Part shown: positions 1 to 64,000 of the stretch, one piece after another
How the letters are laid out: the number at the start of each line of letters is the position of its first letter
How positions within the stretch are numbered: the stretch's first letter is position 1
Assembly (NCBI GenBank): GCA_035934015.1
Contig: DASYYH010000016.1
Coordinates: forward strand, 1 to 64,000
DNA length: 64,000 nucleotides
From: Candidatus Acidiferrales bacterium
GTDB lineage: Bacteria; Acidobacteriota; Terriglobia; Acidiferrales; UBA7541
Direction: 5' to 3'
Program-made: the position numbers and the translations under genes
Notes under the pieces: generated by a model
What the model saw: the letters and a program-made list of their open reading frames with translations, nothing else
What the model was told of the DNA's origin: nothing
Databases searched by the model: none

Positions 1-195
1 GCCGCGGGCGTCGCGGGTTTCTTCTTTGCGCGATTCGAGGCCGCCGAATTGCGCAAGAGCGCGGCGGCGGGCTTCGCCGGGCGCCATACCGGCGGCGATA
101 TTCGCAGCGGTTTGCTGCTCGACATGGAAGCGAAGCTCGGAGTCGAGCTGAGCATCAAGCCTTGATTTGCGAAAGATGCGGACGAGGCGGTTCAT
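1..195 (-). CDS. ADOP-type ABC transporter permease, N-terminal fragment
   Basis: This is the start of a MacB/FtsX-type permease; the rest lies beyond the left edge. The 65 visible residues show the cytoplasmic N-terminal signature of the acidobacterial duplicated orphan permease group: RKSRLDAQLDSELRFHVE, then GMAPGEARRRALAQFGG and a KEETRD tail. The ATG at 193-195 is preceded by AGAGGTG. A PadR-type regulator lies upstream on the same strand, the same pairing as at 57.7-60.7 kb. Here, however, 354 bp of repeats separate the two genes, whereas the other pair overlaps by 4 bp. Family members are four-to-eight-helix membrane proteins with periplasmic MacB domains and no fused ATPase. The substrate is unknown. 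The identification rests on the N-terminal domain only. Confidence 0.85.
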   Translation of the reverse strand, partial: MNRLVRIFRKSRLDAQLDSELRFHVEQQTAANIAAGMAPGEARRRALAQFGGLESRKEETRDARG

Positions 196-549
196 ATGCA
201 CCTCTGATTCAAGAAGCGTTCAGAGCAAAAGCCAAGGCGAGATCCTTCGCTTCGCTCAGGATGACAACTTAAAACCACGGGCCGATGAAGTCGATCGGCC
301 CCTACAAAAACTCGCCGCATCCTCACCCGTCCGGCGGGCGAGCTCGGGATGACAACGCAAAACTTAAAGCGCGGCGTGCGTTGCACGCCGACGGCCCGAT
401 GACTGCAATCGGGCCCTACAAAAACGCTCAACGGCAGATTCCTCGTCGGATGCTAGTCGCATCCTTCTCGGAATGACAAAACCAAATCTCTAAGACCCGC
501 AGACTCGCAGACTCGCAAAATGCGTGAGTCTGCGCGCGGCATCGCGATG
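196..549. repeat. Compound array of intergenic repeat modules between PadR and ADOP genes
   Basis: No gene is credible here. Three modules ending in GGATGACAA or GGAATGACAA (about 232-267, 311-355 and 432-479) alternate with hairpins. Stem 1 is GGGCCGAT/ATCGGCCC (279-286/294-301). Stem 2 is CGGCGTGC/GCACGCCG (372-379/383-390). Stem 3 is GGCCCGAT/ATCGGGCC (393-400/408-415). Stems 1 and 3 are each followed by CTACAAAAAC. Modules of this kind occur in many copies between genes in acidobacterial genomes (family knowledge). Here they fill what should be the intra-operon junction of a regulator/permease pair and could terminate, attenuate or stabilise the transcript (inference). Confidence 0.8.
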
Positions 550-897
550 CTACTCGGCGGTGCGCAGAATGAGCGCGACGGCATCGGAGATGCGTTCCCA
601 ACTGGCCATTTCCGCTTCGAGCTGTTTGCGACCCTTCTTCGTCAGCGCGTAAAATTTTGCTTCGCGGCCCGTTTCCGTGGCGCGCCATTCGGCGCCGAGC
701 AGGCCGCGATTTTCCAAGCGATGCAGTGCGGGATAAAGCGAACCCTGCTGTACCTGAAAAAAATCGCGGGAGATCTGCTGGATGCGCTGCGAAATGGCGT
801 AGCCGTGAATGGGGCCGAGGGCGACGACTTTCAGAATGAGCATGTCGAGCGTGCCCTTGAGAAATTCGGAACGGTCTTCCATCACTGTGCGAGCCAT
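550..897 (-). CDS. PadR-family transcriptional regulator
   Basis: A 115-residue PadR-type winged-helix repressor. The N-terminal half has the family core LKGTLDMLILKVV, then LGPIHGYAISQRIQQIS and QQGSLYPALHRLENRGLL. The wing follows with REAKFYALTKKGRKQLEAE, and a short helix typical of ADOP-linked PadR proteins closes the chain. It sits upstream of an ADOP permease on the same strand and by analogy controls it. Its promoter (934-962) is an almost consensus sigma-70 promoter whose spacer is a palindrome, which suggests autoregulation. The ATG at 895-897 follows AAGGAG at suitable spacing. The inducing ligand is unknown. Confidence 0.93.
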   Translation of the reverse strand: MARTVMEDRSEFLKGTLDMLILKVVALGPIHGYAISQRIQQISRDFFQVQQGSLYPALHRLENRGLLGAEWRATETGREAKFYALTKKGRKQLEAEMASWERISDAVALILRTAE

Positions 898-1328
898 TTT
901 GTGAGCGCTCCTTGTTGACGCCTAGAGATTCGACATATACGCCTAGAGAATCTAGGTGTCAAGAAGAAAGTGGTCAGTGGCCAGTGGACAGTGAGCAGGG
1001 CAAGGGGCCAATCTGAATTTTGACTCCTTGTGTCACGATCCAGAAAATTCAAACTGGTCCGCCGACGCGGACAGGAGACAGTGGTCAGTGGACAGTGAAC
1101 AGCGCGCAAGGAATGACGGCAAACCCGACGAGATAAAAAAGTCGGCAGCTCGGAAATTTTCTAAAACCTTAGGGAGAACGGCGGTGGGGCGCACGAATCC
1201 AGGTTACAGTAAAAAATTGTATCATAATGATAAAAATGCGTCAAAGCTTTTGTTATGAGCGAAAAGTCGTCTACGGTGGAAAGACAGTGGCTAGTGAAGA
1301 CAAAGCGTCTGCAAGCCGCGCAAAACTT
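898..1328. other. Non-coding region with PadR promoter and short GTGGTCAGTGG-type repeats
   Basis: No gene is supported in these 431 bp. The left end carries the PadR promoter/operator, described separately. The rest holds dispersed copies of a GTGGTCAGTGG-type unit at 969-998 and 1079-1102, with a weaker copy at 1283-1297. A short inverted repeat GAATTTT/AAAATTC lies between the first two copies. These units are non-coding and resemble the intergenic repeats at 196-549 and the insert within deoB. A run of low-GC sequence follows at about 1205-1255. Confidence 0.6.
921..962 (-). promoter_or_regulatory. Promoter and palindromic operator of the PadR gene
   Basis: On the reverse strand there is a perfect -35 TTGACA (957-962), a 17-bp spacer and -10 TATATG (934-939). 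The spacer contains the palindrome CCTAGAgaaTCTAGG (942-956), and a second CCTAGAGATTC half copy lies at 921-931 between the -10 box and the ribosome-binding site. A dimeric PadR protein bound here would block RNA polymerase. The second PadR gene of this window shows the same design at 57624-57678 with different repeat sequences. The motif is seen directly; regulator identity is inferred from position. Confidence 0.7.
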
Positions 1329-2654
1329 CTAGGACAACAACGAAAGGAAGCTGGAGCCGTGGAGGAGGGGTGCGGCGGAGAAGTTTTCGGCGACGGTTTG
1401 GCCCATGTCGGCGAGCGTCGAGCGAACGCCGAGATTCAAAGGCAGTGACCCTTCGACGTCGCCCGCCGCGGCGGGCAAGCTCAGGGCAAGCGAGTGACGA
1501 GTGGCCCTTCGGCTCCGCTCAGGGCAAGCGAGTGACGAGCCAACTTTCTCGACCGTCCAGTTGACGGAGGAATTCCCGGCGTTTGCGGAATCCATTCGCG
1601 GCGAATAGCAGAGGATAGGGACGTATTCGCGGGAATGATCCGTCGTGGGATTCACGGGATCAGGATCGCAACCGTGATCGGCGGTGATCATAAGTAAATC
1701 GGAATCGCTCAGCGCGGCGAGAAATGGGCCGAGGAGCGCGTCGAATTCCTCGAGGGAACGCGCGAAGCCTTCGACGTCCTTGCGATGGCCATAGAGCATG
1801 TCGAAATCAACGAGATTGGCAAAGATGAGGCCGCGCGGCTGCTGGGCGAGCGCGGCGGTTAGTTTGGCCATGCCGTCGGCGTTGTTTCTTGTGGTGACGT
1901 AATCGGCGACGCCGCGGCCGTTGTAGATGTCGTGAATCTTGCCGACGCCGAAGACGGGGATTTTCGCGTCGGCGAGAACGTCGAGAAGCATGGAGCGCGG
2001 CGGCTCGACGGCGTAATCGTGGCGGCGCTCGGTGCGGCGATAATTTCCCGGCGCGCCAGTGAATGGACGCGCGATGACGCGGCCGACGCGATGCGGGCCA
2101 TCGAGAAGTTTGCGCGCGATTTCGCACATTTTGTAAAGCTCGGCGATGGGAATGGTGTCTTCGTGTGCGGCGATTTGAAAAACGCTGTCGCCGGAAGTGT
2201 AAACAATGGGAAAGCCCGTGCGCTGATGCTCTTCGCCGAGTTCCTTGATGATTTCCGTGCCGGAAGCGGGCTTGTTGCCGATGGTTTTGCGGCCAATGGC
2301 GCGTTCGAATTTTTCCATCAAGTCGCGCGGGAAGCCGTTTTTGTACACGGGAAACGCCTGATCGAGCCAGATGCCGGCCATTTCCCAGTGGCCGGTGGTT
2401 GTGTCCTTGCCGGGCGAAACCGTGATTCCCTTCCCGAAGGCGCCGGCGGGACGCGCGGGCGGAGTGAGATGCGCGAGAGGTTTGACATTGGCAAGGCCGA
2501 GGCGGATGAGATTTGGCAGGCGCAGCGGACGGGAGCGCGCGATGTGGCCGAGCGTGTCGCGGCCCACGTCGCCGTAGTCGGCGGCATCAGGCAGTGCGCC
2601 GATGCCGACGCTATCGAGGACGATCCAGATGACGCGTAGGAAAGGAGTATCCAC
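1329..2654 (-). CDS. deoB: Phosphopentomutase with an in-frame repeat insertion
   Basis: DeoB interconverts ribose/deoxyribose 1-phosphate and 5-phosphate in nucleoside catabolism, using two Mn2+ ions and a phosphothreonine. Seen here are the N-terminal metal segment VLDSVGIGALPDAADYGD, the active-site Thr segment PGKDTTTGHWE (Thr85 region), the metal motifs TADHG and TTDHSREYVP, and the C-terminal signature LGVRSTLADMGQTVAENF. The 441-residue length exceeds the usual ~390-405. The excess lies at residues about 365-403, where translated intergenic-repeat sequence (CPERSRRATRHSLA) separates the last metal motif from the C-terminal signature. The start is GTG with AGGA upstream. The gene lies 11 bp after a small membrane-protein gene. 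A second nucleoside-catabolic gene, deoC, is at 29.5 kb. Function is probably retained, since all motifs are intact. Confidence 0.95.
   Translation of the reverse strand: MDTPFLRVIWIVLDSVGIGALPDAADYGDVGRDTLGHIARSRPLRLPNLIRLGLANVKPLAHLTPPARPAGAFGKGITVSPGKDTTTGHWEMAGIWLDQAFPVYKNGFPRDLMEKFERAIGRKTIGNKPASGTEIIKELGEEHQRTGFPIVYTSGDSVFQIAAHEDTIPIAELYKMCEIARKLLDGPHRVGRVIARPFTGAPGNYRRTERRHDYAVEPPRSMLLDVLADAKIPVFGVGKIHDIYNGRGVADYVTTRNNADGMAKLTAALAQQPRGLIFANLVDFDMLYGHRKDVEGFARSLEEFDALLGPFLAALSDSDLLMITADHGCDPDPVNPTTDHSREYVPILCYSPRMDSANAGNSSVNWTVEKVGSSLACPERSRRATRHSLALSLPAAAGDVEGSLPLNLGVRSTLADMGQTVAENFSAAPLLHGSSFLSLLS
1445..1540. repeat. Intergenic-type repeat inserted within deoB
   Basis: Two direct copies of a module lie inside the deoB reading frame. 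They share the exact 22-bp segment at 1480-1501 and 1518-1539 (beginning CTCAGGGCAAGCG and ending GTGACGAG), and each copy starts GTGRCCCTTCG. The first copy contains a perfect 16-bp palindrome, GCCCGCCGCGGCGGGC (1461-1476). Read on the reverse strand the modules give the peptide CPERSRRATRHSLA in frame. The module type matches non-coding repeats rather than any known DeoB segment. The insertion keeps the frame and leaves the downstream conserved C-terminus translated. Confidence 0.85.
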
Positions 2655-2665
2655 CAGAATCCTGG

Positions 2666-2887
2666 CTAGAATTTGGTCCGCAAAAACTCAACGAGAATAT
2701 AGCCGATCACCGGAGCGATCGCGGCGATTTCAAAATTGGCAACAGTGAAGATATCCGAAAAGGCCCAAATCAGGCCTCGCCTTTGCCCCATGCCGGAGCG
2801 TTCGAATTCTCCCATCAGCAGATTCGAATAAAACAGGAACAGAATGAAGCCAATTTCGATCAAGCCGCGCAAGGCGCTCTTTTTCAT
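2666..2887 (-). CDS. Small membrane protein of unknown function
   Basis: A 73-residue protein with two hydrophobic segments: residues about 9-25 (LIEIGFILFLFYSNLLMG) and about 45-68 (TVANFEIAAIAPVIGYILVE). The N-terminus is basic. It ends 11 bp before deoB on the same strand, so the two are probably cotranscribed. I do not recognise a family. Support for it being real is the operon position, the ATG, and a TATAAT-like box (2898-2903) just upstream that would give a very short or absent leader. Confidence 0.6.
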   Translation of the reverse strand: MKKSALRGLIEIGFILFLFYSNLLMGEFERSGMGQRRGLIWAFSDIFTVANFEIAAIAPVIGYILVEFLRTKF

Positions 2888-2897
2888 CGCGCGGAGG

Positions 2898-2943
2898 ATT
2901 ATAGCGCCGTCATTTGCCGAGGTCTTGCGCGAAGACGTATAAT
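2898..2943. promoter_or_regulatory. Back-to-back promoters between the small membrane-protein gene and uvrA
   Basis: Forward: TTGCCG (2914-2919), an 18-bp spacer, and TATAAT (2938-2943), with the uvrA ATG at 2959. Reverse: TATAAT at 2898-2903 with the ATG at 2885-2887. Both predicted transcription starts fall within about ten bases of the start codons. I see no CTG-N10-CAG type SOS box in this gap, so LexA control of uvrA is not evident here. Confidence 0.5.
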
Positions 2944-2958
2944 TTTTGGTTTAGGCCT

Positions 2959-5900
2959 ATGGCGACGAAAACGACAGAGCAAGCTGGTCCTGGTTCGCGC
3001 CCCGCGAAAAACGCAAAAGAGGGGCGTTTGCCGAGGCGCGCGCAGACGAAGGCTTCGGCGACGACGGAGAATACCGTAGCAACGATGGAGTTGGCTGCGG
3101 GCGCGCAGGATGCGATTCGCGTGCGCGGAGCGCGCGTACACAACCTGAAGAACATTGATTTCGAGATACCACACAACGCCATCACGGTAGTGAGCGGCGT
3201 CTCCGGCTCGGGAAAGTCCAGCCTAGCGTTCGATACGATTTATGCGGAGGGTCAGCGGCGCTATATCGAGTCGCTTTCGGCATACGCGCGGCAGTTTCTG
3301 GAGCGCATCGAGAAGCCCGATGTGGACGAAGTGACGGGCATTGCGCCGGCGATCGCGATTCGACAGAAAAACTCCACAAGAAATCCGCGTTCGACCGTGG
3401 CGACTTCGACTGAAATTTACGATTACCTGCGGCTGCTCTATGCACGCGTGGGCCACACGTTCTGCGTTCGGTGCGGCGAAGAAGTGAAGAAGGATTCGAT
3501 CGACGAGATCGCGGAGCGCGTGCTGGCATTGCCGACCGGACGAAGATTTTACGTGCTGTACACGCTCGTGCTGCAAACGGAAGCGACGGAAACAGCAAAG
3601 ACGGCGGGCGCGGGGAAAGCGGCGCGGACTGGCTTTTCAGCGAAAGTGGCCAAGAAAGCGCTGCCCGTAGCCGAAGCCGTAAAACGGACGCTTGGAGATT
3701 TGCAGAAGCGCGGGTTCAGCAGGCTCTATCAGGAGGGGCGCGTTTACGAATTCTCTTCCCCGGAAACGCTGCTGGATGTGGATTTCGCGAAACCCGTCCA
3801 TGTGCTCGCGGACCGACTCGCGCTGGGGCCAGAGATTCGCTCGCGGCTGAAAGATTCCATCGAGATTTGTTATCGCGAAGGGCGAGGCGAAGCGATTTTG
3901 GAATTCGCGCCGGAGCAGCCGGGAGCGGCACCGGAACGGATGGTTTTCAGCGAACGTTTTGAGTGCAAGAAATGCGGAATTGCTTATCAGGAGCCGGAGC
4001 CGCGACTGTTTTCGTTCAACAATCCCTATGGCGCGTGCCCGCGATGCCAGGGATTCGGCAACACGATTGATTTCGACATCGACCGCGTGATTCCGGACAA
4101 AGGAAAATCGCTCGCGGAGGGCGCTGTCGAACCGTGGACGAGGCCGCGCTTCCGGCAAATCGTGCAGAATTTGAAAGCCTATGCAACGAAGAAAGGCATT
4201 TCGCTGACGACGCCGTTCCGCCAGCTTACGGAACAACAGAAGAAATGGATCATCGAGGGCGACCGGAAAGAGGACTGGAGCGGCGTCACGGGATTCTTCG
4301 CCTGGCTTGAGCGCAAGAAGTACAAGCTGCACGTGCGCGTCTTCCTGAGCCGGTATCGAGGATACGCGACATGCCCGGATTGCCAGGGAACGCGGCTGCG
4401 GCCGGAAGCGCGTGCGGTGCGGGTGGCGGGAAAATCCATCACCGAAGCGTGCGAAATGACTGTCGCGGAGGCGCGGAAATTCTTTTCGTCGCTGAAATTG
4501 AGCACAGGTGAGGCGGTCATCGCGGGAAAAGTGCTCGAAGAAGTGCAGCAGAGATTGCGATTTCTGGATGAAGTTGGGCTGGATTATTTGACGCTCGACC
4601 GGCTGACTTCGACGCTCTCGGGCGGCGAGTCACAGCGGATTCAACTGGCGACGTCGCTGGGATCGCATCTGGTAGGTGCGTTGTACGTGCTGGATGAACC
4701 GTCCATCGGTTTGCATCCGCGGGACACGCACCGGCTGATTTCCATTCTGAAAAGTTTGCGAGAGCTTGGGAACACGCTGCTTGTCGTCGAACACGATGCC
4801 GATACCATTCGTGCGGCGGATTACGTGATGGATTTGGGACCGGGCGCAGGCGAACACGGCGGGAAAATTCTTTTCGCGGGAACGCAGAAGCAACTGGAAA
4901 CGGACACCCATTCGCTGACGGGGCGCTACTTGAGCGGTGAGCTGCATATTCCCGTTCCTGCAACGCGGCGGAAGACGCAAGGACGATTCCTGAAAATTCT
5001 GAAAGCGCGGAGCCACAATCTGAAGGAAGTCGATTTAATGGTGCCGCTGAACATGATTGTGACGATCACAGGAGTATCCGGATCGGGGAAATCGACGCTT
5101 GTCCATGATGTAATCTACAAAACGCTGCAAGCGAAACGCAATGGCGGAAACTGGCGCGATGCCTGCGACGACATTCAGGGAGACGGAGCGCTGACCGCCG
5201 TGGAAATGGTGGATCAGTCGCCGATTGGGCGAACGCCACGGTCGAATCCGGCGACGTATCTGAAGGCGTTCGATGCGATTCGCGAGCTTTTTGCCTCGAC
5301 GCCGGATGCCAAGAAACGCGGCTACGCGGCAGGACATTTCTCATTCAACATTCCGGGCGGGCGATGCGAAGCGTGCCAGGGAGACGGCACGGTGACCGTG
5401 GAAATGCGATTTTTGGCCGATGTGGAATTGATCTGCGAGGAATGTAGAGGCACGCGATACAAGAGCGGCGTCCTCGAGGTGCATTATCACGGCAAGAACG
5501 TTCACGATGTGCTGCAAATGACTGTGCACGAAGCCATGGCGTTTTTCGCCGGGGCACCGAAAGTCACGTCGAAACTCAAGGTGCTGGAAGAAGTCGGGCT
5601 TGGATATCTGCGATTGGGCCAGTCGGCGTCGACGCTTTCCGGCGGCGAGGCACAACGTTTGAAACTGGCGGCGCATCTCACGCGACAAGAGAATACCGGT
5701 GTCCTGTACATTTTCGACGAACCGACAACGGGACTGCATTTCGATGATATTTCGAAATTGCTGGCGGCATTCCGAAAGTTGCTCGAAGGTGGAGCTTCGG
5801 TGCTGATTATCGAACACAACCTGGATGTTATTAAATCGGCGGATTGGGTCATAGACCTGGGGCCGGAGGGCGGCGAGCGCGGAGGGCGCCTGGTGGCCTG

Positions 5901-6042
5901 CGGAACTCCGGAGCAGGTGGCGCGCAACGCGCAGTCCTATACGGGGAAATTCCTAGCGAAGGCGCTCGAAGAGGGCATGCGCAATGGTCGCAACGGGCAC
6001 AATGGACGCCAGACGCCGGTTTCGCAAAATCACGTGCCATGA
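2959..6042 (+). CDS. uvrA: Excinuclease ABC subunit A
   Basis: UvrA is the dimeric ATPase that finds bulky DNA lesions and loads UvrB in nucleotide excision repair. Domains seen: first Walker A GVSGSGKS (residues 80-87), CVRC (169-172), zinc module CKKCGIAY...CPRC (336-365), ABC signature LSGGE (about 552), second Walker [10 protein letters not shown] (about 706), second zinc module CEACQGDGT...CEEC (804-831) and second LSGGE (about 892). The 1027 residues exceed the usual ~940-980. There is a 50-residue basic, Ala/Thr-rich N-terminal tail, an Ala/Lys-rich insert at about 207-244 in the UvrB-interaction region, and a short C-terminal tail. ATG 2959 is preferred; an internal ATG at 3085 would remove most of the tail. 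The stop overlaps the next gene as ATGA. Confidence 0.98.
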
Positions 6043-7358
6043 AGCGCACTAGAAGGACTGCGGCGATTTATCTGGCGGCGACGTTTGCCGCGGCCACGGC
6101 AAGCGGGCAATCCTCCACAGGAACGCGGACGAAAGTACATTATGTGTCTCCGGAGGATGTTGCGCTGCATCAGTTGCTGGTGGATGCGAAAGCGGCCGCC
6201 GACAAGAACGACTACGCTACAGCGACTGAGGATTACGAAAAGTATCTCGAGCAAAAACCTAACGATGCGGAGGCGCATTTCGATCTTGGGTACGTTTATA
6301 CCGCGCAGCATCAGAATGAAATGGCGGACACGGAATATCGCAAGGCCATCGAGCTCGATCCAAAGATGACACAGGCGTATTTGAATCTGGGAATCAGTCT
6401 GATCGAAAGCGACCCGAAAGCAGCCATCGACCCCCTGCAGAAAGTGACGGAACAAGATTACGGATTCGAACGCGGGCACTTTTTGCTCGGCATGGCAGAG
6501 GAGAATGCGAAGGAATTTCCTGAGGCGGTGAAGGAACTCGGGATTGCCGTGAAACTCGACCCGAATGACGAGGCCGCATACACAGCGCTGGGAAGAGCTG
6601 AACTTGCATCCGGAAATGCGCCGATGGGAGAAACGAACTTCCGCGAGGCATTAAAATTGAAAGCGTCCGATCCGGACGCGCAACTGGGGCTGGCGAACTG
6701 CCTGATTCAAGAGAAAAAACCGGCTGACGCGGCGGCGGCGCTGGCGGACTATCTGAAAGCGCAGCCGAATGACGAACGAGCGCGAATGGTGCGCGCTTCC
6801 ATACTCGCCGACATGGGCGAGAATGATGAGGCGGTCGCGGAGCTTGACACGGCGGCAAAAGCCAGGCCAGAAACGCCAGAGTCGCTCAAACTGCGCGCAT
6901 TGATTTATTATCGGGAAAAGAAATTCGCGCAAACGGTCGCTGTGCTTCAGAAAGCCGAAGCCATGGATCCTCAGAATGTAGATATCCATGCCGAGATGGG
7001 CCATGCGCTGCTGGAAATGCATGATTATGGCGCTGCGACAAAAGAGCTGGAGACGGCGTTCCAACTGGATACGAACGCGAACGATGTGCTGCATGATTTG
7101 ATGACCGCGGAATACCTGAACAAGAACTACACCGCCACTTTGACAGCTCTCGACATCCTGGCGCGACGAGAAACGCCGAACGCAGGCGCATGGTTTGTGC
7201 GGGCGACATGCTACGACCATCTGGGGCAACTCGAATTGGCGCTCGACGCGTACAAGAAATTTCTCGCTCTGAATAAAGAACAAGGCAGCGACGAATATTT
7301 CGAAGCAGCAGCGCGCGTTCGATTTCTGGAAGACGCGCTGAAAAACAAGAGGAAATGA
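6039..7358 (+). CDS. Exported tetratricopeptide-repeat protein
   Basis: A 439-residue protein with an N-terminal signal (basic KRTRR, then AAIYLAATFAAATASG) and about nine to ten TPR units over nearly the whole mature chain, such as AEAHFDLGYVYTAQHQNEMA and AAYTALGRAELASGN. TPR arrays are protein-interaction scaffolds, and this one is predicted to act in the periplasm. Its ATG overlaps the uvrA stop (ATGA), so translation is coupled to uvrA. It is followed 1 bp later by a small secreted protein gene. No catalytic domain is visible and the partner is unknown. Many acidobacterial genomes encode such secreted TPR proteins. Confidence 0.9.
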   Translation: MKRTRRTAAIYLAATFAAATASGQSSTGTRTKVHYVSPEDVALHQLLVDAKAAADKNDYATATEDYEKYLEQKPNDAEAHFDLGYVYTAQHQNEMADTEYRKAIELDPKMTQAYLNLGISLIESDPKAAIDPLQKVTEQDYGFERGHFLLGMAEENAKEFPEAVKELGIAVKLDPNDEAAYTALGRAELASGNAPMGETNFREALKLKASDPDAQLGLANCLIQEKKPADAAAALADYLKAQPNDERARMVRASILADMGENDEAVAELDTAAKARPETPESLKLRALIYYREKKFAQTVAVLQKAEAMDPQNVDIHAEMGHALLEMHDYGAATKELETAFQLDTNANDVLHDLMTAEYLNKNYTATLTALDILARRETPNAGAWFVRATCYDHLGQLELALDAYKKFLALNKEQGSDEYFEAAARVRFLEDALKNKRK

Positions 7359-7359
7359 A

Positions 7360-7863
7360 ATGGGCGCGCGCGCGGTGATTGCTGTGTTTGTCCTTGGATT
7401 TACTTTCGTGGCAGCCGCGCAATCCGCGCGCGTGCAAAAAGAAATTGCGAGGCATCAGGCGGAGTATGCGAGCGAGACCGATCCTGTGCGAAAGGCCAAG
7501 ATCGTTGTGAAGCTGGGCCGGGCGGAGAACAAGGCGGCGCAGCAGAGCGCGGATATCGAAAATTTTGTCGAAGCGCTCGATTTTATGAAAGATTATGAGC
7601 AAAAGGCAAGCGAAACAGACCGGATGCTCGACAAAACCGGCGTCAATCCGGAGTCCCATTCCAACGGATTTCGCCAACTGCAAATTTCGGTCCGTGAAAA
7701 CCTGAGAACGGTGCGGCAAATTGCGAATCGCGCTCCATTTGACCAAAGGCAGCCGTTCCTGGACCTCGCAAAACACCTGGACGCACTGAACCAGAAGCTG
7801 CTGGCCGAACTATTTCCGCGGCGGCCGCGCGAGGCGAACGAGGAAAAGCAGCAATCGAGGTGA
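7360..7863 (+). CDS. Small secreted helical protein of unknown function
   Basis: 167 residues with a signal peptide (VIAVFVLGFTFVAAAQS) and a charged, helix-rich mature part. It contains the segment SETDPVRKAKIVVKLGRAENK, and the next gene product contains a comparable segment, RDEQDPGERAKLFLNFAHDR. The two are probably distant tandem paralogues (my comparison by eye). The start lies one base after the stop of the TPR gene, so the two are coupled. It belongs to the uvrA - TPR - small protein - small protein - metallopeptidase run. I recognise no family and assign no function. Confidence 0.8.
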   Translation: MGARAVIAVFVLGFTFVAAAQSARVQKEIARHQAEYASETDPVRKAKIVVKLGRAENKAAQQSADIENFVEALDFMKDYEQKASETDRMLDKTGVNPESHSNGFRQLQISVRENLRTVRQIANRAPFDQRQPFLDLAKHLDALNQKLLAELFPRRPREANEEKQQSR

Positions 7864-7866
7864 GCA

Positions 7867-8412
7867 GTGGCAAAGAACGTGAGAGGAATCGCGCGGCTGT
7901 GCTTGAGCCTGATCGCGCTTGCCATCATCAGCATGACGTGGGCCCGAATTTTGCGCGCGCAGGAGCAGCCGGATTTTTTGAGTCCGAATGAGGCGAATCA
8001 AGTACGAGACGAGCAGGACCCGGGGGAACGAGCAAAGTTGTTTTTGAATTTTGCGCACGACCGGCTGAAGAAATTCGAATATGAATTGCAACTCAAGTCT
8101 CCGCAGATGCACAGGGAAGAGCTCCTGAACGGCCTTTTGGATGGATATTCGAGCTGCCTCGACGAAGGAACGGAACGCCTGCGAAACGCGCGGAAGGCCG
8201 GCGCGAATCTCCGGAACGTGATCAGCGCGTTTCAAAAAGAAAGCAAACAAAATCTCGAAATGCTAAAGAAGATCGAAGCCGCCGGCGGGCCAAAGCTGGA
8301 CTCGTATAAGGATAACCTGGACGACGCGATCGGCAGCACACAAGACGCCTTGGATGAGGCAAACAAAGCTGCAAAAGAATACGGATCGGTGCCGATTCGG
8401 AGAAAACCTTGA
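7867..8412 (+). CDS. Small secreted helical protein, likely paralogue of the preceding gene
   Basis: 181 residues beginning with a GTG placed after GAGGTGA, and a hydrophobic export signal (LCLSLIALAIISMTWA). The mature part is helical with coiled-coil character (NVISAFQKESKQNLEMLKK). It shares a DPxxRAKLxxxxAxxR-like segment with the preceding 167-residue protein, which suggests tandem duplication and divergence. It lies 3 bp after that gene, and its TGA overlaps a possible TTG start of the metallopeptidase gene. Function unknown. Confidence 0.8.
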   Translation: MAKNVRGIARLCLSLIALAIISMTWARILRAQEQPDFLSPNEANQVRDEQDPGERAKLFLNFAHDRLKKFEYELQLKSPQMHREELLNGLLDGYSSCLDEGTERLRNARKAGANLRNVISAFQKESKQNLEMLKKIEAAGGPKLDSYKDNLDDAIGSTQDALDEANKAAKEYGSVPIRRKP

Positions 8413-9128
8413 CGAGAAGCGCTGTTGCACGAATGAAGCATGTTCCTGGCGGCGCGATGGTGTTTCAACGGATGTTTACGCGGCTGGCCTGCACCGGGCG
8501 GCCTCCGCATTTCGTCGTGGAGTTCTATCCGTATTCGAGCCTGACTCATTCGATCCGGCTGCGGGAAGAAACGGCGTATGTGCGGCTTTCCGATTTATTG
8601 CGCGGTGCGCCGCTTGAGGTTCTGGAAGCGGCGGCGGCAATTTTGTTGGCGCGTCTTTACCGGCGGCGAGCGCCGCGGCAGATTACAGACACATACAAAA
8701 ATTATGCACACGGACACGAAACGCGGCGGCGTCTGCTGGCGCTGCGGCGAAAGCGTGCGCGGCTGAGAATTTCGCTACCGCGCGGACGGCATCATGACCT
8801 GGAACCGCTTTTCGACGAGCTCAATCGGAGATATTTTCAGGCGAGCTTGCCACGGCCCAGAATCGGCTGGAGCGCCCGGCAGTGGAAAAGCCAGCTCGGA
8901 ACGTTCGATCCCGCGCTTACGCAAATTGCGATCAACTGCGCGCTGGATAGCGCGAGCGTGCCGGAATACGTGATCGCGTACGTGCTCTACCACGAGATGC
9001 TGCACCAAAAGCATCCCATGAAGCTCGCCCGATGCCGGCTGGAATCGCACTCGAAGAAATTCCGGGAGGAAGAAAAGCAATTTGCCGATTACGCAAGAGC
9101 GATGAAATTTCTAGAGCGATTTGCCTGA
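8409..9128 (+). CDS. SprT-like zinc metallopeptidase
   Basis: The C-terminal half matches the SprT-like fold: LFDELNRRYFQASLPRPRIG, WSARQWKSQLGTFD, then the zinc motif YHEMLHQKHP (HExxH), a later HSKKFREEE that supplies a third ligand, and a closing helix ADYARAMKFLERF. Eukaryotic relatives (SPRTN) cut DNA-protein crosslinks; the bacterial role is poorly known. The N-terminal ~100 residues look specific to this subgroup. The start is uncertain: TTG 8409 overlaps the previous stop (TTGA) and has GGAG upstream, while ATG 8433 is the alternative. The 3' end overlaps the convergent TPR gene by 18 bp. Its place in a run that begins with uvrA raises a possible repair role, which is inference only. 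Confidence 0.8.
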   Translation: MTRSAVARMKHVPGGAMVFQRMFTRLACTGRPPHFVVEFYPYSSLTHSIRLREETAYVRLSDLLRGAPLEVLEAAAAILLARLYRRRAPRQITDTYKNYAHGHETRRRLLALRRKRARLRISLPRGRHHDLEPLFDELNRRYFQASLPRPRIGWSARQWKSQLGTFDPALTQIAINCALDSASVPEYVIAYVLYHEMLHQKHPMKLARCRLESHSKKFREEEKQFADYARAMKFLERFA

Positions 9129-9557
9129 ACGGTTTGCGGCGGCTTTGTCTTTCGAGATTTGATCCTGGAGTTTGGCGACGCGTGCACGGACTTTCTTGGA
9201 ATCGCGCGCGTTCGGAAGAATTTTCAGATATTGCTGGTAGTAGTCGATGGCCGAGGCAGGATCATTCTTTTTTTCGTAGACCTGGCCAAGGAGCAGACGT
9301 GGTTCGGCAAAATTGGGCTTATGGTGCATGGCATCTTTGAAGCGCGCGATGGCGCCATCAAGGTCGCCCTTGTCCAAATAGAACCTCCCGACCTCGACAT
9401 CGTGTTTCGCGAGCGCTGGGTTGTAATTGGCGACCGGCTGCTCGGACGGCGCAACAGGAGACTGCGATTGCGCGGACGCGGCGCCGCAAAGACCAAATGC
9501 AGCGAGCGTCAAACCCAGGAAGATTCGGCGGGCCGACATTTCCAACATGCCTTGCAA
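9111..9557 (-). CDS. Exported TPR protein, short
   Basis: About 148 residues. A signal peptide (RRIFLGLTLAAFGLCGAASA) is followed by a Gln/Pro/Ser linker and two to three TPR units (HDVEVGRFYLDKGDLDGAIA, PRLLLGQVYEKKNDPASAID), then a basic tail. It is likely a periplasmic or lipid-anchored scaffold. The start is ambiguous: a TTG at 9557 has GAGGT upstream, and ATGs at 9548 and 9539 are alternatives. It is convergent with the metallopeptidase (18-bp overlap) and divergent from uvrC across a perfect palindrome. Confidence 0.8.
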   Translation of the reverse strand: MQGMLEMSARRIFLGLTLAAFGLCGAASAQSQSPVAPSEQPVANYNPALAKHDVEVGRFYLDKGDLDGAIARFKDAMHHKPNFAEPRLLLGQVYEKKNDPASAIDYYQQYLKILPNARDSKKVRARVAKLQDQISKDKAAANRSGKSL

Positions 9558-9591
9558 AATGACCTCGGATGCTCGAAAGCAATTCGATGAC

Positions 9592-9608
9592 GTCTGATAA
9601 AATCAGAC
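9592..9608. promoter_or_regulatory. Perfect palindrome in the divergent TPR/uvrC promoter region
   Basis: GTCTGAT-AAA-ATCAGAC is a 17-bp segment with 7-bp perfect arms, 57 bp before the uvrC ATG. The centre, GATAAAAT, resembles a -10 element, so a bound protein could block transcription. It is too short and AT-tailed to be a convincing terminator for either divergent gene. Which regulator uses it is unknown. Confidence 0.45.
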
Positions 9609-9664
9609 TGTTTTCCGCGGCTTCGCGAATCGGCGAGGCCGCACAAACAGCATAACTCTTTCCC

Positions 9665-11551
9665 ATGGATCTCCGCGAAAAAGTTTCCGAATTCCCACTC
9701 GAGCCTGGAGTGTATCTGTTCAAAGACGCGGCGGAAAAAATCATTTATGTAGGTAAAGCGAAATCGTTGCGGCAGCGTGTGAAGTCGTACCTGCTCGATT
9801 CGCGGCAATTGGACGCAAAGACCGGATCACTGGTGCGGGAGATTGCCGAAGCGGAATACATCGTTGTCGACAACGAACGCGAGGCGCTGGCGCTCGAGAA
9901 CCATCTCATTAAGAGGCACAAACCGAAATTCAATATTCTGCTGCGCGACGACAAAACCTATCCGTACATCTGCTTTACGGCCGCGGAAGAATTCCCGCGC
10001 GTGTTCGTGACGCGGCGGCTGGAGAAGAACGGCTCGCTCTATTTCGGGCCATATTTTCCGGCCGGACTTGCGCACCGGATCGTGCATTTCATCAATCGAT
10101 ATTTTGGAATTCCTTCAGCAAGAATGGAGCTGAACCGGCCGCACACGCGGGCGTGGCTGGAGTTTTATCTGAGCCGGAGCCTGGGGCCGCGTGCGGCAGG
10201 GCAAACGCTCGAAGAGCGATATGCAGAAGCGGCTCGGGATTCGCGATTGTTTTTGGAAGGGCGGCGGCGCGATTTGATCAAAAGTCTCGAAGAGCGAATG
10301 CAGCGCGCGGCGACTGACGAGCGATTTGAAGCAGCGGCGGGCTACAGAAATTTGATTCGCACTGTTGAAGACATGGAGGAACGGCAGAAGATCGCGGCAG
10401 CCGCCGGTGACGACATCGACGTGCTGGCTTGGTATGCCGAGCCGCCACAAGTGGCCGCGAACCTATTTCACGTGCGCGGCGGGCGCGTGGTGGACCGAAG
10501 AGAATTTTATTGGGAGGACTTGACGGAGTTTGAGCCGCAGGAGTTTGTCACATCGCTGCTGAAACAAATCTATCTCGACGCGAATTACGTGCCACGCATT
10601 ATTCACGTGCCGGTCGAATTCGAGGATTCCCAGCTGCTCGAAGAGGTGCTTTCGGAAAGCATCGGGCATCGGGTAGAAATCGTGACACCACAGCGCGGAG
10701 TGAAGCGCGCTTTTCTCGATCTGGTGGAAACAAATGCCAAGCATTCATTCACGCAGCGATTCCGTGTGATGAAGCCGAACTCGCAAGCGATTGCGGAAGC
10801 GCTCGAAGCAGCGCTGGCGCTACCGGCGACGCCGAAACGAATCGAAAGCTTCGATATCTCCCATATTCAGGGATCGGATACGGTTGCGTCGATGGTTGTG
10901 TGGGAAAAAGGGAAGATGAAGAAAGCGGATTACCGGAAATTCATTATTCGAGGCACAGGTGCGAAAGCGCTGGCGAAGGATGCGGATGGAAACAAAAAAA
11001 ACGGAGACGAAAACACAGTGGAAGCGCAATTACTGCGCGACGATTTTGCGAGCATGCGCGAAGCCGTGGGGCGGCGCTACAAGAGACTGCTTGAAGAGAA
11101 CAAGCCATTGCCAAGTTTAATTTTGATCGACGGGGGAATCGGGCAACTGCACGCAGGGGCTGAAGCGCTCGAAAAGCTGAACATTACGGACCAGCCGCTC
11201 GCGAGCATTGCGAAAAAGGAAGAAATCCTATACGTCTATGGACATGAAGATGATCCCATCCGGCTGGATCATCATTCGCCGATTTTGCATTTGGTTCAGC
11301 AGATCCGAGATGAAACGCACCGCTTTGCCGTCACTTTTCACCGGCTCAGACGATCGAAGCACCGGCTGCGGACCTCCCTGACAGATGTGCCGGGCATTGG
11401 CGAGCAAACAGCGCAGAAGCTCTTGAAAAAATTTGGGAGCGTCGCACGGCTGAAACAGATGAGCGTGGAGGAGCTGACTACGGTTTTGCCGCGCGCGAAA
11501 GCCGAAAAGCTGCATGAGTTCTTGCACGGACAATCTTCAATCACACAATAA
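9665..11551 (+). CDS. uvrC: Excinuclease ABC subunit C
   Basis: UvrC makes the dual incisions on either side of a lesion in the UvrB-DNA complex. The 628 residues show the GIY-YIG nuclease (about 11-90: GVYLFKDAAEKIIYVGKAKS), a UVR motif for UvrB contact (about 200-235: LIKSLEERMQRAATDERFEA), the RNase H-like 5' nuclease (FDISHIQGSD at about 396, LILIDGGIGQL) and a C-terminal double helix-hairpin-helix (VPGIGEQTAQKLLKKFGS). All expected domains are present and the length is normal. It is a single gene behind its own divergent promoter region, 3.6 kb from uvrA. Confidence 0.98.
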   Translation: MDLREKVSEFPLEPGVYLFKDAAEKIIYVGKAKSLRQRVKSYLLDSRQLDAKTGSLVREIAEAEYIVVDNEREALALENHLIKRHKPKFNILLRDDKTYPYICFTAAEEFPRVFVTRRLEKNGSLYFGPYFPAGLAHRIVHFINRYFGIPSARMELNRPHTRAWLEFYLSRSLGPRAAGQTLEERYAEAARDSRLFLEGRRRDLIKSLEERMQRAATDERFEAAAGYRNLIRTVEDMEERQKIAAAAGDDIDVLAWYAEPPQVAANLFHVRGGRVVDRREFYWEDLTEFEPQEFVTSLLKQIYLDANYVPRIIHVPVEFEDSQLLEEVLSESIGHRVEIVTPQRGVKRAFLDLVETNAKHSFTQRFRVMKPNSQAIAEALEAALALPATPKRIESFDISHIQGSDTVASMVVWEKGKMKKADYRKFIIRGTGAKALAKDADGNKKNGDENTVEAQLLRDDFASMREAVGRRYKRLLEENKPLPSLILIDGGIGQLHAGAEALEKLNITDQPLASIAKKEEILYVYGHEDDPIRLDHHSPILHLVQQIRDETHRFAVTFHRLRRSKHRLRTSLTDVPGIGEQTAQKLLKKFGSVARLKQMSVEELTTVLPRAKAEKLHEFLHGQSSITQ

Positions 11552-11700
11552 TTTAGGCAATGACCTGCGCGTACGAGAGCCACCGGGCACGTACACCATG
11601 CGGGAGCGTATGGAGCTGAAGAAATATGGTGGGCCACTGGGCTGGCGCTGCTTGCTGCTGCTGAAAGGCTATGCTACCGTCAAATGTTCGGAGGTGCATC

Positions 11701-11994
11701 ATGGCTGACAACGTCGGCTCAAAGATCAGTTATTTTATCGTGGGACTCGGCGTGGGAACGCTCCTGGGAATTTTGTTCGCGCCAAAGTCCGGAGAAGAGA
11801 CGCGCGAGTTTCTCTCGAAAAAGGCAGACGAGGGCCGCGAGTATGCGCAACGAAAAGCGCGAGAACTGCGCGAACGCGCGGAAGATCTCATTGAACGCAG
11901 CAAGGAAATCATGAGCCGGGAGAAGAGCTCTCTGGCAGCAGCGGTAGAGGCGGGCAAGGAAACGTATCAGCGGGAGAGGGCCAAGTCATCCTAA
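11701..11994 (+). CDS. YtxH-domain membrane protein
   Basis: A 97-residue protein with one N-terminal membrane segment (ISYFIVGLGVGTLLGILFAP) followed at once by the YtxH-family SGEETREFLSKKADEG motif and a long charged coiled coil (about residues 40-90). The ATG at 11701 is preceded by GGAGG at ideal spacing; an in-frame upstream ATG at 11671 lacks such a site. YtxH proteins are linked to envelope stress in other bacteria, but the molecular role is unknown. It is followed 31 bp later by another membrane-anchored coiled-coil gene, probably in the same operon. Confidence 0.88.
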   Translation: MADNVGSKISYFIVGLGVGTLLGILFAPKSGEETREFLSKKADEGREYAQRKARELRERAEDLIERSKEIMSREKSSLAAAVEAGKETYQRERAKSS

Positions 11995-12025
11995 CGCAAG
12001 TGCGCGTCGAGAGGGATGGACCGAG

Positions 12026-12529
12026 ATGAACGGGTGGATCATCGCGTTCTTCGGCATTGCCACGATAGCGATCGTGATGCAGACGCTGATCCTTGCGGGC
12101 ATGTATCGCGCTTTCAAGGAGACGAGCACAGAGCTGCGACGCGTGGTGGATGATCTTCATCGGAAAGTTGATCCCATCCTGGGACGCATCAATCGAGTGC
12201 TGGAAAATTCCGAGGACAAGATTACGAGCATCGTCGGCGACGCGGCGGAGATGACGCGGCTGGCGAGAGGGCAGGCGCAGAAGGTCGACCGCGTGGTTAC
12301 CGAGGCATTGGAACGCATGCGCGCGCAGATTATTCGCGCCGACGTGATTATCACCGGAACGCTGGAAGCGATCGAAGACGCTGGCCTGAAACTCCGGAGA
12401 TCCGTGCTCGGCCCGCTACAGCAGGCTTCCGCAGTCCTAAAAGGCATCAAGACCGGAATCGACTTCATCCGCGGACAGCGAGCGGCGCGCATCGAACCGG
12501 AAAAACAAGACGAAGAACTGTTTATCTAG
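12026..12529 (+). CDS. DUF948-like membrane-anchored coiled-coil protein
   Basis: 167 residues. An N-terminal helix (IIAFFGIATIAIVMQTLILAG) anchors a long heptad-rich region that resembles DUF948/YtxG-type proteins (VVDDLHRKVDPILGRINRVL, then repeated helical segments about 60-140). The tail is acidic. It sits directly after the YtxH gene, a pairing also seen in other phyla, which supports a shared envelope function. No enzyme motif is present. The ATG at 12026 follows a GA-rich stretch (ACCGAG). Family assignment is by pattern, so moderate. Confidence 0.75.
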   Translation: MNGWIIAFFGIATIAIVMQTLILAGMYRAFKETSTELRRVVDDLHRKVDPILGRINRVLENSEDKITSIVGDAAEMTRLARGQAQKVDRVVTEALERMRAQIIRADVIITGTLEAIEDAGLKLRRSVLGPLQQASAVLKGIKTGIDFIRGQRAARIEPEKQDEELFI

Positions 12530-12610
12530 GAATCCAAATCCCACGAAAACTGAGAATGATCCCGCGCGATTCGAGATGTGATGGTGCGCGCGAGGACAAA
12601 ACGGAGAGTT

Positions 12611-13747
12611 TCAGCGAATCCAGCCGCCTGCAAGAACGAGATCCTCGATATAGAAAACGGCTGCTTGTCCCGGAGTGATGGCGCGCTGTGGTTCACGGAA
12701 TGTCACGCGGGCTGTCTCTGCGTCAATCGCTTCGACTACGGCAAGTGCGGGATCGTGGCGATGGCGGACTTTCACACTGGCTTCGACTGGACCATTCGGA
12801 CGAGCGGTTGAAATCCAGTTGACGTCGCGCACTTCGCATACCGACGTAAACAAGTCATCGTCGCTGCCCACGATGAGCCGATTATTGGCACGGTCGAGCG
12901 CGACAACATAGACCGGATGGCCGACCGCGAAGCCAAGGCCGCGGCGCTGGCCCACCGTGTAGCGATGTAGTCCTTCATGCCGGCCGATGACAGTGCCATC
13001 CGTCGTCACGATGTCGCCCGTTTCGGCACTGAATTCCCTGCCCTGTTCGCGCAAATAGCTCCCGATAAAGCGGATATAGTTTCCCGTGGGGACGAAGCAA
13101 ATTTCCTGGCTTTCCGGCTTTGCAGCGACGGGAAGCTGCGTGCGGCGAGCGATTTCACGGACCTCGGCCTTTGTCAGCTCACCGAGCGGAAAGCGCGAGC
13201 GGGAGAGTTGCTCCTGCGTGAGGCCAAAGAGAAAATACGATTGGTCCTTGGAGTCATCCGCGGCACGCAACAGCTCGTAGCGGCCCGAATCGCCATTCCA
13301 GCGAACGCGAGCATAATGGCCGGTGGCGAGACGCTCGGCGCCGATTTGGCGTGCGGTGACAAGAAGCTGCTCGAACTTCACATGATTATTGCAAAGCGTG
13401 CATGGAATGGGCGTGCGCCCTCCGAGATAATCGTTGACGAAGGGACGAATGACGCTCTCCTCGAAGGCCTGCTCGAAATTGACGACGTAAAAAGGAAAGC
13501 CAAGATGCTCCGCGACGCGGCGGGCGTCGTACACGTCGTCGAGCGAACAGCAACGATGCGGCGCCGGGCCACCGCTCGAGGCAAGCTCGGGAAGGCGGCG
13601 CTGATTCCACAGCTGCATCGTGAGACCGACAATCGGCTCCGCAGACTCGTGGAGAAGCGCAGCGACTGTGGAGCTATCCACACCACCACTCATCGCGACG
13701 GCAGTAAGCGCGGGTTGTGCTGAAGCGGCCATTGATTTCAGTTCCAT
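12611..13747 (-). CDS. mnmA: tRNA 2-thiouridylase MnmA
   Basis: MnmA makes 2-thiouridine at wobble position 34 of tRNA(Glu/Gln/Lys) with ATP and sulfur relayed from a cysteine desulfurase. The 378 residues show the PP-loop AMSGGVDSS (18-26), a catalytic cysteine region CTLCNN (116-121, with Cys119 as likely nucleophile), the second catalytic cysteine in ICFVPTGNY (Cys217), GHYARV for tRNA/ATP contact, and a C-terminal beta-barrel. It follows the cysteine desulfurase gene by 43 bp on the same strand, so sulfur donor and thiolase are made together. Confidence 0.97.
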
Positions 13748-13790
13748 AGAATATCAGAAGGAGGAAGATGACGCGCTGCGAAACGCACCA

Positions 13791-14969
13791 CTAATCGGCG
13801 GGAATGACCGTTTTGCGACGAGCGGCAGCAAGGTCCCGGAGACGGTTGACGACGGTAGATGCGGCTTCGATAGCGTAGTCAACATCATCGCCGGTCGTAA
13901 AACGGCCAAGGCTGAAGCGAACTGTGGATTTAGCCTCATCGGACGGAAGGCCGATGGCGAAGAGAACCGGCGAAGGCGAGATCGCGCCGGAGGAACATGC
14001 GGAGCCGGCGGAACATTGCACACCCTGCAAGTCGAATGAAATGACGAGAGACTCGCCCGCGGCACAAAGAAACGAAATGTTCGAAGTATTGGGAACACGG
14101 CGAGAGCGATTGCCATTGACGCGAGATTCGGAAACGCGCGCGATGATTCCGTCTTCGAAACGATTGCGAAGAGCCGTGATTCGCGCGGAATCAGACGCGA
14201 GATGCGCGCGGGCGATTTCCGCAGCCTTGCCGAGCCCAACGATGCCGGGAACATTTTCGGTGCCCGGGCGGCGATCGCGTTCGTGCGTTCCACCGAAGAG
14301 CAGCGGTTCAAGAGGCGAATTCTCACGAACATAAAGCGCGCCAACGCCTTTCGGGCCGTAGATTTTGTGCGCGGCGAGCGCAAGAAAATCGCACTTGATT
14401 TCGTTCACATCGACAGGAATCTTGCCGACGGCCTGCACTGCATCGGTGTGGAAATAGACGTCCGCTTCGAGCGCGATCTTGCCGATCTCGGCGACGGGTT
14501 GAATCGTGCCGATTTCGTTGTTGGCGTACATGACAGTGATGAGGACCGTCTCGGGGCGAAGGGCGCGGCGAACATCTTCTGGATCGACAATGCCATCCTT
14601 AGAGATGGGCAGCCAGGTAACTTCGAATCCTTGCTTTTCGAGAGCCTGAACCGAATTGCGAACGGCGCTATGTTCGATGGGCGAGCAGATGACGTGCTTT
14701 TTCTCGCGGTGCATCGCGGCGACAACGCCGAGAATCGCGAGATTATCCGCTTCCGTGCCGCCGCTGGTAAAAACAATCTCAGAAGGCTTCGCGCCGATCA
14801 GCGCTGCCACCGATTGGCGCGCCATTTCGACGCCGCCGCGCGCGCTTTGGCCCGCGGCATGGATCGAGCTGGCGTTGCCATACGTCTCTGTAAAAAAAGG
14901 AAGCATTGCTTTGATAACTTCGGGATCGACTGGAGTAGTGGCGTTGTAATCGAGGTAGACGCGGCGCAC
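13791..14969 (-). CDS. iscS: Cysteine desulfurase (NifS/IscS family)
   Basis: A PLP enzyme that converts cysteine to alanine and a protein persulfide. The 392 residues include VYLDYNATTPVDPEV, TSGGTEADNLAI, the PLP-lysine motif AAHKIYGPKG (Lys202), THERDRRPGTENV, and the active-site cysteine loop GSACSSGAISPS (Cys325). The GTG start at 14969 has AAGAGGG upstream; in-frame sequence further upstream runs through the next small gene and is not homologous. Adjacent mnmA suggests the main job is tRNA thiolation. No iscU or sufB homologue is in the window, so whether it also feeds Fe-S assembly cannot be told; the iscS/nifS choice is nominal. Confidence 0.95.
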   Translation of the reverse strand: MRRVYLDYNATTPVDPEVIKAMLPFFTETYGNASSIHAAGQSARGGVEMARQSVAALIGAKPSEIVFTSGGTEADNLAILGVVAAMHREKKHVICSPIEHSAVRNSVQALEKQGFEVTWLPISKDGIVDPEDVRRALRPETVLITVMYANNEIGTIQPVAEIGKIALEADVYFHTDAVQAVGKIPVDVNEIKCDFLALAAHKIYGPKGVGALYVRENSPLEPLLFGGTHERDRRPGTENVPGIVGLGKAAEIARAHLASDSARITALRNRFEDGIIARVSESRVNGNRSRRVPNTSNISFLCAAGESLVISFDLQGVQCSAGSACSSGAISPSPVLFAIGLPSDEAKSTVRFSLGRFTTGDDVDYAIEAASTVVNRLRDLAAARRKTVIPAD

Positions 14970-15022
14970 GAATAAGCCCTCTTGTAATTGCGGAGTCAGA
15001 ATATCGTTTCGACGGAAACGGG

Positions 15023-15271
15023 TCAAGAAGAGCGAAATCCCGCAGCGTGTGCTCCGGCGCGGCGGAACATTTGCCAGCGACGTAAAGCGACGGCGGACCA
15101 AACGGCTTCGACTATGCCGAAAGGCCATGCTCCTTGCAGGAAGCCGTAAGTCGAGGCAAGCAAGCAGGCCGCGGCGAAGGCGAGAATGAACCACGGGCTG
15201 CGATGCTCGAGGGCGTAGAAGACGAGCATCGCAGTAACGGCGAAAAGACCAAAGATTGTCAGTGCGCTCAC
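15023..15271 (-). CDS. Small integral membrane protein
   Basis: An 82-residue protein starting at GTG 15271 with GGAAA upstream. It has three hydrophobic stretches (ALTIFGLFAVTAMLVFYAL; WFILAFAAACLLASTYGFL; WPFGIVEAVWSAVAL) and a basic C-terminus (RRWQMFRRAG). Conserved-looking residues are HRSPWF between the first two helices and GAWPFGIVE. Similar small proteins of unknown function are widespread. It ends 53 bp before the desulfurase start on the same strand and may be cotranscribed. No function assigned. Confidence 0.75.
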   Translation of the reverse strand: MSALTIFGLFAVTAMLVFYALEHRSPWFILAFAAACLLASTYGFLQGAWPFGIVEAVWSAVALRRWQMFRRAGAHAAGFRSS

Positions 15272-15373
15272 GGCGTTTCCTTTGTTCCGGGCATTCTAAC
15301 GTGCTGTGTGGAATGCGCAAATTTATCATAACCCTTACGCACATTTGCAGGCAGAAGTCACAGCAAGAATGGT

Positions 15374-15796
15374 TTATACGCGCGGAGCGGCATGGTGGTG
15401 TTTTTCGGAAAGGTGCGCGGCCATGAAGAAAAATGGCAGGAAAACGAGAAGCGGAAGATAAAACTCGATCAAAGTACCCAAATACCATTCCTTGGGTTGC
15501 AGAAACAATGCGTAGGCGGCCACGGCCACTCCTGCCCAACCAAATATTTTGGACTTTTCGGAAAGGAGCGAATACAGGCTGGCGAGAACGCCGACGGTGA
15601 ATGCAATATAGCAAAACGCAGTGATGCCCTCCATGGCCAATTGGAAGGATTGTTCGCGCTCACTGATAAGTACGCAGAGCGGCCAGACGATAGCAGCAAA
15701 GACAATGGGCACAAGGCTTGCGACGCCAATCGGCGAATCGCTGAACCGAAGAGACCGCCACTCGTGCCGCGGCGAAGCTGCAAACATTTGACTCAT
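15374..15796 (-). CDS. Hypothetical integral membrane protein
   Basis: About 140 residues with four predicted membrane helices (VASLVPIVFAAIVWPLCVLI; GITAFCYIAFTVGVLASLYS; IFGWAGVAVAAYALFL; FYLPLLVFLPFFFMAA), a basic juxtamembrane segment and a His-rich C-terminus (EKHHHA). The start is uncertain: ATG 15796 gives a sensible N-terminus, while a GTG at 15856 would add 20 residues, and neither has a good ribosome-binding site. Family not recognised. The first base of the next, divergent gene is 115 bp away. Confidence 0.6.
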   Translation of the reverse strand: MSQMFAASPRHEWRSLRFSDSPIGVASLVPIVFAAIVWPLCVLISEREQSFQLAMEGITAFCYIAFTVGVLASLYSLLSEKSKIFGWAGVAVAAYALFLQPKEWYLGTLIEFYLPLLVFLPFFFMAAHLSEKHHHAAPRV

Positions 15797-15911
15797 CGCG
15801 GGTATTTTATGACTATTTCGTAGCAGGGGATTTGCGATATCGAATTCGCATTTCACAAGTGAAGGCTGTGGCCGTCAAAGCCACGGAATAGGCGCCGGAA
15901 GAGGACGAGCA

Positions 15912-16754
15912 ATGAAATGCCGCGCTGCGTTGATTGTGCTGATCCTGTTGGCGTGCGCCAAGCCGCTTTTCGCTGGGCCGCCGTTCCAAACCGACGACCC
16001 GGAGCCGGTCGATTTTCGCCATTACGAATTTTACACATTTGGCTCCATCGACGGCACGGGCGTGGAGATGGATACAGCAGGGCCAGCCGTCGAGTTCAAT
16101 TGGGGGATTCTGCCGAACACGCAATTCCACGTCGTTATCCCCGCAGCGTCGATCACGCCTTCGAACAATACCAATTATTTTCCCTCCGGCGCGGGGCCGA
16201 CGGCGTTTGGAATGGGCGATATCGAAATCGGCGTGAAATACCGATACCTCAATGAAACGAAATACCGGCCGATGATCGGCACATTCACAATGATCGAAGT
16301 GCCAACCGGAAATTACAATTTGGGCCTTGGTGTGGGAAAGATTTGGTGGAAGCTGCCAGTCTGGATGCAAAAAAGCTTCGGGCCGTGGACAACCTATGGT
16401 GGTGTGGGATATGAAATCGTGCCACAAACAGGCTACAAAAATTTCACTTATGGCGGCTGGCTCGTGCAGCGCGATATCGGCAAAAAGTGGACGCTAGGTA
16501 CGGAAGTCTTCTCGCATGGCGCTGAGGGTTCGGCGACCCCGCAACTTCGAGCCACTACTCTCGTGGATTTCGGCGGCTACTACTATTTCAAAAATCCGGG
16601 ATTTCAACTTCTGTTTTGTTATGGCCATGAAGTCGCGGGACAACCGGAGGCATATGCCTATCTCGGCCTCTACTGGACGTGGGGGAATTCGAAGGAAGAC
16701 AAGAAGAGCGCGATGAACCGAGCGCGACTGGCTGACCTTCCTGGCATGATGTGA
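15912..16754 (+). CDS. Outer-membrane beta-barrel protein, phenol MetA-degradation (transporter) type
   Basis: 280 residues with a cleavable signal (ALIVLILLACAKPLFAGP). The mature chain starts with the pattern PPFQTDDPEPVDFRHYEFYTF, seen in putative outer-membrane transporters of the MetA-pathway family. Alternating amphipathic strands follow, rich in Tyr/Trp/Gly (GDIEIGVKYRYL, YGGVGYEIVPQTGY, AYAYLGLYWTW). Expected to be a 10-14-strand barrel; the substrate is unknown. The ATG is preceded by GAGGACGAGCA. It is a single gene divergent from a small membrane protein. Confidence 0.78.
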   Translation: MKCRAALIVLILLACAKPLFAGPPFQTDDPEPVDFRHYEFYTFGSIDGTGVEMDTAGPAVEFNWGILPNTQFHVVIPAASITPSNNTNYFPSGAGPTAFGMGDIEIGVKYRYLNETKYRPMIGTFTMIEVPTGNYNLGLGVGKIWWKLPVWMQKSFGPWTTYGGVGYEIVPQTGYKNFTYGGWLVQRDIGKKWTLGTEVFSHGAEGSATPQLRATTLVDFGGYYYFKNPGFQLLFCYGHEVAGQPEAYAYLGLYWTWGNSKEDKKSAMNRARLADLPGMM

Positions 16755-16901
16755 GGGTTTAGAAACAAACCGTGCAAATAAATCACCAGCCGCAATAAAC
16801 AACGCAGAAGAAAATCTGACTTCTTTGCGACATGCGCGAGTGATTTCTGCGCAGGAAACCACTTTGTGGAGGCACATTGCCACGCGCCTTTGTCTCTGCC
16901 A

Positions 16902-16922
16902 GACTCATAGGCAGCATGAGTC
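16902..16922. terminator. Possible rho-independent terminator
   Basis: A perfect 7-bp inverted repeat, GACTCAT-aggcagc-ATGAGTC, is followed by ACTTTTTG on the forward strand, about 150 bp after the barrel gene stop and 53 bp before the next start. The stem is AT-rich and the T run has five bases, so it is a modest candidate; an operator for the SAM hydrolase gene is the alternative. Confidence 0.35.
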
Positions 16923-16975
16923 ACTTTTTGAGAGTGGGCCGCACTTAGAGATTCAACCGCGGCCGGGAGAACCGC

Positions 16976-17767
16976 TTGACGCGCACCGCCATCACGCTGA
17001 CAACGGATTTTGGGTCCGTCGACCATCTTGTCGGGACGATGAAAGGCGTCATTTTGAACATCAATCCCGACGTAGAGATCGTGGACATCACGCACAGTGT
17101 CCTGCCCTATGATTTGCTCGACGGAGCGCTAGCGATCGGACAGGCGTACAAGTACTTTCCGCCCAAAACAGTGCATGTGGTTGTGGTCGACCCTGGCGTT
17201 GGAACAGATCGCCGGCCGCTGCTGGTCAGCGCGGGAACACAATATTTTGTGGCGCCGGACAATGGCGTGCTGTCGATGGTCTATGCGCAGGAGGAATCGG
17301 TGACCGTGCGGCACGTCAGCGCGGAACACTACTTCCTGCAACCAATGAGCACTACGTTTCATGGACGCGACGTCTTCGCGCCCGTGGCGGCATGGCTTTC
17401 GAAAAACTGGCAGACACAGTCGTTCGGGGAAGAAGTGACGGATTTTGTGCGCTTCGCACTGCCGAAGCCGAAACCAGCCGGCAACGGCGTGAAGGGCGTC
17501 GTGCTGCGCGCCGATAATTTTGGCAATTTGCTGACGAATCTTTCCGCCGAAGATCTGCCCCAAGTTCTTGCCGGAACAAAATTCAAGACGCGAGTCGGAA
17601 ACGCAGAAATTTCCAAGTTCGCACAGACATTTGGAAATGGCGCGTCAAATGAACCGATGCTCATCCTTGGATCGAGCGGGTTTTTCGAAATCGCGGTGAA
17701 TCGCGGAAATGCAGCGAAATTGCTGGGCGTGAATCGCGGCGCAGAAGTCACCGTCGAATTTCCTTAG
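16976..17767 (+). CDS. SAM hydroxide adenosyltransferase (DUF62 family)
   Basis: Members hydrolyse S-adenosylmethionine to adenosine and methionine using an activated water; the chlorinase/fluorinase enzymes are relatives. The 263 residues show LTTDFGSVDHLVGTMKG at the N-terminus, VEIVDITHSV, VVVVDPGVGTDRRP, FVAPDNGVLS, FHGRDVFAPVAAWL and a C-terminal domain with ADNFGNLLTNL. I do not see the insert that marks fluorinases, so halogenation is unlikely. The start is TTG with GGGAGA upstream. It is convergent with the dppC-type gene, 7 bp apart. Confidence 0.93.
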   Translation: MTRTAITLTTDFGSVDHLVGTMKGVILNINPDVEIVDITHSVLPYDLLDGALAIGQAYKYFPPKTVHVVVVDPGVGTDRRPLLVSAGTQYFVAPDNGVLSMVYAQEESVTVRHVSAEHYFLQPMSTTFHGRDVFAPVAAWLSKNWQTQSFGEEVTDFVRFALPKPKPAGNGVKGVVLRADNFGNLLTNLSAEDLPQVLAGTKFKTRVGNAEISKFAQTFGNGASNEPMLILGSSGFFEIAVNRGNAAKLLGVNRGAEVTVEFP

Positions 17768-17774
17768 CCGCATC

Positions 17775-18635
17775 TTATCGGGCCAAATCGGTAACAGCCA
17801 GAAACGCTCGCGTACGCGGGTCCATCCAGTCGCGCAGGGCATCTCCCAATAGATTAAAGGCCAGCACGGCGCTCATCACGGCAAGCGCCGGGAAAACCAC
17901 CATGTGCGGCGCGTCGAACAAATGCGCACGCGCGTCGTTGAGCATCGCGCCCCAGCTCGACATCGGCGCAAGAACGCCGAGGCCGAGAAAGCTCAGTGTG
18001 GATTCGGCGAGAATCGCGCCGGCGAGCGCGATCGTTCCCTGCACCAGAACGGGCTGAATAATATTCGGCAGTAAGTGACGGCAGAGAATCCGCAAATGCG
18101 ATGCGCCGAGGGATCGCGCGGCTGCAACGTAGTCCATTTCCTTCGCCTGCAAAACTTGCGCTCGTGCGAGGCGTGCGTAGCCAGCCCAGCCGGTGATTGT
18201 CAGCGCGATGATGACGTTCCCGAGGCCGGGACCCAAGAATGCGGCGAAGGCGATGGCCAGCAAGATTCCCGGAAACGAAAGAAACGCATTGATTAGGATG
18301 ATGTTCACGAAACTGTCGAACCACCCGCCGAAGTAGCCGGCCAGCGAACCAAGAACCAGTCCAATCATTCCCGCGCCAAACACAACCGAGACGCTGACGG
18401 ACATGGAAACGCGCGCTCCGTAAATGACGCGGGAAAGCACATCACGGCCCAATTCGTCCGTGCCCATCCAATGCGCGGCGCTCGGCGACTCGAGACGCGC
18501 GGGAAGATTTTGGGCATTGGGATTGTAGGGCGCGAGCCACGGCGCGCCGAGCGCAAAAACAATCAGGACAACACAAAGGGCAAATCCGACGGAACCAGGC
18601 AAGCTGTGACGAAGAAATTCGCGCAATGCTCTCAT
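17775..18635 (-). CDS. dppC: ABC peptide/nickel-type transporter permease (DppC family)
   Basis: 286 residues with six membrane helices. The family's N-terminal extracytoplasmic motif is present (SAAHWMGTDELGRDVLSRVI), followed by GARVSMSVS and the EAA loop DYVAAARSLGASHLRILCRH that docks the ATPase, then STLSFLGLGV. Partner of the DppB-type permease, whose stop it overlaps by 4 bp. No binding protein or ATPase gene is in the window, so the substrate (dipeptide, oligopeptide, nickel or other) cannot be set and the symbol marks only the family. Confidence 0.92.
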   Translation of the reverse strand: MRALREFLRHSLPGSVGFALCVVLIVFALGAPWLAPYNPNAQNLPARLESPSAAHWMGTDELGRDVLSRVIYGARVSMSVSVSVVFGAGMIGLVLGSLAGYFGGWFDSFVNIILINAFLSFPGILLAIAFAAFLGPGLGNVIIALTITGWAGYARLARAQVLQAKEMDYVAAARSLGASHLRILCRHLLPNIIQPVLVQGTIALAGAILAESTLSFLGLGVLAPMSSWGAMLNDARAHLFDAPHMVVFPALAVMSAVLAFNLLGDALRDWMDPRTRAFLAVTDLAR

Positions 18636-19552
18636 TGCAGGCGCACCCGCGGGTCAGCAAATGCGTAGACGAAATCGGTGAGCAGATTCACAAGCACGTA
18701 GGACACGGCGATGACCAGGATGCAGCCCTGCAGGAGCGGATAATCTCGCGCTTCAATGGCCTGCACGGCGAGGCGGCCAATGCCCGGCCAGGAGAAAATC
18801 GTCTCAGTGACGATAGTGCCGGCGAGCAGCGTGCCGAATTGCAAGCCAAGAATCGTTAGGATCGGAATCAGCGCATTACGGAACGCATGCCGGAGAAGGA
18901 CTACACGCTCCGCAAGACCCTTGGCTCGAGCGGTGCGAATGTAATCGCTGCCAAGCTGTTCGAGAACCGAAGTACGCACCATTCGCGTGAGAATCGCGGC
19001 AAGCGCGGCACCGAGCGTCACTGCCGGGAGAATCAGATGAAGGAAACCACCCCGTCCGCTGACGGGCAGCCAGCCAATCAATACAGAAAAAGTCAGAATC
19101 AGCAACGGGCCGAGCGCAAAATTCGGAATCGAAAGGCCCAGCAACGTGAAAAAACCGACGGCGTGATCTGTGGAAGTGGCACGGTGCTGCGCAGCGACGA
19201 TGCCGGCAGGAATCCCTATGACGCAACAGACGAGGAGCGCCGCCAAAGCGAGCTCCAGCGTCGCCGGATAGTGTTCGAGCACGACGTGAAGAACAGGCTG
19301 CTGAAACCGAAACGATTCTCCCAGACGGCCGCGGATCACCCCGGAGAGATAATGCCCGTACTGCACAGGCAAAGGCTGATCGAGACCGAGCCCATGCCGT
19401 AGCTGAATGAGATCCGAAGCCGTCGCGCCTTCGCCGAGCATCTGCTCTACGGGATCGCCAGGAACAATGTGCGCGAGAAGAAAGACCATGGTGAGAATCA
19501 ACCACAGAGCTGGAAGCGAATAAGCAAGCCTGAGAGATATGTAGCGGGTCAT
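18632..19552 (-). CDS. dppB: ABC peptide/nickel-type transporter permease (DppB family)
   Basis: 306 residues. The DppB N-terminal pattern is present (FLLAHIVPGDPVEQMLGEGA, LGLDQPLPVQYGHYL), then six helices with the EAA loop DYIRTARAKGLAERVVLLRH and the C-terminal signature TIVTETIFSWPGIGRL. It forms the inner-membrane channel with the DppC-type protein encoded next. In most genomes a substrate-binding lipoprotein and two ATPases accompany such permeases; none is within reach here, so they must be encoded elsewhere. The upstream CorC-type gene ends 5 bp before this start, so the three may be cotranscribed. Confidence 0.92.
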   Translation of the reverse strand: MTRYISLRLAYSLPALWLILTMVFLLAHIVPGDPVEQMLGEGATASDLIQLRHGLGLDQPLPVQYGHYLSGVIRGRLGESFRFQQPVLHVVLEHYPATLELALAALLVCCVIGIPAGIVAAQHRATSTDHAVGFFTLLGLSIPNFALGPLLILTFSVLIGWLPVSGRGGFLHLILPAVTLGAALAAILTRMVRTSVLEQLGSDYIRTARAKGLAERVVLLRHAFRNALIPILTILGLQFGTLLAGTIVTETIFSWPGIGRLAVQAIEARDYPLLQGCILVIAVSYVLVNLLTDFVYAFADPRVRLQ

Positions 19553-19556
19553 TTGG

Positions 19557-21026
19557 TTATCTGCTCACCGGCTTTTCACGCCGCTCACGACCGGAGGACA
19601 AGTCTTCCTTGGCTCCTTTGGCTGGCTGCGATGCCGCGCGACTTGTCTTCTCGCCGAAAGCATTTTGCCGTTCGTTCCTTTCCGAAATCGTCGCGCCATC
19701 CGAATCATCCAAGTGTTTGATCTTTACGCGGGCGATGCGGCGCCCTTCCACTTCCATGACCGTGAAACGGTAGCCGTGATCTTCGAAGCTTTCCCCGCCG
19801 CGCGGAAGGAACCCGAGGCGCGTCAGAACAAAGCCAGCCAGCGTTTCGTAGGAAGGGTCGTCAGGCAATTCGATATGGAACTGATCGTAGAGATCGCGAA
19901 CCTTCAGGGATGCGTCGAAAATCATGGAACCATCGGCGAGAGTGAGTGGGTGCTCGACGACATCGAATTCGTCGTGAATTTCGCCAACCATTTGCTCAAG
20001 AATATCCTCGAGCGTGACAAGGCCCAGAATCGTGCCGAACTCATCAACCGCCATGGCAAGGCCAGTGCGATGGGAGCGGAACTCGAGAAGCAGCTCGATG
20101 GCCAGCTTTGTCTCGGGAACGATGAGCACGCCGCGCACAAAGTGCCTGAGATGAAATTCCGAGGGTGGGTGATCCTCTTCCGGGCGGCGAGCGCGATCGA
20201 GCAGGACCCAGAAAAGATCCTTTACGTGCACAAATCCTATGACGTGATCCAGCGTCCCTTCATAAACAGGAATGCGTGAGCGCTGCGTGATAGCGAACAT
20301 CTTCATCGCATCTTCTAGCGTGGCGCTGACGGGCAGCGCATGAATGTCTGGGCGCGGCACCATGATTTCCCGGACTTGCACGTTGCCGAGACTCATCGCG
20401 CGCTGAATGAATCGCTCCTCGACTGGCTCGAGAACACCGCGTTCGCCCGCTTGTTCCACAAGAATGCGCAATTCCTCTGCGGAACGCACCGCGGCATGCG
20501 CTTGCGGCATTTTCACTCCGAGGGCGCGGACAAACGTCCCTGCGATCCCGTTAAGCAACACAATGGCCCAGCGAAATGTTCGCAGAAACCAGCGGAAAGG
20601 CCGCGCGACAAGCAGAGCCACGCGTTCGGCGTGCGCCAGACTCAAGCTCTTGGGTATAAGCTCTCCCAGAACGACCTGCAGGATGGTCAGCAGAACAAAT
20701 GCGAACAAAAGCGCGACGAGGTGCTCGATCGGCAATGCGTAACGCCCGGGAACACCACGGACAAAGGGACCGAGAAAAGCGGCAAGCGTGAGTTCACCGA
20801 GGTAGCCCAGTGCGAGGCTCGTAAGCGTGATGCCGACTTGCACGCCGGAAATGACCGTGGCCATATCCGCGATTAAGGACTCGACGACACGCGCGCGTGC
20901 GTCTCCCTGCTCAATCAACTGGCGAATTCGCGAATGGCGAACCGCGACAAGAGAGAACTCAACCGCAGCAAAAAACGCATTGATGGCGATCAGGGCTAGG
21001 ATGCCAAATAAGCGGACGGCAATCAT
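19557..21026 (-). CDS. CNNM/CorC-HlyC-type membrane protein with CBS pair
   Basis: About 489 residues from ATG 21026. DUF21/CNNM membrane domain (residues about 1-190: IAINAFFAAVEFSLVAVRHS, then SGVQVGITLTSLALGYLGE), two CBS domains (about 200-330, with MVPRPDIHALP and RSRIPVYEG), and a C-terminal CorC_HlyC domain (GFVLTRLGFLPRGGESFED). The tail is long, charged and of low complexity. Relatives export Mg2+/Co2+ or related cations; old names call them hemolysins. An in-frame ATG at 21080 would add 18 non-conserved residues. It lies just upstream of the dppBC pair, 4 bp apart. Confidence 0.92.
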   Translation of the reverse strand: MIAVRLFGILALIAINAFFAAVEFSLVAVRHSRIRQLIEQGDARARVVESLIADMATVISGVQVGITLTSLALGYLGELTLAAFLGPFVRGVPGRYALPIEHLVALLFAFVLLTILQVVLGELIPKSLSLAHAERVALLVARPFRWFLRTFRWAIVLLNGIAGTFVRALGVKMPQAHAAVRSAEELRILVEQAGERGVLEPVEERFIQRAMSLGNVQVREIMVPRPDIHALPVSATLEDAMKMFAITQRSRIPVYEGTLDHVIGFVHVKDLFWVLLDRARRPEEDHPPSEFHLRHFVRGVLIVPETKLAIELLLEFRSHRTGLAMAVDEFGTILGLVTLEDILEQMVGEIHDEFDVVEHPLTLADGSMIFDASLKVRDLYDQFHIELPDDPSYETLAGFVLTRLGFLPRGGESFEDHGYRFTVMEVEGRRIARVKIKHLDDSDGATISERNERQNAFGEKTSRAASQPAKGAKEDLSSGRERREKPVSR

Positions 21027-21278
21027 CGCGCTGCGCCTTGTCTGCCACAAGCAATATGAGGGAGAACCGCCATACCTCAAATGATTGTAACAAGATGCCC
21101 GGCCGGTGGCAGGTATTCACGAGCGAGTTTCCGGAAAATGCAAAAGGGTGTCTTTCGCACAGAAATCATTGTTGGGGTTTGCCTGCGTGAGATAGAATGC
21201 CATTTCGCGCGAGAGCCGAACGAGACGCGTCAATCGCATCGCGAAGAATCTGAACACGTCAATTGAGCGTTATAAACT

Positions 21279-21560
21279 ATGAGCCCTGCGCCAAATAAAA
21301 CGGTTGAACCTCCAAAGAAGGGTGAATTTGAGAAGTCGCTTATGCGTCTCGAGGAAGTTGTGAAGCGACTGGAGAGCCCGGAGTTATCGCTCGACGAAGC
21401 CATGAAACTTTTTGAAGAAGGCGTGAAGCTATCGCGCGACTGCCAGAAGCAGCTCGAAGAGGCGGAAGGCCGCGTAGAAATCCTGCTGAAGAAAACGGAT
21501 GGCAAAATGCAGGCGGAGCCATTCGAGAGTGACGACCAGGATTCTCAGGCGACGCGGTAA
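21279..21560 (+). CDS. xseB: Exodeoxyribonuclease VII small subunit
   Basis: XseB is the small helical subunit of the single-strand-specific exonuclease VII. The 93 residues match over FEKSLMRLEEVVKRLESPEL, SLDEAMKLFEEGVKLSRDCQ and LEEAEGRVEILLK. The C-terminus is acidic and variable, as usual. xseA, which often precedes it, is not in the window; the neighbour upstream is the divergent CorC-type gene. ispA follows 42 bp downstream, the usual xseB-ispA order. Confidence 0.95.
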   Translation: MSPAPNKTVEPPKKGEFEKSLMRLEEVVKRLESPELSLDEAMKLFEEGVKLSRDCQKQLEEAEGRVEILLKKTDGKMQAEPFESDDQDSQATR

Positions 21561-21602
21561 AATTGCGCATACAGTTAAACTCTCGCATCCTTCTCTGAAT
21601 CC

Positions 21603-22484
21603 ATGACGCAACCCGTTTTTTTCACCGAAGACCAAGCCATCATCGAAAAAGCGCTCGAAAGTCTCTTGCCACCGGAAGCGACGGTGCCTGCGACGATTCA
21701 TCAGGCGATGCGCTACAGCGTTTTCGCTGGCGGAAAGCGGATTCGGCCGATCTTGTGTTATGAAGCGGCGCGCTTGTTTTCCGAGAACCTCGATGCGGCA
21801 GTTACGTGCGGATGCGCCTTGGAGTTCATTCACACGTATTCACTAATTCACGATGACCTCCCGCCACTCGACAATGATGATCTGCGGCGCGGCAAACCGA
21901 CGTGCCATAAAAAATTCGGCGAAGCAATGGCGATTCTGGCAGGAGACGGCCTTCTGACCCTGGCGTTCGAGACACTATCGAAAGCAAATGTGGATGCTCA
22001 GCGGCGAGTGCGAATTATTGCTGAAATCAGCGCCGCGGCAGGGACGGTCAACGGGATGGTCGGAGGTCAGGTGGCCGATGTGGAAGCCGAAGGAAAACCA
22101 GTCGACGCGGCTGGACTCGAATATATTCACCGATCCAAAACAGCGGCGCTGATTCGCGCATCCACGGTCGCCGGAGCCCTTGCAGGCGGCGCACGCGACG
22201 AGGACGTTGAGAGGTTGCGAAGATTTGGCGAAGCGCTCGGATGGGAATTTCAAGTTGTAGACGACATTCTTGACGTTGAAGAATCTTCTAGTGCCTTGGG
22301 AAAGACTGCAGGTAAAGATCAGGCACAGAAAAAAGCCACGTATCCCTCCGTATTTGGAATCGAAAAATCTCGCGCGTTTGCTCAAGAGCTTGCTGCAAAA
22401 GCCGAGCGCGAGCTTGCGTGCTATGGCGAACGCGGGCGGCGGCTGCGCGAAATCGCGGAGTTTCTGATCGCGCGCCGAGCGTAA
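21603..22484 (+). CDS. ispA: Polyprenyl synthetase (farnesyl diphosphate synthase type)
   Basis: Condenses dimethylallyl/geranyl diphosphate with isopentenyl diphosphate. The 293 residues show GGKRIRPILCYEAARL, the first Asp-rich motif HDDLPPLDNDDLRRGKPTCH (with the short-chain bacterial insert), GEAMAILAGDGLL, KTAALIRAS, and the second Asp-rich motif FQVVDDILDVEES followed by GKDQAQKKATYPS. Length and motif pattern fit IspA. It sits between xseB and a metal transporter gene; the dxs gene often found next in line is absent. Confidence 0.96.
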   Translation: MTQPVFFTEDQAIIEKALESLLPPEATVPATIHQAMRYSVFAGGKRIRPILCYEAARLFSENLDAAVTCGCALEFIHTYSLIHDDLPPLDNDDLRRGKPTCHKKFGEAMAILAGDGLLTLAFETLSKANVDAQRRVRIIAEISAAAGTVNGMVGGQVADVEAEGKPVDAAGLEYIHRSKTAALIRASTVAGALAGGARDEDVERLRRFGEALGWEFQVVDDILDVEESSSALGKTAGKDQAQKKATYPSVFGIEKSRAFAQELAAKAERELACYGERGRRLREIAEFLIARRA

Positions 22485-22574
22485 CGGTTTAATTCAGCTT
22501 CTTTTCATGTTGTGGATTTGTCTCCGTCAGATTCCGTTTTGATGCTTTGCAGATGTTTTGCTATCTTGCTGGGC

Positions 22575-23330
22575 ATGCCCGCTCCGAGGACGCTTGAGCT
22601 TGCGCTACTGACCGCCGCCGTACTTGGCTTCCGGCATGGGTTCGACTACGACCACATCGCAGCGATCTCGGATATCACGAATGTAGAGACCAATCGCAGA
22701 CGAGCGATGCGCATGGGATTGCTTTATGTTCTCGGACACGCGGCGATGGTCGCCGCACTTGGCGGCATCGTCATTTTCTATCAGGCTTCCCTGCCTTCGG
22801 CGATCGACCGTTGGGCTGAGCGCGCCGTGGGGCTGACGCTCGTGATTCTTGGCATCTACGTTTTGGGAACGATGTTCCTCAGCACAGGAAAAGCCGCGCC
22901 GAAGTCGCGAATCATGATTTTTATTTATGCGTTCCGATGGCTGAGCTGGAGGCTTCGCCGCATTTTCCGTGGCGATGCGGCGAGGAAGCGTGAGGCTGTT
23001 AACTGGAACTGCTCGAGAAAAACCGTATTTTTAATCGGCATGATTCACGGACTCGGCGCTGAAACACCCAGCCAGCTACTGATTTTCCTGCTTGCGGCAA
23101 ACCTCGGTGGGATCCAACGAGGGTTACTTGGACTGGGGATGTTTCTGGCTGGATTGGTGCTGATGAATACTCTGATGACTATGACGGCAATCGGAATCTT
23201 CAATGCAAGCGCGACTCGTGACAAATTGATGAGGCTTGCAACGGTTCTTACAGCGACGTACAGCCTCGCCGTCGGCGCAATTTTTCTATTCGGCTCTGCG
23301 GCGATTTTGCCTCCGTTGGCCGGAGGATGA
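22575..23330 (+). CDS. NiCoT/UreH-like nickel-cobalt transporter family membrane protein
   Basis: About 251 residues with six to seven helices. The first helix carries the metal-selectivity motif of the family, GFRHGFDYDHIAAISDITN (HxxxDH-type), and a later segment GMIHGLGAETPSQLL resembles the second conserved block. A cytosolic Arg/Lys-rich loop (residues about 120-150) separates two helix bundles. Import of Ni2+ or Co2+ is likely from the motif but not proven. The start is uncertain: ATG 22575 fits family N-termini; an upstream in-frame GTG 22512 and ATG 22542 lack ribosome-binding sites. It occupies the position between ispA and tlyA where dxs is often found. Confidence 0.82.
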   Translation: MPAPRTLELALLTAAVLGFRHGFDYDHIAAISDITNVETNRRRAMRMGLLYVLGHAAMVAALGGIVIFYQASLPSAIDRWAERAVGLTLVILGIYVLGTMFLSTGKAAPKSRIMIFIYAFRWLSWRLRRIFRGDAARKREAVNWNCSRKTVFLIGMIHGLGAETPSQLLIFLLAANLGGIQRGLLGLGMFLAGLVLMNTLMTMTAIGIFNASATRDKLMRLATVLTATYSLAVGAIFLFGSAAILPPLAGG

Positions 23331-23361
23331 GCCCTTCCGCGCTTCTTTCGAGAGGAAGCCT

Positions 23362-24111
23362 TTGTCCAATTCGAAAAACGCGAAGAAACGCATAGACCTG
23401 CTGCTAGTGCAGCGCGGGCTTGCCGATTCGCGCCAACGCGCTCAGGCTATGATCATTGCTGGAGAGGTGCGAGTCGACGATCGGCCCGTGAAGAAGGCCA
23501 GTGAGACAGTCGCGGAGGACGCGAGAATCGAAATTTTCGGGCGCGGCTCCAAATACGCCAGCCGCGGAGGATTTAAACTAGAAGGGGCACTCGGAGATTC
23601 TGGCATGAGCGTTGAAGGTTTGACATGCGCCGACATCGGCTCGTCCAACGGAGGGTTTACCGACTGCCTTATGCAGCGAGGGGCGAAGCGCGTATACGCG
23701 GTGGATGTAAACACGAAGCAGCTCGATTGGAAACTTCGTCAGGACCCGCGGGTGACGGCCATCGAGAAAAACGCACGCTTTTTGAAGCCGGATGACTTGG
23801 GCGAGGCCGTGGAATTCGTGGTCGTGGACGTATCGTTCATTTCCGTCGCCAAACTCATGGATGCGGTCGTATCGTTCGCAGGACCAGGCGCTGTTTTTTT
23901 GATTCTTGTTAAGCCTCAATTCGAGCTGGAGAAGAAGCTCGTAGGCAAGGGTGGAATTGTGCGTGACGCAGCCTTGCACAAACAAGCAATCGTCAGCGTC
24001 AGCGGCGCAGCCGAGCGCGCTGGCCTGAAAGTCCTCGGAGTATTCCCGAGCCGCGTTACTGGCGCGGAGGGCAACCAGGAATATTTCCTCCACGCGAAGC
24101 GTCCCGATTAG
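23362..24111 (+). CDS. tlyA: TlyA-family rRNA 2'-O-methyltransferase
   Basis: TlyA proteins methylate ribose 2'-OH groups in rRNA (known for 16S C1409 and 23S C1920); some were called hemolysins. The 249 residues comprise an S4 RNA-binding domain (1-60: RIDLLLVQRGLADSRQRAQA, IAGEVRVDD) and an FtsJ-type SAM domain (DIGSSNGGFTDCLMQRGAK, VDVNTKQLDW, VVVDVSFISV, LVKPQFEL). The start is TTG 23362 with GAGAGGAAG upstream; an upstream ATG at 23236 would overlap the transporter gene and add unrelated residues. It precedes nadK, as in many bacteria. Confidence 0.94.
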   Translation: MSNSKNAKKRIDLLLVQRGLADSRQRAQAMIIAGEVRVDDRPVKKASETVAEDARIEIFGRGSKYASRGGFKLEGALGDSGMSVEGLTCADIGSSNGGFTDCLMQRGAKRVYAVDVNTKQLDWKLRQDPRVTAIEKNARFLKPDDLGEAVEFVVVDVSFISVAKLMDAVVSFAGPGAVFLILVKPQFELEKKLVGKGGIVRDAALHKQAIVSVSGAAERAGLKVLGVFPSRVTGAEGNQEYFLHAKRPD

Positions 24112-24260
24112 AATAGAATCCTCGAAATTCGAGAGTCGTTTTATCTCTCGATGCCGATTCTGCATGAATCGAGGGAGCGTCCGTCATTCGGAAGACAAAG
24201 CAAAATGCCGCGCGGCCTCGTGCTGTTGTGAGATTCGGAGGTGATGCGGATGACCTCGCG

Positions 24261-25151
24261 ATGGCGTCGCAGGGCGGCGCCCGCCGCGGATCCGTCAAAA
24301 CCGCCGGCATTTTTTGCAAGCCACGGAAGGATGAAATTTGCACTGTTTTGCCGCGAATGGTGGAATGGTTGCGGCAGCGCAATGTAAAAATCTATTTCGA
24401 CGCTGTTTCCGCTTCCTGTTTCAAACCTGCGGCAAAAGAATCCACGCCCGAGGAGATGGCTCCGAATATCGACTTGCTGATCGTTCTCGGTGGTGACGGC
24501 ACGCTTCTTGGCGCAGCGCGGCAATTCGCGGAGTGCGAGGCACCGATTCTGGCCATCAATCTCGGTGGCATGGGATTCATGACCAGCGTGACGCTCGACG
24601 AAGCGTTCCCTCTTCTCGAAGATGTTCTTGCCGGCCGCCATCGTCTGAGCCCTCGCATGATGCTGAGGGCGGAGCTGATTCGAAATGGCAAGGTAACTCA
24701 AGAACAGCAGGCCCTGAACGATGCGGTGGTAACGAAGACAGCGCTATCGCGCATTTTGGATTTCGATTTGTCAGTGAACAGCCAGTTCCTCGGCCGTTAT
24801 CGCGCCGATGGCCTGATTGTTTCCACACCTACAGGCTCCACGGCATACTCTCTCGCGGCTGGCGGCCCCATCTTGTATCCAGTGTTGCAGGCATTCGTAC
24901 TGACGCCGATCTGTCCTCACATGCTGACGAACCGGCCTCTCGTATTGCCGGACAGCGTACGCCTCGAACTGGACTTCAGCGCGCTCGAAGAACAAGCGTA
25001 CCTCACGCTCGATGGACAAATTGGGTACGAACTCAAGCGTGGGGACCACGTCGCAATTTCGAAGTCGCCGCACCGTGTTCTGTTGGTCCGGCCACAGGAA
25101 CAAACCTATTACAAGGTGCTGCGGAATAAACTCCGCTGGGGACAGCGATAA
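24261..25151 (+). CDS. nadK: NAD kinase
   Basis: Phosphorylates NAD+ to NADP+ with ATP or polyphosphate. The motifs are all visible: TAGIFCKPRKDE at the N-terminus, LIVLGGDGTLLGAAR, NLGGMGFMT, ALNDAVVTK (Asp in place of the common Glu), YRADGLIVSTPTGSTAYS and TLDGQIGYEL. Length from ATG 24261 is 296 residues. A GTG at 24228 would add 11 residues, and GGAGGTGAT (24237-24245) lies between the two, so the start is open. Follows tlyA; the small palindromes in the 149-bp gap are not clear terminators. Confidence 0.95.
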   Translation: MASQGGARRGSVKTAGIFCKPRKDEICTVLPRMVEWLRQRNVKIYFDAVSASCFKPAAKESTPEEMAPNIDLLIVLGGDGTLLGAARQFAECEAPILAINLGGMGFMTSVTLDEAFPLLEDVLAGRHRLSPRMMLRAELIRNGKVTQEQQALNDAVVTKTALSRILDFDLSVNSQFLGRYRADGLIVSTPTGSTAYSLAAGGPILYPVLQAFVLTPICPHMLTNRPLVLPDSVRLELDFSALEEQAYLTLDGQIGYELKRGDHVAISKSPHRVLLVRPQEQTYYKVLRNKLRWGQR

Positions 25152-25199
25152 CCGATCATGCTCCTCTTGTGAAGCGGCAGCAAGAGAATGGGAGGAAAG

Positions 25200-26228
25200 A
25201 TGAAGAGCAAAATCCTGTCTTGCGTCGTCCTGGCTGTGTTTCTGATGGCAGCGCCCGGCTCTGCGCAAACAAGAAGGAGCGTTGTTCACCGGCCAGTGCG
25301 TGGCCGGACGAACAGTGCGTCGGTATATCCGATTCACGAAGGCTACGTGGATGCGCACGGCGTGATGATTTACTACGAAATGATTGGCCGCGGCACGCCT
25401 TTGATGATTCTGCACGGCGGGCCTGGCGCGTCACATGATTATTTTCTGCCTTATTTGCTTCCACTCGCGCGACATAACGAACTCGTGTTTATTGACGAAC
25501 GCGGCTCCGGCCGTTCACAAAAGCTTGGCGATCCTGCTGGCTACACAGTGGACAATATGGTGGAAGACGTCGAAGATGTGCGCGAGGCGCTGGACCTGGG
25601 CAAAATTACCCTGCTGGGACATTCCGCCGGCGGCGTTCTCGCCCAAGCATACGCTTTGAAGTACCAGAAAAACCTAACGCACTTGATTCTCTGCAGCACT
25701 TTTCCCAGTACAAAACAGATGAATGAAGTCCTGGCCCACATCAAAGAAAACATGTCACCGGAACTGCGCGAAAAGATCGACAACATGGAAAAGGCCGGCC
25801 TTTATGGCCACGGGCTTACGTATCAGCAAAATCGCTATACGGACGAATATATGATCGCTGCGTGGGGCGAAGGCTATTTTCCATATCTATACCAGAATCA
25901 TCCGGACCCCAATTACGATCCGGTAGCGAACGGCGTGATGTCCTGGGACCTCTATCGCGAAATGTGGGGTTCGGACGGCGAATTCGTCATCGACGGGAAC
26001 CTGAAATCCGTGGAATACGTTGATGCGCTACCGACAATCAAAGTGCCGACCTTGATCATCGCCGGCGATCACGATGAGTGCGATCCATCACTTTCAAAGG
26101 AAATGCACGAAAAAATTCCAGGCTCGCGACTCCTGATTCTTCCAAAGAGCGGCCATATGACCTTTGTCGACCAGCCGGACTTGTTCAACGGCGCCGTGAA
26201 TAGCTTTTTGCATCCCGGCGAGCGGTAG
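25200..26228 (+). CDS. Secreted alpha/beta hydrolase, proline iminopeptidase-like
   Basis: 342 residues, starting at ATG 25200 with GGGAGGAAAG upstream. A signal peptide (ILSCVVLAVFLMAAPGSAQ) precedes a canonical alpha/beta-hydrolase fold: oxyanion motif LHGGPGASHDYF, FIDERGSGRS, nucleophile elbow GHSAGG (Ser), a cap domain, acid AGDHDECDPS and catalytic His in SGHMTFV. HGGPG plus DERGSGRS points to the prolyl-aminopeptidase branch (S33), so release of N-terminal proline or a related amide/ester cleavage in the periplasm is likely. Its last 44 bp overlap the convergent lysA 3' end. Confidence 0.9.
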   Translation: MKSKILSCVVLAVFLMAAPGSAQTRRSVVHRPVRGRTNSASVYPIHEGYVDAHGVMIYYEMIGRGTPLMILHGGPGASHDYFLPYLLPLARHNELVFIDERGSGRSQKLGDPAGYTVDNMVEDVEDVREALDLGKITLLGHSAGGVLAQAYALKYQKNLTHLILCSTFPSTKQMNEVLAHIKENMSPELREKIDNMEKAGLYGHGLTYQQNRYTDEYMIAAWGEGYFPYLYQNHPDPNYDPVANGVMSWDLYREMWGSDGEFVIDGNLKSVEYVDALPTIKVPTLIIAGDHDECDPSLSKEMHEKIPGSRLLILPKSGHMTFVDQPDLFNGAVNSFLHPGER

Positions 26229-27558
26229 TCTTAGCAGCCTCTCGCGATTGGGGGTAATGCTCTCCACGAATCAAGTCAGCGCGCGATTCACGGCGACGAA
26301 CGAGGCGGAAACGCCCTCCTTCGACGAGAATTTCCGCCGCGCGAGGACGGGAATTGTAATTCGACGATTCCGCTGCGCCGTAGGCGCCCGCAACCCAGAT
26401 CACAAGAAGATCTCCGGAGTGAACTTCCGGCATGGACCAGTTGCGAAGGAAGAAATCGCCGGTCTCACATACCGGGCCCATGATGTCAACCGGCGAAAAT
26501 TCGGCGTTGGCTCTCGGGCGATTCACAGTCGTGATCGGATGCGTCGCATTATAGAGCGCGGGCCGAATCAGGTCGTTCATTGCGGCATCAACTATGACAA
26601 AGGTTTTGCCGTGCGTCCGCTTCGTGTAAAGCACTCGTGTCAACAGGACTCCCGCTGAACCAATCAGCGCCCTCCCAGGTTCGAGCAGCACATGGCATCC
26701 AAGCTTTCGTATTGCTGGGGCAAAGCTGGAGGCATATTCGCGCAGTGAAAGAGGATTTTCGGTTGCATATCGAATCCCCAGGCCGCCGCCGATGTCCAAA
26801 TAGCGCAACACAATTCCCTGCCGCGACAAGTCACGGAAATAATCTGCGAGGCGTCCAGCAAAGATCCGGAATGGCTCCATGCTCGTGATCTGCGAGCCAA
26901 TGTGGCCACTGATTCCCTTCCAATCAATCCACAGAGATTGCCTGTGGCGCAAATAAAGTCTGCGAGCCTCCGGCCAATCGACACCGAATTTATGCCGATG
27001 ATCCCCAGTAGCAATATGAGGATGGCCGCCCGCGCCAACATCTGGATTCACGCGAATCGCCGACGGAGCGGCAACGCGCAATCGCGATGCCTCGCTCGCG
27101 AGAACCTCTAGTTCTTCCTCTGATTCGACATTGAAGAGCAGAATCTCCGCCCGCAGTGCCTCGCGAATTTCTTCGCGCTTTTTGCCGACTCCAGAAAACA
27201 CGATGCGCCGGCCTGGAACTCCGGCGCGCTGCAGGCGAAACAATTCGCCGCGGGAAACAATATCGAAACTGCTGCCCAGATGGGCAAGGGCACGAAGCAC
27301 GGCTAAGTTCGAGTTCGCCTTCACTGCGTAGCACACCGTGGACGGTACTCTGCCCAATTCGCTCTGAATAGCCCGACGAAAATCGCGATACGCTGCGGAA
27401 AATGCGGCATTACTGTAAACATATGCCGGAGTGTCTGCGCGATCCGCAATCTTCGCGAGCGCGACTCCTTCACAATGGAGAGACCCGTGGCGATATTCGA
27501 AACACGGCGTATAGATCGCCGGGTCGAGAAACTCCGAGCGACTGTCCTTCGATTTCAA
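26185..27558 (-). CDS. lysA: Diaminopimelate decarboxylase
   Basis: Last step of lysine synthesis: meso-diaminopimelate to L-lysine. The 457 residues carry the PLP lysine in CYAVKANSN (Lys80), SRGELFRLQRAG, HKFGVDW, GISGHIGSQI, LDIGGGLGIRY, LEPGRALIG, GPVCETGDFF (active-site Cys-Glu) and GAYGAAESSNYNSRP. The start is inferred as TTG 27558, 8 bp after the stop of the upstream phosphatase gene; longer frames run inside that gene. The C-terminus is about 40 residues longer than usual and is the part that overlaps the convergent hydrolase. Confidence 0.95.
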   Translation of the reverse strand: MKSKDSRSEFLDPAIYTPCFEYRHGSLHCEGVALAKIADRADTPAYVYSNAAFSAAYRDFRRAIQSELGRVPSTVCYAVKANSNLAVLRALAHLGSSFDIVSRGELFRLQRAGVPGRRIVFSGVGKKREEIREALRAEILLFNVESEEELEVLASEASRLRVAAPSAIRVNPDVGAGGHPHIATGDHRHKFGVDWPEARRLYLRHRQSLWIDWKGISGHIGSQITSMEPFRIFAGRLADYFRDLSRQGIVLRYLDIGGGLGIRYATENPLSLREYASSFAPAIRKLGCHVLLEPGRALIGSAGVLLTRVLYTKRTHGKTFVIVDAAMNDLIRPALYNATHPITTVNRPRANAEFSPVDIMGPVCETGDFFLRNWSMPEVHSGDLLVIWVAGAYGAAESSNYNSRPRAAEILVEGGRFRLVRRRESRADLIRGEHYPQSREAAKTTARRDAKSYSRRR

Positions 27559-27566
27559 GGGGATTC

Positions 27567-29318
27567 TTATACCACTTTCAGGACGACAAGGGTGCGATCG
27601 TCGGAAGGATGAGTCCCTCCTGAGAAATGATCGACATCCGTCAGGATTCGATCCGCGATTTCCGCGGCAGTCAGCTTCGGATCGGAAGCCACAACCTCTG
27701 CCAGCCTCCGCCATCCATAGAACTGCCCCTGCAAATTTTGCGTGTCGGTCACGCCATCCGAATAGAGCACGAGCGTGTCGCCACTGGAAAGCACGAGGCT
27801 AAGCTCATCATAAGAAGCGTCATCGAACATGCCGACGGGGAAACCCGTAACGGGAACCTTCTCACAGCGGCCATTCTGGAAAATCAGAGGTTGTTCCTGG
27901 CCGGCATTGGCCATGCGCAAAATGCGATTCTGAGGATCCCAGCAGAGAAAGCACATCGTCATAAAGCGGCCTTCGATGCGGCGCTCGCAAATAATCTGAT
28001 TGAGTTTCTTCAGTGCAAGCGCGGGTGCGAGTCGTTGCGCCGCGTGACTGCGCATGATTCCGATAGCCGCAGAGCCATAAAGAGCAGCCGCGCTGCCCTT
28101 TCCGCTGACATCGCCTAGGACAATATCGAGTTGGCCGGAGCTATGAGGAAGAAAATCGTAAAGGTCGCCGCACAACTCGCGCGAAGACACGACGCGCGCC
28201 GCGATATCCAGCCCATATTCCTGGCCCGGAACCGGAGGTAAGAGAGCTGATTGGAGACGGCGCGCTGCGTTCAAGTCTCTTTCCATACGCGCTTCATCGC
28301 GCGCGACCTGCTCATAGAGTCTGGCATTCTCGATTGAAACAGCGAGATGCGAAGCAAGGATCGAAAGTGCCTGCACGTGATCTGGAGTAAAATAATTTAG
28401 CTGCGGGCTTTCCAAATCGAGCACGCCGATGACGCGATTCTTGTACAGCAGCGGAATCGCAAGTTCCGAACGCGTCTCAGGGTTCAGTGAAATATACCGT
28501 GGATCGAACGAAACATCAGGAACGACGATTGGACGGCGCAGTGTCGCCGCGGCACCCACAATCCCTTCCTGCGGTGCGACAACGGAACGCTCCTGAATAT
28601 GCTGGCCAAATTTCACGTTGAGGCGATGGCGGAAGACACGCTCCGTTTCGTCGTACAAAAGAATCGAAAAAATCTGATAGTCGATGACGCGCTTGACCAT
28701 TTCCGCAGCGCGGCGAAGCACACCTTCTACGTCGAGCAGAGAATTCGTTTCGCGGGCAACCTCGTTGAGCAGGAGGAGAGTCTCCGTCTGGCGCCGCGTG
28801 CGCTCGAACAAACGTGCGTTCTCAATCGCGCTTGCAATTCGCGTGGCAAGCATCACCAGAATACTCTGCTGATCCGGCGTAAAGTAATCGACCTGGCGGC
28901 TTTCGATGTCCAGCACGCCGACAACGCGGCCTTGAAGCAGAAGCGGCACGGCAAGCTCGGAGCGGACAGCATCGAGCGCATTCAAGTACCGCGGGTCCTT
29001 GCGCACGTCGCTGACACGCACGGGACGCGCGAGCGATACGGCTGTGCCGATGATGCCCTGGCCAACGGGAATCTTCCAGTTTTCGACGACTTCCTGTCGA
29101 TGTCCGATGGCGAAGCGGAAATTCAGCAGATGTGTATTCTCGTCGAGAAGCAAAACCGCGAAAATTTCATAATCGATGAGGCGCTTGATCTGGGCAGCGG
29201 CGTGCGCCAATACTTGATCCAGATCGAGCGACGCATTGATTTCCTGGCCGATTTCCGCCATCGTCGCGAGGACTTCGGCAGGAAGTTCTGTACCTTCGTT
29301 TAGTTTCGTTGGATCCAT
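27567..29318 (-). CDS. GAF-GAF-PP2C (RsbU/SpoIIE-type) serine phosphatase
   Basis: 583 residues: GAF domain 1 (about 25-175), GAF domain 2 (about 195-345), a short helical linker (ARMERDLNAARRLQSALLPP) and a SpoIIE-type PP2C domain (about 375-583) with metal motifs GDVSGKGSAAALYGS and LYSDGVTDTQN. Such proteins dephosphorylate anti-anti-sigma factors in partner-switching pathways in response to signals sensed by the GAF domains. The two GAF domains are similar to each other (RSELAVPLL / RSELAIPLL, GVLDIES / GVLDLES), so they arose by duplication. No RsbV/RsbW partner is nearby. A TATAAT (29380-29385 on the reverse strand) lies upstream. lysA follows 8 bp downstream. Confidence 0.92.
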   Translation of the reverse strand: MDPTKLNEGTELPAEVLATMAEIGQEINASLDLDQVLAHAAAQIKRLIDYEIFAVLLLDENTHLLNFRFAIGHRQEVVENWKIPVGQGIIGTAVSLARPVRVSDVRKDPRYLNALDAVRSELAVPLLLQGRVVGVLDIESRQVDYFTPDQQSILVMLATRIASAIENARLFERTRRQTETLLLLNEVARETNSLLDVEGVLRRAAEMVKRVIDYQIFSILLYDETERVFRHRLNVKFGQHIQERSVVAPQEGIVGAAATLRRPIVVPDVSFDPRYISLNPETRSELAIPLLYKNRVIGVLDLESPQLNYFTPDHVQALSILASHLAVSIENARLYEQVARDEARMERDLNAARRLQSALLPPVPGQEYGLDIAARVVSSRELCGDLYDFLPHSSGQLDIVLGDVSGKGSAAALYGSAAIGIMRSHAAQRLAPALALKKLNQIICERRIEGRFMTMCFLCWDPQNRILRMANAGQEQPLIFQNGRCEKVPVTGFPVGMFDDASYDELSLVLSSGDTLVLYSDGVTDTQNLQGQFYGWRRLAEVVASDPKLTAAEIADRILTDVDHFSGGTHPSDDRTLVVLKVV

Positions 29319-29487
29319 AACCTTTCATTGGATGCCACTTTTGCACACAAAGACTCGTGTGTTTGCTTGCGAGGGAAACATTATAACAGCCCGCTTCGAA
29401 TTATCTGATACCGAAAAGGACGGAATGTGAATGAAATCGCCCCGACCGCTTCGCTAAAACTACGCAAGGACGTCAGAGAAATGGATC

Positions 29488-30177
29488 TCACTTTTCAGCG
29501 GCGCGAACCTGTTCTATGATTTTTACCCCGGAACTTGTTCCGATCCGCGTTGCTCCCGCGGCGAGCATCTTCTTCAGATCCTCAAGCGTGCGTATGCCGC
29601 CGGCGGCTTTGACACCCATCCTGGGACCAACGACAGCGCGCATCAGGGCGACGTCTTCCACCGTTGCACCGCTCGGGCCGAAACCAGTGGAGGTTTTCAC
29701 AAAATCGGCGCCTGCATTTTTCGCGGCGCGGCAAGCAGATTTCTTTTCCTCATTCGAAAGCAATCCATTTTCCAGGATAACTTTGCAAATCGCGTCCCCG
29801 CGGTGACACGTCTCAACGACGCTTCGAATATCTGATTCCATCGCTTCCAAACTCCCGGATTTGAGTGCTCCGATGTTGATGACCATGTCGATTTCCCGGG
29901 CACCCAAGCTGATTGCATTCCCAGCTTCTAGCGCTTTCGCCGCTGTAAACGTCGCACCCAAAGGAAAGCCGGCGACCGTACATACTTTTACTTCGGAGCC
30001 ACGAACCAACTTCGCAGCCAGCGCCACATACCATGGATTTATACAAACGGATGCAAACTCAAATTTGACAGCTTCTTCGCAGAGCGTGCGAATCTGTGCA
30101 TCTGTCGCTTCCGGCTTCAAAAGCGTGTGGTCAATGAGTTTCGCTATCCCCCGAGTTTTGCTGGAGGCTCGCGCCAC
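29488..30177 (-). CDS. deoC: Deoxyribose-phosphate aldolase
   Basis: Cleaves 2-deoxyribose 5-phosphate to glyceraldehyde 3-phosphate and acetaldehyde, the step after DeoB in deoxynucleoside catabolism. The 229 residues show [42 protein letters not shown], the Schiff-base lysine in [14 protein letters not shown], and [12 protein letters not shown]. The GTG start shares its first base with the hpt stop (TAGTG), so the two are translationally coupled, a salvage pairing. The 169-bp gap downstream holds the promoter region of the phosphatase gene. Confidence 0.97.
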
Positions 30178-30743
30178 TAATCACCTTTATCCGGAAGCAT
30201 AGTCAGGATGCAAACATCCTTCAGATTGCGATAGCGCTCGCCGTAATCGAGCCCATAGCCAACGACAAATTCATTAGGAATTGTGAAGCCGACATAGTCA
30301 GCCCTTATATTCTCGATGCGGCGAGATGGCTTGTCGAGCAACGTGGCAATCTTGAGCGTTTTCGGTTTTCTCTCCATCAGAATGCGGCAGAGATAGCTGA
30401 GCGTGAGACCCGTATCAAGTATATCTTCGACGAGAACCACGTTGAGCCCTTGAACGCTGCTGTCGAGATCCTTGTTCAAACGCACCTGGCCGGACGATTC
30501 CTTCCCTTTGCCATAGCTTGCCACGGCCATGAAGTCGATCGAAGTCTCGAGATCGATTTCGCGGATCAAGTCCGCTAGAAAAACGCACGCGCCCTTCAAT
30601 ATACCGATCAAGTGCAAGCGCTCTCCCGAAAAATCGCGCGATATCTCGCGCGCGACCTCGCGAACGCGCCTTCGGATCACCGACTGACGCACCAAAATTT
30701 TCAGATGGCCTTTGCTCCCAATCTTGACATGAGATTTTCGCAT
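30177..30743 (-). CDS. hpt: Hypoxanthine phosphoribosyltransferase
   Basis: Salvages hypoxanthine (and guanine) with PRPP to IMP/GMP. The 188 residues contain [39 protein letters not shown], the PRPP-binding motif [25 protein letters not shown] and the purine contact [19 protein letters not shown] 30743 gives the normal length; an in-frame extension to 30839 is not conserved. It forms a purine/deoxynucleoside salvage unit with deoC, whose start it overlaps by one base. Confidence 0.96.
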
Positions 30744-30845
30744 GGCCGTGGGGAGGCTTCGCAACTCCTGTCGAAAGGCGGCTAATCTACCGCAGGGCTG
30801 CGCAGATGACAAGCCGGACACAGAGCAACCGCCCTTCACCGAAAA

Positions 30846-32684
30846 TCACGCCGGAGCGTCGATGCTGGCGCGGATCTGCTGCCAGCGGCGAGGCCGGCGC
30901 TTGGCGTCGAGAACTTTCTTTCGGAGGCGGATCGATTGTGGCGTGACTTCAACAAATTCATCATCGGCGATAAATTCAATGGCCATCTCAAGCGTCAGAG
31001 CTCGATGGGGCACCAGGCGAATGGCTTCATCGGCAGTCGAAGCGCGCATGTTGGTCTGCTTTTTTTCTTTCGTAACATTGACGTCCATGTCGGCCTCGCG
31101 TGAATTTTCGCCGATAATCATGCCTTCGTAAACTTCAGCCCCCGGACCGACGAACAGCTCGCCGCGTTCCTGTAGGTTCCACAGCGCGAAGGCCGTCGTC
31201 TTCCCAGGCCGGTCGGCAACGAGCGCTCCCGTATTGCGCGACGCAAGCTCGCCCGCATATTCCGTCCAGCCTTCGAAAAGCGAATGAAGCAAGCACGTGC
31301 CACGCGTGTCTGTAAGGAGCTGTCCGCGCAGACCGATCAATCCGCGCGAAGGAATTTTGAACTCCATGCGGACGCGCCCGGATCCGTGGTTTACCATCTT
31401 TCCCAGCTCCGCGCGCCGGCTGCCCAGTGTTTCCATCACGACGCCCACGAAATTCTCGGGGCAATCGACGACCAGGAGCTCGACGGGTTCGAGACGCCGT
31501 CCGTTCTCCGCGCGCACCACAATCTCCGGCTTGCCGACCATCAACTCATAGCCTTCGCGGCGCATCGTTTCAATGAGAATCGCCAGTTGCAGCTCGCCGC
31601 GGCCGAGCACGCGGAATGAGTCCGTGGAGCCGGAATCTTCGACGCGAATCGAAACGTTTGTCAGTAATTCCTTTTGCAAGCGGTCGCGAATATCGCGCGA
31701 CGTGACGAACTGCCCTTCCCGGCCGGCGAGCGGTGACGTGTTGATCGTAAAAATCATCGCTAACGTTGGCTCGTCAATCATCAGCGGCTCGCACGGCGCG
31801 GAGGTTTCCAGGTTCGTGAGCGTTTCGCCGATTTGAATTCCCTCGACTCCCGCGATGGCCACAATATCGCCAGCTAGAACTTCGTCCGCCTCATCGCGCT
31901 CCAGCCCTCGGAACGTGAAAAGTTTCGTGATCACCGTGGGGACGACTTCTCCGGAAAGTTTTGCGATGCCCACTTCTGCTCCGCGTCGCAGCGTCCCATT
32001 GAAAACACGGCCGATGGCAATACGCCCAAGAAAATCGCTATAGTCCAGGTTCGTCACCTGAATCTGCAGAGGAGCGGAGGAATCTCCGCTCGGAGCAGGG
32101 ATGGCGGAGACAATCGTTTCAAAGAGCGGTTGAAGGTTCATCGAACTGTCGTTCAGTTCGCGGTGCGCTACGCCAGTCTTTGCGTTCGTGTATAACACGG
32201 GAAAATCGAGTTGTTCTTCGGTGGCATCCAAGTCGATGAAGAGGTCGTAGATTTCGTCCAGCACTTCTTTTGCGCGTGCATCGGTGCGATCAATCTTATT
32301 CAGCACTACGATCGGCGGAAGTTTCGCCTGCAACGCCTTTTGCAGCACGTAACGCGTCTGTGGGAGCGGCCCTTCGCTCGCGTCGACGAGCAAGAGCACG
32401 CCATCGACCATGCGCAATGCGCGCTCGACTTCGCCCCCGAAATCGCTATGCCCCGGCGTGTCCACGATATTGATCTTCGTTTCGCCATAAAAAAGAGCGG
32501 TGTTTTTCGCCAAAATCGTAATACCGCGCTCGCGCTCGAGATCATTCGAGTCCATCACGCGCTCGGCCACGACTTGATTCGCGCGAAAAATTCCGCTCTG
32601 CCGCAACATGGCGTCCACGAGCGTCGTTTTGCCGTGGTCAACATGCGCGATGATGGCAATATTTCGAATCGGTTGATGGGACAT
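30846..32684 (-). CDS. typA: Ribosome-associated GTPase TypA/BipA
   Basis: A translational GTPase of the EF-G fold that aids 50S assembly and stress adaptation. The 612 residues show the G1 motif [16 protein letters not shown]2 RERGITI, G3 [13 protein letters not shown]4 [10 protein letters not shown], the beta-barrel domain (about 200-300), EF-G-like domains (about 310-480; the [18 protein letters not shown] segment), and the BipA-specific C-terminal domain with [18 protein letters not shown] and PKTLKI-like spacing to the end. The ATG has AAGGAG upstream. It leads the reverse-strand run typA-hpt-deoC. Confidence 0.98.
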
Positions 32685-32973
32685 TTCGATCCTATGCTAC
32701 ACCTTTCTCCTTACTTCATTGTCGCCCGCGTCACCAATTGCCCTTGATGACGCGCAAATACAGCGACATTTCTCTCTCATTGTTTCGTCGAATGCCTGAA
32801 TCCCAGCTCGGCAACCCTGAAGTGCAGCAGAAAGGAAGCAAATCGAGCCACAGAGCGCTAGACTTGCACGAATTGCGATTCTTGCGCTCCAACCACTGTA
32901 TCTAATTTAGCACGGATAGGCAGGAAATGGATAAATTTGCCGAGAACGCGATTTGCTCGCAGTCGGGACGAAA
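32685..32973. other. Intergenic region upstream of typA
   Basis: These 289 bp lie between the typA start and the end of the response-regulator gene, both on the reverse strand. They should hold the typA promoter, but I see no strong -35/-10 pair. An in-frame forward run through the region has no start signal and no recognisable protein. Confidence 0.4.
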
Positions 32974-33936
32974 TCATTCTACCCTCGACATTTCTATATC
33001 ATCTGTAACGGCCCGGCTCGCGACGGAAAGGGAACACAGTTCTACACGGTTTCTGCCGTTTTTCTTGGCACACTGAGCCGCTGCGTTGGCACTGCGCAAT
33101 ACCGCGGCTGCCGTCGGCAATTCGTTTCGCCATGTGGAGAGAGCGCCAACGCTGAGAGTCAAGTTGACCGGGCCGGCGCTCGTGGGAACGGGTGCGGAAC
33201 AGACGGTCTTGCGAATCTCTTCGGCCTTGTCACGCGTCGCGACCGTATCGCAGCCGGGCAGGAGAATCATGAACTCCTCGCTGGCAAGACGGCCTACGGT
33301 ATCGAATCCCCGGACGGATGTCAGTATGCGTCGAACCGCGCCCTGCAAAGCCTCGTCTCCGGCGTAGATTCCCTTCGCATTATTGACCTGCCTGAAATTG
33401 TCAAACGCGATAAGCATGACTCCGAGTGGGTGAAACTCGCCCTGTGCGCGGTCCAGTTCGCGTTCCAGCCTGTCCAACAGAACGTCACGGCTCCAGGCCC
33501 CTGTGAGCAAATCGTGGGTGGACTTGAAGCGTACGATTTCGCGCGCCTGGATCAGGTCGTCTTGCATTTTCAAAATCCGTTCGCCGATTCCCAGCCGTGC
33601 GCGAAGCTCCGCGGGGTCACACGGCTTCGTCAAATAATCGTCGGCGCCCGATCGGAGTCCTTCAGCGATGTCTGTCTGCGCCGTCCGTCCAGTCAGAAGA
33701 ATTGCATATACGTACCTTTCTTCACGCCGCGCGCGCAATTTCCTGCAGATGTCCAGCCCGCTCAAGTCCGGCATCATCCAATCAAGCAAAACAAGCCGCG
33801 GGCTTCCGCTCGACTGCAGAACATTCCATGCTTCCGCTCCATTTTCGGCGATTTGCACATCACAGCCCCACTTATCAAGCAGTTCAAGCAGCATCATTCT
33901 CGAGTTGCGATCATCCTCCGCAAGCAAGATTCTCAT
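32974..33936 (-). CDS. Response regulator with degenerate GGDEF domain
   Basis: 320 residues. The receiver domain (1-120) has acidic pocket EDD (7-9), phospho-acceptor Asp52 (LLDWMMPDL), Thr82 and Lys104 (YLTKPCD). A linker helix leads to a GGDEF-fold domain (about 137-300) starting at THDLLTGAWSRDVLLDRLERE. The signature reads ASEEF (218-222) instead of GGDEF, and the first metal-binding Asp is Ala177, so cyclic-di-GMP synthesis is unlikely. The inhibitory-site pattern RxxD is kept (Arg209-Asp212), so it may bind c-di-GMP (inference). Its ATG overlaps the stop of an Hpt-protein gene by 4 bp, so phosphotransfer between the two is likely. Confidence 0.9.
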   Translation of the reverse strand: MRILLAEDDRNSRMMLLELLDKWGCDVQIAENGAEAWNVLQSSGSPRLVLLDWMMPDLSGLDICRKLRARREERYVYAILLTGRTAQTDIAEGLRSGADDYLTKPCDPAELRARLGIGERILKMQDDLIQAREIVRFKSTHDLLTGAWSRDVLLDRLERELDRAQGEFHPLGVMLIAFDNFRQVNNAKGIYAGDEALQGAVRRILTSVRGFDTVGRLASEEFMILLPGCDTVATRDKAEEIRKTVCSAPVPTSAGPVNLTLSVGALSTWRNELPTAAAVLRSANAAAQCAKKNGRNRVELCSLSVASRAVTDDIEMSRVE

Positions 33937-34334
33937 TGGCTTAACGCCTCACAAGCCGTAAGCAAGAGCGGTTTCAATAATTCGACCTCACGGCGCAGAA
34001 CCGCGAATTCAACCGTCGCGCCGGACATATTCCCGCTATGCCCCATCTGCTCAAGACGCGCCGCCGACTCAACCGCAAGAGGAGCTGCAAAGTTACTCAC
34101 CGCGCCCTTAAATGTGTGCGCCGCGACATAGACTTTTCTCGCGTCGCCTGAAGCTACAGCTTGTTCGAGTTCTGTAAGATGCGTCTCCGACTCCATCAGA
34201 AACGCACGGACCATCTCAGTCAGCAAGGCTGTATCGCCAAGCATGTGTTCAAGCAATTCCTTGCGATTTAAGCGGCGATCGTCGTGTTCCGGTGTCAATA
34301 TTGGATTCGAATGCTGCGCAGTGTTTGAACTCAC
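33933..34334 (-). CDS. Histidine phosphotransfer (Hpt) domain protein
   Basis: 133 residues made of a four-helix Hpt bundle: LEHMLGDTALLTEMVRAFLM, LTELEQAVASGDARKVYVA, phospho-histidine motif AAHTFKGAVSNF (His73), and AARLEQMG. The first 20 residues are polar and disordered. It has no kinase domain, so it needs a hybrid kinase encoded elsewhere. Translational coupling to the response regulator (ATGA overlap) marks it as the likely phosphodonor. The next upstream operon on this strand encodes an RND pump, 216 bp away; a regulatory link is not shown. Confidence 0.9.
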   Translation of the reverse strand: MSSNTAQHSNPILTPEHDDRRLNRKELLEHMLGDTALLTEMVRAFLMESETHLTELEQAVASGDARKVYVAAHTFKGAVSNFAAPLAVESAARLEQMGHSGNMSGATVEFAVLRREVELLKPLLLTACEALSQ

Positions 34335-34550
34335 AATCGACCTCGCAATCTCTCGAGCTATGCCTGCGGAGAAACCCTATCGGTACCTCATACGAAGAAG
34401 GCACCACTAATCAACCACATCGGCAAACCATAAAAATGCTTTAGCTGAAAAATAGCGTTCTGCGATTATCAAACCGGTGGTTCATTGTGGCACACCGACA
34501 GAAAATCGAGGGATCGAGCGCGCACAAACACTGTGCTGGCAGAATCTATC

Positions 34551-37500
34551 TTAGTGGGCTGTCTTCGGAAGAGTGTGTGTGCGGCCAAGGCGCTGAAGCC
34601 AGGTCTGGAAGCGATCGAGGTACAAGTAAACGACCGGTGTTGTGAAAAGAGTGAGCATCTGACTGACGATGAGCCCGCCTACGATGGTGATGCCGAGGGG
34701 TTGTCGTAGCTCCGCACCGGCACCTCCGCCAATCGCCAGTGGCAGAGCTCCTAGCATGGCTGCCATCGTCGTCATCATGATCGGGCGAAAACGCAATAAG
34801 CATGCCTCATAAATTGCATCCACGGCCGGTTTGCCTTCGATGCGCTCCTGCTGAATGGCAAAGTCGATCATCAAAATCGCATTCTTCTTTACGATCCCAA
34901 TCAGCAGAATGATCCCGATAATTGAAATCACATTGAGATCCGTCTTGAAAAGAAATATTGCGAGCAGTGCACCAACGCCTGCGGAGGGCAATGTCGAAAG
35001 AATAGTCACCGGGTGTATGTAGCTCTCATACAAGACGCCTAGAACAATATAGACAGCTCCGAGTGCGGCGAGAATCAGAATCGGCTCCGACGAAAGAGAG
35101 GCCTGAAACGCCTGAGCTGTTCCTTGAAAGTTGCCTTGAACGATCTCCGGCATGCCAATTCTCCGCTCGGCGGCTTCGATGTCATTGACCGCCTGCCCGA
35201 GCGACGCTCCCAAGCCCAAGCCGAATGACAGTGTAATCGACGGAAATTGTCCTTGATGGTTCACCGACAAGGAAGTGCTCGATGGCTCGTAGTGAGAAAC
35301 AGCGCTCAGCGGCACCAGTTTGCCCGAATTCGAAGCCACATAAATTGCCTTCAGTGCATCCGAATTCTGTTGATATTGCGGAGAGACATCCAGCACCACA
35401 TGATATTGGTTCAGTCCCTTATAAATATTTGAGACTTGGCGCTGGCCAAATGCATCGTTCAAAGTGCTGTCGATTGCGCTCATGGACACGCCCAGGCGCG
35501 ATGCGCTATCCCGGTCGATCACAAGCGAGGCTTCGAGGCCGTGGACCTGCTGATCGCTGTTGACATCGCGCAACTCGGGAATTTTGGCCATTTCCTTCAT
35601 CAATACTGGAGCCCAGTAGTTCAAATCCGAGACATTTTCGGATTGCAGCGTGTATTGATATTGCGCATTGCTCATGCGTCCGCCGACGTTAACGTCCTGC
35701 ACCGACTGCAGGTACAAAGTCGCGCCAGGAATTACCGCCAATTTCCTGCGCAGACGGGCGATCACTTGATCCGCTGTCACTTTTCGAACGCCAATGGGCT
35801 TGAGTTGCGCAAACATTCGAGCTGTATTTTCACTTCCGCCGCCGGTGAATGCAGTTACAGTATCGATGGCCGGGTCCGCCTGCACGATCTTTTCAAAAGC
35901 GATCATCTTGGCGTCCATAGCGGCGAAAGAAGTAGCTTGATCGGCCTGAATGTTTCCGCTTAAGCGTCCGGTATCCTGGGATGGGAAAAACCCCTTCGGC
36001 ACAATCACAAAGAGATAAATGCTGAGAGCCACAGTCATCAGAGTGACCGCAAGGACCGCAGGCTGATTGCGCAACACCCATTTCAGGCAGAAGTCGTACG
36101 AATGATAGAGGCCATTAAAGGCGCGCTCCGCGGCGCGATATGCGCGGCCATGCTCTCCTCGCTCCCGCCGTAGGAACCTTGCGCACATCATCGGTGTGGT
36201 GGTAAGTGAGACCATCAACGAAACAGCAATTGCGGTGCTGAGTGTCACAGCGAATTCTCTGAAGAGGCGCCCAACGATCCCGCCCATGAGCAAAATGGGG
36301 ATGAAAACGGCGATAAGGGAGGTGCTCATGGAAAAGACAGTAAAGCCGATCTCTCGTGCGCCCCGCAGCGCTGCCTCGAATGGGCGCAAACCCATTTCCA
36401 GGTGCCGCGTAATGTTTTCGATGACGACGATCGCATCGTCCACCACAAAACCCGTCGAGACGCAGAGCGCCATCAGCGACAAGTTGTCGATGCTGTAGCC
36501 ACACAGATACATGATGCCAAATGTGCCAACGAGTGAAAGCGGCACGGCAATGCTGGGAATCGTGGTTGCCCAGGCATTGCGCAAAAACACAAATACGACT
36601 AAGACGACGAGCAGAATCGAAATCACCAGCGTGATTTCCACGTCGTGAATCGAAGCGCGGATCGTCGGCGAGCGATCTTGCATTACGCCCAAGTGGATGG
36701 AAGGCGAAATGGATGCCTGCAGCACAGGTAACTCCGCTCGGACGCGGTCGACGGTATCGATAATATTCGCTCCGGGCTGACGGAAGACCGCGATCATGAT
36801 TGCGGGCGCACCGTTCGAGATTCCGTCGTTCCGCGTATTGGACACAGAGTCGGTGATCGTGCCGATGTCCGACAATCGTACGGGACCCCCATTGACCCAG
36901 GCGACAATGAGCGGACGATACTCCTTCGCCAAAAAGAGCTGATCGGTTGTCGAAAACTGCCAGGTTTGCAACCCGTTTTGCACCGAACCCGTCGGGCTAT
37001 GAGCATTCGCATTGGCGAGCGCCGTGCGAACCTGTTCCAGACTGATTCCATAACTGCTAATCTGCGTTGGATTCACGTCGACGCGCACGGCCGGCTGCGC
37101 CCCGCCCCAGACAAATGTCTGGCCGACTCCCGGAATTTGCGAGACCTTCTGAGCCAGGATGGAATCCGCTGCGTCATATTCGTCGCCGCGCGAAATATTG
37201 GTGGAAGTCAGGCCCAGCAGCATAATTGGCGCATCGGCCGGATTTACCTTGTGATACGTCGGATTTCCTGGCAGGCCAGCGGGGAGCTGGCCGCTCGCCG
37301 CATTGATGGCAGCCTGAACGTCGCGCGCCGCCGCGTCAATATTGCGGTTTAATTCGAATTGCAGCGTCACGTTCGTCGAGCCAAGCGAACTGGAAGAAGT
37401 CATTTGCGTCACGCCGGCAATCCGGCCAAACTGACGCTCCAACGGCGTGGCCACCGCAGACGCCATCGTTTCTGGGCTCGCACCCGGCAGTCCCGCATTC

Positions 37501-37652
37501 ACGGAGATAGTTGGAAAATCCACCTGTGGCAGCGGCGCTTCCGGAAGGAAATTGAATGCCAGAGCACCGGCCAGCAAGATCGCTGCGGTCAACAGAGACG
37601 TGCCCACCGGCCGCCGGATGAACGGTTCCGAGAAATTGGCAGAGATATTCAC
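34551..37652 (-). CDS. mdtC: RND multidrug efflux permease, MdtC type
   Basis: An inner-membrane proton-driven efflux subunit of 1033 residues with the RND plan: twelve helices, two large periplasmic loops, and the helix-4 proton relay Asp pair in [13 protein letters not shown]. The N-terminal pattern LPEAPLPQVDFPTISVNAGL, PGASPETMASAVATPLERQF and TSSSSLGSTNVTLQF is that of E. coli MdtC rather than AcrB. It is the last gene of an mdtA-mdtB-mdtC order, 3 bp after mdtB; MdtB and MdtC form a heterotrimer with the MdtA adaptor. An outer-membrane channel gene is not in the window. Typical cargoes (bile salts, novobiocin) are known from E. coli only. Confidence 0.95.
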   Translation of the reverse strand: MNISANFSEPFIRRPVGTSLLTAAILLAGALAFNFLPEAPLPQVDFPTISVNAGLPGASPETMASAVATPLERQFGRIAGVTQMTSSSSLGSTNVTLQFELNRNIDAAARDVQAAINAASGQLPAGLPGNPTYHKVNPADAPIMLLGLTSTNISRGDEYDAADSILAQKVSQIPGVGQTFVWGGAQPAVRVDVNPTQISSYGISLEQVRTALANANAHSPTGSVQNGLQTWQFSTTDQLFLAKEYRPLIVAWVNGGPVRLSDIGTITDSVSNTRNDGISNGAPAIMIAVFRQPGANIIDTVDRVRAELPVLQASISPSIHLGVMQDRSPTIRASIHDVEITLVISILLVVLVVFVFLRNAWATTIPSIAVPLSLVGTFGIMYLCGYSIDNLSLMALCVSTGFVVDDAIVVIENITRHLEMGLRPFEAALRGAREIGFTVFSMSTSLIAVFIPILLMGGIVGRLFREFAVTLSTAIAVSLMVSLTTTPMMCARFLRRERGEHGRAYRAAERAFNGLYHSYDFCLKWVLRNQPAVLAVTLMTVALSIYLFVIVPKGFFPSQDTGRLSGNIQADQATSFAAMDAKMIAFEKIVQADPAIDTVTAFTGGGSENTARMFAQLKPIGVRKVTADQVIARLRRKLAVIPGATLYLQSVQDVNVGGRMSNAQYQYTLQSENVSDLNYWAPVLMKEMAKIPELRDVNSDQQVHGLEASLVIDRDSASRLGVSMSAIDSTLNDAFGQRQVSNIYKGLNQYHVVLDVSPQYQQNSDALKAIYVASNSGKLVPLSAVSHYEPSSTSLSVNHQGQFPSITLSFGLGLGASLGQAVNDIEAAERRIGMPEIVQGNFQGTAQAFQASLSSEPILILAALGAVYIVLGVLYESYIHPVTILSTLPSAGVGALLAIFLFKTDLNVISIIGIILLIGIVKKNAILMIDFAIQQERIEGKPAVDAIYEACLLRFRPIMMTTMAAMLGALPLAIGGGAGAELRQPLGITIVGGLIVSQMLTLFTTPVVYLYLDRFQTWLQRLGRTHTLPKTAH

Positions 37653-37655
37653 GGC

Positions 37656-40600
37656 CTAGTCGCCCGCCGGTTCCTCGGCCGGCACGTGCACACGCGAGCG
37701 CAGCCGCGTAGCGATCCAGTCGAAGGCTACATAGACGACGGGCGTGGTATAGAGCGTGAGTAGCTGGCTCAGCAAGAGTCCGCCGACGATCGTGATCCCC
37801 AGAGGACGCCGCAATTCTGAACCCATCCCCGTACCCAGAGCGAGAGGCAAACCGCCGAGTAGGGCAGCCATGGTCGTCATCATGATCGGGCGAAAGCGGA
37901 GCAGACATGCTTCATAAATCGCGTCGAGCGCCGGCTTCTCCTCCTTGCGTTCCGCTTCCAGCGCAAAGTCGATCATCATGATGGCGTTTTTCTTCACAAT
38001 GCCGATCAGCAGAATCAATCCAATCAAAGCAATGACGCTGAATTCCTCGTGGCAAATCAGCAGCGCAAGGATAGCGCCCACGCCGGCGGAAGGCAGTGTG
38101 GAAAGGATCGTGATCGGGTGGATGTAGCTCTCATAGAGCACGCCCAGCACGATGTAAACCACGATGACTGCGGCGAGAATCAGCAGCGGCTCGTTCGAGA
38201 GCGAGGCCAAAAAGGAAGCGGCGGTTCCTTCAAAGTTCGTCTGAATACTAGCCGGCATATTGAGCTCTTTTTTGGCCGCATTGATGGCATTCACGGCATC
38301 GCCCAGTGAAACCCCGGGAGCAAGGTTAAAAGACAGGGTCACAACCGGAAACTGGCCCTGATGGTTGATCGTCAGAGGCACGGTCGACTGCACGACGCGC
38401 GTAAACGCGCTCAACGGAACTTCTTGGCCCGTCACGGAATTCACGAAAATATTTTTAAGCGCATCCGGGTCTTGCTGGAAATTGGGCAGCACTTCTTCGA
38501 CGACATGATACTGATTCAGTTGCGTGAAGATCGTCGAGACCTGGCGTTGTCCAAACGCGTCGTAAAGTGTATCGTCAATAGTTTGTGGCAGAAGACCAAG
38601 GCGTGAAGCCGTATCGCGGTCAATGACGAGAGTCGCCTGCAAACCTTCGTTTTGCTGATCGCTCGCCACATCGGTCACCTGCGGCAGCGTCTTCATCTTT
38701 GCAATCATGCGCGAAGTCCACTGCGCCAGTTCATTGGCATCAACATCTTCCATGCTGTATTGAAATTCCGTCCGGCTCACGCGGTCTTCAACGGTTAAAT
38801 CCTGTACGGGCTGCATGTATAGCGTAATTCCATCCACTGGATTCAGTTGCGGCTCCAGGCGCGTAATCACGTCGGAAGCCGAAACGTAGTTGCGGTCCGC
38901 GATCGGCTTCAGATTAATCTGAACGCGCCCGCTGTTGAGCGTGATGTTCGTTCCATCAACACCAATGAAAGAAGAAAGACTCTCCACCGCGGGGTCCTGC
39001 AAAATGATGTGATCAAGGGCTTGCTGCCGTTGCGCCATCGCCTGAAAGGAGACATCCTGAGGCGCTTGGGAGATTCCCATAATGACGCCTGTATCCTGCA
39101 CGGGGAAAAAACCTTTGGGAACGTATATGTAAAGCAAAATCGTCGCCACCAGCGTGCCGAACGTAACAATTAGCGTCGTGGTGCGATATCGCAAGACAAC
39201 TTTCAGCGTGCCGCCATAGTATTCGATCGCCGTGTTGAACCAGCGCTCCGACGTGCGGTAAAACCAACTCTGCTGACTTTCCGGTTTATGTTTCAGCAAT
39301 TGGGCGCACATCATCGGCGTCAGCGTCAGCGAAACAAATGCAGAGACGAGAATAGTCACAGCGAGGGTCACAGCAAACTCGCGGAAGAGCCGCCCGACGA
39401 CGTCGCCCATGAAGAGCAACGGGATCAGAACAGCGATCAACGAAACCGTCAGCGATAGAATCGTGAAGCCGATTTGCTCGGCGCCCTTCAATGCTGCCTG
39501 CAAAGGTGGGTCGCCCGCCTCGATATAGCGGCTTATATTCTCAATCATCACGATGGCATCATCGACCACGAAGCCAGTCGAGATCGTTAAAGCCATTAAC
39601 GTGAGATTGTTCAGACTATAGCCGAGCAGGTACATCACCCCGAACGTGCCCACAATCGACAACGGAACCGCAATGCTGGGAATAACCGTTGCGGACACGC
39701 TGCGCAAAAACAAAAAAATCACCAGCACAACGAGAACAACTGTGATTGCGAGCTCAAATTGGACGTCCGTGACCGATGCACGGATCGTAATCGTGCGGTC
39801 CGTCAGTGGCGTAACCTGGATCGATGACGGAAGGGACGCTTGCAAAAGTGGCAGAAGCGCTTTGATTCGATCTGTTACACCGATGATATTCGCCCCCGGT
39901 TGCCTCTGAATATTCAAGATCACAGCCGGGTTTTCGTTGGCCCACGCCGCTTCCTGCACGTTCTCTGCACCATCGACAACCGTGGCAACGTCGCTCAAGC
40001 GAACAGGTGCGCCATTTCGATAGGCAATGATTAGCGGCTTGTAGTCATTGCTGGAGAGAAGCTGGTCATTGTCGGCAATCGTGTACTGCTGGCGTGGCCC
40101 TTCGAAGTTGCCTTTGGCCTCATCTACATTGGCCTGTCCCAGCGCGGTGCGCAGATCTTCCAGGCTCAGCCCGTATGCGGCGAGTTCCGTCGGATTCGCT
40201 TGAATTCGCACGGCGGGGCGCTGGCCGCCGCTGATGCTGACGAACCCAACGCCCGACAACTGCGAAATCTTCTGTGCCAGATTCGTGTCCGCGAGATCCT
40301 CTACTTTAGAAAGCGGCAATGTTTTCGACTGCAATGCCAGCGTCAGGATAGGCGTGTCTGCCGGGTTAATCTTGCTGTAGATCGGGGGGTTCGGCAGAGC
40401 TTTGGGGAGCAACTGCATCGCCGCATTGATGGCCGCCTGTACTTCTTGCTCCGCCACATCAATATTCAAATCGAGAACAAATTGCAGCGTGACGATCGAG
40501 CTTCCAAACGAACTCGTCGAGGTCATCTGGTTTAGCCCGGGGATCTGTCCGAACTGGCGTTCGAGGGGCGCGGTCACAGATGACGCCATCACATCCGGAC

Positions 40601-40763
40601 TCGCGCCCGGGTAAAAGGTTTCTACCTGAATTGTTGGATAATCCACTTCTGGAAGAGCGGAAACGGGCAACTGCTTATATGCGACCAAGCCAGCGAGCAT
40701 CAGCCCGACCATGAGCAGACTGGTCGCGACCGGCCGCAGAATGAACGGCCGAGACGGGCTCAT
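37656..40763 (-). CDS. mdtB: RND multidrug efflux permease, MdtB type
   Basis: A 1035-residue RND pump subunit. N-terminal pattern [40 protein letters not shown] and [20 protein letters not shown] matches MdtB. The proton-relay pair lies in [13 protein letters not shown], and both periplasmic docking/porter loops are of full length. Its ATG overlaps the mdtA stop by 4 bp, and mdtC follows after 3 bp, so the three proteins are made from one transcript. It differs enough from the MdtC copy to be an old duplication. Confidence 0.95.
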
Positions 40764-42109
40764 TTTTGTTGCCCTCCGTGACGGCCGTGAGGACGCGCGG
40801 CCTGCGGTTGCGAATTGGGAGCCGCCGGAGCTTTTCCCGCCTGAGACTGGGATGGGCGTCCGTTCGGCGTCCCCGCGGGACCTCCGGTCGCATTGCGCGC
40901 AACAATCTTGCTGCCGTCAGAGAGTTTATCCAGCCCATCGGTCACCACGCGTTCGCCGGGTTGAACCCCGCTGTCGATGGCGACATCGTTGTCCGTTGTC
41001 AGACCCACTTTTACGGCGCGGACATTGACAACATTGTTTTCGTTGACCACGTACACGTATGTCCCATTCGGCCCGCGTTGCACTGCCGCCGCAGGAATGA
41101 CTGTAACGTTATGCTCCGTGTTAACCAGCAAATGAATGTTGACGAACTGATTCGGAAACAGAACATTATTTTCGTTGTTAAAAACAGCTTTGAGCTTATA
41201 TGTCCCCGTCGTCGTATCAATCTGGTTGTCCATCGTCTGCAAAAAACCACTCTCGATCTTCGTCGTGTCATCGCGATCGTAGGCGTCCACCGGCAAATGA
41301 TCGCGAGATCGCAGCTCTTTATAGACCTCCGGCAACTCATCCTGCGGGAGCGTAAAGATCACCGCGATCGGCTGCAGTTGGGTGATAACGATCAGGCCGG
41401 TCGTATCCGTTGCGTGGACCACGTTTCCAGGATCCACGAGTCGCAGCCCGATGCGCCCGCTGATTGGCGCGGTGACGTGGCAATAGACCAACTGTAGCTT
41501 GGCGCTGTCAATGGACGCTTGGTCCGACTTAATCGCTCCTTGCGCCTGGTTCATCACAGAGGTTTGTGTATCGAGCTGTTGCTTCGGAATCACACCTTCC
41601 CCGGCGAGTGTGGTGTAGCGATTGTAATCAAGGGTCGCGTCCTTGAGCGCAGCTTCATCCTTGGCAAGTTGCCCCTCGGCTTGTTCGAGTTGAACCTGGT
41701 ATGGCCGTGGGTCAATTTCAACGAGCGCTTCGCCCTTGTTTACAAACTGACCTTCCCTGAAATACACGGTCATGATCTGACCGTCGACTCGCGTGTGCAC
41801 GGTCACTGTATAGAACGCAGTGACAGTCCCCAGCCCGGTAAAGTAGACCGGCAAATCGCCTGTGCGCGCCGTTGCCACGACAACCGGAACAGCCTGGTTG
41901 CCCATCCGCGCACGAGCTGCTGTGCTTGTTTTTGCCGATTGTTGCTGCGCCACCCCGCGGAAATACCACGCCGCAAGACCGAGAATGGCGATAATCAACA
42001 CCCAGGCCCACCAATGATGTTTCTTCCGCGGGGAAAGGGCGAGTTCCTGCGAAAGAGGAATTTCGCGGCTGTCGCCCGTTTGCGGCTCGATTGTCTGGCG
42101 CGAACCCAT
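40760..42109 (-). CDS. mdtA: RND efflux periplasmic adaptor, MdtA type
   Basis: The membrane-fusion protein that links the MdtB/MdtC pump to an outer-membrane channel. The 449 residues start with a cytosolic leader and one anchor helix ([18 protein letters not shown]), then half-motif [20 protein letters not shown] of the lipoyl domain, a helical hairpin (about 150-200), second lipoyl half [20 protein letters not shown], a beta-barrel domain and a Pro/Gln/His-rich tail (about 410-449). The ATG is preceded by AGGAG. It faces the oxalate decarboxylase gene across a 354-bp divergent region. Confidence 0.95.
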
Positions 42110-42463
42110 TGCTCAGCTCCTGGAGGATATGGCCGCACGGCCACTCCTGGCTCCCTGTGGGATACCGCGCATCAGTTGTGGGCTACAACCGAGGTAGCGG
42201 CCCATAAATCACAGGCCTCAAGATTACGTTCGGGAATTAGACGCCTTCTTACATCGCCTGGTTTCCCTGGGCAATACGTACACTTTCGTCCGGCAACCGG
42301 ATCGGAAGATTTCTTCTGCGCGAATCTTACCAGTTCGGCCGTCCCGCGGCCATATCCGCGAATATCTGTGCACGGAAAGCGAAAAAATAATCTAAACTCC
42401 AAAACGGACTGGCAGAAAGCCGCCCTGATTCAAGTCCGAAAAAAGCTGGGAAAGGATCAAACA
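42110..42463. other. Divergent non-coding region between mdtA and the oxalate decarboxylase gene
   Basis: 354 bp with no credible gene. It must hold promoters for both directions. The last 80 bp before the decarboxylase ATG are AT-richer (AAAAAATAATCTAAACT at about 42384-42400) and may contain its -10 region, but no strong -35 is visible. A short hairpin TGGCCG-CA-CGGCCA lies near 42130-42143 next to mdtA. An open frame that runs through from inside mdtA is antisense to it and not real. Confidence 0.5.
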
Positions 42464-43735
42464 ATGGGTAAGGACCGAACGGATTCGGAACACAGATTAT
42501 CACGCCGCACCCTTCTTGGCGCGCTGCCCGCAACCGCCGCGGGCCTCGCATTTGATTCTCTTGCGGCAAAAGCGGCTTCCCAGGACTCAAAGGAAGACGT
42601 CATCAATGGGGAACACGGCCAAAGCGCAACGAATCCTATCGGCCCGGCAAATGCCGCGCTGAGCCAGCAAAATCCCGACTCCGTGATGCCTCCGCCCACG
42701 GATCACGGCGACGTTCCTGCGTTCAAGTACCCCTTTGCTTTTTCTCATAAACGCACGCAAGAAGGTGGATGGGCGCGCCAAGTGACCGTTGAAGATTTTC
42801 CCATCTCAAAATCCATCGCTGGCGTCAACATGCGTCTGGGATCTGGAGGCATTCGCGAACTTCACTGGCATAAAGCCGCAGAATGGGCCTTCATGCTTTA
42901 CGGCAGCGCGCGCATCACGGCAATCGACACCGGCGGCCAGTCGTTTGTTGACGATGTTCACGAAGGCGACATCTGGAATTTTCCTTCCGGTATTCCGCAT
43001 TCCATTCAGGGCCTTGCGCCGGATGGCTGCGAATTTCTTTTGGTCTTTGATGATGGCGCATTCTCCGAATACAACACGACATCGCTCACCGATTTACTTG
43101 CACACACTCCGCCCGGTCCTCTGGCGAAAAGTTTCGGAATCCCTCGCGAGGCGCTCTCCTCAATTCCCGGTTACGAGCGTTACATCTTTCAAGGAAAGCT
43201 TCCTGGTCCGCTTGAGGCTGATCAGCGCGCGGCGACCGGCCGCATGGGTCGTTCCAGACCATTCGATTTCCGCCTCACGCAAATGGAAGCCAGCAAGCGA
43301 ACGCGCGGAGGCGAAGTGCGCGTTGTGGACTCGAAGAATTTCCCTGCCTCGACGACAATCGCCGCCGCGCTTGTGACCGTTCACCCCGGCGGCATTCGAG
43401 AATTGCATTGGCATCCGAATGCCGACGAGTGGCAGTACTACATCAGGGGCAATGCGCGAATGACTGTCTTCGCCGCTGGCGGTCGCGCTCGCACTATGGA
43501 TTTTCAGAGAGGCGACGTGGGGTATATTGAGAAGACGCTTCCTCACTACATCGAGAACACAGGCACAACGGATTTGTCGTTTCTGGAAATGTTTCGCAGC
43601 GACCACTACGAAGATATTTCTTTATCGAACTGGCTGTCGCACACGCCGTCACAGTTGGTGATGCAGCACCTCGGTTTTGACAAGGCCACGCTCAACGCGA
43701 TTCCAAAAGACGAAGTCGCAATCATGCCGCTCTAG
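42464..43735 (+). CDS. Tat-exported bicupin oxalate decarboxylase
   Basis: Mn-dependent conversion of oxalate to formate and CO2. 423 residues with a twin-arginine signal (LSRRTLLGALPATAAGLAF, 12-30). Cupin 1 ligands: His134, His136, Glu140, His179 (GGIRELHWHKAAEW, GIPHS). Cupin 2 ligands: His315, His317, Glu322, His361. The lid carries Glu202 in SEYNTT, aligning with the catalytic Glu of SENST in the Bacillus enzyme, so it should decarboxylate rather than oxidise. ATG 42464 has AAAGGA upstream. No formate-using gene is next to it. It is convergent with an exported aminotransferase-like gene and shares no operon. The substrate is inferred from family residues. Confidence 0.92.
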   Translation: MGKDRTDSEHRLSRRTLLGALPATAAGLAFDSLAAKAASQDSKEDVINGEHGQSATNPIGPANAALSQQNPDSVMPPPTDHGDVPAFKYPFAFSHKRTQEGGWARQVTVEDFPISKSIAGVNMRLGSGGIRELHWHKAAEWAFMLYGSARITAIDTGGQSFVDDVHEGDIWNFPSGIPHSIQGLAPDGCEFLLVFDDGAFSEYNTTSLTDLLAHTPPGPLAKSFGIPREALSSIPGYERYIFQGKLPGPLEADQRAATGRMGRSRPFDFRLTQMEASKRTRGGEVRVVDSKNFPASTTIAAALVTVHPGGIRELHWHPNADEWQYYIRGNARMTVFAAGGRARTMDFQRGDVGYIEKTLPHYIENTGTTDLSFLEMFRSDHYEDISLSNWLSHTPSQLVMQHLGFDKATLNAIPKDEVAIMPL

Positions 43736-43742
43736 GAGAACG

Positions 43743-43774
43743 AAAAAAAGCCGTGCCTCGGACGACCCAGGCTT
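43743..43774 (-). terminator. Rho-independent terminator of the class V aminotransferase gene
   Basis: Read on the reverse strand, AAGCC-TGGG-tcgt-CCGAGG-CAC-GGCTT is followed by a run of seven Ts. The inner stem GCCTGGG/CCGAGGC has one mismatch. It lies 34 bp after the stop of the reverse gene and directly beyond the decarboxylase stop, so transcripts from both sides meet here. In the forward direction it lacks a T run. Confidence 0.65.
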
Positions 43775-43807
43775 AGGTGCGTTTGCAAGACTTCCCGGCG
43801 CGAGAGG

Positions 43808-45106
43808 TCACGCCGCTTTGTAGTTTTTCTTGAACTCGTCGAACTTTTCAAGAAATCTGTCGATATCCGCCTTTTGCAAATAGTACGGCGTCGAAAGCCG
43901 GATCTTGTAGGGCGCGCCGCCGCGAATGCGAATTTTGCTCTGCTCCCAAAGGGCTTTTTCAATGTCGCCAATCTGAACCGGTGGCGTGTTTACGGAAACG
44001 ATGGCGCAGCGGTATTGCGCGTCGAAGCCGGTGACGTTTTCTGCGCCGCGCTGCTGCATCTGCGACCAAATATAATTGTTCAAGTCGCGATTGCGCTTCT
44101 CGATGCGCGCCATGCCGATCTGGTTGGCAAATTCGATGGAGGCGCGCAGGCCCGCAAGAGAGGCGACGTTGGAAGAGCCGAGGCGTTGGAAACGCTCAGC
44201 GCGAATCTTGGGGTCGTCCCAGCCCGCAGTAGTCACTGTGCTCCACATCCGGTCAATCATCTCGTCACGCACGTAAAGAAAACCTGTGCCCTTCGGCGCC
44301 ATCAGCCATTTGTGCGGACTTGAACCGTACATATCGCAGCCAATGTCTTTGATATTGAGCTGCATCATGCCCGTAACCTGTGCGCCATCCACCATCGACA
44401 CCAGGCCTTTTCTTTTCGCCAGCGCGCAAATTTGCTTCACGGGCTGAATGACGCCTGTCGTCGTGGTGATGTGGCTCGTGAAGAGCACGCGTGTGCGCGG
44501 CGTAATGGCGTCGTTGATACGATTGAGAAGATCGTCGGTGTTTGTGAGCGGCTGAGGAATCTGGTATTGCTTGACGACAATGCCGTAGCGCTTGGCGCGC
44601 AGTTTCCACGGCTCCTGGCCGCTCGGATGCTCCTGATCGCTCATGAGTACTTCGTCGCCGGGATTCATGTCCAGTCCATTGGCCATGAAATTGTTCGCTT
44701 CGGTCGCGTTACGCACAAATGCCAGCTCATCGCGCGTCACGCCGATGAACTGCGCCAGCGGATCGCGGTATTCGTTCCACGGGCCGTAGCCCCAGATAGG
44801 ATAATCCTCGGGGTCGGTCTGCCGCATGGCGTTGGCGGCATGATCCGAGTCGATGACAGCCTTCAACACCGGCAGCGGGCAAGAACCGACCGTCCCATTG
44901 TTCAAATAGACTTCGCCTTCGGGGATGATGAACTGCTGGCGAATCTGCTGCCAATATTCATCTTCGCTTTGATCGAATACTTCGCCGCGCGGCATGGGCG
45001 GCGCGTCAAAATTGAATTGTTCCGCCAGGACGGCGCGGCTCAGAGCGGGCAAGCTCGCGGCGCCCGTGATTGCAAGCGCGCTTTGCAGGAAGCTTCGGCG
45101 ATCCAT
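43808..45106 (-). CDS. Exported class V aminotransferase (isopenicillin-N-epimerase-like)
   Basis: A fold-type I PLP protein of 432 residues with an export signal that begins MDRRSFLQSALAITG and ends near RAVLAEQ; the RR-S-F pattern suggests Tat export, as expected for a cofactor-loaded enzyme. Family markers: VYLNNGTVGSCPLPVLKAV, FVRNATEANNFMANGL, DGAQVTGM and PLP lysine in GSSPHKWLMAPKG, then GSSNVASLAGL and a C-terminal RGGAPYKIRLSTPYYLQKAD. CefD-like members act as epimerases, desulfurases or lyases, so the reaction cannot be set. ATG 45106 has GGGAGG upstream; longer frames are not homologous. Convergent with the oxalate decarboxylase, divergent from a cupin. Confidence 0.88.
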   Translation of the reverse strand: MDRRSFLQSALAITGAASLPALSRAVLAEQFNFDAPPMPRGEVFDQSEDEYWQQIRQQFIIPEGEVYLNNGTVGSCPLPVLKAVIDSDHAANAMRQTDPEDYPIWGYGPWNEYRDPLAQFIGVTRDELAFVRNATEANNFMANGLDMNPGDEVLMSDQEHPSGQEPWKLRAKRYGIVVKQYQIPQPLTNTDDLLNRINDAITPRTRVLFTSHITTTTGVIQPVKQICALAKRKGLVSMVDGAQVTGMMQLNIKDIGCDMYGSSPHKWLMAPKGTGFLYVRDEMIDRMWSTVTTAGWDDPKIRAERFQRLGSSNVASLAGLRASIEFANQIGMARIEKRNRDLNNYIWSQMQQRGAENVTGFDAQYRCAIVSVNTPPVQIGDIEKALWEQSKIRIRGGAPYKIRLSTPYYLQKADIDRFLEKFDEFKKNYKAA

Positions 45107-45253
45107 CTTTGTTCCTCCCTCCCTCGTGAGATTGCGATGAGCGAATGCGGGGATGATATGCGTACGAGGCGCGAATAACAAGAGATTCGCTTCCGGCGGC
45201 GCCTGCATTAAACTATCTGGCCAGAAAACAGTACGAAGAGAGAAAAACCGTTC

Positions 45254-45613
45254 ATGCCGACATTACTTTCACACCCAACGCGTATTGAAGCAGCAGGCAA
45301 CAAACCGAAAATCATCGAAGAATTTATCGGCAGAGTGAACTCACAGACGTCGGCGCTCAGTGTGGCGCACATGCGAAGCCCGGCGGGATGGGTCGAGCCG
45401 GGGCAAACGCCAGAGTTCGACGAATACACCGTCGTTCTCAAGGGCATCTTGCGCGTCTCCCATCGCGGCGGAACGATCGATGTGAGCGTCGGACAGGCGG
45501 TCATCGCCCATCGCGGCGAATGGGTGCAATACTCGACGCCGGGCGGCGCAGAGTACATTGCCATCTGCCTGCCCGCTTTCACACTGGAGACGGTTCACAG
45601 GGATGCGCAATAA
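45254..45613 (+). CDS. Small single-domain cupin
   Basis: 119 residues forming one cupin barrel. Motif 1 region: FDEYTVVLKGILRVSHRGG; motif 2 region: AVIAHRGEWVQYSTPGGAEYIAICLP. The usual first His-x-His pair is replaced, with few metal-binding residues left, so it may bind an organic ligand rather than act as a metal enzyme, as in EutQ/YlbA-like or sensing cupins. First gene of a five-gene co-directional run with a lyase-like protein, acyl-CoA dehydrogenase, CoA-transferase and MaoC protein; gap to the next gene 30 bp. Exact role unknown. Confidence 0.8.
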   Translation: MPTLLSHPTRIEAAGNKPKIIEEFIGRVNSQTSALSVAHMRSPAGWVEPGQTPEFDEYTVVLKGILRVSHRGGTIDVSVGQAVIAHRGEWVQYSTPGGAEYIAICLPAFTLETVHRDAQ

Positions 45614-45643
45614 ATCTGGGCCGTAAAGAATGAAGGATTCCAG

Positions 45644-46987
45644 ATGAAACGATCGCTCACAGCCGAATCGCTGAAAGATGTGACACAACGCCTCGCGCAA
45701 GCTCAAGCTGCGCTCGCGAAACGCTACCCTGGCGAAACGAGCCGCCGTCAGCCCGTGCACGTCCTTTATGGCGGCGCGCATCTTTTCCGGGCGGACATCG
45801 TCCAGCGCATGAGAGAAAAAGCGATTCAAGCGCTCGATGAGTTCGCTCCTGACTATGTGACGTTCGGGCAGGCTCTTGGCCTTCCTCGTTCCGAGATCAT
45901 TTATGCCCGCGTGCGGGAAAAGCTGCAGCGCGAGCCTGTGGAAGATTACGGCATAGACTTTGAAGACGGATATGGCCATCGCTCTGACAGCGAAGAAGAC
46001 GCGCACGCGCGCTCAGCCGCTGAGCACCTCGCTGTAGCACAAAACCAATCCAGCTTGCCGCCGTTCGTCGGCATCCGCATCAAGCCATTGAGTGAAGAGT
46101 GTCGCGAGCGAGCCTTGCGCACGCTGGACATTTTTCTCACTGCGCTTGTCGAAAAAACCGGCGGTGCGCTGCCATCCAATTTCTCTGTGACGCTGCCGAA
46201 AATCTCGATGACGGAAGAAGCCGCGACGCTCGTGGACGCGCTGGAAATGCTCGAAGTCAAGCTTGGGCTTCCCGTCGGAAGCGTTCATGTTGAGTTGATG
46301 ATCGAAACGGCGCGAGCCATTTCGAACGAGAATGGCGAAAACAATCTGCTGCAACTTGTCTCCGCCGCGCGGGGCCGGTGCGTCGCCGTGCATTTCGGCC
46401 CATATGACTACACGGCTAGCCTGGGCGTCATCGCCGCATACCAGAACCTGCAGCATCCAGCTTGCGACTTTGCTCGCAGCGCGATGCAAGTAGCGCTCAC
46501 CGACACGGGTGTGCGCCTGGCCGACGGGCCAACGATGCTCATACCGATTGCGCCACATCGCGCAACGAATGACGGCTCGCCGCTTACCGCTCAACAAGCC
46601 GACGAAAATCAAAAAGCTGTCCGCGATGCGTGGCGCCTGCACTATGCGAATATCCGCCGCTCTCTTGCGGCGGGCTTCTATCAGAGCTGGGATTTGCATC
46701 CGGCCCAGCTCCCCGCACGTTATGCCGGCGTTTATGCTTTTTTCCTCGAAGAACTCGACGCGGCTGCGGAGCGGCTGAAGAATTTCATCGCCAAGGCAAT
46801 GCAGGCCACGCGCGTCGGCGCTGTCTTCGACGACGCGGCAACGGGTCAGGGTCTGTTGAACTATTTCGTGCGTGCGGTGAACTGCGGTGCGATTTTGGAG
46901 TCGGAGGCGGAGCGCTCAACCGGCCTGACTTCCGCGGAGCTGCGCTCAGGGTCTTTTTTGAAGATTCTCGCGGGCCGCGACAAATAA
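45644..46987 (+). CDS. HpcH/HpaI-like aldolase/CoA-ester lyase family protein
   Basis: 447 residues of TIM-barrel type, longer than usual CitE-like lyases. Visible are VHVLYGGAHLFRADIVQRM at the N-terminus, DYGIDFEDGYGHRSDSEED with an acidic pair fit for Mg2+, GIRIKPLSEECRERAL, VTLPKISMTEEAATLVDALE, and VHVELMIETARAI, the Glu being the usual metal ligand, then HFGPYDYTASLG. It belongs to the DUF6986 branch of the phosphoenolpyruvate/HpcH superfamily by pattern. With the downstream dehydrogenase, CoA-transferase and hydratase genes, a terminal C-C cleavage of a hydroxyacyl-CoA or hydroxyacid is likely (inference); the substrate is unknown. Confidence 0.8.
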   Translation: MKRSLTAESLKDVTQRLAQAQAALAKRYPGETSRRQPVHVLYGGAHLFRADIVQRMREKAIQALDEFAPDYVTFGQALGLPRSEIIYARVREKLQREPVEDYGIDFEDGYGHRSDSEEDAHARSAAEHLAVAQNQSSLPPFVGIRIKPLSEECRERALRTLDIFLTALVEKTGGALPSNFSVTLPKISMTEEAATLVDALEMLEVKLGLPVGSVHVELMIETARAISNENGENNLLQLVSAARGRCVAVHFGPYDYTASLGVIAAYQNLQHPACDFARSAMQVALTDTGVRLADGPTMLIPIAPHRATNDGSPLTAQQADENQKAVRDAWRLHYANIRRSLAAGFYQSWDLHPAQLPARYAGVYAFFLEELDAAAERLKNFIAKAMQATRVGAVFDDAATGQGLLNYFVRAVNCGAILESEAERSTGLTSAELRSGSFLKILAGRDK

Positions 46988-47075
46988 TCCGCGGGCTTTG
47001 CGGGTTCCCTGTCGACGAAATAACTTTCCTGGGTGTAAAGTCGTTTGCTGTTTCTCGGCGCGTAATGCGCGGTCT

Positions 47076-48245
47076 ATGAACGAAATCAATCCACGTTTCC
47101 ACGAGTACGCTGAGCTTCGCCGCCCGGTTCGTGAACTGTGCGCGCAATTTACGAGCGAATACTGGCAAAGGCTGGAAGAAAAGTCGGCCTATCCCGAAGA
47201 ATTCGTCAAGGCGCTCACGGAAGCAGGCTGGCTGGCCGCATTGATTCCCGAAGAATACGGTGGCTCAGGCCTTGGCGTGACGCAAGCTTCCGTGATTCTC
47301 GAAGAGATCAACCGCTCCGGCGCCAATTCCGGCGCTTGTCACGCACAGATGTACATCATGGGCACGCTGCTTCGCCACGGGTCGCAAGAGCAAAAGCGCG
47401 CTTATTTGCCGAAAATCGCCTCAGGGGAATTGCGCCTGCAATCCTTCGCCGTCACAGAACCAACGACCGGCACGGACACAGCAAGCACAAAAACATTCGC
47501 AGAGTGGAAAGGCGATCGCTACATCGTCAACGGCCAAAAAGTGTGGATTTCGCGCATGCAGCACACGGACCTGATGCTGCTTCTGGCGCGAACGGCGCCG
47601 ATGAACCAAGTGCAGCGGCGCACGGACGGCTTGTCCGTTTTCCTCGTGGATCTTCGCGCGAAAAACGGCGGACAGATGCGCGTACGGCCGATCCGCAACA
47701 TGGTCAATCACGAGACGGATGAAGTGTTTTTCGACAACTTCGAAATCCCCGCCTCAAATTTGATCGGCGAAGAAGGAAAAGGGCTGCGATACATTCTCGA
47801 CGGAATGAACGCGGAGCGCATTCTCATTGCCGCCGAATGTATCGGTGACGGTTATTGGTTTATCGAGAAGGCCCGCAAGTACGCCAGCGAACGGATTGTT
47901 TTCAACCGGCCCATCGCGCAAAATCAGGGCGTGCAGTTTCCTATCGCACGGGCCTACGCCAACCTGCTGGCGGCAGATTTGATGCGCTACGAGGCCGCCG
48001 GCGAATTCGACAGAGGCCTTCCCTGCGGTGCCTCAGCGAACCTTGCAAAACTTCTCGCAGCGGACGCGTCATGGGAAGCAGCGAACGTGTGCCTGCAAAC
48101 CCACGGCGGCTTCGGCTTCGCCGCAGAGTACGACGTCGAGCGAAAATTCCGCGAGACACGTCTCTATCAAGTGGCGCCGATCTCCACGAATATGATTCTT
48201 TCTTATCTTGCGGAGCACGTGCTGGAAATGCCGCGCTCGTTTTGA
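47076..48245 (+). CDS. Acyl-CoA dehydrogenase
   Basis: FAD enzyme that introduces an alpha,beta double bond in an acyl-CoA. 389 residues. Seen: N-terminal helical domain with GWLAALIPEEYGGSGLG, beta domain with FAVTEPTTGTDTAS and GQKVWISRMQ, substrate loop, and C-terminal domain with QNQGVQFPIARAYANL, LQTHGGFGFAAEYDVERKFRET (FAD/CoA contacts and likely base region). ATG 47076 is at the normal N-terminus; an extension to 46998 is not conserved. It lies 88 bp after the lyase-like gene and 37 bp before the CoA-transferase gene. Chain length and branching of the substrate cannot be told. Confidence 0.95.
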   Translation: MNEINPRFHEYAELRRPVRELCAQFTSEYWQRLEEKSAYPEEFVKALTEAGWLAALIPEEYGGSGLGVTQASVILEEINRSGANSGACHAQMYIMGTLLRHGSQEQKRAYLPKIASGELRLQSFAVTEPTTGTDTASTKTFAEWKGDRYIVNGQKVWISRMQHTDLMLLLARTAPMNQVQRRTDGLSVFLVDLRAKNGGQMRVRPIRNMVNHETDEVFFDNFEIPASNLIGEEGKGLRYILDGMNAERILIAAECIGDGYWFIEKARKYASERIVFNRPIAQNQGVQFPIARAYANLLAADLMRYEAAGEFDRGLPCGASANLAKLLAADASWEAANVCLQTHGGFGFAAEYDVERKFRETRLYQVAPISTNMILSYLAEHVLEMPRSF

Positions 48246-48282
48246 ATTGGATTTGAATCATGAAGGGAAATCGCGTCCGAAA

Positions 48283-49446
48283 ATGAGCGTTTCTGAGCCG
48301 CACAATTCTCTTCCATTAAGCGGTCTTCGGGTTGTGGCGCTCGAGCAAGCCGTGTCTGCGCCCTTCTGCTCGCGGCAGCTGGCGGATCTGGGAGCGGACG
48401 TCATCAAGGTCGAGCGCCCGGACCGCGGCGATTTCGCGCGCGACTATGATGGCGCGCTCAATGGGCTCTCCGCGTATTTTGCCTGGCTGAATCGCGGCAA
48501 GCGCAGCATCGTGCTCGACTTGAAACAGGGTTGCGATCTTGCGATTCTTTCAAAACTGACCGAGCGCGCCGATGTTTTCCTTCACAATTTGATTCCCGGG
48601 GCCGTCGAGCGATTTGGTTTCGGTCATGACGATCTCGCCAGACGTTGTCCGCGGCTGATCTGGTGTGGCATCTCCGGCTACGGGCCCGATGGTCCTTATC
48701 GCGACAAGAAAGCTTACGATCTACTCGTGCAAGCGGAGTCCGGCGTTATCAGCTTGACCGGCAGCGCAGATGCGCCCGCAAAAGTCGGCATCTCCATCGC
48801 CGACATCGCTTCCGGTTTCTACGCTTACTCTTCCATTCTGGCCGCGCTGCTGGGCCGTGGGCCCAGCGGGCGCGGAGAACGAATCGACATCTCGATGCTC
48901 GAATGCCTGACGGAGTGGACGACGCCAGCTCTCTACGCGTGGTACGGCGCCGGGCAAGTTCCATTGCGCGAAGGAATGCGCCATAACATGATTGTTCCTT
49001 ACGGCGGATACGTTTGTGCCGATGGCGTCGTGAACCTCGCAATTCAGAACGATCGCGAGTGGCGCCGCTTGTGTGGAGAAGTCCTCGATCAACCGGCTCT
49101 TGCCGACGACGCTCGTTTCGCGACGAACCGAGACCGGTTGCGCAATCGCGCCGAGCTCGAAACGCTGATCGAAAATATTTTTCGCGAGCAGACGAAGGAC
49201 GAAGTGATTGCGAGGCTCGACCGTGCGGGAATCGCGAATGCGGCGGTGAACGACATGCCGGCGGTGATGCGGCATGCTCAGCTTGCCGCTCGCAGTCGTT
49301 GGACCACGGCGGATTCTCCTGTTGGAACGATTCCGGCGCTTGTGCCGCCGCACAATTTGGCGCACGTACAGGCGCGCATGGGGGCCGTGCCCGCACTCGG
49401 CGAACACACCCAGGAAATTCTCGCGGAAATCGAAAGCGAACACTGA
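48283..49446 (+). CDS. CaiB/BaiF family III CoA-transferase
   Basis: Transfers CoA from one acid to another through an Asp-anhydride. 387 residues with LSGLRVVALEQAVSAPFCSR, LADLGADVIKVERPDRGDFARDY, NRGKRSIVLDLK, GISGYGPDGPYRDKKAYDLLVQAESG with catalytic Asp146, and GERIDISMLECLTEWTTP. The residues that mark formyl-CoA:oxalate transferases are not evident. ATG 48283 fits the family; the upstream in-frame run overlaps the dehydrogenase gene. The operon setting suggests it activates the acid that the dehydrogenase, hydratase and lyase then process. Confidence 0.93.
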   Translation: MSVSEPHNSLPLSGLRVVALEQAVSAPFCSRQLADLGADVIKVERPDRGDFARDYDGALNGLSAYFAWLNRGKRSIVLDLKQGCDLAILSKLTERADVFLHNLIPGAVERFGFGHDDLARRCPRLIWCGISGYGPDGPYRDKKAYDLLVQAESGVISLTGSADAPAKVGISIADIASGFYAYSSILAALLGRGPSGRGERIDISMLECLTEWTTPALYAWYGAGQVPLREGMRHNMIVPYGGYVCADGVVNLAIQNDREWRRLCGEVLDQPALADDARFATNRDRLRNRAELETLIENIFREQTKDEVIARLDRAGIANAAVNDMPAVMRHAQLAARSRWTTADSPVGTIPALVPPHNLAHVQARMGAVPALGEHTQEILAEIESEH

Positions 49447-49473
49447 AGCAGCGTTTACGCAGGGAGAACTTTA

Positions 49474-49968
49474 ATGATGGATCGAGAGCAAGGCGGACCA
49501 TGTTATGAGGATTTCGAAGTAGGGATGGCACTGCGGCATTCCGTCGGCCGGACGGTCACGCAGGCGGACAACATCTGGTTCTCGCTGCTTACGGCGAACA
49601 CCAACCCGATTCACATCGACGCACACTATTCCGCGCAAACGGAATTCGGCAAGCCGCTTATGAATTCGACGTTCACATTGGCGCTGGTCACGGGGCTTTC
49701 CGTGAGCGACGTTTCGCAAAACGCGATCAATCTTGGGTGGGATGAAGTTCGCATGCCAGCGCCAGTCTTCGAAGGCGACACAATTTATGCGCAAACGGAA
49801 GTGCTCAGCAAACGCGAATCGAAATCGCGCCAGCACATGGGAATCGTGGAAGTGAAAACGACGGGATTCAAGCAGGACGGCACGGTCGTGATGCAGTTCA
49901 AACGAACGATCCTGGTCTACAAACGCGGAAAAGCGCCCAAGCCGCCGCAGCCGTCAATCAAAGACTGA
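49474..49968 (+). CDS. MaoC-like (R)-specific enoyl-CoA hydratase family protein
   Basis: 164-residue single hot-dog domain. The active-site stretch reads FSLLTANTNPIHIDAHYSAQ: His47 of the hydratase-2 motif is kept, but the catalytic Asp position is Asn42, as in some mesaconyl/itaconyl-CoA hydratase-like relatives. Other markers are EFGKPLMNSTFTLALVTGLS, PAPVFEGDTIYAQTEVLSKR and a basic, Pro-rich tail. It follows the CoA-transferase by 27 bp and ends the five-gene operon. It probably hydrates the enoyl-CoA made by the dehydrogenase, giving the hydroxyacyl-CoA for the lyase (inference). ATG 49474 or 49477. Confidence 0.88.
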   Translation: MMDREQGGPCYEDFEVGMALRHSVGRTVTQADNIWFSLLTANTNPIHIDAHYSAQTEFGKPLMNSTFTLALVTGLSVSDVSQNAINLGWDEVRMPAPVFEGDTIYAQTEVLSKRESKSRQHMGIVEVKTTGFKQDGTVVMQFKRTILVYKRGKAPKPPQPSIKD

Positions 49969-50024
49969 CCAGCCATTTTGCGCGCGCGTCGAAACACCAC
50001 AACTTCCCGCACTTGATGCGCGGT

Positions 50025-50903
50025 TCATTTTTCGTGCTCCAGCAGGGCACGCGCATTTTTGAACTCTTCGCGTTTATTCGCATCCAACTTCGGATAACTC
50101 AGATTCAATTCTTCGAGAGCATCGACGATGGCTTCTGCGACGACGAGTCGCGTGAACCATTTGTGGTCCGCAGGCACGACATACCACGGAGCAAAAGCTG
50201 TGCTGGTTTTCTGAATGATCTCTTCGTAGACACGCATGAAGTCGCCCCAGCATTCGCGGTCTTTGACGTCATTTACGGAAAACTTCCAGTGCTTCTCCGG
50301 CTCGTCGAGGCGAGCGAGGAAGCGTTGTTTTTGTTCTTTCTTCGAAACATTCAGGAAAAACTTGCGAACGACGATCCCGTTGCGGCGGAGATAGCGTTCG
50401 AAGGCGACAATGTCTTCGAAGCGCTCCTCCCAGACTTTTGGCGTGACCAGAGTCGGATCGAGTTTTTCCTGTTTGAGGAAATGCGGATGCACGCGAACCA
50501 CGAGCACTTCTTCATAGTACGAGCGGCTGAAGATCCCGATGTTGCCGCGCGCGGGCAAACGTTGCGTGGCGCGCCAGAGGAAATCGTGATTGAGTTCCTC
50601 TTCCGACGGGACCCCGAAGTGATGGACATGACAGCCTTCCGGGTTCACGCCCGACATGACATGCTTGATGGTGCTGTCTTTTCCGGCAGCATCCATCCCT
50701 TGAAAAATCAAAAGCAGCGCCCAGCGGTCCTGAGCGATGAGCTTGTCCTGCAAATCATTCAGACGGGAGATACCGCGATCGAGAGTTTCCTGCGCTTTCT
50801 CCTTTGCATCGAAACCGAGAGTTTCTTCAGGAGAGAAACCCTTGAGCCGAAATTTGCCGCCGTCGGTAATTTTGAACGGCTTCGCAAATTCTCCCGGCTT
50901 CAT
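50025..50903 (-). CDS. ppk2: Polyphosphate kinase 2 family protein
   Basis: PPK2 enzymes phosphorylate nucleoside mono- or diphosphates with polyphosphate. 292 residues: Walker A LIFQGMDAAGKDSTIKHVMS, GVNPEGCHVHHFGVPS, DFLWRATQRLPARGNIGIF, the Walker B-like SRSYYEEVLVVRVHP, lid helix QRFLARLDEPEKHWKFSVND and APWYVVPADHKWFTRLVVAE. A single kinase domain of standard size. Whether it belongs to the AMP (class II), ADP/GDP (class I) or dual (class III) group is not decided here. Convergent with the MaoC gene, 56 bp apart; the amidohydrolase gene upstream on the same strand ends 39 bp before it. Confidence 0.95.
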   Translation of the reverse strand: MKPGEFAKPFKITDGGKFRLKGFSPEETLGFDAKEKAQETLDRGISRLNDLQDKLIAQDRWALLLIFQGMDAAGKDSTIKHVMSGVNPEGCHVHHFGVPSEEELNHDFLWRATQRLPARGNIGIFSRSYYEEVLVVRVHPHFLKQEKLDPTLVTPKVWEERFEDIVAFERYLRRNGIVVRKFFLNVSKKEQKQRFLARLDEPEKHWKFSVNDVKDRECWGDFMRVYEEIIQKTSTAFAPWYVVPADHKWFTRLVVAEAIVDALEELNLSYPKLDANKREEFKNARALLEHEK

Positions 50904-50942
50904 CGCCTAAAAATCTCCTCGCAATTTTTCATCGCCATTAGT

Positions 50943-52274
50943 TCAGCGTTTGTATACGACGCCGCCTTTCATTACAAATGAAACCTTTTGGACGACGCTG
51001 ATGTCTTCCAGCGGATTGCCAGGGACAGCGACGACATCCGCAAAATAGCCCGTCTTCAAATCGCCGATCTGGCCTTGCCACATCAGAACCTTCGCACCTT
51101 CGAGCATGTCCGCCTGAAGAACGGCGAGCGGCTTCATTCCATACTGGGCCATCAACACTAATTCGCGGGCCTGGGTGCCATGCATGAAAGGTCCGACGTC
51201 GGAACCAACTGCGAAGGGTATGCCCGCGGCGATCTGCCGTTTGAACTGCCGCTCTTTGAAATCGAGCATGGTGTGTTCGTTCGCCGCCGCGGCAGGCGAA
51301 GGAGCATGGTCCGCAAAATACTCGAAAACCTGAAAGGTGGGGACTGCGGGAATATCTTTTTCGCGCATGATGCGCATGGTTTCGTCGCTTAGATACGTGG
51401 CGTGGTCGATGGATTCGACACCGGCCTGCACGGCGTAAAGCGCGCCGGGCTCGCCATTGCAATGCACGCCGACTTTCGTGCCCAGCCGCGCGGCTTCTTC
51501 CACGCCAGCAGCAAGCTGCGCTTCGGTGTATTGATATTGCGAAATGAATTTTCCGTCGTGCAATACGTCGCGTCCGGTTTCGTACATTTTCACGAAATCT
51601 GAGCCTTCCTTGTGCTGCTCGCGAATCGTCTCGACAATTTCGTCAATCGTGTTGGCGTAATCCGCATTCCCCAGGACGCGCTGCGCGGGATTGAAGCCGA
51701 CCGCGTCTTCGTGGCCGCCGAGAATGGAAATGGCCATTCCGCTCAGGCGCAGGCGAGGCCCCGGAATTTCACCGCGATTGATCGCGTTGCGTACTGCTGT
51801 GTCCGCCGAACCTGCACCTTCCGTTCCCATGTCGCGTTCGGCAGTGAAGCCAGCCATCAAATCCGCACGCGCGTTGAGCGCCGCGGTGATGGTGCGCTCG
51901 GAAGCAGATTCGTCCACGGTCTGCATGCCCTCGTTGCCGGGATGGAGAAACAGATGGACATGTGCGTCAATCAAACCGGGCATGAGCGTGGTGTTCCCCA
52001 GGTCAATCGTCTGCGCATCCGCCGGGTGTGTGACCGAGCTTCCCACTTCGGCGATTTTGTCGCCCCGCACGAGGATTTCGCCGGGACTGATGATTTTGCC
52101 CGAGTCGATGTCCAGCAGCCGCGCGGCATGCAGGACGATGGGGTGGTCTGGCGGTGCGTATGCGTGTTCAAAGCCGGTGTGCGACGCTTCGCTTTGCGCC
52201 GATGCGGTTATGGTTGTTATGAGAAACGAGAGAATGAGAATCGCGATGGCGGAAAAGCAGCTTTTTATGTTCAT
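50943..52274 (-). CDS. Secreted metal-dependent amidohydrolase
   Basis: Imidazolonepropionase/prolidase-like member of the amidohydrolase superfamily, 443 residues. Signal peptide IKSCFSAIAILILSFLITTITASA, beta-sandwich, then the binuclear metal set: LIDAHVHLFLH (HxH), carboxylated Lys in SDFVKMYETG, GVHCNGE and IDHATYL (two His), and FAVGSDVG (Asp). All ligands are present, so it is probably active on a cyclic amide or on a peptide C-terminus in the periplasm. ATG 52274 places the signal peptide at the N-terminus; an ATG at 52379 with GAAAGGG upstream would add 35 residues ahead of it. Substrate unknown. Confidence 0.9.
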   Translation of the reverse strand: MNIKSCFSAIAILILSFLITTITASAQSEASHTGFEHAYAPPDHPIVLHAARLLDIDSGKIISPGEILVRGDKIAEVGSSVTHPADAQTIDLGNTTLMPGLIDAHVHLFLHPGNEGMQTVDESASERTITAALNARADLMAGFTAERDMGTEGAGSADTAVRNAINRGEIPGPRLRLSGMAISILGGHEDAVGFNPAQRVLGNADYANTIDEIVETIREQHKEGSDFVKMYETGRDVLHDGKFISQYQYTEAQLAAGVEEAARLGTKVGVHCNGEPGALYAVQAGVESIDHATYLSDETMRIMREKDIPAVPTFQVFEYFADHAPSPAAAANEHTMLDFKERQFKRQIAAGIPFAVGSDVGPFMHGTQARELVLMAQYGMKPLAVLQADMLEGAKVLMWQGQIGDLKTGYFADVVAVPGNPLEDISVVQKVSFVMKGGVVYKR

Positions 52275-52722
52275 GGCGGCAGGATAATACCACTTCGGCG
52301 GCACAGTGGTTGGCCGACGGCGAATGCCGTGCGACCAGAGGATGAAAAGTGTGCAATTCTTATCGATTAGAATTGGCATCGACCCTTTCTTTTGTGTGAG
52401 TTACGAAGATTTCTAATAATTACAGTATCGATTTGGCCTCCTGCACTGCTTGGCGCCTTCTGGTTCAACTTTTCGCTCAACTTTCACTTCCCTTCATGGC
52501 TTGCCAATTACCGGCAGGGCCGCGCGCGCTGCAAAGATGCACGCGGCGTGCGCAAGAAAAATCATGGGGAATTTATGAAAGAAATGCAAGGTGTAGTGGT
52601 TGTAAGAACTGGCGATCTTCGAGAGGAATGAGGGTGCTCCGGCGCGTGAAACAGCGACACACAGCGCCCGATCACTTCGATTGAGCCTTACAAAAACAAA
52701 TGCGATGCCGACACGCCGTATC
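52275..52722. other. Non-coding gap between the amidohydrolase and the PLP decarboxylase
   Basis: 448 bp with no supported gene; a 79-codon forward frame has no family resemblance. An AT-rich part (about 52410-52435) may carry the amidohydrolase promoter on the reverse strand. At 52667-52697 the sequence CCCGATcacttcgATTGAGCC-TTACAAAAAC looks like a decayed copy of the hairpin-CTACAAAAAC module seen twice at 279-425. Confidence 0.5.
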
Positions 52723-54153
52723 TCAGGACAAAGGGGCCGATTGCGATTTGCTCTTGGATTCGCCTGACGCAATGGCGAGCATGGCCTGCAAGCTGCACGT
52801 CACGTCGGCGTCCGTGGTTGCCCACGAAGAGACGCTTATCCGCATAGCTCTGCGCCCTTTCCAAAGCGTGCCGCCGCACCAGCACGTTCCCTCTTCCTGA
52901 ATGGCAGCGATGATGCGCGCGGTGGATTCGCCGTCGCCGAAAGAAACAAGGACTTGGTTCAGCACGACATCGTTCAGCACTTCGTATCCGGCTGCGCGAA
53001 AGCCTTCGGCAAATTTCGCCGCATGCTGGCAAGTACGCTCAATCAAATCCGCGACGCCCTCTGTGCCAAGGGAGCGCAAAGCGGCCCAGATTTCTATCGC
53101 GCGGGCGCGGCGCGAGGATTCCGGCCCCCACTGCATGGGTTCGCGCTTGCCGGCAGGATCGGGATAATAAGACGCAGTGATCGACATGGCATGGCGCAAT
53201 GCCTCCCGCTGACGCACGATGGCGATGCCGCTATCCTGGGGCACATTGAGCCACTTGTGCGCATCGGTGGCCCAAGAGTCCGCTCGGGCGACTCCATCAA
53301 CCAGTTGCTTGCGCGCGGGACTGGCGGCGGCCCAGAGGCCGAAAGCGCCATCGACGTGAACCCAGGCGTCCATTGCGCCGGCGATGTCGCAGATTTCGTC
53401 AATCGGATCGCAAGCGCCGGTGTTCACGTTGCCGGCCTGAACGCAGATAATCATAGGTCGTTTCAGCCGGGGTATTCCCGAGGGACACATGCGGCCTTGA
53501 GAGTCCGCCGGGACAACAAGCACGCGGCTGCGGCCAAAGCCGAGCAGCGCCAGCGCTTTCCACATTGTCGCGTGGACTTCTTCGCCAACAACGACAGTGA
53601 CGGGCGGCGCGCCAAACATGCCTTCGCTTTGGACGTCCCAACCAGACTTGAGCAGCGCGGCATAGCGCGCGGCAGCGAGAGCGGTCACATCCGCCATCTG
53701 CGTGCCAGTGACGAAGGCGCCGCCGGAACGCGGAGGGAGGCCGAAGAGCTCCAGCACCCATGCGAGAACAACGTCCTCCAAATATGCAGAGACAGGCGAA
53801 AGATCGAAGAGACAGGCATTCTGATCCCAAACATCGGCAAGCCAATGTGCGGCAACGGTCACAGGCAACGCGCCTCCGATGACTCCGCCGAAAAAACGAG
53901 ATCCCGCACTGGCAACCGTGGCCGGGGAGCCGACTTCGTCGAGGAGTTTCAGGAGGAAGCGGGGATCTTCTCCGTGCGACGACAGAGGCCCGCCCAGCGC
54001 AGCAAGGTTATGGAGCGCGCCGGCAGGCACACCTACATGGCGTTCACGAATTGTTTCGAGATAGCGGCTCGCGCGCGAGGCCGCATCCTTCAAGAGTTCC
54101 CCATACTGATTTTCCGAACGAAAGTCGAGAGAGCACAGCGGCACCGAATCCAT
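52723..54153 (-). CDS. PLP-dependent amino-acid decarboxylase (group II)
   Basis: 476 residues of the aromatic-amino-acid/glutamate decarboxylase group. Seen: an N-terminal segment with GSRFFGGVIGGALPVTVAAH, cofactor region FVTGTQMADVTALAAARYAA, HATMWKALALLGFGR (ring-stacking His), MDAWVHVDGAFGLWAA (Asp to the pyridine N), and the PLP lysine in SWATDAHKWLNVPQDSG (Lys300). The substrate is not readable; close patterns occur in tyrosine, DOPA and other decarboxylases. It is divergent from a CGNR regulator with operator-like repeats between, and its -35/-10 lie within that region. Confidence 0.9.
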   Translation of the reverse strand: MDSVPLCSLDFRSENQYGELLKDAASRASRYLETIRERHVGVPAGALHNLAALGGPLSSHGEDPRFLLKLLDEVGSPATVASAGSRFFGGVIGGALPVTVAAHWLADVWDQNACLFDLSPVSAYLEDVVLAWVLELFGLPPRSGGAFVTGTQMADVTALAAARYAALLKSGWDVQSEGMFGAPPVTVVVGEEVHATMWKALALLGFGRSRVLVVPADSQGRMCPSGIPRLKRPMIICVQAGNVNTGACDPIDEICDIAGAMDAWVHVDGAFGLWAAASPARKQLVDGVARADSWATDAHKWLNVPQDSGIAIVRQREALRHAMSITASYYPDPAGKREPMQWGPESSRRARAIEIWAALRSLGTEGVADLIERTCQHAAKFAEGFRAAGYEVLNDVVLNQVLVSFGDGESTARIIAAIQEEGTCWCGGTLWKGRRAMRISVSSWATTDADVTCSLQAMLAIASGESKSKSQSAPLS

Positions 54154-54170
54154 TCCATCTCCTTTTCTTT

Positions 54171-54228
54171 AACCTGTATAATGAAAGTTTACAGGTTACA
54201 TAGTACGATTTGACTGGAAACCTGTCAA
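54171..54228. promoter_or_regulatory. Divergent promoter/operator between the PLP decarboxylase and the CGNR regulator
   Basis: Three copies of an AACCTGT half-site: AACCTGTA (54171-54178) faces TACAGGTT (54190-54197) as a perfect 8-bp inverted repeat, and AACCTGTC is at 54219-54226. On the reverse strand, -35 TTGACA (54223-54228), a 17-bp spacer and -10 TACTAT (54200-54205) form a strong decarboxylase promoter. One half-site overlaps its -35, and the inverted repeat covers the start of transcription. TATAAT at 54177-54182 may be the -10 of the forward regulator gene. The CGNR protein is the obvious candidate to bind, with autoregulation. Confidence 0.7.
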
Positions 54229-54263
54229 ATGCTGGATCACCAGTTACAATATGGCGGGGCTTT

Positions 54264-54869
54264 ATGAAAGAGCGATTTCAACTCGTTGCGGGCGACGTGG
54301 CTCTCGATTTCGTAAACACTCTGGACAATCGTTACGCTCCCGATCGCCTCACTGATCTTTTGGCGAATTATGAAGCGTTCCTGAAATTCGCGGTGCAAAC
54401 GGGGATGATTGCGGAACGCCGGGCGCGCAAGCTGCTGCAGAAGACGGACGCGGGAGAAAGGGGGCGCATTCTCGAACGTGTGATCGAGCTTCGCGAGGCG
54501 ATGTACTTTCTGTTTCGATCGATTGCCGTCCGCCAATCCCCCAAGCGAGAGTGCCTAGAGACATTCAACCGTTTTCTGGCAGGAACATGCGTCCCGGAAG
54601 CTATCGTTTGGGGCAAGAGGCAATTCACGCGCCAGCATGGCAAATCCGACGAGACCAGCAATGAGCTGCTCTGGCCGATCATTGATGCAGCGGCCAATTT
54701 GCTGACGTCGCAGGACCGGAATCGCATTCGCGAGTGCAGCGATGAAAAATGCCGATGGTTGTTTGTGGACCGAAGCAAGAATCATTCCCGGCGATGGTGC
54801 GATATGCGTGTTTGCGGCAATCGCGCAAAGGTTCGGCGGTTCCATGCCCGGCGACGGAACACGGGGTAA
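54264..54869 (+). CDS. ABATE/CGNR zinc-finger transcriptional regulator
   Basis: 201 residues. The N-terminal ABATE domain (about 1-130) begins FQLVAGDVALDFVNTLDNR, a family hallmark. The C-terminal CGNR finger (about 150-195) holds CSDEKCRWLFVDRSK and WCDMRVCGNRAKVRRFHAR, i.e. four cysteines and the CGNR signature that contacts DNA. ATG 54264 is used; an in-frame upstream ATG at 54210 lies among the operator repeats. The family acts on adjacent genes in response to small ligands; here the divergent decarboxylase is the likely target. Confidence 0.93.
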   Translation: MKERFQLVAGDVALDFVNTLDNRYAPDRLTDLLANYEAFLKFAVQTGMIAERRARKLLQKTDAGERGRILERVIELREAMYFLFRSIAVRQSPKRECLETFNRFLAGTCVPEAIVWGKRQFTRQHGKSDETSNELLWPIIDAAANLLTSQDRNRIRECSDEKCRWLFVDRSKNHSRRWCDMRVCGNRAKVRRFHARRRNTG

Positions 54870-55028
54870 CGTGATTGTCCGATTTCGCGACAGGGCCTCC
54901 CGCAAGCGGACAATCCAGCCGAACAATTGTGGCCAGGCAGACCATAAACCCTGATCTCAAAAGGCTTATTCGGTGTCTAATTGGGAAGGCTATCTGCGTG
55001 TATGCTTGTTGGTTCTGGGGGTGGAGAC

Positions 55029-57545
55029 ATGCAAACGCTCTGGCAGGACATACGCTACGGACTGCGAATGCTGGGAAAATCGCCGGCTTTCACCGCGATT
55101 GCGGTGCTGACGCTGGCGCTGGGCATCGGCGCGAACACAGCGATTTTCTCGTTCACGGATCAGGTGCTGTTGCGGATGCTGCCTGTGCCCAATCCGCAGC
55201 AACTGGTCGTGCTGCGGTCGCCGGGGCCGAATCCCGGACGCACTTCTAGCGACATGACCGATGGCGCGCAGTCGTTCTCCTACCCGATGTACAAAGATTT
55301 GCGTGACCGCAGTTCTGTTTTTTCCGGCCTGCTCACATGCTTTGGAGTGGACGTGAATGTTTCCGGTCACGGCTCGACGCAGAGCGCAAACGGCGAACTG
55401 GTGAGCGGCAACTTCTTTCAGACGCTCGATGTGGCACCGGCACTGGGGCGCGTCTTTGATGCAAACGACGAAACGGAACCAGGCGCGAATCCCGTGGCCG
55501 TCCTGAGTTACGGCTACTGGACGCGAAAGTTCGGCGCGGATCCATCAATTCTGGACAAGCCGCTCACGGTGAATGGAACGGCGCTAACCGTGGTTGGCGT
55601 GGCGCGCAAGGGCTTCGACGGCGTACAGTTCGGCTCGCTGCCGGACATTTTCATTCCCATCACCATGCTGAACCAGATGGCGCCGACGAGCGGACTGGAT
55701 CTCGGCAAGCGCACGGATCATTTCGTCGCGGTTCTCGGCCGGCTGAAGCCCGGGGTCTCGCGCGCACAAGCGCAGGCGTCGCTCGAGCCGGTTTATGCGC
55801 CGCTGCTCGAAGAGGACGCGAAGCTGCTGAAGCTATCGGACAAAAGCCCGCGAACGAAACAGTTTCTGGAGAAGCCGCTGCAGCTGACAGACGGCGCGGG
55901 CGGCCGACAGGTCGTGCAGCCGGGAGCCGAAGAGCCGCTGTTGGTTCTGCTTGGCATGGTTGCGCTGGTGCTGCTGATTGCGTGCGCAAATCTGGCAAGT
56001 TTGCTCGTGGCGCGCGGAGAAGCGCGGCAGCGGGAAATTGCGATACGCCTTGCGCTGGGCGCGGGACGCGCCAGGCTGCTGCAGCAATTGCTCACGGAGA
56101 GTCTGCTGATTGGCGTGGCGGGCGGAGTGGCGGGACTGGCGTTTGCGTCGTGGTGCCTGAATACAATGGTGAGCGCGATTCCATCAGACGCGGGGATGAC
56201 GGGGCTGACTGCGCAACTGGATCCGCGCGTGCTGTGGTTCGCCGCGGGAATCACCATTGTGACCAGCGTGCTATTTGGCCTGGCGCCGGCGCTGCGCGCC
56301 ACGCGCGTGAATCTGCAGACCACGCTGAAGGATCAAGGATCGAGCGTCTCCGAAGGCCGCACGAATATTCGCCTGCGGAAAGTTCTAATTGTCGCGCAAG
56401 TGGCGCTCACGGCGGTGCTTCTCGCCGGCGCGGGATTGCTGGCGCGGACGCTGACGAACCTGGAGCACGCCAATCTTGGCGTGAGAACAGATAACATCCT
56501 GCAATTTTCCGTAGAGCCGGATTTGAATGGCGATAAACCGCCGCAAACGCTGGCCCTTGGACAGCAGGCACGGCAGGCAATTGCGGCGCTGCCCGGCGTG
56601 CGCTCGGTGACCATCTCCGAGCAACAGATCTTCGCGAACGACGACAACAGCTCGAACATCACGCCCGAAGGCTACACGGTGGGCCCTGATGAAAACACGA
56701 ATGTGTTCTGGGCTTATATCAGTCCCAATTATTTCTCGACAATGGGGATTCCGCTGGTTGCGGGCCGCGAATTCACGGACGCAGACACGACGGCGAGCCA
56801 CAAGGTAATCATCATCAATCAGACGCTGGCGAAGCGCTTCTTTGCCGGGCGCAATCCCGTGGGAATGCACATCGCCCGCGGCGGGGGCAGCAGCGTTCAT
56901 CCGGACATGGAGATTGTCGGCGTAGTGGCGGACAGCAAATGGGACGGGCCGCGCGCCAATATAGTGCCGTTCATGTACCAGCCGTATACGCAGGAACCGC
57001 AGCTCGGCGCGCTGACGTTTTATGTGCGCACAGAGCGCGATCCAGGGCAAATGGCGGCGACGCTGCGCTCAACCATCGGGCGGCTGGATGCGAATTTGCC
57101 GATCAACAACATGAGGACGCTAACGGCGCAGATCAGCGACGAAATGTTTAACGACCGGCTGGTGGCGATTCTTTCGATTTCGATGGCATTGCTGGCCGCG
57201 CTGCTGGCGGCTCTGGGGCTTTACGGCGTGCTGGCGTATGTGGTGGCGCGGCGGACGCGCGAGATTGGAATTCGCATGGCGCTCGGCGGGCAGCGCAGCG
57301 ATATTTTGCGGCTCGTGTTGGGGCAGGGTGCGTGGCTGACGCTGATCGGCGGCGCGATTGGAATCGTCGCGGCGCTGGCGGGCACGCATTGGATGGCCAG
57401 CATGCTTTACGGCGTGAACACGGCCGATCCTCTGACGTTCATCGGCGTCGTCGTGTTGCTGGCGGCTGTGTCCGGCGCGGCGTGCTACGTCCCCGCGCGG
57501 CGAGCGGTGCGCGTGGACCCAATGGTGGCGCTGCGGTACGAATAA
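55029..57545 (+). CDS. MacB/FtsX-type permease, ADOP-like without the N-terminal domain
   Basis: 838 residues with the duplicated permease plan: DIRYGLRMLGKSPAFTAIAV, first helix LTLALGIGANTAIFSF, MacB periplasmic domain, FtsX core 1 (about 290-410: LIACANLASLLVARGEARQR, LALGAGRARLLQQLLTESLL), a linker helix, second MacB domain, FtsX core 2 (about 720-830: YVVARRTREIGIRMALGGQR) and the end VDPMVALRYE. Unlike the neighbour at 58030 it starts directly at DIRYGLR and lacks the ELR-H-E domain. ATG 55029 has GGAG upstream. No PadR gene lies before it. Its partner ATPase and cargo are unknown. Confidence 0.93.
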   Translation: MQTLWQDIRYGLRMLGKSPAFTAIAVLTLALGIGANTAIFSFTDQVLLRMLPVPNPQQLVVLRSPGPNPGRTSSDMTDGAQSFSYPMYKDLRDRSSVFSGLLTCFGVDVNVSGHGSTQSANGELVSGNFFQTLDVAPALGRVFDANDETEPGANPVAVLSYGYWTRKFGADPSILDKPLTVNGTALTVVGVARKGFDGVQFGSLPDIFIPITMLNQMAPTSGLDLGKRTDHFVAVLGRLKPGVSRAQAQASLEPVYAPLLEEDAKLLKLSDKSPRTKQFLEKPLQLTDGAGGRQVVQPGAEEPLLVLLGMVALVLLIACANLASLLVARGEARQREIAIRLALGAGRARLLQQLLTESLLIGVAGGVAGLAFASWCLNTMVSAIPSDAGMTGLTAQLDPRVLWFAAGITIVTSVLFGLAPALRATRVNLQTTLKDQGSSVSEGRTNIRLRKVLIVAQVALTAVLLAGAGLLARTLTNLEHANLGVRTDNILQFSVEPDLNGDKPPQTLALGQQARQAIAALPGVRSVTISEQQIFANDDNSSNITPEGYTVGPDENTNVFWAYISPNYFSTMGIPLVAGREFTDADTTASHKVIIINQTLAKRFFAGRNPVGMHIARGGGSSVHPDMEIVGVVADSKWDGPRANIVPFMYQPYTQEPQLGALTFYVRTERDPGQMAATLRSTIGRLDANLPINNMRTLTAQISDEMFNDRLVAILSISMALLAALLAALGLYGVLAYVVARRTREIGIRMALGGQRSDILRLVLGQGAWLTLIGGAIGIVAALAGTHWMASMLYGVNTADPLTFIGVVVLLAAVSGAACYVPARRAVRVDPMVALRYE

Positions 57546-57623
57546 CTGGCGCCGCGATTTGGCGCACTAAGCCCGGCTAAACCGGCCGGGATTGCCTGCG
57601 GCGGCCCCGCGAAAAAGTTTAAC

Positions 57624-57678
57624 TCTCTCCTTGACAACTTAGGAGAGACTCGCGTAGCCTCCTAATTGTCTTAGGAGG
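57624..57678 (+). promoter_or_regulatory. Promoter with two perfect inverted repeats ahead of the second PadR gene
   Basis: -35 TTGACA (57631-57636) and -10 TAGCCT (57655-57660) with an 18-bp spacer. Inverted repeat 1 is TCTCTCCT (57624-57631)/AGGAGAGA (57641-57648) around the -35. Inverted repeat 2 is CCTCCTA (57658-57664)/TAGGAGG (57672-57678), reaching from the -10 to the ribosome-binding site AGGAGG. Both repeats share a (C)TCCT/AGGA(G) core spaced about 30 bp apart. Autorepression by the adjacent PadR protein is the natural reading; repeat 2 could also fold in RNA and hide the ribosome-binding site. Confidence 0.72.
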
Positions 57679-57682
57679 ACAG

Positions 57683-58033
57683 ATGACCACTCCGCAAAGC
57701 CAGGCGCAGATTCTTCCCGGGACGCTCGATCTCCTTATTTTAAAAGCCGTCTCGCTCGGACCGTTGCATGGCTATGGCGTTCTTTTGCGCATCGAACAGA
57801 TTTCGCGGCGTGCGCTGCTGATCGAACAAGGAGCGCTCTATCCGGCTCTGTTTCGCCTGGTGCATCAGGGATTGCTCAGGGCGAACTGGGGTACATCGGA
57901 AAACAACCGGCGGGCCAAGTTTTATGAGCTGACCGCGGCGGGACGCAAGCGCCTGCGGGAAGAAGCCGACGGATGGAATCGCCTTGTCGCCGCGATTGCG
58001 TCCGCTCTTGGCGCGCAGCCGGAGGAAGTATGA
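57683..58033 (+). CDS. PadR-family transcriptional regulator
   Basis: 116 residues, with LPGTLDLLILKAVSLGPLHG, YGVLLRIEQISRRALLIEQG, ALYPALFRLVHQGLLRANWG, and the wing NNRRAKFYELTAAGRKRLRE. Close in plan to the PadR at 550-897. The stop overlaps the ATG of the ADOP permease (ATGA), so regulator and transporter are translated together. A well-formed promoter with inverted repeats precedes it. The regulator responds to an unknown ligand, presumably a transporter substrate. Confidence 0.95.
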   Translation: MTTPQSQAQILPGTLDLLILKAVSLGPLHGYGVLLRIEQISRRALLIEQGALYPALFRLVHQGLLRANWGTSENNRRAKFYELTAAGRKRLREEADGWNRLVAAIASALGAQPEEV

Positions 58034-60720
58034 ACCTCCTTGGCGTGCTGCGCACATTTGCGGCGAATGTGATGCACAACTCGCACATCGACGATGAAAT
58101 GGATGAAGAACTCCGCTCGCATCTTGAAAATCGCACAGAGGACCTCGAACGCTCGGGACTTTCCCACGCCGAAGCGGCGCGGCGCGCGCGAATGGAATTC
58201 GGCGGCTATCAGAAATTCAAGGAAGAATGCCGCGAAGCCGCCAGCGTACATTTTTTCGATACGCTGCTGCAGGATATTCGCTATGGCCTGCGCACACTGC
58301 GCAAGTCGCCGGGCTTTACGGCCGTCGCCGTCCTCACGCTGGCTCTGGGCATTGGAGCGAGCACCGCGGTTTTCAGCCTGGTCAACGCCGTCCTTCTCAA
58401 ACCACTTCCCTTCCCGCATGCGGAGCAAATCGTTTTTCCGTGGCGCCTGCCGCGGAAAGGATTGAATCTCGGCTTCGACATATATCCGTGGGGCCGCGTC
58501 GATTTTCTGTTTTTCGCACAAGAAACAAAAACCTTTGAGGATCTCGGCGCATTCCTCAGCGGCACCTTTGATTTAACAGGCTCTGGCGATCCGGTGCAAC
58601 TCAATGGGCTGCGCGCTTCGGCGGGATTCTTCCCATCCCTTGGCGTCTCGCCAGCACTGGGGCGGACATTCACAGACGAAGAAGATCGCCCGGGCAACGA
58701 ACACGTAGTGATTCTGAGCGACGCCCTGTGGCGAGAAAGATTCGGCGGCGATCAAAGCATTTTGGGGCGCGCGATTGAATTGAATGGCGCGGCATATACG
58801 GTGATCGGCGTGATGCCGCCCGGTTTTGCCTTTCCGCGCGCGAATGAAATGCCAGATAGTTTCACGTTCGCTCCCCAAGTGCAGTTGTGGGTGCCGCTGG
58901 CGCTCAATCGGGGCCCAAAGATCCTGAATGAATCGGATGAGCTGGCCGTCATCGGGCGATTGAAACCCGGCGTCACGATCTCACAGGCACAGGCGGATAT
59001 GGACGTGATGGGCAAGCGGTTGGAACGCGATCGGAAAAATGGACAGGGTTGGTTTCGGTCGAATGTAACGCCGCTGGCACGTCAAGTGGCCGGGGACACG
59101 CGGCAGCCGCTGCTGCTGATTCTCGCTGCTGTCGGGGTGGTCGTATTGATCGCTTGCTCGAATGTGGCGAGCTTGTTGCTGACGCGTTCCTTGAATCGCA
59201 AACGAGAAATGACCGTGCGAGCTGCGCTGGGAGCCCGAGCGTCCCGGTTGATTCGCCAATTGTTGACGGAAAGCGTTGTCCTGGCCGGCATGGGAGGCGT
59301 GCTGGGAATCCTGCTTGCCAAATTGGCGATTTATTTCGTGAAGATTTTTGGGCCATCCAGCATCCCGCGGCTCAATGAAGCGAGCCTCGACATTCGTGTT
59401 TTCCTTTTTGCGCTCGGCGTTACGCTGCTGACAGGCATCCTTTTTGGCCTGGCTCCAGCCCTCGGCGCGGCGCGCCAAAATTTGGTCGAATCGCTCAAGG
59501 ATGGCGGCCGCCGATCCGGCTCCAGCCGCGCATCGCAGAACGCGCGCAATTCCCTTCTCGTGTCGCAAATCGCGCTGGCGCTGGTTCTGGTGATTGCCAC
59601 GGGATTGCTCACGCGAACGTTCTACCGTCTGCTCAAAGTGGATCCCGGATTTCAGACAGAGCACGCTCTTACGTTCCAGCTTACGCTGCCAGCGTCGAAG
59701 TATCCCGACCAGGCTCACATTGTCTCGGTGTACCGGCAAGTGCTCCATCATCTTCAGGGGTTGCCGGGCGTTGAGGCTGCGGGCGTGACGGAAACTGTTC
59801 CTATGGACGGCGTAACTGAGTCGACGGCGATCCGCTTCTCCGACCGGCCGCGAGCGAATGGACCGGAAACTCCCATGGCTAATTACACGATGGTATCTCC
59901 CGGCTATTTTGCAGCGGCGGGGACGCCGATTCTTCGCGGCCGGGGATTTCTCGAGTCGGATACCGCGAATTCCATGCCCGTTTCGGTCATCAGCGAAGCG
60001 CTAGCCAGAAAGTATTGGCCCGGGCAAGACCCCATCGGCAAACGGATCGCGCCGCGTTCGCTATCATTTCCTGAAGAGACAATCGTTGGAATCGCGGCAG
60101 ATGTGAAACGCCTATCTCTGCGCGAGTCTCCTCCTCCAGAAATGTACGTGCCCTACACGCAGAAAATCTGGCCCTCGCTGCTGGAAATGAATGTTGTGGT
60201 GCGAACGGTGCAAGATCCGGCATCTCTTACCGCTAGTTTGCCTGCTGCGGTTCATTCCGTAGACCCCGATCTGCCGATCGCCAACCTCAGGACATTGAAC
60301 AGCATTGTGGAGGATTCGATGACTGTGCCGCGCTTCGCCATGCTGCTGCTGGGAGCCTTCGGGGGCCTCGCGCTGGTGCTTGCGGCAGTGGGAATGTACG
60401 GCGTGATTTCCTACAACGTGACGCAACGCACACAGGAGATCGGCATTCGCATGGCGCTGGGAGCGCAGCGAGGCAGCGTCTTTCAAATGGTTCTTGGGCA
60501 GGGCGCGCGGCTCGCTGCTTTTGGGATCGCAATCGGTCTCGCCGCCGCATTCGCGGCGACGCGTTTGATGCGCAGCTTCTTGTATGGTGTGGATTCAGGC
60601 GATCCGCTTACGTTTGCTGCGGTCGCGCTCTTGTTGGCGCTCGTCGCGCTGCTTGCCTGCTACATCCCCGCGCGGCGGGCGATGCGCGTCGATCCAATGG
60701 TCGCGTTGCGCTACGAGTGA
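58030..60720 (+). CDS. ADOP-type ABC transporter permease
   Basis: 896 residues. The N-terminal domain (about 1-75) has DDEMDEELRSHLENRTEDLE, LSHAEAARRARMEFGGYQKF and KEECREA. The duplicated core follows: DIRYGLRTLRKSPGFTAVAV, first helix LTLALGIGASTAVFSL, MacB domain 1, FtsX core 1 (LIACSNVASLLLTRSLNRKR, ALGARASRLIRQLLTES), MacB domain 2, FtsX core 2 (VTQRTQEIGIRMALGAQR) and the end ARRAMRVDPMVALRYE, which is shared with the 55029 protein. Orphan permease without a linked ATPase. Translationally coupled to PadR. The cargo is unknown; relatives move antibiotics, lipids or peptides. Confidence 0.95.
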   Translation: MNLLGVLRTFAANVMHNSHIDDEMDEELRSHLENRTEDLERSGLSHAEAARRARMEFGGYQKFKEECREAASVHFFDTLLQDIRYGLRTLRKSPGFTAVAVLTLALGIGASTAVFSLVNAVLLKPLPFPHAEQIVFPWRLPRKGLNLGFDIYPWGRVDFLFFAQETKTFEDLGAFLSGTFDLTGSGDPVQLNGLRASAGFFPSLGVSPALGRTFTDEEDRPGNEHVVILSDALWRERFGGDQSILGRAIELNGAAYTVIGVMPPGFAFPRANEMPDSFTFAPQVQLWVPLALNRGPKILNESDELAVIGRLKPGVTISQAQADMDVMGKRLERDRKNGQGWFRSNVTPLARQVAGDTRQPLLLILAAVGVVVLIACSNVASLLLTRSLNRKREMTVRAALGARASRLIRQLLTESVVLAGMGGVLGILLAKLAIYFVKIFGPSSIPRLNEASLDIRVFLFALGVTLLTGILFGLAPALGAARQNLVESLKDGGRRSGSSRASQNARNSLLVSQIALALVLVIATGLLTRTFYRLLKVDPGFQTEHALTFQLTLPASKYPDQAHIVSVYRQVLHHLQGLPGVEAAGVTETVPMDGVTESTAIRFSDRPRANGPETPMANYTMVSPGYFAAAGTPILRGRGFLESDTANSMPVSVISEALARKYWPGQDPIGKRIAPRSLSFPEETIVGIAADVKRLSLRESPPPEMYVPYTQKIWPSLLEMNVVVRTVQDPASLTASLPAAVHSVDPDLPIANLRTLNSIVEDSMTVPRFAMLLLGAFGGLALVLAAVGMYGVISYNVTQRTQEIGIRMALGAQRGSVFQMVLGQGARLAAFGIAIGLAAAFAATRLMRSFLYGVDSGDPLTFAAVALLLALVALLACYIPARRAMRVDPMVALRYE

Positions 60721-60783
60721 CGCTGCAAAAAGCCGCGCCTTACTTGAGATGGATTGTGAGTCATCTTTGCAAAAGGAGAATTC

Positions 60784-61770
60784 ATGAGCTGGGAGAACAT
60801 TCGTTCAAAGTCGCACGGGGAAAAATCAAGATACGCAGCCAAGTGCATTTTGGCGGCAGCGATTCTCGTCCTCGGCAGCTGGGCAATCTTCGCAGAGGGT
60901 TCCGGCATTTCGGATCCATCAATTTTTGTTCCGGGCGTAATTCCCACGCCGGTGCAGAACAGCGCCGCCCCTGCGTTTACTCCGGATGGCAATGCGGTTT
61001 ACTTCTTTCAGTCTTCTGGCGGACCAAACGTCTCGATCGTGTTTTCGCAGCGAACCGGCGGCCAATGGTCCACTCCAAAAACCGCCACGTTTTCTGGCCA
61101 ATATCGCGATCTTGAACCGGCGTTTGCCCCAAGCGGGAAATATCTGATCTTCGCGTCGAATCGTCCGACGACGCCGAATGGAAGCGTGCTCGATGGACAC
61201 TATAACGGAAAGGTTTTTCCGGGGAGCGGCGGCAATCTCTGGAAAATTAGGTTGACCAAAAAAGGATGGCAAAAACCTGAACCGCTTCCCGCGGCGATTA
61301 ATTCCAATAGCTCGGTTTTTAGTCCTGCTGTTGCCGCTGATGGCAGCCTGTATTTTATGCGGGCCGAGAATGACGGTGGATTTCACATCTATCGATCGCA
61401 AATGAGGCACGGGAAATATGAGACTCCCGTTCTCGCTTCCTTCAGCGATGCAGCGCACGGAGAATACGATCCCGCCGTCGCTGCCGATGACTCGTATTTG
61501 ATTTTTTCTTCAGGGCGTGCCCCGGCTCCTCCGAAAACCACGGATTTGTTCATTGTGTTCCGCACGGCAAGCGGCTGGGGGGAACCGATCGATCTTCGCT
61601 CCGCGCTCTCCGACAACGTGCACGGCATCGAAGCGCGGCTTTCGCCGGGCGGCAAAACGCTTTATTACTCGAATTCGCGCGGTCCTTCCGGTGCGGACGT
61701 TCCGAACGGCAGATTCATCTGGAGTGTCGATCTGACGCAGCTGCTCAAAGCGCATGGCATAGGACGATAG
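60784..61770 (+). CDS. Secreted WD40/PD40-like beta-propeller protein (copy 1)
   Basis: 328 residues with an export signal after a basic stretch (KCILAAAILVLGSWAIFAEG). The mature chain has PD40/TolB-like blades: SAAPAFTPDGNAVYFFQS, DLEPAFAPSGKYLIFASNRP, SSVFSPAVAADGSLYFMRA, EYDPAVAADDSYLIFSSGRA and EARLSPGGKTLYYSNSRG, about five or six blades. Such proteins bind ligands or proteins at the cell surface; no catalytic residues are apparent. It is a tandem paralogue of the next gene, 17 bp away, with a GH2 gene following. ATG 60784 has AAAGGAG upstream. Confidence 0.88.
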   Translation: MSWENIRSKSHGEKSRYAAKCILAAAILVLGSWAIFAEGSGISDPSIFVPGVIPTPVQNSAAPAFTPDGNAVYFFQSSGGPNVSIVFSQRTGGQWSTPKTATFSGQYRDLEPAFAPSGKYLIFASNRPTTPNGSVLDGHYNGKVFPGSGGNLWKIRLTKKGWQKPEPLPAAINSNSSVFSPAVAADGSLYFMRAENDGGFHIYRSQMRHGKYETPVLASFSDAAHGEYDPAVAADDSYLIFSSGRAPAPPKTTDLFIVFRTASGWGEPIDLRSALSDNVHGIEARLSPGGKTLYYSNSRGPSGADVPNGRFIWSVDLTQLLKAHGIGR

Positions 61771-61787
61771 CAAGGAGGTATCGACGT

Positions 61788-62738
61788 ATGAAGCAGAGCT
61801 TTGCATTCTTGTACTCGCTCTTCCTGCTGTTTTTTGCTGGCTGTTTTGCGCTGGCTGGATCGGCGAAAGATACGAAAAGCGTCACTGCGGTGCCAAAACG
61901 CGTCTTGCTCGGGGGCATCATCCATTCGTATACAGACGATACACTCGCGTTTATGCCTGATGGCAACACAGTTTTTTTTGACCGCAGCGTAGGACAACAC
62001 AAGACCGTCATGGTCTCTCATAAAATTAACGGACATTGGTCGCAGCCTCATGCTGCCTCTTTCTCTGGACGCTGGTTCGATCAAAATCCGGTGATCTCTC
62101 CCGACGGCTCCTACCTTTTGTTCGATTCCGATCGTCCAGTGAAACCGGGCAGCAAACCACTGGTGCAGAATTACTTCGGTGGCAGGACGCAACCCGGCAG
62201 CAACATCTGGAAGGTGGAGTATAAGAGCGGCAAGTGGGCAGCGCCTGCGTGGCTAGGCCCAGTCGTCAATGACGATCCTTTTGTCGATTTCCCAAGCATC
62301 GCCGCTGATGGGACCCTGTATTTCCTTCTCTGGGACCAAAAAGCAAAAGTGATGCACACTTGGAAATCGCGATATCAGGATGGGAAATACCTGCCGCCCG
62401 TACGCACCGGGCTGGGCGACCCGGCAGTTTCCACTCACGATCCCGCAGTGGCGCCGGATCAGTCGTTCATCGTTTTCGATTACGGCAAGGTAAAGGGCGG
62501 CTTGGGACGGCTGTGCATCGCCTTCAGGGAAGGCGACCATTGGGGTGCGCCCATTGATCTCGGCGATGCTATTAACAAGGATTTGCCATGGGGCGCGCAC
62601 ATCGCTCCTGAAGGGCATACTATCTACTACACCGGGCAATCAGGCATCTGGCGCCTTTCGTTGAAGCCGTGGTTGCGTATGCACCAAGCCGCGTTTGCGG
62701 CAACAAGCCCGGCCGTTTCGGATATATTCTTGTTTTGA
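61788..62738 (+). CDS. Secreted WD40/PD40-like beta-propeller protein (copy 2)
   Basis: 316 residues, with a signal (SFAFLYSLFLLFFAGCFALAG) that may end at Cys19 as a lipoprotein. Blades: DTLAFMPDGNTVFFDRS, QNPVISPDGSYLLFDSDRP, DFPSIAADGTLYFLLWDQ, THDPAVAPDQSFIVFDYGK and AHIAPEGHTIYYTGQSG, matching the order in the preceding gene. The pair probably arose by duplication, and the two share the motif (W)GxPIDLxxA(L/I)xxxxxxG(I/A). AGGAGG precedes the ATG. No enzyme residues seen. It may handle the substrate of the following glycosidase (inference). Confidence 0.88.
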   Translation: MKQSFAFLYSLFLLFFAGCFALAGSAKDTKSVTAVPKRVLLGGIIHSYTDDTLAFMPDGNTVFFDRSVGQHKTVMVSHKINGHWSQPHAASFSGRWFDQNPVISPDGSYLLFDSDRPVKPGSKPLVQNYFGGRTQPGSNIWKVEYKSGKWAAPAWLGPVVNDDPFVDFPSIAADGTLYFLLWDQKAKVMHTWKSRYQDGKYLPPVRTGLGDPAVSTHDPAVAPDQSFIVFDYGKVKGGLGRLCIAFREGDHWGAPIDLGDAINKDLPWGAHIAPEGHTIYYTGQSGIWRLSLKPWLRMHQAAFAATSPAVSDIFLF

Positions 62739-62916
62739 ACCTGAATCCGCCCTGATTTTTCGCTTGTGGACCATATCGATACGATTATCTTCAACGGAGC
62801 CGTCTTCCCTCAAAGCCGGATAGCCGCTTCGGCGAGCAAGAAGTGATGAGCCGGCGCCTTAACCATCGGAACGAGCCGATTGATATTCGAATCGGAATAG
62901 ATTACGGTCAGACTGC

Positions 62917-64000
62917 ATGATAGCTAGAGTGCATCCTTCCCTGCGGATTCCGATCATTCTAATCGGACTGCTTTTTGCGTCTTTCTGTGCGATGGCACAG
63001 GATACGGGCCATTCAGGTCAGCGAATACCGCTTCGCGACGCGTGGCAATTGCAGTCCTCATGTAAATTGCAGGCGACGGGGCAAGAAATTTCGACCCTGG
63101 CATTCCGCCCGAAGGGCTGGCATGAAACAGCCGTGCCTTCAACCGTCCTTGCCGCGCTGGTGGCTGACAAGACCTATCCCGATCCTTACTTCGGAATGAA
63201 CCTGCGAAAAATTCCCGGCACAACCTATCCCATCGGAACAATTTTTGCGAAACAGGCGATGCCGAAAGATAGTCCTTTCGCCTGTTCCTGGTGGTATCGG
63301 AAGGAATTCAGCCTGCCGAAGGAACTGGGAAAACAGCGAATCTGGCTGCATTTTGACGGAATCAACTACCGCGCTAATGTTTGGATCAATGGGTCGAAGG
63401 TTGCCGATGCCAGCGATGTCGTTGGCTCGTACCGGACTTACGATTTCGATGTTACAAAATTCGTAGGCGCAGGCGAAGAAAACGCAGTCGCCGTAGAAAC
63501 GTTTGCCCCGACCGAGAACGACCTGGCGATGAACTGGGTCGATTGGAACCCTGCGCCGCCGGATAAGGACATGGGGCTGTGGGACGCGGCGTACTTGACA
63601 ACGAGCGGCGCTGTGACGGTTCGATATCCCGAAGTTGTCACGCATTTCACTGACGCCTCGCTTAAGCAAGCAAACTTGAGCGTAATCGCCGAGGTCGCAA
63701 ATGCCTCCGATAGAACTGTGAGCACAAAGGTAGAAGCGGCATTCGACGGCATCCATGTTGCACAAGCTGTTGCTCTCCGGCCTGGCGAAAACCGTACGGT
63801 CACGTTTACACCGGACCAATTTCCGCAGCTGCGTATCTCCAATCCGAAGGTTTGGTGGCCGCATGGGCTCGGGCCGCAAGCGCTGCACACGCTGACGATG
63901 CGCGCGGTGGTCGGCGGAATCGCATCCGATGAACAGCAGAGCCGCTTTGGAATTCGCGAGATAACATCCGAGCTAAACAAAGAAAACTATCGCCTCTTCC
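62917..64000 (+). CDS. GH2 exo-beta-glycosidase (exo-glucosaminidase/mannosidase-like), 5' fragment
   Basis: The first 361 residues are inside the window and the gene runs off the right edge. A signal (IPIILIGLLFASFCAMAQ) precedes the GH2 sugar-binding domain: VPSTVLAALVADKTYPDP, YFGMNLRKIPG, SWWYRKEFSLPKELG, WLHFDGINYRANVWINGSKV, then the immunoglobulin-like domain with NWVDWNPAPPDKDMGLWDAA and NPKVWWPHGLGPQALHTL. The N-terminal pattern is close to exo-beta-D-glucosaminidases (chitosan breakdown) and beta-mannosidases. The catalytic barrel lies beyond the edge, so specificity is not set. ATG 62917 is supported by the signal peptide; a weak ribosome-binding site precedes it. Two propeller-protein genes lie upstream. 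Confidence 0.88.
   Translation, partial: MIARVHPSLRIPIILIGLLFASFCAMAQDTGHSGQRIPLRDAWQLQSSCKLQATGQEISTLAFRPKGWHETAVPSTVLAALVADKTYPDPYFGMNLRKIPGTTYPIGTIFAKQAMPKDSPFACSWWYRKEFSLPKELGKQRIWLHFDGINYRANVWINGSKVADASDVVGSYRTYDFDVTKFVGAGEENAVAVETFAPTENDLAMNWVDWNPAPPDKDMGLWDAAYLTTSGAVTVRYPEVVTHFTDASLKQANLSVIAEVANASDRTVSTKVEAAFDGIHVAQAVALRPGENRTVTFTPDQFPQLRISNPKVWWPHGLGPQALHTLTMRAVVGGIASDEQQSRFGIREITSELNKENYRLF

Follow-up and report, generated by a model that had tools for sequence, protein, structure and literature searches.

The closest described counterparts of the locus analyzed here are the itaconate/methylsuccinate clusters of Pseudomonas aeruginosa and Cupriavidus necator (Ict, Ich, Ccl, Mcd and Msi), which encode a route characterized in 2025 in these two genera and including a methylsuccinate isomerase of the MmgE/PrpD family (PMC12290011). 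Acidobacteriota, Deinococcus and Thermus are unmentioned in that paper, which describes Pseudomonas putida as lacking the cluster by nature. The itaconate cluster of Yersinia pestis, RipABC, comprises three genes and has no dehydrogenase (PMC12290011). A further point of comparison is offered by the malyl-CoA/beta-methylmalyl-CoA lyases of Rhodobacter and Chloroflexus, which are promiscuous: citramalyl-CoA is an additional substrate for cleavage by the Chloroflexus enzyme and a product of the Rhodobacter enzyme. The catalytic set of the latter consists of E44/D45, R76, E141 and D168, together with D299 of the lid domain (PMC3832036).

We analyzed a window of 64,000 nucleotides (the whole stretch of DNA under study) from a Candidatus Acidiferrales bacterium, a soil acidobacterium. 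A five-gene unit in this window shares with the Pseudomonas and Cupriavidus clusters the clustering of CoA-transferase, dehydrogenase, hydratase and lyase genes, whereas its lyase is a DUF6986 protein and not Ccl, its hydratase is of the short RipB type, no MmgE gene is present, and a cupin gene is added. Compared with RipABC, the MaoC hydratase is RipB-like (56% identical to an annotated Paraburkholderia ripB product), but the CoA-transferase differs and DUF6986 stands where RipC would be. What is new here is most likely a lyase swap in a known type of pathway, with DUF6986, a distant subfamily, in the CitE slot.

A closed five-gene unit whose first four genes recur in a sister species

The initial annotation had described five co-directional genes, and the ORF calls confirm all of them on the forward strand (Table 1). 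The gaps between them are, in order, 30, 88, 37 and 27 bp, the second of which shrinks to 10 bp if the dehydrogenase starts at an in-frame TTG at 46998. Both flanking genes, 45 bp upstream of the cupin gene and 56 bp downstream of the MaoC gene, lie on the reverse strand, and the unit is therefore closed at five genes. In a congeneric sister species, the cupin, lyase and dehydrogenase genes and the start of the transferase gene follow one another in identical order; the contig stops inside the transferase gene, so that the comparison covers genes 1 to 4, with the MaoC gene beyond the contig end. Since this order is kept at protein identities of 81% (cupin), 85% (lyase), 91% (dehydrogenase) and 86% (transferase), with dN/dS values of 0.06-0.16, we consider the arrangement to be more than chance. 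A scan of the unit for promoters and terminators returned signals at or below chance.

Table 1. Features of the five-gene unit and its flanking genes (window coordinates).
Feature	Coordinates	Strand	Basis
Upstream neighbour	43808..45208	-	
Cupin, 119 aa	45254..45613	+	ORF; weak EutQ/Cupin_2 match
DUF6986 protein, 447 aa, proposed acyl-CoA C-C lyase (final step)	45644..46987	+	PF22484, PF03328
Lyase codons 100-112 (EDYGIDFEDGYGH), E107/D108 and G103	45941..45979	+	Homologue/profile alignment
Acyl-CoA dehydrogenase, 389 aa, best start ATG 47076	47076..48245	+	Acyl-CoA_dh N/M/1
Family III (CaiB-type) CoA-transferase, 387 aa, best start ATG 48283	48283..49446	+	PF02515
MaoC (hot-dog) hydratase, 164 aa, RipB/Ich-like	49474..49968	+	MaoC E=4.2e-24
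Downstream neighbour	50025..50903	-	

Three of the five genes form a widespread module

The dehydrogenase, family III CoA-transferase and MaoC genes recur together, as a conserved trio, in Deinococcus, in Thermus and elsewhere in the Acidobacteriota, where they are accompanied by an ordinary CitE-type lyase of ~300 residues and often by an MmgE/PrpD gene, which lies inside or beside several of these loci. The Deinococcus QL22 locus has the same order (dehydrogenase, 75% identity; transferase, 66%; a CoA ester lyase; MaoC, 66%), as do trios with a CitE-type lyase in three other Acidobacteriota genomes and in Thermus; a CitE-type gene is found near the MaoC gene in seven loci of the same MaoC class. 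Judged by sequence, the gene set of trio, CitE-type lyase and MmgE/PrpD matches that of the characterized itaconate/methylsuccinate route (PMC12290011), so that the earlier suggestion of an undescribed pathway is not supported. Co-occurrence of all five genes in other genomes, which had been put forward as a check, is borne out for the trio but not for its pairing with DUF6986 or for the cupin, both of which were seen only in this genus among the loci searched.

We propose that the acyl-CoA dehydrogenase is a putative methylsuccinyl-CoA dehydrogenase (Mcd-type). It is 73-76% identical to dehydrogenases adjoining MmgE/PrpD, Ich-type MaoC, CaiB or CitE genes, and 74-75% identical to Cupriavidus dehydrogenases whose genes adjoin an Ich-type MaoC gene (with MmgE as well in two of three). 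At the usual position of the catalytic Glu it carries Pro368, also conserved in orthologues. We rejected the idea of a dead dehydrogenase because the Glu of the NAER motif (Glu247), the known base position of isovaleryl- and long-chain acyl-CoA dehydrogenases, is retained and conserved in all close orthologues. The CoA-transferase, the sole match to CoA_transf_3 (PF02515) in the genome (E=2.5e-108), retains the Asp of KAYDLLVQ and is proposed as a putative succinyl-CoA:methylsuccinate/itaconate CoA-transferase. For the MaoC protein, we propose a putative mesaconyl/itaconyl-CoA hydratase: its best NCBIfam model is RipB_Ich, at 196 bits (below the cut-off of 340, as are the Deinococcus and Thermus homologues), versus 70 bits for the mesaconyl-C1-CoA hydratase model. 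The Asn of its ANTNPIH motif had been read as a departure from the catalytic Asp, but it is invariant in 30 of 30 relatives and thus the family norm, and we discarded the notion of an unusual hydratase.

The putative lyase is a DUF6986 protein with a predicted malyl-CoA-lyase-type fold

The placement of the lyase in an uncharacterized branch is supported: it matches PF22484 (DUF6986) over profile positions 1-407 of 408 (E=3.6e-166; 553.5 bits, cut-off 27). It also exceeds the gathering score of PF03328 (HpcH_HpaI; 34.2 bits versus 25) and weakly matches a malate-synthase TIM-barrel profile, while it scores 38 bits against the haloarchaeal malyl-CoA lyase equivalog NF041626 (cut-off 500) and gives no RipC/citE profile match. 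In an AF2 model (pLDDT 90.9), the predicted fold is the TIM barrel of the superfamily, of the malyl-CoA-lyase type. The best match (Z 28.2, rmsd 2.4 over 290 residues) is 4l9y, a structure of Rhodobacter malyl-CoA lyase containing glyoxylate and propionyl-CoA, followed by human CLYBL (Z 27.3), the Chloroflexus and Roseiflexus lyases (Z 26.5-27.0) and (S)-citramalyl-CoA lyase (Z 23.0).

The window lyase thus resembles the Rhodobacter and Chloroflexus enzymes in predicted fold (Z 27-28) and in its Glu/Asp, Arg, Glu, Asp set, whereas it is 18% identical to malyl-CoA lyases over aligned residues and longer, with 447 residues versus 313-347 in the solved chains. E107/D108, R145, E221 and D255, all spanned by the profile alignment, are intact and invariant among 127 homologues. 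By that alignment and mapping from PMC3832036, E107/D108 correspond to the malyl-CoA lyase pair holding Mg2+-bound waters. D396/D397, likewise invariant, fall in the region of the Rhodobacter lid-domain Asp D299 (placed by region only). At position 147 the protein has Lys, against Asn in the CitE-type proteins sampled. Residue 103 is Gly, while the 127 homologues have Arg (120) or His (7) and never Gly. DUF6986 proteins of uric-acid/allantoin operons belong to the same family, PF22484, and are some 47-62% identical to the window protein, which differs in its operon, in having Gly for Arg103, and in the absence of an insert of ~35 residues that its close relatives in the family carry. Such an operon homologue occurs, for example, in Ferruginibacter, and Flavobacterium luteum, a cultivable uric-acid user, likewise has a DUF6986 gene.

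A putative pathway for methyl-branched C5 dicarboxylates

A single putative catabolic operon leading from CoA transfer through oxidation and hydration to C-C cleavage, as first annotated, is supported by these results. With moderate confidence, we propose that it degrades a methyl-branched C5 dicarboxylate (methylsuccinate, probably also itaconate/mesaconate) to acetyl-CoA and pyruvate. Succinyl-CoA would donate CoA to the substrate through the CoA-transferase, the dehydrogenase would convert methylsuccinyl-CoA to mesaconyl-CoA, the MaoC enzyme would hydrate this to citramalyl-CoA, and the DUF6986 enzyme, Mg2+-dependent and malyl-CoA-lyase-like, would cleave citramalyl-CoA. The first three steps would represent the known module, while the DUF6986 lyase would have taken the place of the usual CitE-type enzyme without being orthologous to it. 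We infer every substrate and product from what was observed, namely gene content, gene order, conservation, predicted fold, catalytic residues and the absence of another HpcH/HpaI-superfamily lyase from the genome. The metal-bound product of malyl-CoA-lyase-type enzymes is a 2-oxo acid, and the hydroxyacyl-CoA substrate must therefore be a malyl-type ester. Acetyl-CoA and pyruvate are the most likely products, with glyoxylate and propionyl-CoA as the alternative. Neither malate synthase (apart from the weak match of DUF6986 itself) nor isocitrate lyase (positive control successful) was found in the genome, which fits products other than glyoxylate. Against pyruvate, the other contexts of DUF6986 (uric-acid operons and ethylmalonyl-CoA clusters) point to glyoxylate; the proposed pathway as a whole also has against it the missed RipB_Ich equivalog cut-off and the absence of an MmgE isomerase or transporter gene from the unit.

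In a rival reading, which we regard as unlikely overall, the same enzymes would act via methylsuccinyl-C1-CoA, mesaconyl-C1-CoA and beta-methylmalyl-CoA, and DUF6986 would release propionyl-CoA and glyoxylate in the manner of the lower ethylmalonyl-CoA pathway. In its favour, two DUF6986 genes lie within ethylmalonyl-CoA clusters (with crotonyl-CoA carboxylase/reductase), one of them in an Accumulibacter locus that also encodes a mesaconyl-CoA hydratase and, above cut-off, a 2-methylfumaryl-CoA isomerase. The breakdown of uric acid, whose operons house DUF6986, leads to glyoxylate; the top fold match contains glyoxylate and propionyl-CoA; and two methylmalonyl-CoA mutase genes in the genome could take up propionyl-CoA. 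However, the MaoC protein is closer to RipB/Ich than to the C1 hydratase model, a glyoxylate-using malate synthase was not found in the genome, and the C. necator dehydrogenase was characterized as C4-specific (PMC12290011).

It is improbable that DUF6986 is a mere neighbour, working on glyoxylate as malate synthase or in some other reaction, while the citramalyl- or methylmalyl-CoA of the trio is passed to another enzyme or excreted. DUF6986 does usually occur outside the module (the trio adjoins it in 0 of 80 named loci in other bacteria), and it is the genome's only malate-synthase match, if a weak one. Yet the unit is closed and its order kept in the sister species, no other HpcH/HpaI-superfamily gene was found in the genome, relatives fill the lyase slot with CitE-type genes, and neither allantoicase nor isocitrate lyase was found as a source of glyoxylate, with both positive controls working. 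Improbable, too, is unchanged chemistry on a different succinate, one substituted with a longer alkyl or an aryl group: the extra genes at related modules (TPP enzymes, aldehyde dehydrogenase, luciferase-like monooxygenase, DUF6282) suggest that upstream substrates vary, and the CoA-transferase is less conserved across loci (45-66%) than the dehydrogenase (62-77%), but the conservation of dehydrogenase and hydratase across these contexts argues for a single common core acid.

DUF6986 in other bacteria

Allantoicase, allantoinase or urate oxidase genes accompany DUF6986 in 52 of 80 sampled loci, versus 1 of 31 control loci, and in 51 of 97 loci the gene directly upstream of DUF6986 belongs to a mixed cluster of HIU hydrolase, OHCU decarboxylase, their fusions and allantoicase. 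In the tree, the window copy sits on a long branch nested in the DUF6986 clade of the host's own family, and it therefore looks recruited, apparently from that family's own DUF6986 gene. Tentatively, DUF6986 proteins may be an unrecognized, widespread family of enzymes, either acyl-CoA lyases or resembling malate synthase, for condensing or releasing 2-oxo acids; in most bacteria they would use purine-derived glyoxylate, with one copy recruited in this genus to a methylsuccinate/itaconate pathway and shifted to pyruvate, possibly via Arg103 to Gly. Our literature search found no paper naming DUF6986 and none joining malyl-CoA lyase with allantoicase. The prediction offers a function that can be tested, CoA lyase activity linked to glyoxylate or pyruvate, for a domain found in many bacterial phyla. 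In the bacterial uric-acid operons read here, no gene is assigned to an enzyme using the glyoxylate, and the prediction, if true, would fill this possible gap at their end. The trio, in turn, suggests a methylsuccinate/itaconate route for Acidobacteriota, Deinococcus and Thermus.

The cupin is a small, single-domain protein with a borderline profile match (EutQ, 21.1 bits versus 21). No cupin was seen beside the trio or DUF6986 in the loci searched outside the genus; here, it may serve as a putative sensor or accessory protein.

The five-gene unit and its conservation

The initial annotation had described five co-directional genes, and all five open reading frames do lie on the plus strand, separated in order by 30, 88, 37 and 27 bp. 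The flanking genes on both sides are on the minus strand, which limits the unit to exactly five genes. A sister species in the genus (G566) also has the cupin, lyase and dehydrogenase genes and the first part of the CoA-transferase gene, in this order and beside the same upstream genes. The dN/dS values indicate that all four compared genes are under purifying selection. The products of the two genes listed directly upstream of the unit each carry a leader resembling a Tat signal.

Genes in the window, with identity and dN/dS relative to the sister species, whose contig stops within the CoA-transferase gene, so that the comparison of the unit covers its first four genes
Position	Strand	Product or Pfam match	Identity	dN/dS
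37659-42109		RND efflux pump (AcrB family, 1035 aa) and its membrane-fusion protein		
42428-43735		Two-domain cupin protein, oxalate-decarboxylase-like by appearance	85%	
43808-45208		Class-V aminotransferase	92%	
45254-45613	+	Cupin (weak match)	81%	0.16
45644-46987	+	Lyase, PF22484 (DUF6986) with secondary HpcH_HpaI	85%	0.11
47076-48245	+	Acyl-CoA dehydrogenase	91%	0.06
48283-49446	+	CoA-transferase, CoA_transf_3	86%	0.11
49474-49968	+	MaoC hydratase		
52723-54153		Pyridoxal-dependent decarboxylase		
54210	opposite to the decarboxylase	CGNR/ABATE regulator		

The first three steps form a known module

We traced the contexts of the dehydrogenase, family III CoA-transferase and MaoC hydratase (the trio) from MaoC relatives in the same class and dehydrogenase relatives in the same phylum. 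Genes for dehydrogenase and MaoC repeatedly occurred together among the relatives traced, often with a CoA-transferase gene, and a ~300-residue HpcH/HpaI protein was encoded near MaoC in seven same-class loci. The gene order in Acidobacteriota genomes G077, G206 and G362 is dehydrogenase, CoA-transferase, MaoC and CitE-type lyase, with MmgE/PrpD in two of the three, and a cluster in G237 comprises Ich-type MaoC, dehydrogenase, CitE-type lyase and CoA-transferase. Deinococcus QL22 has the annotated order MmgE/PrpD, other genes, then dehydrogenase, CaiB, CoA ester lyase and MaoC; a Thermus cluster holds CoA ester lyase, fumarase, dehydrogenase, CaiB and MaoC. Dehydrogenases of Deinococcus, Cupriavidus and Paraburkholderia share 73-76% identity with the window protein, and the Cupriavidus relatives adjoin Ich-type MaoC genes (those of C. 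metallidurans and C. campinensis also MmgE/PrpD). This gene set is the one for which Gonner et al. (PMC12290011) characterised the products: Ict, Ich, Ccl, methylsuccinyl-C4-CoA dehydrogenase (Mcd) and methylsuccinate isomerase (Msi). The first three steps are therefore a known module. What had been put forward as a candidate for an undescribed pathway thus belongs to a class already known; what is new here is the lyase and its history.

The hydratase Asn once thought unusual is a family trait, since the Asn of ANTNPIH occurs in 30/30 relatives, one annotated RipB/Ich included. Likewise, we rejected as an oddity the Pro that the dehydrogenase has at a position where many relatives carry the catalytic Glu: Glu247 (in NAER) is conserved across all close orthologues. 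At two loci of the same family (L152 and L154), genes for DUF6282 and a luciferase-like monooxygenase accompany the dehydrogenase/MaoC/CitE-type module, and an additional ORF in L152 resembles a CoA-transferase subunit; these extra genes perhaps serve another upstream substrate.

The lyase is a DUF6986 protein

The lyase does come from an uncharacterised branch, DUF6986 (PF22484). It is not a CitE, given that it matched neither the RipC nor the citE model and shares only 22% identity with a CitE-type protein of a relative over a 176-column stretch. Its AlphaFold2 model (pLDDT 90.9) best matched Rhodobacter malyl-CoA lyase (Z 28.2), followed by human CLYBL (Z 27.3) and the Chloroflexus and Roseiflexus lyases (Z 26.5-27.0), with citramalyl-CoA lyase at Z 23.0 and RipC at Z 22.4. 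The catalytic residues reported for malyl-CoA lyases (PMC3832036) map to E107/D108, R145, E221 and D255, which are intact in the window lyase and invariant across 127 homologues; D396 or D397 probably serves as the lid Asp.

Genomic settings and history of the lyase

Among the named DUF6986 loci (the best 80 of 568 relatives), 52 of 80 had allantoicase, allantoinase or urate oxidase within their flanks, versus 1 of 31 control loci. L062 and L064 have the order allantoinase, allantoicase, OHCU decarboxylase, HIU hydrolase and DUF6986, and uric-acid operons with these genes also occur at L096 and other loci; DUF6986 is there a candidate for action on either glyoxylate or ureidoglycolate. Two further loci of the same 80 lie in ethylmalonyl-CoA clusters. 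That of Accumulibacter (L106) encodes crotonyl-CoA carboxylase/reductase and 2-methylfumaryl-CoA isomerase, both scoring over the NCBIfam cut-offs, together with a mutase, a mesaconyl-CoA hydratase and a dehydrogenase of 558 residues, while that of Caldilineales (L083) has crotonyl-CoA carboxylase/reductase, mutase and dehydrogenase directly 5' of DUF6986. In both, DUF6986 seems to replace malyl-CoA lyase, and glyoxylate is common to the uric-acid and ethylmalonyl-CoA settings. The DUF6986 proteins of these two clusters lack His250, which is kept in 121/127 relatives. The window's arrangement was found at 0 of the 80 named loci (best 80 of 568 relatives), the sister species being the only other locus with it among those scanned.

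In a DUF6986 tree built by a quick method with SH-aLRT support, the window and sister lyases group together with 100% support on a long branch (0.47). They fall within a clade of 16 rows, also with 100% support, from their own taxonomic family, and several of its members adjoin uricase, allantoicase and allantoinase. Same-family genomes G475 and G493 hold both a uric-acid-type DUF6986 gene and the trio, but on different contigs. At seven positions where at least 85% of relatives agree, the window and sister lyases both differ. Position 103 is Gly in these two only (Arg in 120 relatives, His in 7); lying two residues ahead of D105 on one strand, it should point into the barrel. In G471, G595, G546, G411 and other genomes of the same-class family f3, several DUF6986 matches are short or have in-frame stop codons, which may reflect decay of the gene there.

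Predicted substrate of the lyase

Because lyases of this kind require a 2-oxo acid bound to the metal, only a malyl-type CoA ester can be the substrate; and because the dehydrogenase precedes cleavage, the pathway has to begin with a succinate-like acid, of which methylsuccinate would be the simplest. Genome-wide searches (3.37 Mb, 98.6% complete) gave one family III CoA-transferase, the operon copy, the DUF6986 gene as the sole match to the HpcH/HpaI superfamily, and two methylmalonyl-CoA mutase genes. Canonical malate synthase, isocitrate lyase and allantoicase were not found in this 98.6%-complete genome; the allantoicase search was positive in G475, G493 and G626. Given this complement, if the trio works, the DUF6986 protein is the sole visible cleavage candidate. 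The RipB/Ich-like hydratase and the negative malate synthase search favour cleavage of citramalyl-CoA to acetyl-CoA and pyruvate, a predicted activity to which we lean slightly. That the lyase instead acts on beta-methylmalyl-CoA we consider rather unlikely; it is in keeping with the other DUF6986 contexts, which favour glyoxylate, and malyl-CoA lyases accept both kinds of substrate (PMC3832036).
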